A stretch of 64,000 nucleotides of DNA, taken from Lethocerus indicus. Lineage: Eukaryota; Arthropoda; Insecta; Hemiptera; Belostomatidae. Both the position numbers and the translations under genes were made by a program. The stretch spans positions 248,001 through 312,000 of the forward strand of contig JACDQD010000103.1 in NCBI GenBank assembly GCA_019843655.1, given 5' to 3'. The notes under the pieces are model-generated. The model did no database searches. It saw only the letters and a program-made list of their open reading frames with translations, and was not told the origin of the DNA. Position 1 is the stretch's first letter, and the number at the start of each line of letters is the position of its first letter. Positions 1-64,000 of this stretch are shown here, piece after piece.

Positions 1-416
1 GGACCGTGAAACGCCGACCGCTACTGAAGAAATCATCCGGGAAATTGATGGATTTTCATCATATTTTTTGTATGTACAACAAATTGATTTATACGGTTGG
101 CCTCTCTGTTTTCTTTATATATATATATATATATAGCGTGTACAGTTTTTTACAGACTTTTTGCCGTCTTCAATTTAACGCCTTGTCAATTTCATTAATT
201 TCGAGGGCTTTCACCTGCTCAACGGCGTTGTCCCCTCCGATGGAAAACCGGATCGACTTTTTTTTAATTTTTCCAATGTGAAAATTTTCTAAAATGTTGA
301 AAAAATGAAAAAGAAAACCGGTAATGCGTCCGGTCGGAAACCTAGAGAAAAATTTCGATTATATCCGAAATAGCGTTTTAAATAAAATTGAACCCGGTAT
401 TCTAATCTCTAATATA
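1..416. other. Flanking DNA left of the large inverted repeat, no gene seen
   Basis: Apart from a short (TA)n run at about 117-135, nothing recognisable is present. The short open frame here has low-complexity hydrophobic translation and resembles no family I know. The sequence TATCCGAAATAG near 363-374 loosely resembles TATCCGAAACAG just outside the right end (about 19,308), which may be coincidence. Confidence 0.5.
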
Positions 417-640
417 TTAGGGGTAGCCAAAAGTAATCAAAATTTTGACTCTGGAATTCATTTTATTTTACTAAAAAAGAAATTTTAATTATTAATCTAC
501 TATATATTCACCGATATTATCACAACAACTGTGTGCCACTTTTCCGGAAAATTTTCGATTCCCCTCTTGAAGAAGAATTCCTCAAGACCGAAATACAGCT
601 TATCGAATTGTCGATTAATTTTGGGTACACCTAATATATT
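417..640 (+). repeat. Mariner-type MITE copy, forming the outermost part of the left inverted-repeat arm
   Basis: It starts TTAGGGGTAGCCAAAAGTAA and ends with the reversed partner (GTCGATTA..TTTTGGGTACACC, then TAATATA), so it has mariner-like terminal inverted repeats beside TA-rich flanks. The interior (GGAATTCATTTTATTTTACT, an AATTATTAATCTACTATATA block, CGATTCCCCTC, CCTCAAGACCGAAATACA) recurs in at least nine other places in this window. The length of about 220 bp with no coding capacity fits a non-autonomous MITE. The CCAAAAGTAAT core is typical of mariner ends. Confidence 0.8.
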
Positions 641-1140
641 ATAGGAGCTAAAAGACGTTTGTTAAACTCCACCTAAATATTTTTGAATATATCACCGATT
701 TTTCTGAGACTGGGAATATTATTGCTCGATTCGAGCCATAAAACACATTTAAGAAAAGTCAATTCTATTTGACACCAAAAGGGAGCTGTAAGGCCCCCCC
801 CCCTAAGGTATACGTAAAATACCAATATTTGCCCTTTAGGTCTTCGATCGGTAGTCGGCCCTAAGTAGCTTATCGGGGATGGGAAGGTCTGATGTTTCTG
901 CCAAATTTGATACAACTTCAATTTTTCGGGACAATTTAGTGTCTAAAAACTGCATTTTTGGGCTTAAAACGGTATTGAAACGGGCGTATTTTTGCTTAGG
1001 AACGGCATTTTGAGGCCTTTTCACGCTGAACCGCATACCTGAATCGATTATGCGTCGAAACACCGCAACTTTAAACACAAAATCGATTCGGGCTGAAAAA
1101 GCTGTTTTTGGCACAAAATTCGGTTTTAGGCGCAAAAATG
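417..1140 (+). repeat. Left arm of the large inverted repeat (mate at 18,650-19,275)
   Basis: Read outward to inward, this segment matches the reverse complement of 18,650-19,275. Shared blocks include the mariner-type terminus, CCGATTTTTCTGAGACT, GAGCCATAAAA, CTATTTGACACC, a poly-C run next to GTATACGTAAAATACC, GTAGCTTATCGGGGATGG (18,920s in reverse), GATGTTTCTGCCAAATTTG and ATTTTTCGGGACAATTTAG. The left arm has about 120 extra bases (roughly 575-690) that the right arm lacks, including the inner end of the MITE. At its inner edge the arm grades into the 33-bp satellite. Confidence 0.85.
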
Positions 1141-4100
1141 CAATTTTGGCGCAAAATCGACAAAAATGCGGTGCGGTTTAAGAGAAAATTGGCTCTTCAG
1201 GGCTAAATGCAAAAATGCCGTAGATTTGCGAAAATGCGGTATTTTCGTGCGCAATTGTCTATTCATTGATGAGGTCGGCTCTTAGGGCTAAAGGTATCCC
1301 ATAATGCGGTTTTAAGAGCGAAATGCCCATAAATCGAAATTTCAGGCAAAAATGAGGATTTTAGGCGCAATGCTTTAGTCTCGAATTGGATTTTGCCCGT
1401 AATTAGGCCTAATATCCCGACCCAATGTGCTAAATCGGCCCAATAGCAGGCGGCAAAAATTTTAAAACGCAACATTACGGCCCACGTAAATGAGAGTCAT
1501 TTTGCGCCAATCATCAATGGGATTTTGGTAAAAATCGGCAAATGAGGTTTTAGGAATATCGGTTTTCAGGTACAAAATGCAGTTTTAGGCCCCATATGGA
1601 ATAGATCCATTTGGCAAAATGAGGATTTAGGCGCATCAAAAAATGGCGGTAAAAAAGATTTTAGGCAAATGCGGTTTTAAGAATTGACCGTAATGGCAAA
1701 AATGAAAGGCGCAAAATGGCCGCCGCAAATGCGGTTAAGAACAAAATCGGCAAAACGGTTTTTTCACTATTGCCAGTTTTTAGTCTCGAATTACAGCATT
1801 TTTGTCGCAGTCTCGAAATCGCAACTTTTTGCTAATTTGGCCGGCAATCAAATACCCAATATCGGTCAGGTGCAATAATCGGCAGAAATAGGCGGTTTTT
1901 GTCGCAATCGACAGAATGAAAATTCTAGGCGAAAGAGCCCATCCGAGTTGCGGTGATTAATTTTCATGCGAAGGTTGTTGGGACAGGGATTCCAATGCAT
2001 TTGGTAACGATTCAGCGTCCAAGGGGCTGCCTGCTAATAGCGACACGCCAACTAATCAAATTCGGGCCCCAACAGCCGCCAAACATTATAATTTAATAGA
2101 TTCGACCACCGCACAAATATGATTCGCTTTATTTTCGCAAATATTGAGTTTAATCTCTCCGTCCCTTTGGGCTATTTACACTGAGATTTTCGACCGTTCG
2201 CCAGACTGCATTTCGACCGGTGCGTCCCCAGAACTGGTGGGCGGAACTGGTTCTCATAGGACTCGTACCTACGTTCATTTGTTTCGGCACCACAGAATGA
2301 AAAACTTGCTGCAACACTCGATTGAAAAAATATGCAGAGCGATAAAATTATATCTGGCCTAGACAAATAATTTTGATTGCTAAATCATTTTAGGTCAATT
2401 CTGTTTTAAGCACAAAAAATGGATTACAGGATTATTACAGGGACAGGGATGCGGTTTTAGGCATGAATCAGGCCATTTACGGTTTAGGCAGGCTAGAAAA
2501 ATCGACCCCATAAAATGCGTTTTAGCCCCGAAAAGCCCAAAAATGCGGTTTTTAATGGTTTTAGTTGTTCAAAAACAATTGTGTTTAATCGACCAAAAAT
2601 GCGCTAGACCCAAAATCAGCACAAAAATAAGGTTTTTGGCCCAAAAAAAATGCGGTTTTGCAAATCGGCCTAGCGGTTTTAAAAATCTTCCATAAAATGC
2701 GTTTTCTGGCCTAAAATCGACCAAAAATCCTATGACTCGACTAAAATCGGCTAAGGCCCAAATGCTACCATTTTTAGGCGCAAAAAGTGTTTCCGCAGGT
2801 TTTCCAAAAATTTCGGCAGATAATCGACGGACCAAAATGCGGTTTTAAGGCCCAAAATCTACCAAAAAGTAAAAACATCTTAGTCGGACAGTTTAAGGGA
2901 GGTTTTAGGCTGAAAACGGTCGATATTAGCTGCACAATGAAAATGAGAAATTTGGTGGCCCAAAAATTAATACGGTCTTCCTAAAATTTAAACTCTGCCA
3001 GCAATTAGCCAAAAATACGGTTTTTAGTGAAAAATTCGGTAGACGGCGCTAAATAATTGAAATATACACGATTTTTCGCCCTTAAATGGGCCCAAATATG
3101 TTTTTAGGCGCTAAATGTGTTTTAGGCGGCCCTAAATCAGGCAGTCAATGCTTACAGCATTATTAATGCAGTGCAGTTAACCTTTAATCGCCAATAAACC
3201 AATAGCTTTTTAGATATAAATTAAAATGCGGATTTTATTAGGTGTTAGCGCAAAATTTTAAAAATGACGGTTTCAGCCACAAAATTAGGCCCATAAAATA
3301 AACTGCCCATAAATGGGCGGTTTTGGGCATAATTAATAAAAAATGCGCGGTTTTGGGCCGATTAATTGCCCCAAATTATGCTAGAGGCCAGAAATGCGTT
3401 TAAGCTAGCCCCATAAAATACAGCCCAAAAATGAGGTTTTAGGCGCCATTGCCTAAAATAATTAATTGGTACCAGCACAATCAAGAATCGGGTTGGTGCC
3501 GCATTGACCATGACCAAATAAGGTAAAAATACAGTGCGGTTTTAGGCTCATTACCTATATATTGACAGCCCATAAGGTCATCATAATCTGAGCCCATGCG
3601 TTTTCAAAAAATGCGGTTTTAAGGCCCAAATTTTAAGTTTTCCAAATACCATAAATGGCGGTTTGGAATGCAAATAGTTACATAAATGGGGTTAAAAAAA
3701 TGAATATTTAAAATTTTAGGCCAGTTTTTGGCCCCAAAAATGGGCTTAGGGTTAAAATGCGTTTCACCCAAAAAGGAATGGCCCAACCTGTATGCCCAAG
3801 TGCGGTTTTAGACGAGGGCAAGATGCAGTATATTAGGCGCAGTTGTCGATAAATGTGGTTTTTAGCCCTTTTTAATGTGGCGCATGTGGTTTTATGGCCA
3901 GGTTTAGCCCTAAATAGGCGTCAAAATGAAAATCAAATTCCTTAGTGTGTTAAACGGTTTATACACAAAAATCGGTCCTAGAAAAACAAAATAAGGCAAT
4001 AATCATCATACATTATTTAAAAAAATGTTTTTTCAGCACAAATGGGTGTTTAGGCGCCAATTAAGGAGTTATATTTCTAAATTGGCCAAATGCGCGGTTT

Positions 4101-4500
4101 AGAGGCAAAGAGATTTGCGATTAATCGATCACAGCTGTTGGTTTTTAAAAAAATCGTTTTGTTTAGGTCCAAAAGTCATCACGCAAAATCGGAAATTAGG
4201 CGGTTTTAGCAGTCATGAGGTTTTTAGCTATTTATGGGTTTTAGGCCCCCTACGGTTTTGGGGCCCCAAGCTTAGCCCACATAAAATTTGAGGTTTTAGA
4301 GCCAAATCGGCAAAATACAGGCCCAAAAATTGTCAGGCGCAAAATTTATTCAAAAATAGTCAGCTGTTCGAAAACCTTAGCCCCAAAATACGGTTTAATT
4401 TATAACTAATGTGGAATACAAAAAAATTTTCGACCTTAATCGGTTTTTAGCTCAAAATTGGGTGTAACTCATTTAAAAGGACGAGGTTTCCAAAATGATC
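930..4500 (+). repeat. 33-35 bp satellite array, orientation GCGGTTTTAGGC
   Basis: Dozens of imperfect units contain AAAATGCGGTTTTAGGC, GCGCAAAATCGG and GGCCCAAAAATGCGG, which are the reverse complement of the arrays at 9,790-11,450 and 17,690-18,700. Unit spacing is about 33-35 bp. Units carry many small indels and are poorly homogenised, especially at 3,000-4,500, so this looks like an old or error-rich array. Short open frames in it are satellite translations only. Confidence 0.85.
1930..2390. other. Non-satellite interruption inside the left 33-bp array
   Basis: Satellite periodicity stops here and resumes at about 2,395. The sequence is unique in the window and no coding family is recognised. 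GGGACAGGGAT occurs near the left border (about 1,980) and again just beyond the right border (about 2,440), which might be remnants of an insertion duplication. Confidence 0.4.
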
Positions 4501-4539
4501 GCAACTCTTAGGGACACTTGTTATTGACTTTCGACTTAG

Positions 4540-7500
4540 GGAAAACACTTGGGGCAAGTGGGTGGAATATGGGAACCGAGAGGGCCCTTAGATTTTCGAT
4601 TTTCGACCCGTTTCCGTTTCAGGGGCGTGTGGGTGGAACGCGAAATAGGGACACCCGCCGTTAACTTAGGTGGCACAACTATTTAGTGGGTTGAAATGGG
4701 TGGTGGATTTTGACTAAATGGACACTTGTCGGTAAATCGAGGTCAACCCGCCAATTAAGGGGCAGTTTCAGTTCGGCTCATTTTAGGCCAGCATCTGAAA
4801 TACGATCATGAAACTTGCCCCGCCATCAACTGCGAGATATTTTCAATCCCGCCTGTATTAACTTTTCACTTAGCCGACACTTGTGGGTCGGAATTGTGGG
4901 TGGAATTGTGGGTGGAATATGGGACGAGAAAAAAATTTTCGCAGTGATATCACTGTAACTCACTTAGGGATACCGTTTTAAGAACACATTGCTGGGGATG
5001 GAATTTTCGAATATTTTCGATTTTCTTAAAAAAGGACGATCGTTTCAAAGTGTAACTCACTTTCGAGGGAAGTGGGTGGAATATGGGAGCCGTTTCAGGG
5101 GCAAGTCGACTTGTGGGTGGATATTTTTTCGAAAACCTTAATTTTCGAAATTAACCCGACTGTTTCAGGGGCGTAACTCACTTTTTGTGGGTGGAAAATC
5201 TGAGAAAATTTTCGAAAAACTGAGAAAATTTTCGAATTTTCGATTTTCATTTTCGAAAACTTAATTTTCCGTGGCCGAGGGGCAGGGAGTAACTGGGGTT
5301 AGGGAATATGGGACGAAGAATTTTCGAAAACCTTAATTTTCGATTTTCAACCCGCCGTTTCAGGGGTGTAACTCATCAATTTAAGACACTTGTGGGTGGA
5401 ATATGGGACCGATCTGCGAGAAAATTTTCGAAAACCTTAATTTTCGATTTTAACCCGCCGTTTCAGGGGCAAGTGTAACTCATTGAGGCCGATCTGCGAA
5501 AATTGTTTCGAAAAACCTTTTTCGACTTCAACCCGCCGAGACACTGTGTGGAATATGGGATCGATCTGCGAAAATTTTCGAAAATTTTAAAAACGAAACT
5601 TTTCGATTTTCGCCCCGCCGTTTCACCCGCCGTTGGGGCAAGTGTAACTCCTTTGGGACACTTGTGGGTGGAATATGGGATCGATCTGAGAAAATTTTCG
5701 AAAACCAATAATTTTCGATTTTCGACCCGCCGTTTCGAGCAAGTGTAACTCATTTAGGGACACTTGGGTGGAATATGGGACGATCTGAAAAATTTTCAAA
5801 AACCTTAATTTTCGAAAACCTTAATTTTCGAACCTTAATTTTCGATTTTCAACCCGCCGTTTCAGGGAAGTGTAATCTTAGACACTTATGTGTTGATCTG
5901 AATATGAAAAACCTTAATTTTCGGAATATGGGACCGACCCGCCGTTTCAGGGGCAAGTGCGAGAAAATTTTCTCACAGGGACACTTGTGGGTGGAATATG
6001 GGACCGATTAAATTTTCGAAAAACCAATTTTCGAACCCGCTGTTTCAGGGCAAGTTAACAACTCGCTTAGAGAAAATTTTCGAGGGGCACTCACTTAGGA
6101 CACTTGTGCAATTTTCGATTTTCAACCCGCCGTTTCAGGCAAGTGTAACTCACTTAGGGACACTTGTGGGTGGAATATGGGACCGATCTGCGAAGATTCG
6201 AAAAAACCTAATAATTTCGAAAACCTTAATTTTCGAACCCGCGCCATTCAGGGGCAAGTGTAACTCGCCAGGGACGCTGTGGGTGGAATATGGGATCGAT
6301 CTGAAAAATTTTCGATTTTTGCCGTTTCAGGGCAAGTTCACAGGGACACTTCCGATCTGAAATTTTCGAAAAATTATTTTCGATTTTCGATTTTCAACCC
6401 GCCGTTTCAGGGGCAAGTGTAACTCAGGGCATGGGACCGTGTAAAAACTCGATTTAAGTGGACAAGTGCTGGGTGGATGATACTGCTGGACGATCTGCTG
6501 AGAAAATTGATTTTCACCCGCCGTTTCACTCCCGTTTCAGGGGCACAGTGTAACTCCAGGGTACTTGTGGGTGGATCTGCGATATCCGATCTGCGATTTT
6601 CGAAAAACCTATTTTCGATTTTCAACCCGCCATTCAAGGGCGTAACATCACTAGGGACACTTGTGGGTGGAATATGGGACCGATCTGAGAAAATTTTCGA
6701 AAACAACCGCCGTTAATGTAACTCACTTGGGACACTTGGGGTGGAATATGGGACCGATTTTCGAAAACCCGATTTTCAACCCGCCGTTTCAGGGAGTGTA
6801 ACACTTGGGTGGAATATGGACAAAAACCTAATTTTCGATTTTCAACCCGCCGTTTCAGGGCAAGTGTAACTCACTTAGGGACACTATGGGACCGATCTGA
6901 GAAAATTTTCGAAAACCTTTTCGAAAAACCTAATTTTCGATTTTCAACCCGCCGTTTAGAAGTGTAACCTTAATTTTCTGCGAAAATCTGCGAAAATTTT
7001 CGACGACCCGCCGTTTAGGGGCAAGTGTAACTCATTTAGGGACACTTGTGGGTGGAATATGGGATCCGATCTGAGAAATATTTCGAAAACCTAAATTTTC
7101 GATTTTCAACCCGCCGTTTCAGGGGCAAGTGTAACTCACTTTGGACACACTTGTGGGTGAATATGGGACGAATTTTCGACCCGATTTTCAACCCGCCGTT
7201 TCAGGGGCAAGTGTAACTCATTAGGGACACTTGTGGGTGGAATATGGGACCGATCTGAAAATTTTCGAAAACCTTAATTTTCGATTTTCAACCCGCCGTT
7301 TCAGGGCAAGTGTAACTCATCTTTAGAGGACACTTGTGGGTGGAATATGGGACGATCTGAGAAAATTTTCGAAAACGATTTTCTTAATTTTCGATTTTCA
7401 ACCCGCCGTTTCAGGGCAAGTGTAACTCATTGTGGACACTCCGATGAGAAAATTTTCGAAAACCTAAATTTTCGATTTTCAAGTGTAACCGATCTGCGAA

Positions 7501-9440
7501 ATTTTCGAAAAACAAGTGTAACCGATTTTCAACCCGCCGTTTCCAGGGGCAAGTGTAACTCACGGGACACTTGTGGGTTAGCCGTTTCAGACCTGTCTTA
7601 CTTGACCGAAAACCTCTCGATTTTCAAGTGTGGACACTTGTGGTGCCGTTAATTTTCAGGGCAACCCGCCGTTTCAGGGGCAAGTGTAACTCACTTTTGT
7701 GGTGGACCACCTCGATTTTCAACCCGAGTTTCAGGGGCAAATTTTCTTAGGGACACTTGTGGGTGGAATATGGGACTATCTGCGAAATCTGCGAAAATTT
7801 TCGAACCCGCCGTTTCATATGATTTTCAACCCGCCGTTTCAGGGGCAAGTGTAACCGATCTGCGAGAAAATTCAACGATTTTCAACCCGCCGTAACTCAC
7901 TTGGACACTTGTGGGTGGAATATGGGACCGCCGATTTTCAACCCGCCGCAAGTGTTTCTGCGAAAATTTTCGAAAACCTTAATGGCCGGTTTCAGCAAGT
8001 GTAACTCTTGGAGGACGCTTTTAGACACTGTGAATATGGGACGATCTGCGAAAATTTTCGAAAACCTATAATTTCGAAAATTAGGGACACTCGAAAACCG
8101 ATCTGAAAATTTTCGAAAAACCTTTGGTACACTTGTGGGTGGAATATGGGACCGATCTGCGAAAATTTTCGAAAACCTAATTTTCGATTTTCGACCCGCC
8201 GTTTCAGGGGCAAGTGTAACTCCCGCCGTTTCAGGGCAAGTTGTGGGTGGAATATGGGATCGATCTGAAAATTAATTTTCGATTTTCACCCGCCTTTCAG
8301 GGCACTCACTAGGGACACTTGTGGGTGGAATATGGGACCGATCTGCCGAAAATTTTCAACCTTAATTTTCGATTTTCAACTTTCAGGGCAAGTGTAACTC
8401 ACTAGGGACACTTGTGGGTGGAATATGGGATCTGCGAAAATTTTCGAAAACCTAATTTTCGATTTTCGACCCGCCGTTTCAGGGGCAAGTGTAAGTCACT
8501 TTGGGACACTTGTGGGTGGAATATGGGACGATCTGCGAGAAAATTTTCGAAAACCTAATTTTCGATTTTCAACCCGCTGTTTCAGGGCAAGTGGGACACT
8601 TGACACTAACTATGGGTGGAATATGGGACACTTGTGGGTGGAATATGGGACTGAGAGAAAATTTTCGAAACCTTAATTTTCGATTTTCGACCCGCCGTTT
8701 CAGGGGCAAGTGTAACTCACGGGACACTTGTGGGTGGAATATGGGACCGATCTGCGAAAATTTTCAACCTTAATTTTCGCCGTTTCAGCCGTTTCAGGCA
8801 AGTGTACACTTGTGGGTGGAATATGGGACCGATGCGAAAATAGAAAACCTTAATTTTCGGAACCCGCCGTTTCAGGGGCAAGTGTAACTCACTTTGTGGG
8901 TGGAATATGGGACACTTGTGGGTGGAATATGGGACCGATCTGAAAATTTTCGAAAACCTTAATTTTCGATAAACTGGGACGCTTTTTGTGGAATATGGGA
9001 CCGATCGAAAACCTAATTTTCGAAATTTTTTCGAGGGGCCGCTGTAACTCATTGCAAAAGCTTCCATTTTTGGGCCGATCTGAGAAAACGAAAACCTTAA
9101 TTTTCGCGACCCGGCGACATTTTAGCAAGTGTAACTCATTTAGGGACAATCGGGTGGATCATAAAGTCGATCGAAAAAGTGCGGTTTTCGAAAACCTTAA
9201 TTTTCGATTTTCGACCCAGGGGCAAATAATATGGGACGATCTGCGAAAATGCGGTTTCGAAAAACCTAGCCCTAAATTGGCAACTTGCCGTTCTTGGCCA
9301 ATACACTTGTGGGTGGATAGTGCCGTTCTTATCTGCGAATTTTGAAAACGCCAAATTGACCATAAAATACAGTAACTCACTTTGGTATATTAAATGGAAT
9401 TGCGTTTTGAGCCGATCTGCGAAAATTCGAAAACCTTAAT
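4540..9440 (+). repeat. ~103 bp satellite array
   Basis: The repeat unit contains in order CACTTGTGGGTGGAATATGG, GACCGATCTGCGAAAA, TTTTCGAAAACCTTAATTTT, CGATTTTC, AACCCGCCGTTTCAGGGGCA and AGTGTAACTCACTTAGGGA. The best-preserved neighbours, for example from about 7,224 to 7,327, are spaced 103 bp apart. About 45-50 units are estimated from array length. Many units lack whole internal blocks, so spacing is irregular. Strand bias is constant: all units point the same way. Both edges contain mosaic units mixing this repeat with the 33-bp satellite (9,040-9,450 is clearest). Confidence 0.9.
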
Positions 9441-11450
9441 TTTCGATAAAACCGCTGACCAAAATGGGTTTTATACCGAAAAATTTTTGACGCATAAAAA
9501 TAACAAGCCCTACGATATGCGGGCCAATAAATGTTTTTACGCCAAATAAGGCCACCCAAAATGCGGTTTTTAGCCGCAAGCCCAATAAGCTCAAAAATGC
9601 GGTAGGTTTATTGGCCGAAAATGCGTTTTAGCCCAAAAGAAAGAATATTTTTAAAAAAAAAACTGCGATTTTGGGCCCTATGCGGTTTCAAAACTCAAAA
9701 TTAGCCATAAATGGAATTTTAATTTTGATTAATAAAAAACGCAGTTTTAGGTTAGCAAAAAGCTCCAGCATTTTTCTCCAATAAACCGCATGGCCATTTG
9801 GTCTCAAAACTGTTTTTGAAAAACCGATTTGGGACTAAAAACCAATTTACATAAATGGTCAATGTTCTTGACCGATTTTACACCTAGATCCTATCCCATT
9901 TCCTGGGCCTAAAACTATTTTTGTAGAATTGCAGACAGAAAACCTAAATCTAATTGGGCTTATTTTTGGGCGCTGCAGAAAAACCGCACATTTTGGAGCT
10001 TCAGAAAACCGCATTTTGGCTCAAAAAGACACTTTTAGGCTCAACGACCCAATTAGGTTTTTAACCTAAAACGACCAAAATATGCGGTTTTTAGAGCAAA
10101 TAGCCCACATCATGTTTTAGGTGCGGTGCTATTTTTACCCAAAATTAGGTGTTTTAGGCGCATCCTAAAACTGTATTTTACCGATATCATTTGTCCTAAC
10201 TAAACTCTCTATTTTGCAATCCTTGATTTCTCTATTTCGCATTAAGCCGCATTTGGACCTACAAATCCTCTCATTTCTGCTATTTCTGGGCCTCCGCATT
10301 ATCGACGTGGGCCTAAAATCCCGATTTTGCAACTCATTTTGCACATAAACCGCATCCAACACTAAAATAAAATCTGATTCTGGGCTAAACCGCATATAGT
10401 GGCTAAAACTGCATTTGCTGGGCATATTTTTCCGCATAAAACCTCATTTTGGGGAAGTTAAAACCGCATATTAAATTGGGCCTAATCCACATTGCCGATT
10501 TTGCGCGAAGGCCTTTTTGGCAACATAGGAACTCATTTTAGGTCTAAAACCGCATTTTTAGATTTTGCCGAAAACAGTATTTTCGAGGCCGTTTTTCCGG
10601 CTAAAAACTGTATTTTTTGGCTATATAATAATATTGTGTTGGCTTGGAGAGGGTGGGGAGGGCGGGCGTACGGCACTGTAGTAGGTGATGTATTGAGGAT
10701 TGGGCCTATAGGGCCTCTAGCCTGTGGAAGGGCTCGCTCGACCGCCGCCGGTCGATAACACTCGGTCACACTCGATCAAATACAACAACAGACTACTCGG
10801 ACAACAGACACAAAACGGCCAAACAACCGAATTAATACACCAGAGCGTAGATGGAGTCGAACAAATATATACCGCAATTATAAAACTGACCTTAGTCATT
10901 GTAACCTATTTTATCTGATTTGCGCCTGAATACCGTTTGTACCTTTTCGTAAAAACCACATAAAAACCACATTTTTGCTCTTAATAACCGCATTTTGGGT
11001 CGCCGAAAACTGCATTTGCGCCGAAAGCCGATTTTGTGCCTAAAACCGTCTGTTTGGGCCGATTTGGCGCTTAAATACCGCATTACGGGCAAAAAAGCAT
11101 TTTGGTCCTATTTTCAGCATAAAACCTATTTTGGGCGTAGAAACCGCATTGTGGCCCAACTTCCTAAAACCGCATTTCAGGCCGATTGCGCAAAGAATCC
11201 CTTTTTTGGCCTATTTTCCGCATAGGAACCACATTTTCGGGACTAAAAACCGCATTTTTGGGCCAATTATGGTCCTAAAATCTGTGTTTTTGAGCCTATT
11301 TTGCACCGAAAATGCTCATCTGTGGGCCTAAAAATATCATTTTTGGGTCGATTTTGCGCCTAAAAACCGCATTTTTGGGCCGATTATGCACCTAAAATCC
11401 TCATTTCTGGGCCTAAAATCCTCTTTTTGCCTCTTGACGTTAGTCATTAT
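9440..11450. repeat. 33-35 bp satellite array containing an orientation switch near 9,750-9,790
   Basis: From 9,440 to about 9,755 units read AATGCGGTTTTTAG, as in the left array. From about 9,780 they read AACCGCATTTTTGGGCC and GATTTTGCGCCTAAAA, the opposite strand. The cleanest periodicity is at 11,230-11,400, with CCGCATTTTTGGGCCGATT units 33-35 bp apart. The array is interrupted at 10,625-10,920. Confidence 0.85.
10625..10920. other. Insertion of unknown type inside the reversed 33-bp array
   Basis: This is about 295 bp of non-satellite sequence, GC-rich at its left (GGAGAGGGTGGGGAGGGCGGG) and AT-rich at its right. Its right end, TTAGTCATTGTAACCTATTTTATCTGAT, is repeated in slightly different form at 11,440-11,472 where the array itself ends, so the two may be copies of one repeat terminus. 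It could be a solo LTR fragment, but no LTR family is recognised. Confidence 0.4.
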
Positions 11451-11508
11451 ATTTAAGCTATTTTATCTGATATAATTCGTAAATATCCTGCGTTTCTGTC
11501 ACACGTGC

Positions 11509-11603
11509 CAAAAGTGACTGATACCGCTACTGAAGATGGCGAACGGCCGAAACGGAAACGAAATCTACGGTATTCCAATCACTCGCAGACCACAAAACAG
11601 GTA
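11509..11603 (+). repeat. Foldback family, single right arm
   Basis: It runs from CAAAAGTGACTGATACCG through CTACTGAAGATGGCGAACGG and ATCTACGGTATTCCAA to CAGACCACAAAACAGGTA. The hairpin block (GGTCT..AGACC) is deleted. No left arm is adjacent. Confidence 0.75.
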
Positions 11604-11719
11604 CTACTATTAAAGTCAATTTATTGCCTTCTATACAAAATATTTTCTATTGCCAAATGGGATAGAAGAGAGTAGGAAAATGTACAAAGTGACACTCGAA
11701 TGGAATGATGTTAAATGAA

Positions 11720-11940
11720 TGGTTTGATCTTTTGCTAGACCGGTTTCCCCATCTTCAGTAGCGGTGTCAGTCACAGTTGGCACTCTGGATGTTTTTCGGT
11801 GGCATCTGTCACTGTCACGGTACAAGTCACTGCGGGTACTGACTAACGCAGCGCTACTGAAGATGGCGAGCGGCCGACAAACCGGTCTAGCGAAAGAGCG
11901 AACCGGCGAGAGGAGACCATAAAACAGGTATTGTTAAACT
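11720..11940. repeat. Foldback element, both arms
   Basis: The left arm (TTTTGCTAGACCGGTTTC, CATCTTCAGTAGCGG) and right arm (GCTACTGAAGATGGCGAGCG, ACCGGTCTAGCGAAAGA) are inverted copies flanking a short spacer with GGATGTTTTTCGG. The right end AAAACAGGTATTGTTAAACT carries the family terminus. The left arm lacks its outer ~50 bp. Confidence 0.8.
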
Positions 11941-12385
11941 TACAATTTTATCCTTAGTCTTACGACTATTGCTGTTGGACTGACATCGGCGGAAGCGGCT
12001 TTTACATTTCTAAGTGCATAATCAAAGCGGCGTGCTGCTTAGGTTCGATAATCGGAACCTTTTTCTGAGAACGGCTGAAACGATGCCAAAATAGAAATAC
12101 GGCGAAGGGGTTCGCTAACTGCCGATAGTTGGCACGGGCTCATCGGCACGCTTATTAACATCCAGCTTGAAAAGGTCCCAATTAGCGAGCTCCGCCAGTT
12201 TCCTAATCCTTTTCAAATACAACTGACATTTTCGTCCTGTTCAATACCAACTACAACGTTTTACTGGGAAACGAAAGTTCAAAGTGCGAAAACGGCTAGA
12301 ATCCATTGTCGAGTCCGGTGTTTGAAATTCATTCGTTTAAACACGAACAGAACAGTAATAAATTCAATATATAATCAATAATAAT

Positions 12386-12728
12386 ACTGTAGGTTCGTGA
12401 TGTTTCCGTCTCCTCTCGCTGCCAGTTTGGTCTTTTGCTAGACCGGTTTGTCGGCCGCTCGCCATCTTCAGTAGCGCTCTGTGTCAGTCACTGTCGGGCA
12501 CTTTGGATGTTTTGGCCATCCTCACCGCCCACTGTCACTTTCATGTACGTCAAAGTGCAGTACGAACGAAAATGCTCCGACCGACCGACACAGAAGATGG
12601 CGAGCGGCCGAGCGGCTGACAGGTGCTGAGCTCAACCGAAAGGTCCAAGACCAGCAAACTCAGACAAAGAGAGGAGACGGACCTACAGTATCCAAACCCT
12701 CGCGGACCACAAAACGGGTATATTAAAT
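12386..12728. repeat. Foldback element, both arms
   Basis: It begins CTGTAGGTTCGTGATG and CTCCTCTCGCTGCC, with CTTTTGCTAGACCGG and the CCATCTTCAGTAGCG core. The mirrored right arm has AGAAGATGGCGAGCGGCC and ends GACCACAAAACGGGTA. The right hairpin block is rearranged. Confidence 0.75.
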
Positions 12729-14165
12729 CAATAATAATAATAATGTCAGCAAATCGGAGATAGAAAAATGGATTACGAAACTTATTGAAGGGAGGAAATC
12801 GTAAATAAATGAGAGGAGAACTATTACCGTCAAACATTTAAAAAAGGGTAACAAGGTGAAGGGTAAAGCGTAATTGCAATTATACGTGTTTGCCTTAAAG
12901 GTAAACTGCAACAACTGTTGACCTAGACCTGTATTTCCTTCAGACTTCTACTATAGAAGGGAAGACCTCGTGCTCGATTCAAAGATAAATGTCCATCCCG
13001 AATGAATAGTGGGGTGTTAACGTGTTATTCATTAGGGGCTGAAACCTCAATTTTCCGCCGAAACCTAACAGCGGACCGAATAATTTCAATCGCATAATGC
13101 TCGTGAAAATAGACATTTCAAACCGAAAAAGTGACGGAAATTCGGATGAGAAGAGAGATTTAAGATAGCACGGAGACGTCTGTTTGGGCGCTAGGTGTCT
13201 ATTTTTTCGTTTATTTAATCATATCCCAGAGATTGAACTTCAAGTCCGGGAATTGAGGAAATAAGTCCCAATTCAATAGTCAGCCGGTTGACTCTATTTT
13301 AACCAAGTCCCCCTGCCCGTACTTAGCGTATAAATAACGTTATCAGATAAGGGGAGGGAGGAGGGGAGGGAGGAGGGGGTGGAGTTTATTATGAAGGCAG
13401 CGATAACGCCGGTCGGATAATTTCCGTTTTATTCTGCCGATAACTTATCATTTGGTGCCGTCGGTCACTGTTTGATTTGGCTTCTCGCCGTCCGTCAGTA
13501 GCGCCGCGTCCGTCAGACCAGTGCGTACAGGATGCTTCGCGGGCGATTTGGACGCGGGGAGAGGCGGGAATGGAATTTAAGTAACCGACTGTCCTGGGGT
13601 GTTAAGGATGGGTAGGAAGGACTTTCGACTGGAATCTCTGGATGTTTGGACATTGTCAGTTTCGATGTCCTTTTCAAAGGAGGTCTGACAACAGACGAAA
13701 TTTACGATTTAGATCTGTTATTTCGGTGAAAATATCAACAGGATGTTGACAGTTTTCTGAGAGTCAATTGGCGGAACGCGTCCGGACGGTCCCAGTTTCT
13801 GTGAATTTCATAGAATCGAATTCAGTCTCAATTACGTAGACTTTCTCTCTGAGCCGCGCGTCAGGCTTCTCGCACACAGTCAGTAGAACATTAAACGGCG
13901 AATGTCGGTAGCCTAAACGGATGGGGGCCGATGACCATATAAGCAGGCGCCGTGCTCCAAATTCCTTTCGGAGGTCAATGACCCCGCCAGTTACGCCTCG
14001 ATCGTCCCAACTTCCGAAACAATTGAAATATCTGAAAATTGATCGCGTTTACTCGACCAGACCTGTTTCCGTTTAATAGATTACTGGTGTAATTAAACGA
14101 AAAGACGGTCAACGCGAGTTTAAAATATTGGTAAACAAGCGGACCAGTTAAATACGATATTATTT
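12729..14165. other. Unique DNA without a recognised gene; G-rich tract and GATA-type motifs
   Basis: No conserved coding segment was found in any frame. 13,351-13,383 is a G-rich run (GGGGAGGGAGGAGGGGAGGG and onward) with quadruplex potential. WGATAR motifs cluster close by: TTATCAGATAAGG (13,340), GCGATAACG and CCGATAACTTATCA (13,400-13,455). Confidence 0.4.
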
Positions 14166-14169
14166 AATA

Positions 14170-14962
14170 GTACCTGTTTTGTGGTGTTTCTGTCTCCTCT
14201 CTCGCCGACGGTGGTTCGGTCTTTCGCCAGACCGGTTGCTCGGCCGCTCGCCGTCTTCAGTAGCGGTGTCGGTCACTGTCGTCATCCCGACTGCGCTGTG
14301 CCACTTGTACTTCGGCCGTTTGTCAAATTTGGCGAGCGGACGAAACCGGTCTGGCGAAAGACCGAACCACCGGCGGCGAAACCGGTCTGGCGAAGACCGG
14401 CAACAGGCCAGCACAGAAACACCGTAAACACCGGTACCTTAAGGACGATTCCTTCTAAGGACGATTCCACTGTTTTTTTTTAGATTAGCCTAGTTGGCTA
14501 CGGTCACTCTCGCCAGACCGGTTGCTTGCCGACCGGTCGCCGTGCTTCAGTAGCGGTGTCGGTCACTGTCGTCATCCTGACTGCGCTGTGCCACTTGTAC
14601 TTCATTCCGGTCCGTGTCCGTTTGTCAGAGTTTGGCGAGCGGACGAAACCGGTCTGGCGAAAGACCGAACCACCGGCAGCGAGAGAGAGAGGAGTCAGCT
14701 ACTGATTCAATTCCATTCCTTAGATTAGCACCACAAGTTGTACTGTTTTTTTTTTTTTACTCTAGACGGTCTTTCGCCAGACCGGTTGCTCGGCCGCTCG
14801 CCGTCTTCAGTAGCGGTGTCGGTCACTGTCGGCACTTTGACGTTTTTCCGGGCGTCTTCCCCACTGCACTGTGTCACTGTGTAGCAGTGACACCGCTACT
14901 GAAGACAGCCGAGCGGTCCGTCGCAGGCGAGAGGAGACAGAAACACCACGAAACAGGCAGTT
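14170..14962. repeat. Cluster of three foldback copies
   Basis: Copies lie at about 14,170-14,440, 14,502-14,696 and 14,767-14,962. Each has a left arm with CCAGACCGGTTGCT and CGCCGTCTTCAGTAGCGG, and a right arm with GGTCTGGCGAAAGACC or GCTACTGAAGACAGC. The first two share a spacer (CGTCATCC/TGACTGCGCTGTGCCAC), so one is a local duplicate of the other. Only the first keeps the left terminus (TACCTGTTTTGTGG). Confidence 0.8.
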
Positions 14963-15242
14963 AAGAAGACAGTGAATTTAATGTCTGAAATCATCAATAT
15001 TTAAAATCGTATCTGAGTTCAATTATTATTACGATAGACCGGTTTTCACTTGTGGAATTCTATCGGCCGTACACTGCGTGTTACGAGTGCCGAATAAGCA
15101 TTCCGCCTTCGGTGTCGTTTTACTCTGTTGGCAAAAGTCAAAACGAAAACGCACAGAAAATAAAGAAAAAAGAAAAAATACAGTAGCCAACTTGGCGCTA
15201 ATCTGAGGAATAGAATTGTCCTTGAGGAGTACCGCCGGTTTG

Positions 15243-15440
15243 CCCTTTCGCTAGACCGGTTTCGCCCTTGACAAACGGGTCAAACAGTAGCAGTACAAGT
15301 GGGGCAGTCGCAGACTGCAGTGAGGATGAGGACGGTGACCGGCGCAGCGCTACTGAAGACGTGGCCGAGCGGCCGGAAAAACCGGTCTGGCGAAAGACCG
15401 AAACCGCCGGCGGCGAGAGGAGTGACAGAAAACGACGGTA
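15243..15440. repeat. Foldback element, both arms, rearranged
   Basis: It has TTTCGCTAGACCGGTTTCG on the left, then GCGCTACTGAAGACG, GGTCTGGCGAAAGACC and CGGCGAGAGGAG on the right. Outer ends are missing. Confidence 0.7.
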
Positions 15441-15990
15441 CCGAATCGCTTCTGAAATAAATTAAATAAAATATCGGCTCGTACAGTCGATAGGCGTAAT
15501 GACTTTCGTCGGACTGCAATTACGTTCAATGGGACGAACGGAAGCCCCGAGACTGTCTATAATAGGGCTTTTAAGACCGGTTTTCGCCCGAATTATAGAT
15601 TTTAACGGAGCGCCTACTACCTGTTTTCAATCCCACAAATTCAGAAGAGAGATACGGACGTTTCGCCCCCAACCCCCCACCACCCCCAGGAGAAACACAA
15701 ATGATAGAAACACAAATTGAATGGAGGAATCCGATAGTTCTATGAATTAAAGATGAAACCGTGTAGAGGGCCGGGGTTACCGGACGAGAAACGGCTACGT
15801 GGAACCGGTTTCATTTACATCCTTCGTTTCTGGAGGCGGCGTTAACGCCCCAACCCAGATGCCGCTGTTCACGATTTGATTCTTCAATAGAATTCGACTT
15901 AATGAAATCAAATTTAAGGTAATCGATCGATAAGCCATTGATCGGTAAACCGAGGGAGCGTTCGGGGGGAAGATGCTACTGAGGGACTGA
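15441..15990. other. Unique DNA, nothing recognised
   Basis: No family-level coding similarity, splice-bounded exon or repeat was recognised on either strand. Confidence 0.4.
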
Positions 15991-17050
15991 GGGATTATAG
16001 AATCAATAATATTGGTCATTTCAACAATCTTGGATAACATCAATAATATTGGATAACTCATTAATGTGGAGAAATATTCGATAACTACACTAACTGATTG
16101 ATAACTGAAGTAATATTCTAAAACATTCGGATAACTGAAAAATAGAGAATATTCCAATGTAACTTCGATACAAAAGTCAATTAGACGATTCTAAAATCCT
16201 TTAGTACGTAATAAAAACATTGGTCAATATCAATTCATATAATTTGTCATTTTTCTGGATAGGATAACAATGGAGAATCATTCATTCAACTACACTAACA
16301 GTGGATAACTGAAGTAATATTCTAAAAATTGGATATTGGATATTGAATAGAATATTGATAACATCAATGATTTGTCCTATAACTTGGATAACCCAAATGG
16401 ATAATTATAACACAATGGAGATCAAAAATAACAGTGATACATCAAGTACTATTTGTTATATTCCATCATATATATGATCGAATACATAACTCACACTATT
16501 TCATTATCAAAATGTCATCTCTGGTAACTAAGAATAATAATATTGATGACTCACTGTTGATTACATCAAAAATGATCACATTTCAACACATCTTGGAAGG
16601 TATGGATGACTTCATCTCACACTTATTCCAAGAAATTGGTTAATACATTCGATTCAATTTTGGTTTTCAACAATATAAACTAACTACAAACATTGATAAC
16701 TATACGATAACTTAATAACTACACTGAACAGTAATTCCAAAATTATCTGTAACATTCGGTATCGAATGTTATAATATAATCTTTGGATTTCTTCTATATA
16801 TTATAAAAATTCTATTTGGTAATTCTCATATAATATTCGTGACTCAATGGAGAATATCGACAGTCAAATTCCGTAATGTTGGTTATACTTAACAATATTT
16901 TACTTCAATAATAAAACGATAAAACATCGGTAATCAACTATTGAATTATTCATCAATAACATTCGATATTTATCAAGCTTATTCAACTCAGTTCTAACCA
17001 GTGAATAATAACATTCGGTAACAAGAATTTGGTTAGTATGGTTTTTAAGT
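15990..17050. repeat. AT-rich minisatellite-like block
   Basis: Loose repetition of ATAATATTGGATAAC, GATAACTACACTAAC, TGATAACTGAAGTAATATTC and similar strings occurs over about 1 kb, with irregular spacing. The composition is far more AT-rich than its neighbours. It lies inside the right half of the large inverted repeat. The open frames here are low-complexity I/N/S/Y-rich translations and are not taken as genes. Confidence 0.65.
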
Positions 17051-17495
17051 ATTGCTTTTACTTTCCTTCCATAAAATGGTTAACGTTTTATCAAACGCCT
17101 CGAGTATTCCATTAATTTCGTTTCAATGGAATTTTAAATTTCAGGCGTTTTGAAACATTAATACGGATTGTTGTCTGCACGAAATAGTTCAAATTTCAAA
17201 ATGATATATATATGGTCTTACATTCGTTCTGAAGATTTTTTATAAACAAACCGCCTTCGTTTCGATATAATAATTTAAGATAAGAAATAATGTTTAAACG
17301 TTAAGATTTATGCGCAATAGACCGGTGTCGGATGAGGCTGATAATGAATGGATGGATTGATGACCGGCCGAAGAAGACGTCATGGGATCGAGAGGAGGTT
17401 GATGAAAGATTGAGATGGGGGAGGAAGTCTGGGGTGAGGATATGCGGGCATGAAGAAGATTGGGTTGGTGGATGCAGATGGTTTTAAGATGGCAG

Positions 17496-17542
<47 letters not shown>

Positions 17543-17667
17543 TAGAGGATAGGGGTTTAGGGTTGGGTTTTTTTCCCCGCCCGTTCAATGTACTACACCA
17601 GACGAATTTATGACACACGTGCCGAAGGCGTTGAATATAATATATTATAAGGAGGAGAAGAAATATA
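17051..17667. other. Unique DNA with a long (TA)n microsatellite
   Basis: A TA dinucleotide run occupies about 17,501-17,540. The preceding ~170 bp is purine-rich (GGGGGAGGAAGTCTGGGGTG). No coding family was recognised. Confidence 0.5.
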
Positions 17668-18700
17668 ATATATTAGGTGTGCCCAAAAATATCCACAAAG
17701 ACCGTATTTTCGGGCCTAAACCCTTATTGATACGATTTGTTTCAAATTTCAGCATTTTTAAATTCAGCTGAACTAAAAACCGCATGGGCCGATTTTGGCC
17801 GATTTTGCGCCTAGAAAACATTTTGGTGCATTTATTTGCGCCGATTTAAACCACATTTTGGGCCGTGCCTAAAACCACATTTTGCTCTTAGACTAAATCT
17901 CTGAATCATGAGGGCCGATTTTGCGCCTAAAACTATGGGCGAAAACCGCCTATTTGCGCCTAAAAACTGATGAATTTTCGGGACAATTTTGCGCCTAAAA
18001 ACCACATTTTTGCTCTTATGTAACCGCATGGGCCGATTAAGTGAGATTTTTGGACTAATTTTGCGCCTATTTTGCCTAAACCGCATTTTATGCATTTTGA
18101 TTGCGCCTAAAACTGCACATTTTGTGACTCCGCCTTAATTAACGCATTTTTGGGCCGATTAACCCTAATAACTGCAATTTTGCGCTAAATACTCTTTGCT
18201 CTTAATTAACCGCATTTTGGGCCGAGGGCCGATTTAACACTCAATAACTTCAATTTTCGGGACAATTTTGGGCCGATTTTGCCGAATTTTCGGGACAATT
18301 TTGGTACCGCATTTTGGTGCCTAAATACCACATTTTGCAATTAACCGCATTGAGCCTAAAACCACTTATTTTGCTCTTAATTAGGACCGCATTTTTGGGC
18401 CGATTTTGCAGACCTAAAACTTCTCTTAATTAACCGCATTTTTGGGCCGATTTGAGACTAAAATCCTCATATTTTGGCCTAAAAGCATTTTTGGGTCGAT
18501 TTTGCGCCTAAAACTGCATTTTGTGCCTAAAACCGCCTATTTGAGCCGATTTAGCAAGTTCAATAATTTTCCGATAATTCGCGAATAAATACCGCATTTA
18601 CGGGCAAAAACTGCATTTACGGGCCGATTTTGCTCTTAAAAACCGCATTCTTGGGCCGTTTTTACGCCTAAAAACCGAATTTTTGTGCTTAAAAAACAGC
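17668..18700 (-). repeat. 33-35 bp satellite array in reversed orientation, with a mariner-like end at its left border
   Basis: Units read AACCGCATTTTTGGGCCGAT and TTTTGCGCCTAAAACC, the reverse complement of the left array. The left border at 17,668 is TTAGGTGTGCCCAAAAATAT, which resembles the mariner-type terminus seen at 417 and in the MITEs. The array and the adjoining arm to 19,275 may therefore have been a discrete 1.6-kb element. Confidence 0.8.
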
Positions 18701-19275
18701 ATTTTCAGCCCGAATCGATTTTGTGTTTAAAGCGGCCGAAATTGCGGTATTTCGACGCATAATCGGTTTATAGAAAAATACCGCCTGAAAATGCGGTTCC
18801 TAAGACCAAAATACGCCCGTTTCAATACCGTTTTAAGCCCAAAAATGCAGTTTTTAGACACTAAATTGTCCCGAAAAATTGAAATCGTATCAAATTTGGC
18901 AGAAACATCAGACCTTCCCATCCCCGATAAGCTACTTAGGGCCGACGACCGATCGAAGACCTGAAGGGCAAATATTGGTATTTTACGTATACCTTTAGGG
19001 GGGGGGGTGGGGGGCTTACAGCTCCCTTTCGGTGTCAAATAGAATTGGCTTTTCTTAAATGTGTTCGGTTTTTATGGCTCAAATCGAGCAATAATATATT
19101 CCAAGTCTCAGAAAAATCGGAGGGGGAATCGTAAATTTGCCGGAAAAGTGGCAGTTTGAGAGTTGTGTCGATAATATCGGTGAATATACAGTAAATTAAT
19201 AATTGAAGTTTCGTTTTTAGCAAAATAAAATGAATTCCAAAATTCAAAATGTCGATTACTTTTGGCTACCCCTAA
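18650..19275 (-). repeat. Right arm of the large inverted repeat (mate at 417-1,140)
   Basis: The reverse complement matches 417-1,140 from TTAGGGGTAGCCAAAAGTAA inward. It includes the poly-G run (about 18,998-19,008; poly-C on the left), GTATTTTACGTATACC, CCATCCCCGATAAGC, CTATTTGACACC-type and GGGACAATTTAG-type blocks, and the CAGCCCGAATCGATTTTGTG segment. Both termini share the TAGCC variant where solo MITEs read TACCC, which supports common origin of the two ends. Confidence 0.85.
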
Positions 19276-19584
19276 TTAACAAGTAGATAGGCCCTATTTA
19301 GGGGGTAATATCCGAAACAGTTTAATCATCGTTCAGCGCGATTCACCCTCACTACTGAGGGTGGACTAATATTATCCTCAAACAGTTGGGGAGCATAGAA
19401 ATTGCGTTTGGGGCCCAAAACAAGACTGTATTCGGCGTAAATTCAGTGTTTCCCGCTGTAATTTTAGCGAATGTAAACTCCGTGCCGATATTACCACAAT
19501 TGAAAAGGTGGAAAAAACACCCCCCACCCCCGGAAAACACGTAATATCCGTCGTATCGAACCGAATATTGCACCGAAGTTCAAC

Positions 19585-19870
19585 GCACCTGTTTTGCGGT
19601 CCGCGAGGGGTTGGCCGTAGGTTCTGAGTCTGGCGCCAGACCGGTTTCGGCGTTCGCCATCTTCAGTAGTCTTATTGTCTATTGTCTAATCCCAACGGAC
19701 AACCCCCCCAAAGTACGACAGGACACTGGCCACAGTGAGGTGGATGATGCCCCGAAAACATCCAAGTGACTAACACCGCTACTGAAGAAGATGGCGAGCG
19801 GCGAAACCCCGGTCTGGCGAAAGACCAACCGACCGGCGAGAGGGAGCAAGAAACACGACGAAACTACAGT
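19585..19870. repeat. Foldback element, both arms
   Basis: The left terminus CACCTGTTTTGCGGTCCGCG is followed by GCGAGGGGTTGG and CCATCTTCAGTAG. The right arm has ACTGAAGAAGATGGCGAGCG, GGTCTGGCGAAAGACC and GGCGAGAGGGAG. The right terminus is lost. Confidence 0.75.
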
Positions 19871-20370
19871 GATTTCTGTGCCAATCTTCTGTCCAAGAGT
19901 AGTCACGTTGAGTAGCGCACTTGATTTTCAACAGGAAGTTCTTCTCAGAGTAAAAGTGACAGGAAGACTTTTCTGTCAAAAAAAAGTGGAGGATTTGTGA
20001 TTATAATTTCCGATTCCGCAGAACGCGAAACACAAGCGTTTAGCAGCGGAGTCCATTCATGTTGTTACACCTGATTTATGCCCCCCGGCCGGTGATAAAT
20101 GGAGTGGGGCACAACTGCCACTCGTCCATAATTAATTGACCGGATAATTACGCCGGTTTCGGAGGTTGTAAACCATAACACCCCGACCCCCCTATATACA
20201 CAATCATCCCTCTGTGTCTCATCACAACAGCCTGCGGCCCCTCATCCACGCTCTGCTCGGGGGAGGGGTGTCTTCAGAGTCAATTTTATTCCAACGGAGA
20301 ATCTACTGAACTCAGTTTCATTACGACGATAAAAACAATTCGGCGACGAATAGATAAAAAATAGTTCAAC

Positions 20371-20630
20371 GTACCTGTTTTGCCCGAGGGGTTTGGAATA
20401 GGGTAGATTTCGTGTCCTCACCTCGCCGTCGGACTGTTTCGGCCGTTCGCCGTCTTCAGTAGCGGTTTCAGAGTCACTATTGGGGCTCTCTGAATGTTTA
20501 AGGCATCCTCACTGCACTGTCACTCTGTCACTTGTACTGCGTTGGCTGACACCGCTACTGAAGGAAGGTGGCGAGCGGCCGAAACCGGTCCGGCGAAAGA
20601 CAGAACCGGCAGCGAGACGAAATCTACGGT
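20371..20630. repeat. Foldback element, both arms
   Basis: The left end GTACCTGTTTTGCCCGAGGG leads to CGCCGTCTTCAGTAGCGG. The right arm has CGCTACTGAAGGAAGGTGGC and GCGAAAGACAGAACCGG, and stops at AATCTACGGT without the outer terminus. Confidence 0.75.
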
Positions 20631-20639
20631 AAATAAAAT

Positions 20640-21535
20640 ATGCCTAACATAAGAGCGAAATCTGAACTCACTGAAGCGTCGAATTATATTTTTATAATCC
20701 AATTTACTCAATTTATATCGGGCCCTTAATATTGGCAAATAAATAAAACTGTGACGCTTTTTTTTTTATATTTAAAGTTTTCAACTATTTTTTCTAGCAT
20801 ATTCAAAGAATGAATACTGAATATGCAGTTCGGAATAACATAGTAATTTTCACTTTTCGACTATTTCTAAGGCGATAATTGTCCCATTTTCACGCGTTTT
20901 CACGTGTTATATGCGGCAAAAAAATACTTAAATTGTAGTGTACAGATATAAGAAAATGTAATGGGAATGTATCGATGAAATGCGATAACATTTAACGAAG
21001 GGTCGGGAAGATTCACAGCAATATTTTGTGCTTCGAAATCAAAACTGGCATGAGGGTGATTGAACTTCCTCGGACAAATATGCCCTCCAGGTTGGCTGGC
21101 TAGGATTTATTTAGGAAAAGAAGAAAAAGGAAGGAAGGAAGGAAGAACTGGATTTGCCAAATGAACGAAATCAATTGCAGTAGAGTATATTCGGGAACAG
21201 GGTTATTCTGGTATTCCTCCCTGTTCCCTCGCTAGCACATATAACAGTTTGTACTGTTATGAACCCGTACACTCCGGCTAAGGTGATATCGACGTCAGCG
21301 AGACAACCGGTGGAGGGAGAGGAGAGGAGAGGAGAGAGAGAGAGATCGAGAGAGAGAGCCCAAAACCCCGCCCTGAAGAGAGAGAGAGAGGGAAAATAAA
21401 GAGGAGTGATGGTCTACAGATCTGTTTTATTTCTTGTTATTTGAATGGGCAGGAACTAACGGAAGAATTTCGAAACACCGGGACACCGCTAGGGGAATAA
21501 GAGGAGTTATTGGGCACAGCCCTGGAATAGGGGGA
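20640..21535. other. Unique DNA; GA-rich tract
   Basis: 21,310-21,405 is a GAGAGA-type purine tract and 21,128-21,146 is an AAGG-type run. No gene or repeat family was recognised in the rest. Confidence 0.4.
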
Positions 21536-22425
21536 GAATTTAGAATACCCGTGTTGCTAAATACCGTAGATTCCACTTGGCTTTTCGTAATGGGAAAACA
21601 TCAGACGGACAACCGCCAGAGTACTGAAGCGAAAGACCGAACCGGCGAGCGGAGATGGTCATTTGGCCGCGAAAAATATAACCACAGCCGGTGAGGTGAA
21701 CGGTCTGTTTCTACAATAAAGTAATTCACAAGTGCCGGCGAAAGTTATACCGTGGGCAGAAAATCGAAACCAACCTACACCGTGGTTCGGGGAAAATTTG
21801 AGGTTCGGTCTGTTAACTGGCAGTACAGATGGCTGAGAAGCTGGCGGCGGCCGGCCGAAACCTGTCGTCAGCCGGCGCGGTTGAAAAATATCGAGCGGAG
21901 CCTGGGCAAGAGACCTACAATAAACTTTGCCGGATTTAAAAGGCGAAATTTCCCTAGACAATGGTCTGAGGTTGGAATACCGACTCATCATCACCCGTCT
22001 TGAAAAACGTTTTCAGGTTTTTGTGGCGGTCCGAACACTGGAGGGTAACTGACCCGCGAAGATGGGGCGAGCGGCCGAAACCGGTCTAGCGAAAGACCGA
22101 ACCGGCGAGCGGAGACAGAAAACGCGAGATCTACAGTATTCCAACCCCTCGCAGACCACAAAACTAAAGAATTTAAGCCGGGATTTAAAAGGGGAAAATT
22201 TAGAATTTAGAATACCCGTTTTGTGGTCTGCTAGGGGTTGGAATACCGTAGATCATTTTACACCTGTCTTTGGGCCGAAAAAACGCTTTTCAAGGGGGGT
22301 GATTTTGTGGCGAAAAACCGACATCCGCCACGGTACAAGTGACTGACAACGCTACTGAAGATGGGGCGTGCGGCCGAAACCGATCTAGCAAAAGACAGGC
22401 AGAAACGCACGAAATCTACCGAAAA
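21535..22425. repeat. Rearranged cluster of foldback arms
   Basis: Clear arms occur at about 22,050-22,170 (GATGGGGCGAGCGGCC, ACCGGTCTAGCGAAAGACC, CCTCGCAGACCACAAAAC), 22,205-22,255 (ACCCGTTTTGTGGTCTGC, opposite orientation) and 22,325-22,420 (GCTACTGAAGATGGGGCG). A degraded arm lies at 21,590-21,665. The segments AAAGGGGAAAATTTAGAAT and GGAGAATTTAGAATACCCG repeat within the cluster, indicating local duplication. Confidence 0.7.
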
Positions 22426-24066
22426 TCAATTGGCTCAGAACTTTATTCGGCCCCTCGGTCACTTTAGACTTATTTTTTGCCAAATATACAATAGAAGAGT
22501 CCAATTATTAATTGAAATTTAACACTTACATTTTTAAATCTCGAACAGATATACCGGGCAAAGTACAAAACCAAATCTGCATGAATATGAGAGGAAAACT
22601 TCAGTATTTACAACACCGAATATTATACTTTAATAATGGAATAAAAACGTCCGTTTATGACGTTTATTATGTACGCTTTAAGCGACCTTTAAGTCCAAAA
22701 GTGGTCGTATGAATAACTGTTTCCTTTAATTTACAGTTAGCTCCATGCAAGGTCTCTGCTCTCGATCGGCCACAAAACGTCAACTTTAATACATAATATA
22801 TCGAAATATTTCGACCGGAAAAGTGTTTCATTGAAGGCTCGAAGAAAGCCAATACGTTTCGTCTTCCGCCACCTTCAGTAGTATCCTTCGGGCGATATAA
22901 CGTCCAACGGCCAAACGCTGTTGCTTCCTGGAATCCGGGAATTGGCTACGTTTCACGCTGGTATAGCTTCAATAGCTACTATAGCTATTCCCCAGGACTT
23001 AGATTTCAAGTAAGCCCATTAAAAAAGTCTAGATTTGACAGTCTAGAGGTCGTTCAAAATAACAGTTGTTTGGGAGAAATTCAAGATTACAGATCGGTCC
23101 AATTCTACCTGAGGTTACTCGAAGAAACATCAATAGAAACTGATTAGTAAAATATTTTTATGAATTAGGGTTTTTTTAAATAAAAAGAATTAGTTGTAAG
23201 TCCAAAACCGGGAAACTTTCACAACCCTTTATAACTTTCTATAGTACACGTAATAACTGTATATTAGATAGCAATTATCTTTCTGAAAAAATAATTTTGA
23301 AAAAATTAAAAATAGGGTAAATTTCTGTGTTTTCCCCTTAGAAACTTTATTTTTTCATTCAAGTCGATTTCAAAAGTGAATATTTTTGCTCCTATTATTT
23401 AAGATAATGTAATTTTATTTCCAATTTTTTTTTTGTATCGATCTTGTCAGCAATCCATCAGGGACAAGGGTTTTTTTTCACTATTCGAGGTTTCTCCCGC
23501 CGTCAGTAGGCGTTTACGGTTGAGAATAGAGAATGAACGAAAAAAAGTTACCCTATTAATTAGCGTCGTTTTCAAGTCCTCTATTCGGACTTTTGACTTT
23601 TTTTTTAAAGGAATATCCTGTACCGGTGATGCTGCATCAAATACACTGTCTGTCTGTATCTCAGTCTAGATAAAATAGATGAACTAGACCGGTTTTTTTT
23701 CGGCCTATTCGTGTAATATTACCGTATATATATATATATATATATATATACCGATCGAGCAACCTGTCAGCACTGTCCCGCCGAGGGGGCTACGCGTCAA
23801 TTCATCAACTCAATTCATCAATTCTCACCTCTGGAGAGGGCAAAAAGAAAAACACTGTTTGGACTGGAAGGAAACGCGAAGAATATGGAATAGACGACAC
23901 GCCCGGATCGGTTTATTTATCAGGCCGAAACACAGGATTCGGAACGCCAAAACAGGATGAAATTGTTCGGACCGGAGTCCCGTCGTCATCAGTAGCACAA
24001 GTCCGGTAACGGTTGTACGAATAACGGTCTTAAAAGTCCAAATTTTCGACTTCTCTCCTTCCTCAG
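22426..24066. other. Unique, AT-rich DNA with no recognised gene
   Basis: Both strands were read for conserved coding blocks and none was found. A (TA)n microsatellite lies at about 23,726-23,750. A faint foldback core trace (CCACCTTCAGTAGTATCC) is at 22,868-22,885. Confidence 0.4.
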
Positions 24067-24174
24067 TACTCTGTCGCTGTATTGTCCGCTGAAGACATTG
24101 GATTTGAAGAAGATGAAGATTTGAGAAGATTTGAAGAAGATTTGAAGAGAGATCTGACAAGTACATCCCATTAA
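24067..24174 (+). CDS. Possible terminal exon of an unidentified gene (acidic C-terminus)
   Basis: A strong acceptor-like tract (CTTCTCTCCTTCCTCAG, ending at 24,066) precedes a 36-codon open stretch to TAA at 24,172-24,174. The peptide begins YSVAVLSAEDIGFEEDED, then LRRFEEDLKRDLTSTSH, an acidic amphipathic tail. No family was recognised. The purine-rich (GAAGATTTGA)-like internal repetition could equally be a minisatellite that happens to be open. No donor-bounded upstream exon in matching phase was identified, so this is a weak call based on the splice signal and composition only. Confidence 0.2.
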   Translation, partial: YSVAVLSAEDIGFEEDEDLRRFEEDLKRDLTSTSH

Positions 24175-25085
24175 AGGTGCCTCATTTCTATCGTTCGGTT
24201 TGTTAATTAACGGAACGAAAATTGTAAAAAGTTTTACAGACGGGCTGTAAATTTCTGTTTAAAATCCAGGAACGGGATTTACGACCGGTTATCGAAAAGT
24301 GTTCGTAAGGGAAACTTTTGAAATCGGAGGAGCGGATAAATTTCTATATGATTATGGGGACAGATTTTTATTCATTGCACTAAATCGGAAAGGAAAGAGA
24401 GGAGGAGAGAGGAGAGAAGAGCACAGAGGAGAGAGGGAGCGAAAGATAAACAGAGATAAACGGGAGAAAAGGGGGCTGACATTAGTTCGGGCAGAGCACG
24501 TCAAGCGTATTTCCCTACAACAATAATCAATACAGTTAGAGAGAGCGAGCGAAGAGGGAGGGAGAGACCCATGAGAGGCTTTTACTCTCCAGCCGAGAGA
24601 CACACATATCGACAATAGGGTATAAAGCAGAGCTCCGATATATCTAAAGCGTAGCGTTCCTCATTATCGACTAATATATTGAGTTAGTCATATTGCAAAA
24701 ACCGTGGAACTTGTAATTAGAAATCGAATAATCCGAAAATGTTTGTTACCGATTGCAATCAGCCAGCCTTTGTAATTAAGTTTGTCTCCAAGCATTACTG
24801 ACACTTCGAATTTTCTACACTTTACTTGCCCGAACTAAGCTAAAATTAGCTCTTGCCTTAACGGGTCAATGGCTAGTTAATCTGCAAATGGCTGCAAAAG
24901 CCCTAACAGAATTTTTGGTGTCTTACCACATGCATGCCGCTTATTGCCAATTTAAATTACGGCGTAAAGAATATCTATTTTGGCTAAAGAATTATTGCAA
25001 AAATCATAAAGATGGTAAATTGGAGCCCATGGATGCCAAGATGGTGGCCACTCTTGGCATTGATGGCATATTCGGTTTTTTATTT
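24175..25085. other. Unique DNA; GA-rich tract, no recognised gene
   Basis: 24,385-24,455 and 24,535-24,570 are GAGAGG-type purine tracts. Nothing else was recognised. Confidence 0.4.
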
Positions 25086-25089
25086 TGGG

Positions 25090-25335
25090 TCTAGAAATGG
25101 TAATAAAATGGCATAAAATTATCTTGCTAAAATAAAGGCCACTATGGCATTTTTGGAGCAATATAAAAATGCATAAGCCTTTCTGGGTTTTTGGGTCTAG
25201 ATGGCATTTTTGGGGTTAAAATGGTATTTTGAGCGCTAAAAGTATTTTAGGGTTATAAATGGCATTTTTTGGGGCTAAAAATGGCCTTTCTGGGGCTGTA
25301 TATGGCATTTTTGGGTCTAAACATGGCCATTTTCA
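25090..25335 (+). repeat. Short tandem repeat with ATGGCATTTTTGGG core
   Basis: At least eight imperfect units of ATGGCATTTTTGGGGCTAAA or TTGGGTCTAAATGGCATTTT occur, with spacing of 20-35 bp. It is distinct from the 33-bp satellite but similar in style (N-TTTTTGGG-N-CTAAA). Confidence 0.75.
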
Positions 25336-25820
25336 CCATGACCTTACCGTGTTTTAACGTCATTGGCCGTTATGCGTAATTAAGCATAACACCAGCGACG
25401 AAAATCACAGCGACATTAACATTTAATATTTCACTAGTTTAAGAGGGGGGGGGGCAATAAATTGAGCGAAAAGAGATATTGAAATCCATTGAAATTTTCC
25501 ATACGCGTGACCCCAGCCCATAAATAATAAGTAATTAATAACGGAGCGCTATTATTATGCAGATTATCGGTTTTGGCCTACTTATTTAAAAGTCAACAAC
25601 GGCGCCTTTATTTTCTCCATTAGACCCCAATAATTTCAACTCCATTTATTCTCTTTTTTAAATGATGAGAAATAAATTACTTATTTTCAATAATCGTACT
25701 GCTATAGATTTGTCACTAGAAATGTTATTAGACCGCCGTTGCAAGAAGAAACTGGGCAGTTTCTACGGTGTTGAATGGAAGGTCATAAATAACTGGTATA
25801 AGAGTAAATTCATTCAGTAG
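25336..25820. other. Unique DNA, no recognised gene
   Basis: It holds a G-run at about 25,445-25,454 and is otherwise AT-rich unique sequence. Confidence 0.4.
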
Positions 25821-25975
25821 GATTTGGGTGTTTCTGTCTCTTCGCTGTTTTGGTCTTTCGCTAGACCGGTTTCGGCCGCTCGCCATCTTCAGTAGCGGTT
25901 TGGATGTTTTGTGGTGCATCACTGTGTCATCTGTTACCGACTGGGTGGGTAACACTTGTAACGTTGGCCACAAAA
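25821..25975 (-). repeat. Foldback family, single left arm
   Basis: It carries GTTTCTGTCTCTTCGCTG, TTTCGCTAGACCGGTTTCGG and CCATCTTCAGTAGCGG, then GGATGTTTTGTGGTGCATC. The sequence reaches GGCCACAAAATAGTAA without a full second arm. Confidence 0.7.
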
Positions 25976-26690
25976 TAGTAATTCATTCACTTCACCCTCG
26001 TTGCTACTGTGAACTTATTTACCTTTCTTCTGTAATTTCAAGTGTGCTCGTAAACACCGTAGGCTAATTTCGCTTGGTAACAGATTTATTTTTACGCTTT
26101 CAATACTGGTACCGAACGCCGCCGGCGGCAGATGATATTGTTGTTGAAGAAACCGTTCGCGAATCGGAAATTGGCGACCATTATAAAAGCAACACGAACA
26201 TTTACAACTTTTAGTGCAATTTAACGGCTGGCGATTTGTATAAAACAGTATTCACAGGCAACAAAAGTCATCCGATGGATAAGCAATTTCCTTTCCGGCC
26301 GATACCATTGCAATAATGAAAGAAACTCATGTTTCAAAATTGTTCGTCTTATAAAAGAAATTTCCAATAAAATCCGACAGCCAAAATAGGGTACCAATTT
26401 TTACTTTTAATCAAGATCGCTATTCCTTCACCCTCGTACCTAGATTCGACACGGTCTTTGCCAGATTGTCTCAGATATTTTTACGGGATAATGTCACCGT
26501 GTTTTCAGACACTCAACTTCCTCAACGACTTTGATGTCCGTCGCCGATCCGGAATCGGAGCCCACCGTAGGCCGATTTCACAAAGGTAAGGAGTTTCCCG
26601 GTTGATAATCTCGTGGTTTATTTCCGACCGACATTATTTCGGAGAATAGAAACAGAGGAAAATTCACTGCAGTGACGCAGTGATCGGTGA
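25976..26690. other. Unique DNA, no recognised gene
   Basis: No coding block, tandem repeat or transposon terminus was recognised on either strand. Confidence 0.35.
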
Positions 26691-26694
26691 GTTA

Positions 26695-27440
26695 CCTATC
26701 GCTGCCGTTTGGTCTTTGCTATGTGGCCGCTCGCCATTCGCCACTCAATAAGCGGTGGTTGTCCGTTGTCAGACCGAACGGAAAATTTTCCGCCGGCACT
26801 TGGATGATATTGGACGCAGTTGAAGAAACACGATTGGAATCAATAATGTGAAAGAAACCGATAGAAACTGAATTGGCTAGAGGCCACAAACCGGTTATAA
26901 AAACAGCGGCGAGAATTTCGCAGATAAAATCCAGAAACACTACAACTTTAAGTGTTTAACCTACAGTATTTCAACTTATACATTAAGATTATGCCTTTCG
27001 GCCTAGTGTCTGCTTAGATTACGAAATTGGCCTTGGAAATTTTTACGACGGATCTTTTGTACCGAGACCGGTGTCTCGGCCGTTTCAGAGTTGTCTTAAA
27101 CTCTTGTGCACAAAAGCACTCCGTCAAGGATGGACTGTTGCATCTACCGTTGCATCGCGACAGCACAGGCCGTTTGAGGATTCCATTAGAGGATTCTGTT
27201 TTTTTGTAACCTTCGGGCATATCTCATTCTGTAGGTTCGTGAGGAAGTCTGTCTCCTATCGCCGCCTTTGCTATGCTGACATCCCCTCCCCGCCACTGAC
27301 GGTGGTTGTCCGTTTTCCCGTTAATGCCGAAGATTGGCCGGAATTGCCAAGCTTTCCGATCAGCGAAAGCTTTCGGTCACTTGCAAACCACCGGCGGTGG
27401 AGAGGAGACGCCCGGAGACAAGCTGCACAACCTATTTTTA
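26695..27440. repeat. Strongly degraded foldback copies
   Basis: Traces of the family recur at 26,705-26,760 (CGCTGCCGTTTGGTCTTTGC, GGCCGCTCGCCATTC) and 27,060-27,440 (GAGACCGGTGTCTCGGCC, ACCACCGGCGGTGGAGAGGA). The order of blocks is disturbed. The 172-codon open frame crossing here (27,071-27,589) is composed of this degraded repeat. Confidence 0.5.
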
Positions 27441-27639
27441 GGAAATACGAACCTACGGTAGATCTAATATTCTTGATTAGCGATTCCACCATTCTTGGCG
27501 TGTCCGTAGATAAAATAGCTTCAGACGTGATTCAACATCGTCCGTTCGATCTGGTTTACCTGACTTGCATGTTTCAGGGCGTCATATGAACATTTGTGGT
27601 GTTTTTGGGCAGGATTGAAAAACAACTCACACCGCATAC

Positions 27640-28215
27640 TCGCACTTAGCCGTATGGGCTGGAATACGGCCCCGGTGTAGCGAAGTCTGACATAATCGGA
27701 TCCTCACGTTGTAGAGTCGACCCGGTTTCGCTGCTCGCAATAGTGAGGATTTCAAAGTATAACGACTAACAGCAGCGTGAGTTTCGAAACCAGCTCACGC
27801 CTTATGTTCTAGCAAAAGACCATTCATCGGCGAGTCGCGACAGAAACATCGTAGAAAACCTTCGCGGCAAAGGTATACACCGGAAAGTTTCAAAAATTTC
27901 TAATTACGCATACGGCGTCCGAACCCCAATCAACAGTGGTTTACGGGGAAAATTGAAAATCGGAAAATCACTCCTGTGAACCACAAAATCGTCCGTAATA
28001 GAAGTTTTGCGAGATACCATTTCGAGGAAAATTGGTCAACTTGTACTGCATTGACGCAGTGACAGTGTGGTGGGATCTACGAAAAACATCCAAAGCCGTG
28101 TCAGGCACACCGAGCGCTACTGCGCTGGCGAGCGGCCGACAAACCGGTGTCTAGTCACTGACCGGCACAGCATAGGAGACAGAAACATCACTAACGAACC
28201 TACAGTACAGAAACC
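27640..28215. repeat. Degraded foldback copy plus an inverted-duplicate segment
   Basis: 28,045-28,215 is a recognisable arm: CGCTACTGCGCTGGCGAGCG, ACAGAAACATCACTAACGAA, AACCTACAGTACAG. 27,860-28,045 (core CCCAATCAACAGTGGTTTAC, GGGGAAAATTGAAAAT, CATTTCGAGGAAAATT) matches 31,190-31,370 in opposite orientation. Confidence 0.6.
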
Positions 28216-28574
28216 TCGCATATTCGGCGAGGAGACCATTTCCGCTGATAGAGCGAATTGCAGCTTGCTTACTGAGGTTCAGCTGATTATAGAGAGTGTC
28301 CAAAACTATTGAGGATTGAAAACACATGCCACGTGTTGTACTCGACATATTTTAGTCCAAAGTGTTAAAAGTGACTACAGCGCTATGGCTCCCCACCTGT
28401 GTGCGTTTCGAGAGTTGACCTTCAACGCCTCTATGTTCAACCGAAATATCATCGCTCATTCGCGTTTACGCGTAATAGCGCGGGCTAAATGAGCGCAAGT
28501 GGTTCAGAATTCCCTGCATACGGCGTGCATTCATCGCAATTGCTAACTTCTTTGCTAAGATCTCCGTACGTAAC

Positions 28575-29070
28575 TCTCGCTGGTATGGCTTTCGCCAGAA
28601 CGGTTTGTCGGCCGCTCGCCGTTCAGCAGCAATGTGTCAATACTGCCGGCACTGAACTGGCATGTTTTTCGGCGTCATCGTCCACAAAGTGTGCCCACTG
28701 TGTCACAGTGTTAAGCTACTGAAGAAGGCGAGCGCTACTGAAGAAGACGGCTGGCCGAAGCGGCCGAGCGGCTGACCGGTCTGGCGAAAGACCGAACCGG
28801 CGAGAGTTGACAGAAACACACGAGATCTACGCGGTATTCCAAACTCTCGCAGACCACAAAACAGATACGTTGAACTGAAGAATTTGCCCGAAAAACGTCC
28901 ACAAAGTGTTAAAAGTGACTAACACAGCGCTACTGAAGAGCAAGGAAAGCGGCCACAAAACCGACCAACCGCAGCGTGAGAGGACGGCGGAAGACGGTAA
29001 TGAAGACGAAAAACGTCCACGGTATTCCGAGCGAGAGAGAGAGAGACTCGCAGACCACAAAGACCGGTAA
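28575..29070. repeat. Two foldback copies, the second a lone right arm
   Basis: 28,575-28,877 has a left arm (CTTTCGCCAGAACGGTTTGT, GGCCGCTCGCCGTTCAGCAG) and a right arm (GGTCTGGCGAAAGACCGAAC, CTCGCAGACCACAAAACAGA). It ends ACGTTGAACT, close to the family terminus GTTAAACT. 28,885-29,070 repeats the right arm with AACACAGCGCTACTGAAG and CTCGCAGACCACAAAGACC. Confidence 0.75.
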
Positions 29071-29079
29071 CGCTGTTTA

Positions 29080-30128
29080 AACTTCAAAAATAAAACTTCA
29101 GTTTTATTCAGCGGCTGCGGGCACACGTTTGGTTGTGCGCCGGAGTGTGACGCGGACGGAAAACAGACGGAAAAAAGGCCTAATTTAGCCTTTAGGCGGG
29201 CCTAAAATAGACAGCGTCAACAAGCCCAGATAGGAACGGGCCGATACACTCAGGTAGACGGGACCGAATAATGATTACCTGTCTTATGTATTATAGGACT
29301 TAATTTTTGGTTTTAAATGCCCGATTAGGCGATTCAGGAAAGTGAATTCTTTCCCCAACAACAATATTTAAGGGGCCGAATAAAGCGCTGAAAATAATAG
29401 TGCTCAGTTGGCCAGAAAAAGATTTCTCCTCAGCGCCACTATACTTCATTTCCAGTTACGGGCCATAAACTTAGAGCCCACTTGTGTGTGGGGCATTTAA
29501 TGTAATAGCGTTATTTATTGTACGATCAACGAACAACTGTTGCACGTGCATATTTGTTTCTCTCTACTTTCGACGTGTACTCCTCTGTCTACAGAATATC
29601 GTTTAAGCCCTTCTCCAGGGATAATGGACGGGTAACGGAGGAGAGGGCTTAGGAGACGGGTGAATTAGGACGAAACTTCATTTTATTAATTCACCAACAT
29701 TCATCGGATGAATGGTGCTGTTTGAACCGTTGTTGGGGAAAGGTATTTTTTTTTTTTACATTTACAATTATTTCCGCGGTAAAATTGTCATTTTATGTCC
29801 TGAAAAAAATTAACAACTATAGAAAAAATATTAATTTATAAAAAGAAAACGAAATAGCGAGATCCTATCGAAGCCGAACATTATTGGGAGACCAGAGTCA
29901 ACTCTTAAAGTTGAATTTTATTTCTTTACTATAATTTAAAGACCAATAGTCGAAAAAATGGTTTTTATGGCTGTTATTTGATATCTGGAGGCGCCAAAAT
30001 CGTACATCACGTACTCATTCTCACGATTATAATCTATATTTTGATACCACAATGTGGTACCACGTTGGTACAACGTGGGTTCGAGAATCAAAAAGTGAAA
30101 CTCGGGATTTTCTTCCCGAATCGACTTG
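29080..30128. other. Unique DNA upstream of the retrotransposon relic
   Basis: No gene was recognised. A poly-T run lies at 29,747-29,757. The last ~150 bp may be decayed retrotransposon sequence, since the reverse-transcriptase relic starts abruptly at 30,129, but I see no motif there. Confidence 0.35.
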
Positions 30129-30438
30129 AACCGAAAATTTGTACACTTAAGGCCGTTACTGAAACTTACATCGAAATTGAACTCAAGTAACGAACTGACA
30201 ATTTACAGAGCGGTACTGAAACCGACACGGACTTACGGTACAGAGAGCTATGGGGTTCATCCGGAGATTTCAGTCGAAGGTCCTTAAAGCCTTTAATCCC
30301 TGTATCTTTCTGACTACAGAATCCACGATGACCTCAACATACCGGACAGTCGACGAAGTCGCAAAGTCCCGGTTCCCGAAGTACCAATTTATCTCTCACT
30401 TACCCGACCATTATCCTGGAGATCTTCTTAGCCCTTAG
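30129..30438 (+). pseudogene. Jockey/CR1-type non-LTR retrotransposon, C-terminal end of the reverse-transcriptase ORF, decayed
   Basis: Three reading frames must be combined, so the copy is dead. Frame one (from 30,129) gives KFVHLRPLLKL and NELTIYRAVLKPTRTYGTE. A shift gives ELWGSS, and from about 30,250 another frame gives RFQSKVLKAF, then TVDEVAKSRFPKYQ and LPDHYPGDLLS, ending at TAG 30,436-30,438. In a third frame the middle reads IHDDLNIP. This order (KL..YK/RAVLKP.WTYG.ELWG..IQRFQSKVLR.I..A...IH.DL.IP.V.E) is the well-known tail of Jockey-clade ORF2 downstream of the catalytic YADD, from established family knowledge. The catalytic core, endonuclease and poly-A tail are not seen, so this is a fragment. 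The clade assignment (Jockey versus related CR1/I) is inferred from these motifs. Confidence 0.75.
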
Positions 30439-30939
30439 ACTACAAATTGTTCTTGCGTGAAAAGTGCCATCTTTGGGCGGTTCCCTTTTCAAGTAGTCAG
30501 CACTTGTACTTATAACATTCACGTTGATTGTACAAAATAGAAAAATGTATAGACAGTTTTCCGTTTTCGGTGTTGATTCCGTTAAATGGTGGAGTGGAAA
30601 ATCGAACAGGCGGATGGGGGCGCTGAATTTCCAATAAATAGACCCGCTCCACAGCTTTATTAAAACCTGTAGATGGAAAACGCGAAGAAAAACTATCGGG
30701 AATTCGACGAAAGCGGGTGTCGGAATTCAGAAATAAAAATTGAAGCCCCGAAAAAAAATTGGAGAATAATCGGCCCCCCCAGTGAGGGGCGAATTTCTAT
30801 ATTGTCGGGTTACGCAGTGACGCCGCCGCCTCACATATCACATGACATCACATATATCGCACGTGGCCCGAACCGACCCCCCCACCCAAAACGAACCGTC
30901 GACAAATTCGAAAATGGAGCCGCTTATTATCTCAACAAT
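30439..30939. other. Unique DNA, no recognised gene
   Basis: The open frame 30,673-30,993 runs from here into the MITE fragment at 30,940 and has no recognised domain. TCACATATCACATGACATCACATAT at 30,832-30,856 is a minor imperfect repeat. Confidence 0.35.
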
Positions 30940-31027
30940 CGACAATTTGATAAGAGGCATTTTGGTCTTGAGGAAATCGAAAATTTGCCGTAAAACTGGC
31001 CGGAGGGTTTATAATATAATAATTAAA
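30940..31027 (-). repeat. Mariner-type MITE fragment, truncated by a foldback arm
   Basis: CGACAATTTGATAAGAGGCA, TTTTGGTCTTGAGGAAATCG and AAAATTTGCCG match the MITE interior. The copy stops exactly at AATAATTAAAGTTT where a foldback arm (GTAGGTTCGTGATGTTTCTG) begins. Confidence 0.75.
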
Positions 31028-31105
31028 GTTTGTAGGTTCGTGATGTTTCTGTCTCCTCTCGCCGGTGGTTCGGTCTTTCGCCAGACCGGTTTCGGTTGGA
31101 TAATT
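31028..31105 (-). repeat. Foldback left-arm fragment
   Basis: GTAGGTTCGTGATGTTTCTG, CTCCTCTCGCCGGTGGTTCG and CTTTCGCCAGACCGGTTTCGG are present. The outer end with CCTGTTTTGTGG is missing. Confidence 0.8.
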
Positions 31106-31189
31106 TTCGATTTTCCGACTTTCCCCGCATGAAGATAAGCGTATCTTCAAAACCGTGGACAAGCGTTGACGTTGAGTTTCGGGACGAAA

Positions 31190-31370
31190 ACGGAGAAAAT
31201 TTTCCTCGAAATGGCATCTCAAAATCTCTGTTGACGAAGTTCTAGACCGTATAGGGAAATTTTTGATTTTTCAATTTTCCCCGTAAACCACTGTTGATTG
31301 GGTTCCGGACACCCCCCCCAATTGAGACGAAATTTTGAAACTTCCTGACCTTTGCCCGAAGGTTTTCGAA
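31190..31370 (-). repeat. Segment matching 27,860-28,045 in inverted orientation
   Basis: AATTTTCCTCGAAATGGCAT and TTTTCCCCGTAAACCACTGT, TGATTGGGTTCCGGA match the reverse complement of the 27.9-kb segment. Each copy lies between foldback fragments. Confidence 0.65.
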
Positions 31371-31519
31371 AATTGCTGATGCGCTTTGCCGATTCCGCTG
31401 GTCGCCAGCACTTTGATCGGGGCATCTCACTGCACGAAGATTTGGCTCGCGCTCATCTTCGCGCAGTGTGCCATCACGTAACACAGTCGCTACTTTGCAC
31501 TGGATGTAATTTTTCATCC

Positions 31520-31800
31520 TGGACAGTGACTAACTCACCATGACTGAAGATGGCGAGCGGCCGAAACCGGTCTAGCGAGAGAGAACCGAACCACCGGCGG
31601 ACCGAACCACCGACTCGTGACAGAGAGGATGAAATCCCAATACAATATTCCAAATCTACCCAACCCCTACAGTGCTAACAGTGAACATCACGAGCCGAAA
31701 CCGGTCTAGACCGACCGGCAGCGGAGAGGAGACTGAACATCACGGATTGAACCTACAGTATTCCAACCAGGACTTCGCTAAACAGGCCGCGAGCGGAGTG
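31520..31800 (+). repeat. Foldback right-arm fragments
   Basis: CTGAAGATGGCGAGCGGCCG, ACCGGTCTAGCGAGAGAG and CCGAACCACCGGCGGACC lie at 31,540-31,620. A second copy is at 31,690-31,765 (GCCGAAACCGGTCTAGACC, GGAGACTGAACATCACGG, CCTACAGTATTCCAACC). Confidence 0.7.
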
Positions 31801-31984
31801 ATATCTACGATTAGTTTTCGAAAATATTTTAAGCTCAATACATAGTCTCTCAAAAATTTCATAATTCACTTAAATAAAAAATTATATTCAGCCGTAATTT
31901 TTCAGTTGAGTATTCGAACCGACTCCGGTATAGCGGGGCGTCATAAACAAGGAGGGCGACGGTACTAGATTTGAAGAGGGTCGA

Positions 31985-32215
31985 TGAAATGAAATATTTA
32001 TTAGAGAGACGAGAAGAAGATAGGGAGAGAGAGGGGAGGGAGGGAGGGAGATAGAGAGAGGAGGAAAGGGGGGAGAGAGAGAGAGCTCCAGCTCAGTCAA
32101 CGACGCAGGGATCAATAACACCGCCGGCCACCCCCCTTTACCAACTCTCTCCCTCCCTCCCTCTCTCACCCTCTCTCCTCTCTCTCACTCCCACCCTACA
32201 ACCCTCCAGACCATA
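31985..32215. repeat. Purine/pyrimidine-rich simple sequence, GA then CT
   Basis: AGGGAGGGAGGGAGATAGAG-type sequence at 32,030-32,085 is followed by CTCTCTCCCTCCCTCCCTCT-type sequence at 32,140-32,190. The pair can fold back on itself. Frames through it are low complexity. Confidence 0.7.
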
Positions 32216-32383
32216 AAATATTTCCCCTAGCTAAGCATATCAACCCTTTCCCCCCACCCCCATATCGCGTTTTGTTCTTGATCCGCGATTCAATATTGCA
32301 CACGCGAGGAAAGGTCGAAACAAATAATACTAAAAAAAAAAAAATTTAGGTTCCGCGAGTTTTAGGAAAATTTTTAAAAGAAT

Positions 32384-32401
32384 CCGAGTCACGTGACTCG
32401 G
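32384..32401. promoter_or_regulatory. 18-bp perfect palindrome centred on an E-box (CLEAR-like site)
   Basis: CCGAGTCACGTGACTCGG is perfectly self-complementary. Its centre GTCACGTGAC equals the CLEAR consensus bound by MiT/TFE bHLH-ZIP factors (family knowledge). Immediately downstream, GTCGCCGCCATTTGGC resembles a YY1-type promoter motif. No adjacent gene was identified, so promoter function is inference. Confidence 0.35.
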
Positions 32402-32882
32402 TCGCCGCCATTTGGCTTACGGACTCCAACCCTGTACGACCTCCGTCTGGGAAATATCGAAAATGTATTTAATAGATAATTTATATCCACTTAAATCGGA
32501 CTTTGGACTCGGCGAAGCGGAAGCGGATTAATGGCGACGCACCGCTTAAAATCTTTTACACGATCTACTGAAGACGGCGAGCGGCCGAAGCGCCGACTCT
32601 GGACGCCCGTAAATCTGTATTCATTTCAGTGAAATACGAACGAGAGAACGGAACAAATCGACGACGGGTGAACTGTTGTGCCCGGCTCAACTGGCGGTTC
32701 CAATTGGTACAATTAGTCGATTAATTACCAGCTATGCTAATTATTACGGTGGCAAGATATGCGGGCGAACGTCACAGAGCTGGTAATACAAAATCTTCAG
32801 AAATAACAGTCAAAAACCTGGTATTTAGTGCTACAACAATACTACGTACCGGGGTAAATAGCATCCCGTCTGTTTTTATATA
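32402..32882. other. Unique DNA with a foldback trace
   Basis: ATCTACTGAAGACGGCGAGCGG and GCCGAAGCG at 32,563-32,590 are a lone foldback core. Nothing else was recognised. Confidence 0.45.
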
Positions 32883-33085
32883 TTAGCTGTACCCAAAAGT
32901 AAATCGACAATTTGATAAGATTTATTTCGGTGTTGAGGAGTTCCTCAAGAGGAGGGGAATCGAAAATTTGCCGGAAAATATATATATATATATATAGTAG
33001 ATTAATAATTAAAGTTTCTTCTTTAAGGAAATAAAATGAATTCCAATATCAAAATGTCGATTACTTTTTGGGGGTACCCCTAATA
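32883..33085 (-). repeat. Mariner-type MITE, complete
   Basis: It runs from TTAGCTGTACCCAAAAGTAA to TTTTTGGGGGTACCCCTAAT. It carries the interior ATCGACAATTTGATAAG, GAGGGGAATCGAAAATTTGC, a short TA run, AGTAGATTAATAATTAAAG and GAATTCCAATATCAAAATG. It is read here in the orientation opposite to the copy at 417. Confidence 0.85.
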
Positions 33086-33099
33086 ATATATCTGCAACT

Positions 33100-33835
33100 G
33101 AAGACCTGCTGAAGACGGCCGAAAGCCGTCCGTCGAAACCCCTTTTTGGACCACGAAAATGGACCTATTAAAAGCCGAAAGTGATAATTTTTTAAAACCC
33201 CAATTTTAAAAGTGTCCGGACGGAATTGGTTTTAAAAACCGAAGACTTTAAGGGAGGCCGGCCAAAATTATCATATAACAACGAACCGGTGGCGAAAATC
33301 TACCGAAGATGGCGTACAGCCGAAACAAATAGGGAAAAGCGCGTCGTTTGATGCGAGCGAATGGACTTCAAATTAAATAAATATTATATATTAACAATTT
33401 GATAAGATGTATCAAAGGTCTTGAGCAGTTTGAGGGGAATCGAAATATTTGCCAGGAAAAGTGGCATTTGGAGAGTTGTCGATAATATCGGAATATATAT
33501 ATATATATAGTAGATTAATAATTAAAGTTTTTCTTTTTAGCGAAATAAAATGAATTTTAAAGTCAAAATGTCGATTACTGCAGACCTGCTGGCGGGAAGC
33601 CGAAAGCCGTCCGTCGAAACCAGTTTGTACCACGAAAAGGGACCTACAAAGCCCCTTTATTTATTTAATTGGAATTTCTCAAACTGCAGTCTATTAATTA
33701 TTGTCAATTTTTCTCCAATTTCCAAGAGAGTGATATTATTTTCATTAAATCCCAATTTTAAAAAGTGTAAGTCGCCGGCCGAAATTATCATATAAGACCG
33801 AAAGAGTGGCGAAAATCTACATTTATAATATGTTA
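33100..33835. repeat. Duplicated module (MITE plus ~230-bp flank)
   Basis: 33,100-33,335 (CAGACCTGCTG-like start, GCCGAAAGCCGTCCGTCGAA, CCAATTTTAAAAGTGT, AAATTATCATATAA, GGCGAAAATCTACC) recurs at 33,580-33,835 after a second MITE. The block MITE plus flank is therefore tandemly duplicated with a unit of about 500 bp. The flank resembles a diverged foldback arm. Confidence 0.7.
33385..33579 (-). repeat. Mariner-type MITE, end-truncated
   Basis: ACAATTTGATAAGATGTATC, GAGGGGAATCGAAATATTTG, AGTGGCATTTGGAGAGTTG, AGTAGATTAATAATTAAAG and AAAGTCAAAATGTCGATTAC are present. The first terminus is reduced and the last CCCAAA..TACCCC segment is missing. Confidence 0.8.
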
Positions 33836-33840
33836 TAAAA

Positions 33841-33956
33841 TATTGGGTCTACCCAAAAGTAAGCGACAATTTGATAAGATGTATTTCGGTCTTGAGGAGT
33901 TGAAATAAAATGAATTCCAAAGTCAAAATCTCGATCACTTTTGGTTACCCCGAATA
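33841..33956 (-). repeat. Mariner-type MITE, internal deletion
   Basis: TATTGGGTCTACCCAAAAGT and GGTCTTGAGGAGTTG join directly to AAATAAAATGAATTCCAAAG and CACTTTTGGTTACCCCGAAT, so about 90 bp of the interior is lost. Confidence 0.8.
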
Positions 33957-35111
33957 CTGTAAATGAATTGAAAATTTAAAAAAATTTACGGAATTAAAGA
34001 TTACTGGAATAACTACAGGAAGTTTATTAGCCGTCCATTGCAGGAGTAATCCCTGCGGCTTTGGGGCCGAACGTCCTCTAAAATCCAGATTTTTTATTCA
34101 AAACCCTTACGCCAGAAACACTGGGCAATTAGAGATGTGAATTAAAAAAAAATGTTTAAAAAATTAACGTTAATTACGCCCTTTAGGGGAGGTTCTCCCC
34201 CTCTCTCTCCCTCTCTCCCTTTCTCACTGTGGCTCTTGCTGGAGCCTGTCGTTGGTCTAAAAATGAATTCTAATAATAGCTGTAGGGGGAAAAACATCAC
34301 GCGAGGTATACATTCAACATTGTCACGCCAACAATAAAAAGCGCCCGCGCGCGCCCCCTCAGAGAGGACTTAATATAATAATACAGACCGGCTTAATTTC
34401 AGCTAATTCAATTATGCTATACGAGACAATGGCGATTACGATTTGGCAATTAAATATTCAACAGGGGGGGGTTGGGGGTAGGTGGTTGGGGGGGGGGGCT
34501 ATAATTTATGTTTATGCAGATTTAAAATTCATTTTTATAATTCAACAGCGTAGCAGAAAGATTTATGCGCTTATTGAATTTTTGTAATTCGTAGATCAAT
34601 TACAGAATTGCGCTTTCGCAAAACGGACAGATTGATGATTGTCGCCCTGAGTTATAGGACTTTTTGAACCTTTTAAGTCAAATTTTTTTTTTTTTTTAAA
34701 TTAAACCAATGTAATTTTGACGTAGAATCCACCCTTACGAGGCAATTTCCACGTGTTCTCTCCTGGAACGTCGTTCGATTCCCGACCAATTCCACTGGAA
34801 CACTCCGAAAATAATTCCGCGAATCGCCCAAATGTCTTACTTCTAAATGAAAAAAGAAAAGAAAAAAAAACGACGAATACAATTGCCAAAAGGGAAGGGA
34901 GAAAAATATAATGCAAATTCGAAAACTGCGCGATTATACGCCCCGGTAATTCTACCGATGGCCACGACCAATTAAACTGTCAAACGGCTGGAGAAAATGC
35001 CTGGAAAAAAGGGTCAATTGTTTTAAAATTGACCCTAAACGTTAATGACAGATGTTAAATGTTAAAACGCCTTCGTCCGGGCGTAAAATTGAAAAGACGC
35101 TTCAAAATTTG
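33957..35111. other. Unique DNA without recognised genes
   Basis: Apart from the G-run cluster, this stretch holds AT-rich DNA, a CT-rich stretch at 34,195-34,225 and poly-T at 34,683-34,698. No coding block was recognised. Confidence 0.4.
34464..34498 (+). other. G-run cluster with quadruplex potential
   Basis: Three G tracts of 8, 5 and 10 bases with a GG pair between them occur in 35 bp (GGGGGGGGTTGGGGGTAGGT, then GGTT and a 10-G run). Short loops favour a G-quadruplex on the plus strand. No gene is adjacent. Confidence 0.45.
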
Positions 35112-35132
35112 GCTGTTTCGGACGAAACCGTA

Positions 35133-35664
35133 AAATACCTGTTTTTGGTGGTGTTTTGGGGTTGGAATACCGTAGATTTCGCGTGTTTCTGTTCCCAGAC
35201 CGGTTTCGGCCGCTCGCCGTCTTCAGTAGCGGTGTCAGTCGCACTAATTGGCACTAATTGGACGTTTTTCGGCCGTTGTCCGTTTGTCGTCTCCCCTTTT
35301 TTTTTGACCGACAAGTACAAGCGGCATTGACACAAGTCACAAGCAACAGCGCTACTGAAGACGGCGAACGGCCGACAAACCGGTCTAACGAAAGACCGAA
35401 CCACCGCCGAGAGGAGACAGAAACGCGACAAATCTACGGTATTCCAACCCCTACGGACTACAGTACGTGTGAAAGTGACAGTGGGCAGTGAGGATGCCCC
35501 CCGAAAAACATCCAAAGTGCTGACAGTGACTACTGACACAGCGCTACTGAAGATGGCGAGCGGCCGAAACCGCAGTCTAGCGAAAGACCAAACCGGCGAG
35601 AGGAGACAGAAACATCACCAACCTACAGTATATTTCAACCCCTCGCAGACCACAAAACAGGTAT
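35133..35664. repeat. Foldback element plus an additional right arm
   Basis: 35,133-35,460 is a two-arm element: ATACCTGTTTTTGGTGGTG, GGGGTTGGAATACCGTAGAT, CGCCGTCTTCAGTAGCGG, then GCGCTACTGAAGACGGCGAA, ACCGGTCTAACGAAAGACC and CCAACCCCTACGGACTACAG. 35,466-35,664 is a second right arm with its spacer (GCAGTGAGGATGCCCC, CATCCAAAGTGCTGACAGTG) ending CCTCGCAGACCACAAAACAG. The whole block from 35,112 is duplicated at 37,653-38,160. Confidence 0.85.
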
Positions 35665-37652
35665 ATTAAATTATTCGGTCTAAAAAAAGACCGAAACCAC
35701 CAGCTGGAGGAGACAGAAACGCGCGAAATCCGCAGTTTATTTTTTTAATTTATAAATTTCAAGTTTATTGTGCGGTATTTTATTTGAATGAATATGCGAT
35801 GAGACCAGAAAAACGCGAAATCTACGGCGTAAAATATTAACAAAATTCCTCAGACATAAATTAAGGAAAATGTCCAACGCATCCCACAACCTTTCAGTGC
35901 GAGAACTGGAAATACAAAAGATGTTATTGAATGAAAAGTTTGATCCTTTTGCCGAGTAAATAAATAATTTTAATTCGTCCTTCACCGAATTAATTGCCAA
36001 TAAACAACCCAATAAAAAAGCCGTTTCAGTGTTTTCTTCGTTTAATCGTTTCTTTTAAGTAGAATAATTTTTTTAAAGAATAGTTTTTTTTTTATACATT
36101 TCGTTTAGTGTTACGAAAAGGCCACGTCATGAATATTTATTTGTACGCTTTTTGAACAACAAATCGTCGCCCAAGTGAATTATTTTCAGCGGAGATTACT
36201 AAATTACTACTGAATTTCGTTTTGACGAGGAATTGTTTAAAGGAAATTGGACGAGAAATTATGTTTTTATAGATCGGTCGAAGCGTATCCCTCTGTCCGC
36301 CCCATTGTGGGCGAACATTATATTTTAATAATACGCCCATACACAGTTATTAGACGGGAATTTCTTCCACTGCATCAATATTCAACGGCCGTTAGCCGCT
36401 AATGGTGGTTGTAGTCCCGTTTTTTCCTTTTAGCACAGTAAACAATTTGTATTTTAATAGCGAAAATTGGCCGCGAAATGTTTCTTCTGCCGGCGATTTC
36501 AATTGATTCTGAAAAACGACTTATCGGTCGAAATTTTATCCGAATCCGTATTTCGATGACAGAAATGTAAAATACTATAACGGACATTGACGCAACACCG
36601 CGTTAACGGTATGATGGGCTTTATCCCAATTTTAAAATTTATCCAAGTCCCATTTCAGTAAAGTCCGTGAGGAACACCGCGTTCTGGCCCTTGTGACACG
36701 TGTACAAATGCTGTACTATAATTTTTTTTTCCCCCCCGCACGTATTTCGTGATAAAAGGAACCGACTCGGACACGCGCCACTTTTGACACAGGAGGAATT
36801 ACGAACAATAAATTTTCGTTTCAAGTCGAATCTTTCGATTTTGGTTCACGTCAACCGGAGAATCCGATTCGTATTTATGTATTTACAGCTTGGAGAATTA
36901 CAACGAGGTATTGTTCGGATCGGTTTTTTTCGAAAAATTGGGGTCGTTTCGGTGACTGAGCAACGTTCTCGAACCAGAAGAGAGTTAAGTTGTGTGTCAC
37001 GGCCGTTCGAAAGCATAACCGTCGTTATTTATTTCTTATTTTTATTCGCGTTTTATTTATTAATTTTTCTTTCCCCCTTTTGCGGTCAGAAACGGACAGA
37101 TTCGTCCCAATCTACGGCGGACGGCCGACGAGGGCGTAACGAGAATTTTTTTCACTTGTAATAACGGCTCGAAAATATTTATATCTACCGCCCATTTATA
37201 TCATGACTACGTAGCGAACAACTATAAATTATAATAAAGGCTGAAAATCGTGGAGATGGTGGCGTAAACTGTTTTTTCTTTTTACGGCGGATTAGGGGTT
37301 GGTGCAATTAAACAGTTATAATATTTTATGTAAGCCGTCACAGCCGGAACAGTAGGAAAACGTGCCACATTTTACGTTCGTCCGACAAATTCGTGGCACA
37401 ACCGGTGGGTGATGCAGCCGAAAAAACCTAGACCCGAACGGAAAACTGCATATATTGCGTTGAACTGCATATAATTTTTTTGTTCGATACGTGCACTCGA
37501 AAACCGGGGGCCTAGAGAATTATAAAACGTAATTTTCATTAAAACATATATCACTAGACGACTGTATCGTACAGAGATATATATCTAAAGTTCGCAGAAG
37601 AATTACAAAATTTTCTATACGTCGTAAACTTGCGTCTTGTGTGCATCCCCCG
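35665..37652. other. Unique DNA between duplicated foldback blocks
   Basis: A partial foldback trace (GACCGAAACCACCAGCTGG) lies at 35,690-35,730. Otherwise no repeat or gene was recognised. The 153-codon open frame at 36,700-37,161 has one hydrophobic segment but no recognisable domain. Confidence 0.4.
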
Positions 37653-38220
37653 CTGTTTTGGACGAAACCGTAAAATACCTGTTTTACCGTATTGGGGTTG
37701 GAATACCGTAGATTTCGCGCGTTTCTGTTCCCAGACCGGTTTGTCGGCCGCTCGCCGTCTTCAGTAGCGGTGTCAGTCGCTTTTGGCACTGATTGGACGT
37801 TTTTCGGCCGTTGTCCGTTTGTCGTCTCCCCTTTTTGACCGACAAGTACAAGTGGCATTGACACTTTTCAGCGACAGCGCTACCGAAGACGGCGAACGGC
37901 CGACAAAAGAGGTCTAACGAAAGACCGAACCAACGGCGAGAGGAGACAGAAACGCGACAAATCTACGGTATTCCAACCCCTACGGACTATAGCGCGTGTG
38001 AAAGTGACAGTGGGCAGTGAGGATGCCCCCGAAAAACATCCAAAGTGCTGACAGTGACTACTGACACAGCGCTACTGAAGATGGCGAGCGGCCGAAACCG
38101 GTCTAGCGAAAGACCGAACCGGCAGCGAGAGGAGACAGAAACATCACGGACCTACGGTATTCCAACCCCACAGACTACAGTACGTGTGAAAGTGACAGTG
38201 GGCAGTGAGGATGCCCAAAA
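37653..38220. repeat. Second copy of the 35.1-kb foldback block
   Basis: It starts with the same non-family sequence as at 35,112 (GCTGTTTTGGACGAAACCGT) and shares the unusual spacer GGCACTGATTGGACGTTTTT and CGTTTGTCGTCTCCCC. It also shares the following second arm (TGAAAGTGACAGTGGGCAGT, GCTGACAGTGACTACTGACA). It ends with a third partial spacer at 38,180-38,220. Confidence 0.85.
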
Positions 38221-38689
38221 AAATTCCGCCCCAAGGTCCGCAAAGGGTTGAAAATATACTGCGGTATTTCGATTTAAGAATTGTTGAAAAAATTTTAATT
38301 TCTAGTTCCACCCCACAACACCTACTAGGATAATCAAAGGGTGTTGTAAGCCAGCCTTTCGGCGACTTTGGACTGAAAACTGGTTCAATAACGTTGTTAA
38401 ATAGCGTTATTGTTGTTAGAGAATGAGTTTTTGAACTCTATAGATTGGAGCTGAGGGCCGATCAAATAATTGTCGATTGTCCTTTAGTCGGCGGCGGCCA
38501 AACGCGATCGGGACTTATTAGTCTACTTTCTCCTGGGCCGTTCTGAAAAGAGAGAACTGTGTCAACTTGAAAGTTGGACCGAGAGACTCTCGGAGAGCGT
38601 CGACCGGAGTGTCCTCCATTTGGGGGCGGCGGGGCCCCACAATCAAGTTTCTCAAACCTCGACACTATAGTCCAGTATAGTATACCTCT
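38221..38689. other. Unique DNA, no recognised gene
   Basis: No repeat terminus, exon or regulatory motif was recognised on either strand. Confidence 0.35.
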
Positions 38690-38888
38690 TTTGTTGGCGG
38701 CGTTTTCGTGTCTCCTTTTGTCTCGCCAGACCGGTTTCGGCCGTTCGCCACCTTCAGTAGCGCTGAGGAACGTCCAACCCCTACGCCACACGAAAGACGT
38801 CCAAAGTGCCGACAGTGACCAAACGCCGCGCTACCGAAGACGGCGACCGGCCGAAACCGGTCTGGCGAAAGGCCGAACCGGCGAGACA
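38690..38888. repeat. Foldback element, both arms
   Basis: TATACCTCTTTTGTTGGCGG (a variant terminus), TCTCGCCAGACCGGTTTCGG and CACCTTCAGTAGCG form the left arm. CGCTACCGAAGACGGCGACC, ACCGGTCTGGCGAAAGGCC and CCGGCGAGACAG form the right arm. Confidence 0.8.
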
Positions 38889-39095
38889 GTAGATATATTT
38901 TCAATTATACCTCTAATATGGTCTAGAGTTCATTTTCAATTTATAAGTCTGGCGGGGGTGGGGGCATAACTCTAGAGTAGAGTTTATGGCCTATCCGTAG
39001 CTCTGATTCATCCGACCGTTTCAACGCCCTCGTGCCCATCTCCCGATTTTATTACCGAATTGTATTAATTAAAATTCGATTTCATCATTTTTATT

Positions 39096-39888
39096 GTAGA
39101 TTTGTTGCGTTTCTCTATCCTCCTTTTACTGCTAGAACGGTTTCGGCTGCTCGCCACCTTCATCAGTAGCTGTGTTGGACAGTACAAGTGATGACACGGG
39201 TGACAGTGAGGATGGCCCATGAAAAACATCGAAAAGTGACTGAAGACGGCGAGCGGCCGAAACCGGTCTGGCGAAAGGCCTTAACCACCGGCGAGAGGAG
39301 ACAGAAACACGACAAATCTACGGTATTCCAATCCCTAGCGGACCACAAAACAGGTCTGTTATGTAAAATTGTCGACGAATGTAATGACAGCGCTGTGCCA
39401 AAGTGGACACAACTAATTTATTGCCGCTCGCCGTCTTCAGTAGCCGCGGTAGACGGTACAAGTGACGGTGTGACGGTGCAGTGAGGATGCCCCCATGAAA
39501 ACATCCAATTAGTGCCGACAGTGACTGACACGGCGCTACTGAAGACGGCGAGCGGCCGAAACCGGTCTAGCAGTAGACCAAACCACAAGCGAGAGGAGAC
39601 AGAAATCTACGTTATTCCACCACAATCATCTATTGTTTCGCTATGAACAGGTTTCGATCCTCAGTCCTCCGGCTCTTTTTCCGGCAGACCGACTATTTTC
39701 ACTATATTTTATTTTCAATAAATTAATAAATCCAATGGTATGAGGCCACGATGTAGAGGAATATATTATTTCATAATTTTTAAAGAATTTTTATAGAACC
39801 AGTCCCCAGATAGTATTGAGAGGAGAGACGATACTTGAGAATGGACTGTCAATAAGAAATTAAACTACTTTTTCTGGTAAATATCTCG
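39096..39888 (+). repeat. Left arm of a 3.4-kb inverted structure, containing two foldback elements
   Basis: Foldback copies at 39,096-39,355 and 39,422-39,617 plus the following sequence to 39,888 match 41,717-42,492 in reverse. The non-family part includes CCGGCAGACCGACTATTTTC-like and ACCAGTCCCCAGATAGTATT, GAGAATGGACTGTCAATAAG and AAATTAAACTACTTTTTC. The foldback copy at 39,355 ends CCACAAAACAGGTCTGTTA. Confidence 0.8.
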
Positions 39889-40308
39889 AATGTAATTCTA
39901 TATATTTATATGTACGCGATTAGGTATATAATATTAAAGCTTAACAAAGATTCGAGGGGCTAAAAAACGACGGCGAAAATGGAGCCAGGATGTGAAGATA
40001 ATTTGAACGAATTTTCACACGTCACACATACCGGAATTGTACACGTACCGGTACTTTATCGTACTTCGAAACGGTTTTCGAAAACCCGGTTTTTTTTCCC
40101 CCCCGTTACACGGACAAAATCTCAAACCACGACGACGTCGTTAGTCGGCGGGAAAGTGGCGTGCGATAAGAAATCGGTCTAAATATAACCGACGACGTGT
40201 AGATAGACGTAATTTGAAGGGGAAAAAGTGTACATAAAAACTCGGGGATTTTTTCGGGGCTTAATTCGTGCTGCGGCCGACGCTAAAAATATACTTTTCG
40301 CATTTGAT

Positions 40309-40409
40309 ATACCTGTTTTGTGGCCTGCGAGGGGTTGGAATATACTCTAGGTTCGTGATGCCCGGGGGGGTGTTGGAATACCAACCCTAGCAGACCACAA
40401 AACAGGTAT
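40309..40409. repeat. Minimal foldback element (101 bp)
   Basis: Only the outermost arm blocks remain: TATACCTGTTTTGTGGCCTG, CGAGGGGTTGGAATA, a short centre with CTAGGTTCGTGATG, then GGAATACCAACCCTAGCAG and ACCACAAAACAGGTAT. The GC-rich core, hairpin and spacer are absent. Confidence 0.85.
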
Positions 40410-41280
40410 TTTAAACTCTTGCAGTTCGTCCGAACGTTCTTCACGGGAGGTACACAATTTTCAAAATAAATCGAACTGCATTTTATACTCTGGACCTTAA
40501 CGAAGTCCAGGAAAAATGTACTTTATCGAAGAGTACGAACCGAGCATTCATGTCAAGTCTTTTAAGTAACTCGAGCCTTATTGCTAAACAGTAAATAACA
40601 TCCCTTTATTGCTACAATTTTATGACATTAATTACCACCGTCTATGGCCAAATTTCGAAAGGGCGGACGGGTAAACTTTTGGACCGAAAACCGACATTTC
40701 AAAAATACTGAAAACGGGTGAAAACCACTAAAAATCCGTCGCTATTTGAGGGCGCTAGTTATAGCGATTGTTTGGCCGGCCGTTTAATCGGGGCTTAAAC
40801 ACAGGCCGGGGGACCTTGGGGGCGTATTCCATCAGTGTTCGGCTACCGGTCGGGGAGGTTCGGAAATTTACTACCGGGAGTCGACCGACCTTGGAAAATC
40901 ACCGGTACACTAATTCAATTGCGGCCGGGGGGCCGATTTTGAATTGTAAATTCCGTTCCAACCCCAATATATCGGATAGGGCGAACAGCGGCGTTAATCA
41001 AGTGCGTGCCGAAGCGTTAAAGCAGCGCGACAGCACTTTCCGGATGATCTACGGACAGAACAACAGCACTGTACGTAAATTGTAGGCCCTGCACTTGGAG
41101 TTATACCCGATATTAAACACAGTAGGTAATTTTAAACTACTTCAACTCCAATTATACTCGTGACATTTCGTGCGGGTAGTCAACAGCTAACTGCTTTCAG
41201 TCTGAATTTTCTATTTATATTTCATTCTCTTTTTAATATTTCGAAAAACTGGTAATTCCAAAACACCCCCTGAACCGGTC

Positions 41281-41552
41281 TGTAGATTTTGTGTCTCCTC
41301 TCGCTGCCGATCTGGTCTTTTGCTAGACCCCGGTTTAGCGGCCGCTCGCCGTCTTCAGTAGCGCTGTGTCAGTAAATTTTGGATGTTCTTGGGGATTTCG
41401 TTAATCGCCTCGAGTCTGACTGACAAAACTGCCAGTAGTGACTGACACAGCGCTACTGAAGATGGCGAGCGGCCGACAAACCGGTCTGGCGAAAGACCAG
41501 ACAACCGGCGAGGGGAGAAGAGAGAAATACACGAAATCTAGGGTATTCCAAC
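41281..41552. repeat. Foldback element, both arms
   Basis: TGTAGATTTTGTGTCTCCTC, TTTTGCTAGACCCCGGTTT and CGCCGTCTTCAGTAGCGCTG are mirrored by CACAGCGCTACTGAAGATGG, ACCGGTCTGGCGAAAGACC and AATCTAGGGTATTCCAACT. The outer termini are missing. Confidence 0.8.
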
Positions 41553-41716
41553 TTGAAACGCTTCTTACTTAAAATTCTACAGAGAAAAAAAAATGTATTC
41601 GCAACGGCCGTCTCATCGCGTATTCATTCCAGTAAAATTCTTATACAATAAACTGGGGAGAAGTAAATCAAACAATAAGTTTATGAATTAAGAAATAAAC
41701 TGTAGATTTCGATTAC

Positions 41717-42492
41717 TAGACATTTACTGGAAAAAGTAGTTTAATTTCTTATTGATAGTCCATTTTCTAGTAACGGTTCTCCTCTCAATACTATCTGGGG
41801 ACTGGTTCTTTAAAATTCTTTAAAATTTATGAAATAATTTATTTAGAATTTATTACAATTGGATTTATTCATTTATTGAAATAAAACATTGTAAAAATAG
41901 CCGGTCTGCCGGAAAGAGAGCCGGAGAGGAAAACCGGGACGACTGAGGATCGAAACCTGTTCATACGGAAACGATAAATTATTGTGGTCTGCCTGTTGGG
42001 GTTGGAATAACGTAGATTTCCGTCTCCTCTCGCCGGTGGTTCGGTCATTCGCCACCGAGACCGGTTTCGGCCGCTCGCCATCTTCAGTAGCGCTGTGTCA
42101 GTCACTGTCGGCACTGATTGGATGTTTTCATGGGGCATCCTCACTGCACCGTCACACCGTCACTTGTACCGTCTACCGCGGCTACTGAAGACGGCGAGCG
42201 GCAATAAATTAGTTGTGTCCACTTTGGCACAGCGCTTTCATTACATTCGTCAATTTAACAGACCTGTTTTGTGGTCCGCTAGGGGTTGGAATACCGTAAA
42301 TTTGTTGTGCGCTGGTGTTTTGGTCTTTTGCTAGACCCCGGTTTCGGCCGGCCGCTGCGTCTTCAGTAGCGGCGTTAAACCGCCCAACGCCGCTCTAGAG
42401 ACCGGTCTAGCAAAAAAAGACCGGCGAGAGGAGACAGAGGAAAGACACGAAATCTCTAGGGTATTCCACCAACCCCTCGCAGACCACAGAAC
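41717..42492 (-). repeat. Right arm of the 3.4-kb inverted structure, containing two foldback elements
   Basis: It is the mirror of 39,096-39,888, with foldback copies at 42,001-42,205 and 42,262-42,492. It shares the CATGGGGCATCC / GGATGCCCCCATG spacer variant and the flank GTTGTGTCCACTTTGGCACA. The inner boundary is where AGTAGTTTAATTTCTTATTG stops matching beyond CATTTACTGGAAA. Confidence 0.8.
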
Positions 42493-42758
42493 TGAAATGT
42501 ATGTTGAACTGAAATATTTTGCTTTTTTCCCGTTTTTCTAACTTCGAGTTTTTGGCTTCGGTCGCGATTCAAAGGGCACGGTTGGCCCCTTTGGAGTGTT
42601 TTTCAAAGTTTAAAAGTCGCCCAGCAGAAATACGCTTGAAAACGTCTCTTAATCGGGGTCAATGTCGGGCCAGAACTGAGCGCGTTGCCCAACAAGCCAA
42701 CACCAATTCACCAACTCCAACATTTAAATTTCTCCAACAAATAAGTTCTCTTTTTTGA

Positions 42759-43100
42759 TATACCTGTGTGTGTGGTCTGCGAGGGGTTGGAATACAGTGT
42801 AGGTTCGCGATGTTTCTGTCTCCTCTCGCTGATGGTTCGGTCTTTCGCTAGACCGACGTTTCGGCCGCTCGCCATCTTCAGTAGCGCTGTTATCTTGGTC
42901 ACTGTCAGCACTTTGGATGGACAGTACATGTGAAAGTGACAGTGCAGTGCAGTGCAGTGAGGATGCCCCCAAAAAACATCCAAAGTGCTGACAGTGACAG
43001 TAACACAGCGCTACTGAAGATGGCGAGCGGCCGACAAACCGGTCTAGCAAAAGACCAAACCGGCGAGAGGAGACAGAAACATCACGAACCTACAGTATTA
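42759..43100. repeat. Foldback element, both arms
   Basis: The left terminus TATACCTGTGTGTGTGGTCT leads to CGCTAGACCGACGTTTCGG and CCATCTTCAGTAGCGCTG. The spacer has GGATGGACAGTACATGTGAA. The right arm has CAGCGCTACTGAAGATGGCG, ACCGGTCTAGCAAAAGACC and CATCACGAACCTACAGTATT. Confidence 0.85.
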
Positions 43101-43194
43101 TTATTGATTATATATTGAATTTATTACAACAATTCATGTTTAAACGAATGCATTTCAAACACCGGAGTCGACAATTGATTCTACCCGTTTTCGC

Positions 43195-43288
43195 CGCTAC
43201 TGAAGATGGCGAGCGGCCGACAAACCGCTGTCTAGCGAAAGACCTAATCGCCGGCGAGAGGAGACAGCGAACATCACGAACCTACAAA
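43195..43288 (+). repeat. Foldback family, single right arm
   Basis: GCTACTGAAGATGGCGAGCG, GCTGTCTAGCGAAAGACC and GGAGACAGCGAACATCACGA are present. The outer terminus is missing. Confidence 0.75.
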
Positions 43289-43321
43289 TAAGTTTTCTTT
43301 TTTCAGTTACATTCTCTCTTA

Positions 43322-43590
43322 TAACAGATGTACCCAAATGTAATCGACAATTTGATAAGGTGTATTTTAGTTTTGAGTAGTTTTGATTTTTTTTCTTTGA
43401 CAAAATTTGAATCGAACTGTGGGGCTGCCAAACTTTGATTATTTTTGAAATATTGTTCAATCGCGTAACGCTCCATTTGTTTACTGACCATAAACTGTCA
43501 AATGGATTTTTTTTAATAGGGTTGACGAATTTACCGCAAGATTTGTGGCGAATTCAAATCTTGCGTTAATTTTGGTACACCCCTATATGT
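43322..43590 (-). repeat. Diverged, longer mariner-type MITE
   Basis: It starts ATGTACCCAAATGTAATCGA and CAATTTGATAAGGTGTATTT, and ends TTAATTTTGGTACACCCCTA. The centre differs from the short MITEs and contains an 11-bp stem (CGCAAGATTTG at 43,535-43,545 with CAAATCTTGCG at 43,555-43,565). It could be an older subfamily or an internally rearranged copy. Confidence 0.55.
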
Positions 43591-43761
43591 TGCGACGCTA
43601 TATCTCGCTTATTCGAATTGTTTTTGCCGTAAAATAATCTTTTTATGGGCCAACGCAAAGATAATATTGAGGAATATTATGTTGAGAAATAAATTAAATA
43701 GAAATACAGGGGGGTGGGGGCTTTATAAAGCCTCTAAGGCAGCAATACAGAGAGTAATTTA

Positions 43762-44071
43762 ACATACCCGTTTTGTGGTCTGCCAGGGGTTGGAATACCG
43801 TAAATTTGTCGTGTTACTACTGTCTCCTATCGCTGGTTTGGTCTTTTGCTAGACCGGTTTTTCGGCCGCTCGCCGCATCTTCAGTAGCGCTGTGTTAGTC
43901 ACTTTGGATGTTTTCGGGCATTCTCACTACACTGTCACACTTGTACTATCCGAAAAAAAAGTCCGAAAGTCTGCCAACAGTGACTAACACCGCTACTGAA
44001 GATGGCGAACGGCCGAAACGCACGACAAACCTACGGTTATTGCAACCCCTCGGAGACCGCCAAAACAGTTA
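43762..44071. repeat. Foldback element, both arms
   Basis: The left terminus ATTTAACATACCCGTTTTGT leads to GGTTGGAATACCGTAAATTT, TTTTGCTAGACCGGTTTTTC and CATCTTCAGTAGCGCTGTG. The right arm is CACCGCTACTGAAGATGGCG then CAACCCCTCGGAGACCGCCA, with the hairpin block deleted. Confidence 0.8.
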
Positions 44072-45535
44072 TTCGCCCCCACAAAATGGAATAAAACAGA
44101 TAAACCTTGGAAAATACCTTGGTAACCTGGACTTTATAAGTAATTGACGTCACCGATGCAACTGTTGGTGCATAGTTATTAAGTCCCATTTACGGTGAGC
44201 ATAAACTTTTATTTTATTACTGACCGAAGGGGGTAATCTTTATGTACGAGTTTGACGCTCGATACAACACAGTGTGTAGAGTGTATTTCCGGATTAGGGG
44301 ATAGGAAAGCCGTTTTTTTGCCCGGTATTGGAATATATCGCAAAATAAATGAAAGAGCGGCGCATTATTGTTGCGAAACAATCCACTTGAAAGCCGGCGA
44401 TAAACAACCGGCCGATTCAGAGCAATGTAAACGTAACGTTACACCGACTACTTATCAGCTATATATCTCGTGTCGCGTTATTATATATATATATATCTAC
44501 ACGCCGCAGAGTTTGTCCGCATTATTGTTGTCTGTAGGGAAAACTTTCGAAGCGAAGGACGCTCTTTTCCAACAAAAAAAAAGCAGCGGAGAACGAATTT
44601 CCGCACGACTCGAGTGTCTGGAAAAGCCGAGAGTTTTCGAGATTCGATAGGAAAGGGCGGTTTGTGGAAGGGACAAGAGAATTCGTCCTATCTCAGGGAC
44701 GAAGTACTGGATCCGATTAGGGGATTATTTACGGGGGAAATGGAGCTTTCGTGCCGATAAATAATTACTGTATTTTCGACGAGGACGAAAAGCTTCGGCG
44801 AAGGCGCCGAAATTGACTTCGGAAATGGACTTTGCATAAAATAACTCGACGGGGCGCACAAATCAAGCGCAAATATTGAATACGAGGTATTTAATCGATT
44901 GTCAAACGTTAATTACCGGTAACTTAAGTCCGTGCGAGACATCGCTAAATCTCGGTCCGATAATTGGATGGGAAAATCGACCTTTGCTGAACAAAGTATC
45001 GCTTCACTGAGAGCCGGCTTAATTTCGACCACAAATAGACCGGCTGAGAAACTTGTAAAACGGCAACAAGTTTTCCCCGAACGGAGGGGGGGTGGAAAAA
45101 AGAAAATTCCCAGGAATGCGAATAGCATCTTTATTTCTAGCCATGGCTGGATTCCAGGAGGCTAGATCCAGAACTGGGGAACGAAAATATTGACTGCATT
45201 ACTCTTACTGCACTCGGGTTTTATTTTATTTTATTTTTTTGCAATTTATTCTCCCTTCCCCCCCGTCGCATTTCTGAACTAATCGGAAACGAGAAAAACG
45301 AGTTTTTCCACAGCGAAAATTCGCGAGGTGAATCGGTCAGATTAAGCGATAACACGGACAATAGATCCGGAAAACATAAATTTGTTGCACGTAATTGCAT
45401 GGAATTACATTGATCGGTCAGTTTTATTGGATAAGACCTGGAGATCTTCTGTGGCCCGGATGTGGCACGTCCAAAGTGCCAATTGTCAAGAGAGAAAATG
45501 TCGATTAACAGAATACCTCCCAACCCAGGGAGGCC
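44072..45535. other. Unique DNA, no gene recognised
   Basis: A TA run lies at 44,484-44,497. Two overlapping open frames (44,252-44,650 and 44,470-44,760) show no known domain and cross the TA run, so they are not accepted as genes. Confidence 0.4.
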
Positions 45536-45900
45536 CGAAAAACATACAAAGTGACCGCTACTGAAGACGGCGAGCGGCAGAAACCGGTCTGGCGGAAGAA
45601 CGATGAATGACGATCGTACTGCGGTGTTTGTCCGTGTCTCCTGTTAAATGTGTTTTTGGAGGATTTTCTGTCGTTTTATTCGAGTTGACGGGGGAATTTT
45701 TGGGGCGGCCGATTTTTCCCCATTTTGGGGAAAAAATGGATGACGGAAGACAACAAACGGAGGACAACCGGTGCGTTGAGGGTGCCCCAAAAAAAAAAGA
45801 AAAAAAAGTGACTATACCGCTACTGAAGACGGCGAGCGGCCGAAACCGGTCTGGCGGAAGACCGAACCGGCGAGATAGAGAAACAGGAAATCTACTGTAG
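45536..45900 (+). repeat. Two foldback right-arm fragments separated by unique DNA
   Basis: 45,536-45,602 carries CGCTACTGAAGACGGCGAGC and ACCGGTCTGGCGGAAGA. 45,818-45,900 repeats CCGCTACTGAAGACGGCGAG and CCGGTCTGGCGGAAGACC. Both share the GCGGAAGA variant of the hairpin loop, so one probably derives from the other. Confidence 0.75.
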
Positions 45901-46239
45901 TTTATAACGATGACCGTACGATAAATTGGACGATGTTTTTAAGCCTTTAAACGGACGGACAGAAGACGGGACTGAAAAAAATTGATAGCCCGAAAAATGG
46001 TCAGCCCCAACCCCCATCCACCCCCCCCCCCCTCTCATCATCCGCTTTCATTTTCGAGTCTGAGTGGAAGTAATGAAAGTGGAACTGATGACGCGAATAA
46101 ATCATATCGCCGCCGCCAACAACAAACTGAACCGCCGCTAACCGCCATCTGGTCACGACAGATGTCAACTTCAACACACAGACACAGACACACATAATAT
46201 CACATAACGAATATACACATATCACCTGCCCAAATGAAC

Positions 46240-47285
46240 GTTCACCGCATGACAATGGCTTTGGCAAACGGCCGGTGAACCGCCAGAAAAGCCGGTCATC
46301 CGCAGGCAACAAGAGTACAATTTTTTTACCTTCTGTCAATCCGATTGAATCACGAATACTACCCCTGAATAGGTATAATCTCCCAGGAATAATTATTGAC
46401 TTAAAATAATAATTTTGACCGTCATTTCGGAATGACGATGACGTTCAAAAGGTGTACGGCCGGTGAACCGCCAGAAAAGCCAGAAATTTTTATTTTCTGT
46501 TAATCCGATTGAACCACGAATACTACCCCCTGAATAGGTATAATCTCCCAGGAATAATTATTGACTTTAAAATAATAATTTTTGACCGTCATTTCGAAGT
46601 CGGTTCTCGGGTCATGACGATGACGTTCAAAAGTGTACGGCCGGTGAACCGCCAGTAAAGCCAGAAATTTTTTATTTTCTGTTAATCCGATTGAACCACG
46701 AATACTACCCCCCCCCCTGAATAGGTATAATCTCCCAGGAATAATTATTGACTTTAAAATAAAAATTTTTGACCGTCATCTCGAAGTCGGTTCTCGGGTC
46801 ATGACGATGACGTTCAAAAGGTGTATGAACCGCCAGAAAGCCAGAGAAATTTTTTATTTTCTGTTTATCTGATTGAATCACGAAAACAAAAAGTATTACG
46901 ACTAAATAAATTCGGTCGTGCGCCATATAGGATTATTTTTTCAAATTCGTTCTCTCCCGAGTAAAATTACTGCTTCAGTATACTACCCTCCCTCAATAGG
47001 TATAATCCCCCCCCCGGGAATAATTGAAATTATCGACTCGGAAAAGTATTACGACTAAATAAAATTTGCCAACAGTCATTTCGAAGTCGGTTCTCGGGTC
47101 ATGACAATGACTTAATGACGACGAAAATTATTACGGCTAAATAAATTCGGTCGTGCGCCATATCGGATTCTCTTTTTCAAATTCGCCCTCTCGTCCCGAG
47201 GTAAAATTTTCGCTTCGGAATACTACCCCCTCCCTAAATAGGTATAATCCCCCGGAATTATGACTAAATAAAGTCCGTTCTTTGG
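46240..47285. repeat. ~180-bp tandem repeat, about four to six units
   Basis: Three good units start at about 46,271, 46,458 and 46,638, each with GGCCGGTGAACCGCCAGAAA, TCTGTTAATCCGATTGAA, ACGAATACTACCCC, TGAATAGGTATAATCTCCCA, GGAATAATTATTGACTT and ACCGTCATTTCG. A fourth from 46,826 changes into a longer variant (TTCGGTCGTGCGCCATATAG, AAAATTACTGCTTC, AATAGGTATAATCCCCC) repeated once more to 47,285. Homopolymer C runs vary between units. Confidence 0.85.
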
Positions 47286-50051
47286 TCACTTGTAAAAGTT
47301 TATTTTCGAATAATTGATTCGTCGATTTGTCAGGACTAAGTAAAATTAGGCTTCAATTATGCATTTTGTACTCGTTTCGGTCGAATTCTAACAACCAGAG
47401 CCGGAAAATAGTGCTCTTTATCAGTGAGTCGGATAGTTTTAATGTCCAAATAATTTCCGAACGAATTGCAAATAAACTTTAAAGCTTTTTATGCTTCAAA
47501 TTGGTACCCGACTGTCGGTCGCAAAAGATCTAAGGAAAGTCACCCCCGCTCTATTATTTAGACTTCCAAAGTCTAAAGGTCTAAAATAAGCGCTCGTATT
47601 ATACTGAACTTTAAGTCGGAGACTGAGTCAAGTTCAAAGGCCGCACACCGCCTTTGGGAGAAGACTGGAAACCGGTTCATTAGCGGTCACCGAAGTAAAG
47701 AATCCGCTTATTCGCGATCTTATCGGGCGTTTACGAGCTCCAACCCTCCCAACCCCGGTCAACTTTTCTACCGAGTTTTATTCCAACATAAAGTGTACTC
47801 TTACGACACTTTTGACGGCGGTTAATAATTCAGTCTGGGAGAAATAAGCTGCGATAAGATCGACGTATACGTCCGATGTATTATCCAATGTGCTTCAAAC
47901 GCGACCGAGTTTCTGTCCGTTTCAGTATTGAATTCGTGACAAAAAACCAAAAAAAAAACCAACGTTTCGGCGTCCATTCGTTCCTCCGGTATCGGTTTGG
48001 ACGAATGCCACATTTCGGGATACGTTTCTACGAATTCGAAACAGACCTGGAAACCTGTTGCCGATTTAGGGCTACTATTTGGAACGAGACAACAGTAAGC
48101 AGTTGACAGCAGTAGGGAAAAGACGGACGGAAAAATATTAATATTTTTTATAGGGGATATTTTATTAGAATTTTTTTTCGATTCAGCCGCCGATTGGTCT
48201 ACGGCCTTCGTCGGGGGCGTGGCCAATACTAAGCCCCGCCCAAGACGCCCGCTTAGACTCCGTTCTATTAATAAAAGGAGAACCCACGCGATTTTCTCCC
48301 ACACTGGTCATGATGGATGTCCAGGAATAGACTACTGAAATGTTGACGGAGTAATGATACGAGAAAATAGATTCTTCGATTGGCAACCAAGGGAGAAATT
48401 ATGGTGCCACGAAGAGGCCGTTAAGTGCCCGAAACATCAATATCCAGTTCAAATATTCCTCATTATAAATGTAGAAAGGACCGGCGTTACACGCATATAT
48501 TCTCTACGATATCCTACGTATATTTAAATAAAATGTCATATACTGCTTACAGTTTACGCCCGAACAGCGATATCAATAAACTGTACATTAATTGGGGACC
48601 AACAAAATTTGATGCGAAATATATTGATTTTAAGCGTAGAAAAGAAATTTTATAGGGGTATCGGAATTGAGTGGGGTACAGTTTAATGCGTACGGCGAAA
48701 ATGCGGTAGAAAACTCTATTTTTATTCTATTTTTTTGTAGAACACCTGCGTGCAGACAGGACCGAAAGTTGAAACTCTGTTTGAGTGGAAAAATTGAAAA
48801 TCAAGACGAAAGAGGTCAAAAAGGCGTAATACAAATTGGTTTGACAAATTAAAGTGCAGTTTAAATGACTCCTCTCTTAATTACGGAAAATGACTGTAGT
48901 TCGGACGGAGATGAAAAAAAATAAAGCAAAAACGAGAAGAAGATAGTATAAAATCGACGGAGGGACAAAGAGAAATTGCTAGGGAAGGAAAAGGCGAAGG
49001 GAGAAAAGGGCTAGAAGTGGGACAGAATGAAAAACCGAAAGACAAAAGGGCACAATGAAGGCATTGAAATAAGGGCCGTGAAACATACTCCATACAACTT
49101 CGGAGCCTTTAAGTCCTTTAAATAAGTCCCAGCACCACCGAATGATATATATCCCCAGACGAACTTAAAAAATTAGGTCCCGATGAAACAGATTCATCGA
49201 ATTGAGTCATTCGAATGGTTCGGAGAAAAATACGAAAAAAATATTCGAAAAATATACGCCTAAAATCGCTATCGTCGGATTCGACGGATAGATCAAAGGG
49301 TCCTCAATTAAGGGACAACAAAATTATGACCTAAAATTGAAAATATAATTCAATTCGGACTTTGAAAAACTGAAATGAAATATTCCGAAATGTTTGCCGA
49401 TTCGTTGCCATGAAATGGGCGAAAAGAACGTAGAAAGTTTACGGTCGTAAATTACGAAACGATCGCACGTATTTTCTACTTACTGTGTTTTCTTCTTCGA
49501 ATTCGCGGATAATTAAAGCCCGTAAATTAAGTCCCGGGGCCGAGCTTAAAAATTCGTTTTTAAGCCGCCCTTTGGCTTAGCGGCCGGAAGCCGATGATTT
49601 TATTTTTCGGCGCAACAAATTTTTCCAGAGATTGAGAAAAATTTGAGGTGGGGGGGGGGTGGTAAACGAAAGTGGGGAAAAATACAGAAACAAATCGACC
49701 GAGAGAGAGAGAGAGAGAGATACAGATCTATCTAGATAGTTTTATAGACTGAGTTTTCCGAGAAAAACGGCGCGTGGATACGAAATTTGTGAAAGGAAAA
49801 CTCCCCCCCAAAAGGAAAAATCTTATGCAAAATGGGGAAAATTTACACCTACTGGAGTTTCGGAAAAACCGATTCGCTTCTTCAGTCAGTCCTTCGGTTT
49901 TAAGTCCTTCAAATAACATATAAAGTTAAATTTTACAGCTCCGTTCTGATTATTTCGTAAAATTCATATTCTAGTTTTGAGGAGGAATTTAATTTACAAT
50001 TTACAGTTCGATTAGCCTACTGAGGTCAGTTATTCCCTGTTTCCTTACTAC
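47286..50051. other. Unique DNA; one promoter-like stretch, no recognised gene
   Basis: No coding block was recognised. GA runs occur at 49,704-49,722 and a G run at 49,655-49,664. The 160-codon minus frame at 47,822-48,304 begins with a hydrophobic stretch but shows no family signature and runs antisense through the promoter-like segment. Confidence 0.4.
48185..48300 (+). promoter_or_regulatory. Promoter-like cluster: CCAAT boxes, GC boxes and a TATA-like box
   Basis: GATTGGTC (inverted CCAAT, about 48,192), GGGGGCGTGGC and GGCCAATAC (48,215-48,229), CCCCGCCC (48,234) and TTAATAAAAGG (48,269-48,279) occur in a spacing that could support a plus-strand promoter. The match is by motif only, and no downstream exon is identified. 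Confidence 0.25.
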
Positions 50052-50112
50052 TTAGGGGCGTTCCCAAAAATAATCGACATTTTGACTTTGGAATTAATTT
50101 TTTATTTTATTT
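50052..50112 (+). repeat. Mariner-type MITE, left half (right half at 50,531-50,675)
   Basis: CTTAGGGGCGTTCCCAAAAA, TAATCGACATTTTGACTTTG and GAATTAATTTTTTATTTTATTT form the left part. The interior continues only after the foldback material, so the MITE was split by insertion. Confidence 0.8.
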
Positions 50113-50530
50113 AAAACCTCTCCTTCTTTTTCGGTTTGGCTTTTGCTAGACCGGTTTCGGCTGAGCAGCCGAAACCGGTCTAGCGAAAGACCAAACCAGC
50201 AGCGAGAGGAGACAGAAACATCACAAATCTACCGCGAAGAAATCATCAATCACACCTTTCTAGACCGGTTTTAGCGTCACCAATCTTCGGTGGGGTTCAG
50301 TGTTGTTGACACGCCTGATTACTTCAATTTATGTCCAAATTTTGAGGATGCCCCCAAAAAAACATCCAAAGTGCCACAACAGTGACTACTGACACAGCGC
50401 TACTGAAGATGGCGAGCGGCCGAAACCGCAGTCTGGCGAAAGACCGAACAGCGGCGAGAGTGAGACAGAAAAACATCACGAACCTACACGCTGTATTCCA
50501 ACCCCTAGCAGACCACAAAAACAGGTATAT
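50113..50530. repeat. Foldback copies inserted within a MITE
   Basis: 50,113-50,233 is a compact head-to-head pair with almost no spacer (TTTTGCTAGACCGGTTTCGG, then CAGCCGAAACCGGTCTAGCG). 50,261-50,530 holds a degraded left arm and a good right arm (CAGCGCTACTGAAGATGGCG, CAACCCCTAGCAGACCACAA, AAAACAGGTATATG). AATTAATTTT is present on both sides of the block. Confidence 0.8.
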
Positions 50531-50675
50531 GAAATTAATTTTATTTCGCTATAAAAGAAACTTTAATTGTTAATCTACTATATGTTCACCGATATTATCT
50601 TGAGGAACTCCTCAAGACCGAAATACACTTTATCAAATTGTCGATTACTTTTGGGTACAGCCCAATATACTTAGG
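50531..50675 (+). repeat. Mariner-type MITE, right half
   Basis: AATTAATTTTATTTCGCT, AGAAACTTTAATTGTTAATC, TACTATATGTTCACCGATAT, CTCAAGACCGAAATACAC and GTCGATTACTTTTGGGTACA complete the copy begun at 50,052. Confidence 0.85.
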
Positions 50676-50732
50676 GGGGGTATATTTAGGACTTGTCTTG
50701 AATTAGATTAGTCTACGAGGGGTCGGAAAACA

Positions 50733-50815
50733 GAGTAGATTTCGTCTGTTTCCCTCTCCTTTTCAACCGGTCTAGCAATAGACCGGACCGGCGAGAGGAG
50801 AATCTACGCTGTATT
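50733..50815. repeat. Compact foldback fragment
   Basis: GTAGATTTCGTCTGTTTC, CAACCGGTCTAGCAATAGACC, GGACCGGCGAGAGGAG and AATCTACGCTGTATTC are present. Only the two outer shoulders and one hairpin remain. Confidence 0.65.
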
Positions 50816-51662
50816 CAATTGGATTTGTCACTTTTAAGTAATATTTTTACTTCAGTTTTTTTCCTCCCCGTCTTATTCTAGACCGGTTTTCATCGGTCTG
50901 CCGCGGCTGTAAGAGCGAAGTAGACAGAACGGCTCACAGCACACAGCTCAATAAGTACTGGGAATATATAAGTGCCTAGGGATTGATTGAAATTGACTTA
51001 GTCTCACAGTTATTCGTATAGATTTTGTATTTTATGGTTTAGGAGAGATTTCTCGGAGATTGACTCGGCGCTGAAATCGTATATTGCAAAACATCCTGTT
51101 TACACTGACGGTAAACACCGCATTTACTCTGCGGGGCGTTTGAAACGGTGACGGTTTCGAGTGAATTTCGAAAACTATTTTTTTTTTTTTTTTTTCCCGT
51201 ATTCCGATTAAGTCCTTTGCGCTTTGTGTCCAATCGACGCTGCCACTGCCTGTAAAGTAATTACAGACGGCGGAGAGTGGGGAAAAAAAAATTTTCCGGC
51301 GAAAACTCAGACGGTTTTTCACTCGAGAACCGTAAGAGAATCCGTCGGAAAATTATTACGGTTGTGTGAAACTTTCCGAGGGCGTGTCAATTGTGTTGAA
51401 GGCCGAAAAACCGGTCTGGAATTGGACGACGGGGCATAAAATTGGCCGATATACCGCGCCTACTGAAGATGGCGGGCGGCCACGATGTTAAATATCGCGC
51501 GAAGTTATTCTAAAATATTTCTTCTTCTCCATTATTCTACAGATGATCTATCGAAAGAACTAAGTTGTAGATCATGGGCTGAAACTGACCATTTCAGTAT
51601 TATTGAACCGTTATCTCGAGAATCTCTACTTGCAAAAAGAACTTTCGTGAATATATTTTTCA

Positions 51663-51701
<39 letters not shown>

Positions 51702-53029
51702 CCTTCAAGTTTTACGGTCCCTGTCCTGCAATTATGCGCCGGCAGTTTTTATTATTTTCTTTTGAAAGAGGTCGTAAAATTAATAAATAAACCCCCGCCC
51801 CCTCACCCCTCGGGTATAATTATAGGGGGCAGGAACGGCCGAAAACTATAAAATAAAGACGTAAAATTCTGGGGAAAAAACTGACCACGGCCGGCCCCCA
51901 AAAGGGGCCAAATTCAATAGAGCTATTAATATTTTTAATAGGGGCGCGGTGGGGGCGGACACTAAAACTCTAATAATAGGAAATAAAAAAAAAAACAAGC
52001 TAACTGTAAATCTTATTTCTGTCTCGAAACTCGATATTTTCTAGAGTGATTTCGGCCCCCGATCGAAATTTTCTTCGCCTCTCGGGATCGAAATTTAAAA
52101 AAATTTAGGTTTTTATATACTAATAAAAATGGGGTCGGCAACTGAGTCGTTGCGGACTTGAAAGTACCGCATCGGCGCTTTATGAAAAACGTAAATTTTC
52201 ACCGATCCGTTGTCTTTTAATAAGGTCCGATGTCGATTTGAAAATGGGAAATTTTATTTTGAGGTAAATTCGTGAGCGAGCTCACGAAAATGTCACGAAG
52301 GAGAAGCCTTAAAAAGAGAGGCTCGGTGTCGAAACTGGTTTTTCACTGAAAAAAATCGTGAATCTTTTTAGTAACTTTTCAGACCTTTCTTTCTAGACAT
52401 TTATAGACCTCGGGTACCGAAAAAATACCTAACGGAACCGCGGAAATCGACGACTGGGGGGGGGGGGGGCTTCAAAATGTATGCTAATACATACAACAGA
52501 CTACATACAATATAACGCTTTGTTTTTTTTATTAAGTCGGCCAGATTTCATCGCCGTTGAAATAAAATTCCCGTCACGACGACAGCTCTTCCTGGCAGTA
52601 AAAAGCGCGATGATATTCCGAACCCTTGAAAGTGCTTAAAACGAATATTTCGAGCACATTTACGCACATATACGGTGGATCGAAGAATTCGACGATCCTT
52701 TAAATTCAACCGAAATGCCGCATTCGACGCTTTTCGCAGCGGCGATAAAAAATCGCTGGATTTTATAAAAAACGTTTGTAAAAGGTTAAATTTCTATCCG
52801 ATAAACAACAATCTATTGGGCTTGTAGAATATTCCAAAGAAATAATAATTTTTTTTTTATTCGGCGTACCGACCGACACAATATTCCTCATTTTTGTTAC
52901 AACACAATTTATTCTTATCTATAATAAACATAGCATTTTATAATTTATGATATTTAATAAATGGAACAATAAGCGTTATCTTTCTCTTTTGTGATTTCTT
53001 CGTTATTCGAATAAATTAATATTTTATTC
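50816..53029. other. Unique DNA, no recognised gene
   Basis: A foldback trace (CTACTGAAGATGGCGGGCGG) is at 51,461-51,480. A TA run is at 51,666-51,698 and a G run at 52,457-52,469. A poly-T tract is at 51,179-51,195. No conserved coding block was seen. Confidence 0.4.
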
Positions 53030-53212
53030 TATTGGGTCTCTACCGAAAATTAGTCGACAATTTGATAGGATGCATTTTGGTCTTGAGGAGTCATAATCGA
53101 AAATTTGCCGGAAAATATATAGTAGATTAATAATTAAAGTTTCTTTTTTTTTTTTAGCAAAATAAAACGAATTTCAAAGTCAAAATGTTGGGATTACTTT
53201 TGGTTACCCCTA
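53030..53212 (-). repeat. Mariner-type MITE, near complete
   Basis: ATTGGGTCTCTACCGAAAAT, CGACAATTTGATAGGATGCA, GAAAATTTGCCGGAAAATAT, AGTAGATTAATAATTAAAG, ACGAATTTCAAAGTCAAAAT and TTACTTTTGGTTACCCCTAA occur in the usual order. Confidence 0.85.
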
Positions 53213-53985
53213 ATTTTATTTAAGGTCTAGATAAAAATTCCGTCGAACGCTGTCAATTTACTGTATTTCGTTGAGGGACAAATTTTTCCGGTTTATTATT
53301 TATTCGAGCTTCAGACGACGATATCAATCAACCCGTTGGGTAGAAAATTTTTTTTTTCTGAAAATTCTGCATAAAATTTGTCCTAATTACGACGCGTTAT
53401 ATAATGAAAAGAGTACGTTTAAATCGAGCGTTTTATTCAAGCGCAATATTTATAATGCGAAATTACCGCAAGTAATAGAGAGATACAACTTCCTGTAAAC
53501 ACGTGCGTCTTATCAGAAAAAAATTAAAAAATCCCCATTCCGGGGCCTACGGTACTTGATGGGTTGACAATAATTTCCGGTGTAAAAATTGCGATAATTA
53601 AGAAGAAAAATTCATTTTCGAGGGGGGGGGAGGGGGTACAATAGGGAGAATTTTATTTTCCGAAACTAAATCGCGTTCGGATTAGGAAATTTCACAAAAT
53701 ACTCTCGGATAAAATACGGGGGGCCCCCATAAAACACAATATTGGCTATGTTTCCATTTTATAGTTTAAGTTTATTCGTGATTGAATGTTGATAATTTCG
53801 TACTCGGACTCGGAATTTTCGGCCAGCTATTTTTTTTTTTGTCGTCAAACAGAATTTCGGCGTCTGAACCGAAACTATATTTCAGTTTATTCCGGTTGAA
53901 ATTCTACTGTAAATAATTTCTCGAAGACTGTTGGAGGTTTCAAAAATAGAGGCGATTAAAGGGGTCTATCCTGGTTGGAGTTGGG
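53213..53985. other. Unique AT-rich DNA, no recognised gene
   Basis: It contains a G run at about 53,621-53,629 and a poly-T run at about 53,830-53,841. The 75-codon plus frame at 53,271-53,498 shows no known domain. Confidence 0.35.
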
Positions 53986-54760
53986 AAAATGGTAGTTGTC
54001 TGTGATTGGGTCGGGATTTGGGGAAACTGGGGCCGGAAAATGTGTCGGGAAAAGCGTGAAAATTGTACCTTTTCAGCGTTGAATCGGGAACTGAGAGCCG
54101 AAAGGTTGTGGAAGTGGCGGTGGCGGCGGTGGTGGGGGCCGACACCGGGGCCCCAGATCGATTTCAAGCTGTACACGCTCGGCGTTCCACACAAACAGCA
54201 CTGAGAGAGTGGGAAACAAAAAAAACACTGGATAACACTCGCGAGAGACCGGATTGAAAAGAAAAAAAAGAAAAAAATACCACTCGATACTCCTTCGGTA
54301 GGCGAGGCCGGACGACAATTGATAACGACACGGACGAATATAAGCCGTCGGGATGTCGGCACTTTATTTCATTTTCGAAAAGCACAACACTTCTTCGTGC
54401 ACACTGATCACAGACACTGATAAGACACTGAGAGAAGGACAACAACGACGCCTCTATTCCACAACCGCGTGAGATGGCGAAGCGCGCGGAAGGGCGGGAG
54501 CGTTGGGGGGGGGGGGTTTAATGAAGGGGGAGGCCACCGAAACTGTTAAACACCGGGCGAAACGGGGAATTGAAACGGTTGTGTCGCGGTTGTGTAGCGG
54601 AAGCCGGCTGTTGGTACGGCCGCCAGACTGGTACTGAGTGGGCTCTCCTCCCTCCACCGGCGGCCGCCCCCAGCGACAGCGCCATCTCCAGGGCCCGCCC
54701 CCAAACCACAACGACTGCGGCACCATCTACCGGCGTCGCGCCCCATCCCTAGGCCATTTT
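53986..54760. promoter_or_regulatory. GC- and CpG-rich segment, possible promoter/first-exon region
   Basis: It stands out from AT-rich neighbours on both sides. It contains GTGGCGGTGGCGGCGGTGGT-type repeats (54,110-54,135), a G run at 54,507-54,517, and GGGCCCGCC and CGGCCGCCCCC blocks. Several overlapping frames are open on both strands, as expected of any GC-rich tract, and none shows a recognised domain. A CpG-island-like promoter is possible but not demonstrated. Confidence 0.25.
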
Positions 54761-54900
54761 ATTAATTTTTTTTATCTCTTTTATTGTTAACAACTGTAAA
54801 ATTCTGTACGTTCGTGATTATCGAACGCTGCCTCGATTATGTGACTGGAAATGTAAACGCCGCTTCCGCTGATGTCAGTTCAACAACAATATTGTAAGGA

Positions 54901-54910
54901 TAAAATTGTA
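54901..54910 (+). repeat. Target-site duplication, left copy
   Basis: TAAAATTGTA here is identical to 55,613-55,622, directly flanking the foldback element 54,911-55,612. Confidence 0.7.
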
Positions 54911-55116
54911 AGTTTAACAATACCTGTTTTGTGGTCCGCGAGGGGTTGGAATTACCGTAGATTTCGCGTGTTTCCGTCCCTCTCGCCGGTTTGGTCTTTC
55001 GCCAGACCGGTTTGTCGGCCGCTCGCCATCTTCAGTAGCGGTGTCGGTCACTGTCAGCACTATGGGGCATCCTCACTGCACTGTCACTTTCACATGTACT
55101 GTAGTGTCTGTCAGTC

Positions 55117-55152
<36 letters not shown>

Positions 55153-55327
55153 TGTTATTGTTATTGGGGTTTGTGTCTGTCCAGAAATTATACAACAAGC
55201 CAAATTTATGAAAAATCACTAGCTACAATAGTTAGTCAACCATCCCCTTCCGACAATCTGACTCACACTTAGAAAACGGATTAACAAAATCCAAAGACAA
55301 ACATAATCCCCCAATAACAATAACAGA

Positions 55328-55373
<46 letters not shown>

Positions 55374-55612
55374 GACTGACATACTGACAGACATTACAGT
55401 ACATGTGATAGTGACACAGTGCAGTGAGGATGCCCCAAAAAAACATCCAAAGTGCTGACAGTGACTACTGACACAGCGCTACTGAAGACGGCGAGCGGCC
55501 GACAAACCGGTCTGGCGAAAGACCAAACCACCGGCGAGAGGAGACGGAAACGTCACGAACCTACAGTATATTCCGACCCCTCGCAGGCCACAAAACAGGT
55601 ATTGTTAAACTG
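54911..55612. mobile_element. Full-length foldback element, long subfamily, with target-site duplication
   Basis: This is the best complete copy (about 702 bp). It starts AGTTTAACAATACCTGTTTT and ends AAAACAGGTATTGTTAAACT, plus one G. The arms of nearly 300 bp mirror each other through GGTTGGAATTACCGTAGATT, CTTTCGCCAGACCGGTTTG, CCATCTTCAGTAGCGGTG, GGGGCATCCTCACTGCACTG, a (TA)n block in each arm (55,122-55,150 and 55,333-55,369) and TGTTATTGTTATTGGGG. The loop (about 55,185-55,290) has no coding capacity. The 10-bp duplication and long inverted repeats suit Mutator-like or FB-type elements. The superfamily assignment is inference. Confidence 0.85.
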
Positions 55613-55622
55613 TAAAATTGTA
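55613..55622 (+). repeat. Target-site duplication, right copy
   Basis: TAAAATTGTA is identical to 54,901-54,910. Confidence 0.7.
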
Positions 55623-56135
55623 CAACAAGCAACATTTATGAAATCACTAGCTACAATAGTCAACAATTGGAGGAGAAACCCACTAGTTCCCCCCTTTTTT
55701 TTATTATTTTTTTTTTATTATTAAAAATTTTATTTAATCATTTAGGTCGCGTGGCCACTTCCTTTTCAGGCGTTTTTTATTTTATTTATTTTTTTTTTTA
55801 TTACACGCTTTTATTTAATTTCACATCGTGTCCTGTGTCGTCAAATTGTGCGGGTGAATTTGACCCACTTCCCAATCGTTCAGATGATCTGAAATTTTGC
55901 ATAAAAATGTGAATATTATTGCAATAATTATGAAAGTGTCACATATCTGTTTGTCAGTTTAAAAGAATTAACTTATTTTACTAATTTTTTAGACTTTTTA
56001 GACACACATAAAATATATTGTGACAATTGATTTCACATATAATGGCGACAAAAAAAAAAAATTGGGCTACGCTGTGGATTTTTTTAAATATAGGGCGTTA
56101 TTCTGTTCCACGACATTTCTCCAGATTTAAAGGCG
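55623..56135. other. AT-rich DNA, no gene recognised
   Basis: 55,623-55,670 repeats sequence found inside the preceding element's loop (ATCACTAGCTACAATAGT). It is followed by poly-T-rich stretches. Confidence 0.45.
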
Positions 56136-56640
56136 ATAGTTTAACTGAATTGTTTTCGGTAAAAGCTCATAGTAGAGGATGAGCCTTACCAATTACCACG
56201 GAGGACGCAGAAGAGCGTTACCTTCTTCGGAGGAAGGCCGGGTCTTTGGGGGCGGTTGAGGGTGTTTTCACATCGCGCTTTTCAACCCCCGAGACTTTTT
56301 ACGTCCAAGGGTTTTTATAAATTATCCATTTTTCATCCCCCTTCAGGCTGTTCTCCCCGTTGGGTTTGTAAAGGAGACGGCAAATAGAAAAAGATTTTGT
56401 CCTCCATTAAATCGTTAAATCCATATCCCAAACCGAGCTTCACAATATGGTCGTGGATCGTCGATTTATTTACCATTTTCGCCAAAATTGAAGCGTTGTA
56501 GAGCGTGGATTATTTCCGATTACCGTTTCAATGAGATCTTCTTCCGGTGGACGTCCTACCCCTGGGCCGTTTCTCGATCTTCGAGATCGAAATCTTCATC
56601 TTTCGCCATAAACAGAGCGTATCCTGTTTTTGCCTTTTCC
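56136..56640 (-). pseudogene. Mariner-family transposase, decayed and truncated
   Basis: Reading the minus strand from 56,640 downward, separate frames give DEDFDLEDRE, GRPPEEDLIETVIGNNPR (56,500-56,556), LAKMVNKSTIHDHIVKLG (56,425-56,481), GDEKWIIY (about 56,318-56,339), KVTLFCVLRGNW (56,189-56,224) and LYYELLPKTIQLNY (56,136-56,178). These follow mariner transposase order: linker, GRP(E) motif, second helix-turn-helix, the GDEKW block that carries the first catalytic Asp of the DD34D triad, then the strands before the second Asp. Several frameshifts and stops separate them, and the QDNARPH and SPDL blocks with the other two Asp residues are missing. The N-terminal ~50 residues were not recognised. 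A relic of this family suits the mariner-type MITEs of the window, although no shared terminal repeat was found next to it. Confidence 0.8.
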
Positions 56641-57710
56641 TAAAGAGTAAAACGTCAAAATGCCATAATTCGCTACCTAATTAAGGTCTCGTAACCGAAT
56701 TTTTTTTTGCCCGGATACGCCCCAAGAAGTACCGACTTTTTTGGACTGTCCATGCCCGTCATCTATTTTCAATAAGTCCCATATATTCAGAACTATCGAA
56801 AAAGGCCATCCAATTATGGTACTTTTGGATGTGTCATTATGGATTGTTTTCGGTACAAGAGAAACCGGACGAAATAATAATATAGACAAAAATAACCGCC
56901 AGATACACTGAATCCCCACCCCCTACGGCATCTTCCTCCTGAGGAAGGTCCTCAGACACACCACCCACCACCCCGACCCACCCCCAACAAAAGTGAAAGC
57001 GAAACAGTGCAGTGAAAGCTGTCAATGTGCCTATAGTGCTGTATACAGTGTGCCACAGTGATCAAGTGCACCCAAGAGTGGCAAGTGCAAAGTGTGCGAG
57101 TGAATGCGGTAGCTTAAGTTCTCGGGTTTTTTAATATTTTTTTATTGTATATTTTCCTGATTATCACAACAAAATTGTTAAAGGTATAAAACCCAGGACA
57201 CTCTTTTTTCGAGCTGAAATATTTGCTAGGCCCCAGTCCGATAATGGGAACATGAACTGGTCTTCCTGTCGCAGAAGACCTCGATGACACAAGGATACAA
57301 GGATAAGGACAAGGTTTATTCCTATTTATTTATTATTAGTGGACGTTCTCCACTATAGGAACTTCCCACCGGAAGTCAGTGATATTGTTGGGGTCGACGC
57401 CGGAATTTTTTCCTGGTGGGGTTATTATCCCTTTCTTCATATCTTAATTCCGGGGGTTAATTCGTACGGGGGCGGTTGGTCCCTCCCACTTCTGCATCTG
57501 TCTTTCCGAACCGTCTATTCCACGAATCAATTCCCACGACCAGAACGAGAGGGATGAATGCGTAAAAAAATAACTATTATCCCGTTCGGAGAAAAAAAAA
57601 TTTGAAAGAAAACGCGTGGAAGAGACGAGAAACCCCTATTTTTTTGAGGGTGTTATTTGAAGTTTTTTGACTCTCGTACAAAACAGTCTCGACAGAACTA
57701 TAAAGTTTTT
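56641..57710. other. Unique DNA, no further gene recognised
   Basis: The start of the mariner relic may extend slightly above 56,640, but no motif is legible. 56,935-57,100 contains repeated GTGC/AGTGCA strings (CAGTGCAGTGAAAG, CAAGTGCACCC, CAAGTGCAAAGTGTG). No exon was recognised. Confidence 0.4.
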
Positions 57711-58317
57711 AGTTTAACAGACTTTCTGTTTCCTCTCGCCGGTTTGGACTTTTGCTAGACCGGTTTCGGCCGCTCGCCGTCTTCAGTAGCGGTGTTAGTC
57801 ACTGTCGGCACTTTGGATGCATTTCGGGTCGGAGCATTTTGTTATTGTTATTGGGGAATTATGTTTGTCTTATTCCGTTTTGGATTCTGTTAATACTTGA
57901 GTCAGATTGTCGGATATGAGGGGAGGGGGTGAGATCCTTTAATAGGATTATAGGGGCAAATACGGAGCCACTCTGGGAATTAATCTTTTCGTTTATGATT
58001 CCGTTTTTTCTTGTCCTTATAAAGACAAGAAGAAACCGGTCTAGCAAAGACCAAACCGGCACCGAGAGGAGACGGAAACACCACGAACCTAAAGGTATAA
58101 AGTTTTTCCAATCTACTCTAGAACAGCCTGAATACAACTACTGGGTGACGGTAAAAAGAAAAACCGAAAAACACGCCCAAAGTGACTACTGAAGATGGCG
58201 AGCGGCCGAAACCGGTCTAGCGAAAGACCGACCGACCAGCGAGAGGAGACAGAAACACAGAAAAAAATCTACGGTATTCCAACCCCTCGTAGACCACAAA
58301 ACAGACAACGTTAAACT
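57711..58317. mobile_element. Foldback element, long subfamily, both termini
   Basis: It starts AGTTTAACAG and ends CAGACAACGTTAAACT. Arms: CTTTTGCTAGACCGGTTTCG, CGCCGTCTTCAGTAGCGG / GACTACTGAAGATGGCGAGC, ACCGGTCTAGCGAAAGACC, CCAACCCCTCGTAGACCACA. The interior TTGTTATTGTTATTGGGG, ATTATGTTTGTCTTATTCCG and GAGTCAGATTGTCGGA is shared with the loop of the 54.9-kb copy. An extra internal right-arm fragment (58,030-58,095) is present. The flanks show no obvious duplication. Confidence 0.8.
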
Positions 58318-61023
58318 ACAATCTCTTACAACAACTACAACTCTCTACAACTCTCTCTGACGGGCTGACGCTAAACGCCATCTATTAGCCGAAGTGAGAA
58401 ACTCAAGAACATTATGATTTATGCTCTGGGCATGAGAAATATCCTAGACTATATAGACCATCGATTTACATTCTACAGACGGCTTTATTTCGTTAAATTC
58501 CTCTACAGGAAATTCCTTACGAGAGAGGTAAATATTTTATCAATAAATTTCTGATGAAACTTTTTTCAATACAAAAAATATTTATGTACATAAACATAGA
58601 AATGTTCACCAATAGCGCGATAGAGTTCGGCACTTTGTCGAGTCGAAGACTATAAAATATAGAATATTTATTTGTTAAAATTGGTATTAAAACGAATTAT
58701 AATAATAATTATTGTGGCCTCATAAAAACCTCCAGTTCAGACAATGTTCAGTATCAGACTTATTAAATTATCATTTCACGCTGTTTTTGTTCGACAGTTT
58801 TAAAAATTAGGTCGACGTTTGTGTGTTATAATAATGTTGAAAATTAGATACAAATGACCTTTTAAGATACTTAGTACAAAATAATTGTAGTCATCTATTA
58901 AGTCCATAATCGAAAGGAATATGTTCAACATGGAAAGTTGAATTGTTCATTTACCACGTACCTAACTTTTCATGCTGAATTCAACAAATATATATTTATA
59001 TATATAATATAAGTTTTATGTTTTATTTATTAACCATTTACATTAATTTCAGTTATTGGGTCAAAGAACTCATTGATTTATATGATACAATATTATTATT
59101 ATTATTTGTCCTTGCTTGTATAGCAATAAATTAAATGATTAAATCAAATATAACAAATTTAAATTTATTATTTTTCTGTCAGTGATAGGATCATTTCAAA
59201 TTGAATAATTTAGATTTTATATAATTTGATTTGCACATACTGATTCAAACATTATTGAATTTTTATCATTTCAATTAAAATACTCGATTGAAAAAATTTA
59301 TTCAAATGGTGAATTTACATAAATTATATCAGATACCAGACATAACTGGAAAGCTAAATTTAGGTAAAGATTATCCTTTTAAAGTTGGTATCTATAATGA
59401 TTATGACCATATACCTTATGTAAAAAATGAAAAATTGGTAATTTGGAATAGTATTGTGAAAAAGAAATAAAACTTGGGACTGATGGATATTGTTGTACAC
59501 ATCGAATAATAAAAATATAAGGAAAATATGCAGGGAAATGACGCGTAAATAATTCAGAACAACGACAATGTGTGAAAAAATACTTTACTTTCAGAGAAAA
59601 ATGTCTAACTTACCACAAAAAAACACTCTTTTCATTAATCCACGAGTACAATTATTAGAAAAAAACAAAAAAATATTCATGATGAGCACCAGTCATGATA
59701 CTTGTTTCTATTTATATTTACTGATTTATATAAATATATATTTATATATATATATACATACATATACATATATAAACATTCTACAAATGAACTTGAACAT
59801 ACAGACTGTTTCCTTCATTTATCAATTCAATGAAATTTCCATATTCGTATGCGTTGCGCATACAGAAAAAGGTGTAAAAACACTCTTAAAGCAAATAACA
59901 ATCCCAAAGAATCATAAATACCCATTGTACTACAATTAAATAACCCTTACAATATAACCCCGGGAAAATATTAACAAGCAGCTTTTTATTTTTGTTTTAA
60001 ATACTAAACTTACTCCTAGAAAATAACAATAAATTACTAATTTCAATTCCATTGTCTCTGACTACAAAATTTATTTCATTTCTTTTACATGAAAACAACG
60101 CCTGTTTAATTTGACATATTTGTCAATTTTGTCATCACGACAGAAGGAAATGAGTAAACAAATGTTATACACGATAGGAGAATCCAATAAATATTTAATA
60201 AAAGATATTAAATTAACAACACGCTTCGAGAATATAACAATTATATGTTTTAAATCTGATATATTCCTATATAAACTGTGGCCTACTAAACTCTACTAGT
60301 TTTCGGAATATTGTCCCTCGGCCAATATTCCTTCACTTGGCTTCCTATCACCTTTTTTTTCTTTTCTTTTTTTTACCGCAGACTAGACCAATTAAATAGT
60401 TATAGGCCATAGTTATTTTTATTACGGTCTATATTATGGCGCGTGTTCGAACAATAGACGCGCACGGAACAGTATTCGGTTTTTTTGTTTTCTTTTAAAT
60501 CCCGCCACAAACCAATGCAACTAACCACAACTAAAAGCTGAAGCCAAATCCACGAAATCGGATTTCGTCGGAAACAAGATATACCGAAATTCCATAATTT
60601 GGTCTCGTTTCTCAAACTTTTCAACAATGTACAACATTTGTTTATTCCGTTATCAACATGGCAACAATTCGTACAGATAAAAAATTTTTTTAGTAAACGT
60701 TAATAACCGAAATAAATATTTGACAATAAATTTCCTGTTTCCGCAAATTGATACAAACATTCCCATAAAAAAAAAAAAAAAACAAAAAAGTGATCACACC
60801 CTTTACAATACGACAGTTTCTGCAATTTCTATATGTCGCTTTTCCAACAGAAAGCTTATTTGTAAACAACAAACGAATCGCCCTGAGTTCTGTTATGTGT
60901 ATTGTAAGAAGCTAATATGGTTAAAACACGGAATAGGCCCCTCCTCCCACCCCCCCCTGATAACCCAATACGCGAGATTATATATCGTGACTGTTTTTAT
61001 TATTATTATTATTTTGCTTATAG
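58318..61023. other. Strongly AT-rich segment; no identified gene
   Basis: Composition changes abruptly after the last foldback copy. AT-rich plus-strand open frames at 59,288-59,470 (60 codons), 59,568-59,939 (123 codons, with a TA-run-encoded hydrophobic stretch) and 60,111-60,299 (62 codons) show no recognised family. They could be intronic noise or divergent exons. Poly-A at 60,768-60,789 and (TTA)n at 60,998-61,015. Confidence 0.4.
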
Positions 61024-61188
61024 AAACGACGTCTTTCGTGGGGATATGGAAAGGTTGAGCCTGTATTTTTTCAAGAGTTTGAGAGGTATGAGAGTCCGGA
61101 TCGAGATATGTACGAATTTTGGATCGGTCGCGACAGTGAAGTACGTGTGTCTGGAATGCGGAAAGAATATGTCTCTCGGACGGGGTAA
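61024..61188 (+). CDS. Possible terminal coding exon of an unidentified gene
   Basis: An acceptor-like sequence (TTTTGCTTATAG ending at 61,023, after a TTATTATTATT tract) precedes 54 open codons in phase 0 to TAA at 61,186-61,188. The peptide starts KRRLSWGYGKVEPVFFQEFE and continues with RYESPDRDMYEFWIGRDSEV. It is charged and aromatic-rich, with composition unlike the surrounding AT-rich DNA. I do not recognise the family. Another frame here is also open (ending LEETG), so frame choice is uncertain. If real, the gene is transcribed toward lin-52 and ends about 670 bp from lin-52's stop codon. Confidence 0.3.
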   Translation, partial: KRRLSWGYGKVEPVFFQEFERYESPDRDMYEFWIGRDSEVRVSGMRKEYVSRTG

Positions 61189-61862
61189 TTTATTGGAAGA
61201 AACCGGTTGATATTAGTCAAATTACAAAATTGAAAATTTTGTCTACAATCGATATTTTCCAGGTTATAACAACGGTTGAAATAGATACGTCACTCTATAT
61301 TGGGTTATCAATGGGGCTATTCTGCGTTTTAACCGCTAATATTTTTAAAAAATTGACAAAATTTGATTTCTGCAACGACACTCGCTTGTATTTAAATTAC
61401 AAAAAACTACTTCCGGCCTATACTAGAATCTTTTTTTTATTTATACACCATTGACTTACTAAAAATATATATCGAATTATATATTCCTTTACTGGATTTT
61501 ATTATTATTTTTTTTTTTATTTCGTATTAAAAAAACTATTTTTCATTTCTCCGTTAAAAACTCTCTGTCAGAAGATTGCACATAGTTCAAATAAATAATT
61601 TATAGCGAATAGAAAAAAATCTGAGAATGAAATGCACGAATCGCCTATTTCGATTTGTGCAAAACATAAATATATCAGTACATTTCATTTGACTGCGAAT
61701 ATATTCTATATAAAAAAACCAAATAAATATAACTCTTCTCTTTTAAAATATATTATAGGTTTTTTTTCGATTAAAATAATATCTTTAAAATCATAAAATA
61801 TAATAATAATAATAATAATAAAAAACAAAATATAAACTCTTTTCAACTTTCGTCGGATGGTA
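61189..61862. other. AT-rich intergenic or 3' UTR sequence between the possible exon and lin-52
   Basis: Several AATAAA-like strings occur on both strands, for example AAATAAATAATTTATAG at about 61,591 and (AAT)n at 61,801-61,822. These are compatible with 3' ends, but none is specific. Confidence 0.35.
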
Positions 61863-62011
61863 TCATTGCCGTTTTCGTTTTCCGACCATCAGTATGTTGA
61901 GGAACCTGCCGCGCGTCATCTCTTTCGCTTCTTCCAGACCCAACCTGTAAGCGGTGTCTTGCAATCTCTTCACTTCGTTAATCAATGCCTCGGTAGATAG
62001 CCCGCTGTAAT
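61863..62011 (-). CDS. lin-52: LIN-52 homologue, last coding exon
   Basis: LIN-52 is a small nuclear subunit of the MuvB core that links LIN54/LIN9/LIN37 to p130 (DREAM) or B-MYB, repressing or activating cell-cycle genes (family knowledge). The exon follows an acceptor (CTAAATTAAAG, AG at 62,012-62,013 on the minus strand). It encodes GLSTEALINEVKRLQDTAYR, then LGLEEAKEMTRGRFLNIL and MVGKRKRQ, ending at TGA (61,863-61,865). This matches the conserved LIN52 C-terminus (pattern SLTT..L...V..LQ..AY.LGL.E..EMTRGKFLNIL) nearly residue for residue, with a short basic tail. The first two bases complete a codon begun in the exon ending at 62,521, and phase agrees. No terminal frameshift is seen in this exon. 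Confidence 0.9.
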
Positions 62012-62520
62012 CTTTAATTTAGAAAATATATATTATTAAAAACAATAGATAGAAAAATGTATTACGAAGATAGCGAAATAATTACAAAACTTCTTGGACA
62101 GGCAAGAGTAAGAGTGTTTCTTCTTCTTGGCATAAGAGGTAAGTTCAATTAATATTCTCTAAAAAAAAATTTAAATCCGAAAATATTTACCGAAGCGCAG
62201 CAAATTCAACTCCTATCCTAGCAATTTCCAAGTTTATAAATTCTCAGTCAAATGCCGCCTGACAAAAGTAATCAACAATTTGATAAGATGTGGTCTCGAG
62301 GAGTTCTTCACAGGAGGGGAATCGAAAATTTGTCGGAAATATCGGCGAATATATAGTAGATTAATAATTAAAAGTGTTTTTTTTTTCGGCGAAATAAAAC
62401 GAATTCCAAAGTCAAAATGTCGACTTTTGGGTACCCCCGATACACATTTAGGTCTGTGTCGGCAGAGTTTTAAAAAAAAAAAAGAGATTATTTCGGTTAC
62501 TCTTCACGCGATGTACTCAC
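62012..62520 (-). other. lin-52 intron containing a MITE
   Basis: Donor GTGAGTAC (minus strand, GT at 62,519-62,520) and acceptor TTAAAG (62,012-62,017) bound a 509-bp AT-rich intron. A mariner-type MITE occupies about 62,262-62,444. Confidence 0.7.
62262..62444 (-). repeat. Mariner-type MITE within the lin-52 intron
   Basis: ACAAAAGTAATCAACAATTT, GATAAGATGTGGTCTCGAG, GGAGGGGAATCGAAAATTTG, AGTAGATTAATAATTAAAAG, ACGAATTCCAAAGTCAAAAT and CTTTTGGGTACCCCCGAT follow the usual order. The outermost bases of the 62,262 end are degraded. Confidence 0.85.
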
Positions 62521-62634
62521 AATTGAGTCTGCTGTTGTCCTCTTCATCGAAAGAGTTCAGATTGGTCAACGACTGTTTTGGGTCACGTTAGGTTGGACAA
62601 CGAGTTGCGAGCTGCATACTCTGTAACACCCGGA
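62521..62634 (-). CDS. lin-52: LIN-52 homologue, internal coding exon with an apparent frame break
   Basis: A good acceptor (TTATTATTTGTTGCAG, AG at 62,635-62,636) and donor (CAATT/GTGAGTAC) bound 114 bp on the minus strand. From the 5' side one frame reads PGVTEYAARNSLSNLT, matching the LIN52 segment PGVAEFAAS, and then hits TGA (62,583-62,585). The following frame, open after TAA (62,588-62,590), reads SLTNLNSFDEEDNSRLN and joins the last exon in phase. It aligns without gaps to the LIN52 stretch before the C-terminal helix. The switch must lie at 62,583-62,590 and equals one surplus base or two missing ones. It may be a sequencing/assembly error, a real mutation or an unrecognised splice feature. 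Exons with the N-terminus (usual LW.E.LPG motif) are not found and probably lie beyond 62,637 or outside the window. Confidence 0.75.
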
Positions 62635-62636
62635 CT

Positions 62637-64000
62637 GCAACAAATAATAAAATACAGTATAAAACGATTAAAAAAAAAAAAAAAATCGGTACCACTCATA
62701 ATAGAAGAGTAAAAATATTCGACGTTTCATCACTCAAAATTGGAGTTACTATAGAATTTTTTTTTCTGCAAGACTATTTGTACAGATACAACAATGTTAT
62801 TAAACTGTTCTGCAAACAACTGTTGTTAATCCGTATTTAACATAAAATATTCGGAGCTAATGATTTAAAAAAGTACATTCAGTATGTTCATAAACTGTAG
62901 AATTTAAAAAAATAATATTACATTTACATCTGGCCTGTTTGTTTTAAATAGAAAATGAGAAACATTTTTATTTTAATACAGTGAATGTCTATTTAATATT
63001 GGGACTTTCTATTCCTGTTTATAATGGCCAGTTTGTCAGACGGTTATATATTTTTGAAATATTAACAAACAGAATTTATTTGGCCAATCAAATAAACTTA
63101 TAGAGCTGAACGTTTGGAGGATAAAAAAATGTATTTCCAAAAAAATTATAGTATACAGAATTTTGTTATGTGATCAGTCCATTTTGAACTTCTTATAAAT
63201 TCAACGTAAAAGCTTTTTTTTTAATATTGAACAGTTCACACTGATCTTATGATTATATAAGTGCCTTTTTATTTAAGAAACAGCGTTTTAAACAAATAAC
63301 CATATTGTAAAAAACGATATGCTTAAAAAATGTAAAAACATTTAAAATGTATTCAATTTAAATCCACTGTTATTAAATTGGACTGAAAAGATGAGTTTCA
63401 ATAGTCTTAGAATAATCAAATGTTTCAACTTACGTCTTAGATCCAACAAGAATGCACAAATTAATAAATGAAAAATATGTTTTAAAATGTATATTTGAAA
63501 AATACAACTATACTCCTAATTTAATTTTACAGGTTTTTCCAGCGAAATAGAATTTTAACCAAGAGAAAAACTGGATTGTTTAAAATCATTTATTTTGAAC
63601 ATAGGCATGCATGTATATATTATAATTACCACTTCTTAATATATACATATATACATAATACTTAATACATATTAAGTAATAATGGCATATACATGTCTGT
63701 ATACACATACTACTGTTTAACAGAAGAACAAAAATTATACTAAAGTGAATTTCTCTTTATTATCATTGTTATTATTCTTTCTTTCGTGTTATCAATTTCT
63801 GTAATAATATCCTAATTATAATTAAGTTTCCTATGAAATTTCATTATAATGACTAAGTGTGCAACTAGTTCACATAATATTAATTTGACAAGTTTGATAT
63901 TACATGATGTGCACTGTTATACTTTATAACAAGAATAATAAATTAATTTATATATTACAAACCAAAAAAAAAGAAAGAAATTGCATTATTTTTAATTAGG
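62637..64000. other. AT-rich DNA upstream of the recognised lin-52 exons
   Basis: This is presumably lin-52 intron and/or 5' region. No N-terminal exon with the expected SP.LW-E-LPG motif and matching phase was found on the minus strand. Poly-A and poly-T runs and TATA/ATAC simple sequence (63,610-63,665) are present. Confidence 0.45.

Follow-up and report, generated by a model that had tools for sequence, protein, structure and literature searches.

Inverted arms, mariner-type MITE ends and satellite arrays in Lethocerus indicus: an 18.9-kb locus that is probably a terminal satellite block and not a transposon

Several repetitive elements, among them miDNA4, Xstir and the foldback element Tetris, are described as sources of satellite DNA in passages of two reviews (PMC12628747, PMC9659126). 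As those passages present it, miDNA4 is a Tc1/mariner MITE of Xenopus tropicalis that carries an internal satellite (PMC12628747, PMC9659126). The link between MITEs and satellites is therefore an established idea, and the locus reported here, positions 417-19275 of a 64,000-nucleotide window from Lethocerus indicus, adds no clear new case to it. The window corresponds to C9:1613604-1677603 in a genome of 426.8 Mb and 209 contigs, and the layout of the locus is given in Table 1. As with miDNA4, a mariner-type MITE and a satellite lie at one place, and the interval 17673-19275 has the corresponding layout. In contrast to miDNA4, the satellite here is present at many loci where no MITE end is seen, the fetched MITE copies are free of satellite, and the sole candidate unit is single copy. 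A sequence-only reading of the window had proposed either one giant non-autonomous element or a satellite block with an element copy on either side.

Table 1. Features of the 417-19275 locus, in window coordinates
Feature	Position	Strand	Remarks
Complete MITE, 218 bp	417..634	+	Ends R (417) and L (634), each flanked by TA
Sequence between MITE and arm core, 60 bp	635..694	+	Missing from right arm; self-comparison, alignment
Left arm core	695..1138	+	Inner part 923-1072 is 33-bp-like, in the sense opposite to the adjoining array
33-bp satellite, patchy	1139..4450 (approximate limits)	+	
104-bp satellite, unusually broken up	4451..9450 (approximate limits)	+	
33-bp satellite, mixed or + sense, then -	9451..11429 (approximate limits)	.	
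Other DNA, blocks of neither satellite	11430..17672	.	Contains copies of another dispersed repeat
1603-bp unit, single copy	17673..19275	.	Bounded by an L-type MITE end (17673, outer flank TA) and an R-type end (19275, outer flank TT)
33-bp satellite	17773..18688	-	
Right arm core	18659..19120	-	Self-comparison, alignment
Truncated MITE, R part only	19123..19275	-	Comparison with family copies

Comparison of the window with itself gives two inverted matches, an outer one between 416-564 and 19276-19123 (85.7%) and a second between 695-1138 and 19120-18659 (86.5%). Inverted arms are thus present where the sequence-only reading had placed them, but its description of the outer 0.6-0.7 kb as reverse complements does not hold as one continuous repeat: the arms are composite, and self-comparison and alignment find no equivalent of about 565-694 on the right. 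Two further elements of that description are borne out. Both arms are closed by the same variant, the 20 bases TTAGGGGTAGCCAAAAGTAA, identical at 417 (+) and 19275 (-) and matched at six places in the window with at most three mismatches, compared with 0.01 expected from shuffled sequence; and the inverted polarity runs on into the satellite, since the 33-bp repeats adjoining the two arms have opposite sense. Beyond the outer ends of both arm MITEs no homology was detected (score 28, compared with a shuffle maximum of 30). That arm homology stops at the outer end of the MITE on both sides is odd for a plain segmental duplication. Substitution differences between the arms amount to about 5-12%. 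In gap-free comparison, core positions 695-922 are 95.2% identical (11 of 228 differ) and the MITE halves 88.5% (17 of 148 differ), the MITE halves being the more diverged (Fisher p = 0.025).

The outermost part of the left arm is an element in its own right. The end at 417 is faced by a second, L-type end at 634, and because 417-634 is a complete MITE with its own second end, the outer end at 417 need not bound anything larger. In its size (about 215 bp), inverted ends, TA target duplication and many short dispersed copies, 417-634 resembles Tc1/mariner-type MITEs and shows no difference from them; its lack of coding capacity was judged from length alone. A genome search with the MITE returned 2592 first-look candidates, 40 of which were scored, giving 41 rows, all but one of which are near full length. 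These scored rows lie on C1-C12 and C100, and two of them represent the window copy and its duplicate. Family members measure 213-218 bp, and among 20 fetched copies none is longer than about 219 bp, so that these 20 carry no satellite array. By reading, 18 of the 20 have TA on both sides (the exceptions are L050 and L052), and three of the 18 have C as the first base of the end. The ends are inverted, start with TTAGG and, in the 20-copy majority sequence, are alike at all but two of 30 of the first 31 positions. Within the window we counted 17 rows of MITE copies and pieces at 11 places. Genome-wide there are 75 matches to Transposase_1, and among the three inspected none has a pair of ends matching the MITE that would make it an autonomous partner. 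The mariner-type end is the end of a small, dispersed, stand-alone element.

The arm core behaves differently. A genome search with this 0.44-kb sequence gave 65 rows, of which the four long ones are the window pair and its duplicate on contig C100; the other 61, of 27-156 bases, are short and fall for the most part within the 33-bp-like portions of the query. No second locus for the core was found in this search, and unlike the MITE it is not dispersed. On C100 the block recurs without a difference in the 40 kb compared, so that this contig is no independent witness.

These results bear directly on the possibility that the whole of 417-19275 forms a single giant non-autonomous mariner element carrying the satellites as cargo. 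Its identical, inverted 20-base ends and arms of 0.6-0.7 kb speak for such an element, but the inner end at 634 completes a 218-bp MITE, the core has no second copy in the genome search, and the left outer flank is TA whereas the right is TT. In addition, the MITE copies at the two ends rank with the most distant members of their family, about 6.2 kb of the interior is not made of these satellites (no 33-bp or 104-bp block was found in the window between 11,413 and 17,773), and MITE pieces accompany 33-bp or 104-bp blocks at just five of 19 other places. Nothing that we found gives a sign of movement of 417-19275 as a unit. The giant element is largely contradicted and very improbable; our grounds for rejecting it are the MITE end at 634, the presence of the core as a single copy and the TT flank at the right, together with the dispersal of the MITE. 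The other option, in which two element copies bracket a satellite block, fits. A suggested role of MITE ends in satellite birth finds no support, given that the 20 fetched MITE copies are without satellite arrays; 17673-19275 is the one possible exception. The locus shows how an abundant MITE beside satellite arrays can mimic one giant element.

Given that MITEs close both arms, the question arises of one insertion or two. Measured against 20 family copies, the left arm MITE has seven changes of its own and the right arm MITE eight, with one in common (1 of 16 derived sites). At 89.7%, their identity is the lowest among the 21 comparisons made for the left copy and equals the lowest value for the right, and the left copy is absent among the best 40 of 2037 candidate relatives of the right. 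The two arm MITEs are therefore no nearer each other than to other family members, and the comparison leans towards separate insertion. However, a G at end position 10 is common to both and absent from the 20 other copies, and at the MITE density of the window, another like-oriented MITE no more than 100 bp from the second core has a chance of about 0.9%; on these two grounds MITE and core may instead have been copied together. Because the family is star-like, either history is expected to leave few shared changes.

The right-hand 1.6 kb deserves separate consideration. MITE-type ends lie on both sides of its 33-bp array, although resemblance at the L end is limited to about 18 bases. One reading of 17673-19275 is a non-autonomous element in which a mariner transposase paired the R end and the L end of different MITEs and moved the 33-bp array between them, the left arm being the donor or a rearranged sister. 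Both ends have the right sense, the L-end prefix at 17673 occurs five times in the window and in none of 20 simulated sequences, TA lies outside 17673, and a moved unit would fit the halt of arm homology at the MITE end. Against this, 17673-19275 is single copy, its right flank is TT and not TA, and only those 18 or so bases of the L end are MITE-like; the L-end DNA turned up at no other place in the genome. The search for an empty site has little power, the flanks being single copy: when joined, they match only themselves and the duplicate. With no further copies, no TA duplication at the right and no empty site found, we regard such an element as unlikely. Slightly less likely still is a broader scheme in which mariner transposase, pairing the outer end of one MITE with the far end of another, would have mobilized terminal satellite DNA at 17673-19275, the inverted core would be the trace of this event, and MITE pairs could seed new blocks. 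Movement of the 1.6-kb unit, if it took place, would demonstrate directly that a pair of MITE ends can transport satellite DNA to another site.

Both satellites are widespread. As exact matches in the genome, one 33-bp word occurs 409 + 394 times and one 104-bp word 3857 + 3814 times, and the reversed controls do not occur. Positions were taken from the first 100 places listed for each satellite, a list that is complete on C1 for the 33-bp word. There, a contig end is within 5 Mb of 63 of the 73 words and of 29 of the 37 clusters, compared with 20% expected; on C1, with contigs taken as chromosomes from their length, the tandem arrays are concentrated near chromosome ends. A further 20 stretches were picked from the rows of the core search (two of them, L017 and L018, overlap, giving 19 places). 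All 20 hold 33-bp blocks, as expected from the selection, and by our count 12 also hold 104-bp repeats, so that the two satellites occur together elsewhere, near contig ends. As in terminal (subtelomeric) satellite DNA, the arrays are concentrated near contig ends and are homogeneous at some loci (97% in L017); the differences are that here two partner satellites occur in varying order and that the window array is unusually broken. One 26-base pattern of the 33-bp unit had no exact match in IMG/VR or GTDB contigs, and the window gave no hit in a tRNA scan or in a scan against Rfam at the gathering threshold.

MITE pieces are present in six of the 20 stretches, that is, at the five places mentioned above, and such neighbors are unsurprising if MITEs are as dense there as in the window. 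The distance from a MITE piece to a 33-bp block is no more than about 100 bp in L022 and L034. The satellite block on C6 (L017/L018) is flanked on both sides by MITE pieces whose R side faces outward; these are about 0.8 and 0.7 kb away from the closest 33-bp arrays, and another 33-bp block follows farther out on the right. Among the inverted pairs listed for C6, the best 30 all match 33-bp array with 33-bp array, and none of them is an arm core like that of the window.

We consider it probable that 417-19275 is a terminal satellite block like those near the ends of the genome's long contigs, and not a transposon, and that its edges bear an old inverted duplication, with MITEs inserted next to the block. 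The two satellites would spread and change length by the usual processes of tandem repeats, such as unequal exchange. The core pair and its divergence are observed; the arm core and the start of the 33-bp array would once have been copied in inverted orientation and now stand at both edges. Members of the MITE family lie at the outer edges, where the left copy resembles an intact insertion into a TA and the right copy is truncated and fused to the core, for which a deletion would be the simplest route. The points that we counted against this account are the halt of arm homology at the outer MITE end on both sides, the L-type end at 17673, the flanking MITE pieces at C6, the MITE pieces near the 33-bp blocks of L022 and L034, the low chance of a second MITE beside the core and the shared G.

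The order and spacing of the interior call for some caution. The 104-bp array of the window has 30.6 block jumps per kb, compared with 0.2-8.9 in seven other stretches (the reference unit came from L017, which lowers the figures for L017 and L018), whereas its substitution level of 5.2% is ordinary (1.6-8.5% in the other stretches). Microhomology was rejected as the source of the broken array because the jumps show no excess of it (0.86 compared with 1.08 bases). It is fair to suspect that a longer array collapsed during assembly, and there is a real, if lesser, chance that the interior arrays are partly an artefact of such collapse or of mis-joining, with neither the 18.9-kb distance nor the inner order being real. 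The excess of jumps at ordinary substitution and their want of microhomology are consistent with this. On the other side, the divergence of the arms indicates that they are not a recent read chimera, C100 is identical, though not independent, and true decay of an old array would be an alternative.

Finally, the inverted polarity of the 33-bp arrays can be set against foldback elements such as Tetris (PMC9659126), which also have short tandem-repeat blocks inverted around a center. Neighboring 33-bp blocks of at least 200 bp have the same orientation in 16 pairs and the opposite orientation in 16, which is no preference for inverted pairs, and the polarity seen in the window is therefore as in half of cases. 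Single 33-bp blocks also occur, and the sequence of the 33-bp/104-bp junction varies between places. After a 104-bp array the 33-bp block is opposite in six cases and in the same sense in five, and on C1 two of five 104-bp arrays are preceded by an opposite 33-bp word; on these grounds a foldback layout of the 33-bp and 104-bp blocks was rejected. The layout had been considered because, by our own reading, the 33-bp block ahead of a 104-bp array runs in the same direction at 12 of 13 junctions.

The 104-bp satellite array of the window is interrupted unusually often, with about 3 to 150 times as many block breaks per kb as seven other stretches; its level of substitution is ordinary. No excess of microhomology was found at the block breaks of this array. 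Genome-wide, exact matches to the 104-bp word are balanced between the two strands (3857 and 3814), and the 100 matches listed all lie on the plus strand of contig C1, in six groups.

Contig C9, to which the window belongs, and contig C100, which holds a duplicate of the satellite block, show no differences across the 40 kb compared in the window's part of C9. Two other places on C100 carrying the MITE, a mariner-type family, match places on C9, but the offset differs, which suggests that an intervening insertion or rearrangement distinguishes the two contigs.

Blocks of the 33-bp satellite in two further genomic stretches, L030 and L022, have direct repeats at their edges, representing either a common boundary sequence or duplicated 33-bp blocks. 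In the window, a 0.5-kb block of the 33-bp satellite has similar short sequences (TTAGTCATT...TATTTTATCTGAT) on its two sides, which share a 14-base match and give the appearance of a short flanking duplication.

A small example of repeat growth within the MITE is found in L017, a stretch at the satellite block on contig C6, where the middle of one copy is expanded to a long TA run. The window also holds many copies of a GC-richer dispersed repeat containing CTTCAGTAGCG, part of which form palindromic pairs in the window self-comparison.

Coordinates of the repeat features
Sequence	Position	Feature	Detail
Window	4450-9450	104-bp array	
C1	806457-1594731	104-bp word matches	
L030	1654-1886 / 4594-4828	Direct repeat	93.6%
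L022	3523-3865 / 5902-6255	Direct repeat	84.5%
Window	10,890-10,920 / 11,433-11,471	Sequences bordering 33-bp block	
L017	1611-2023	Expanded MITE	
Window	11,720-58,000	GC-richer repeat	Both orientations
Window	46,432-46,884	Tandem repeat	187-bp unit, 2.5 copies, 91% matching
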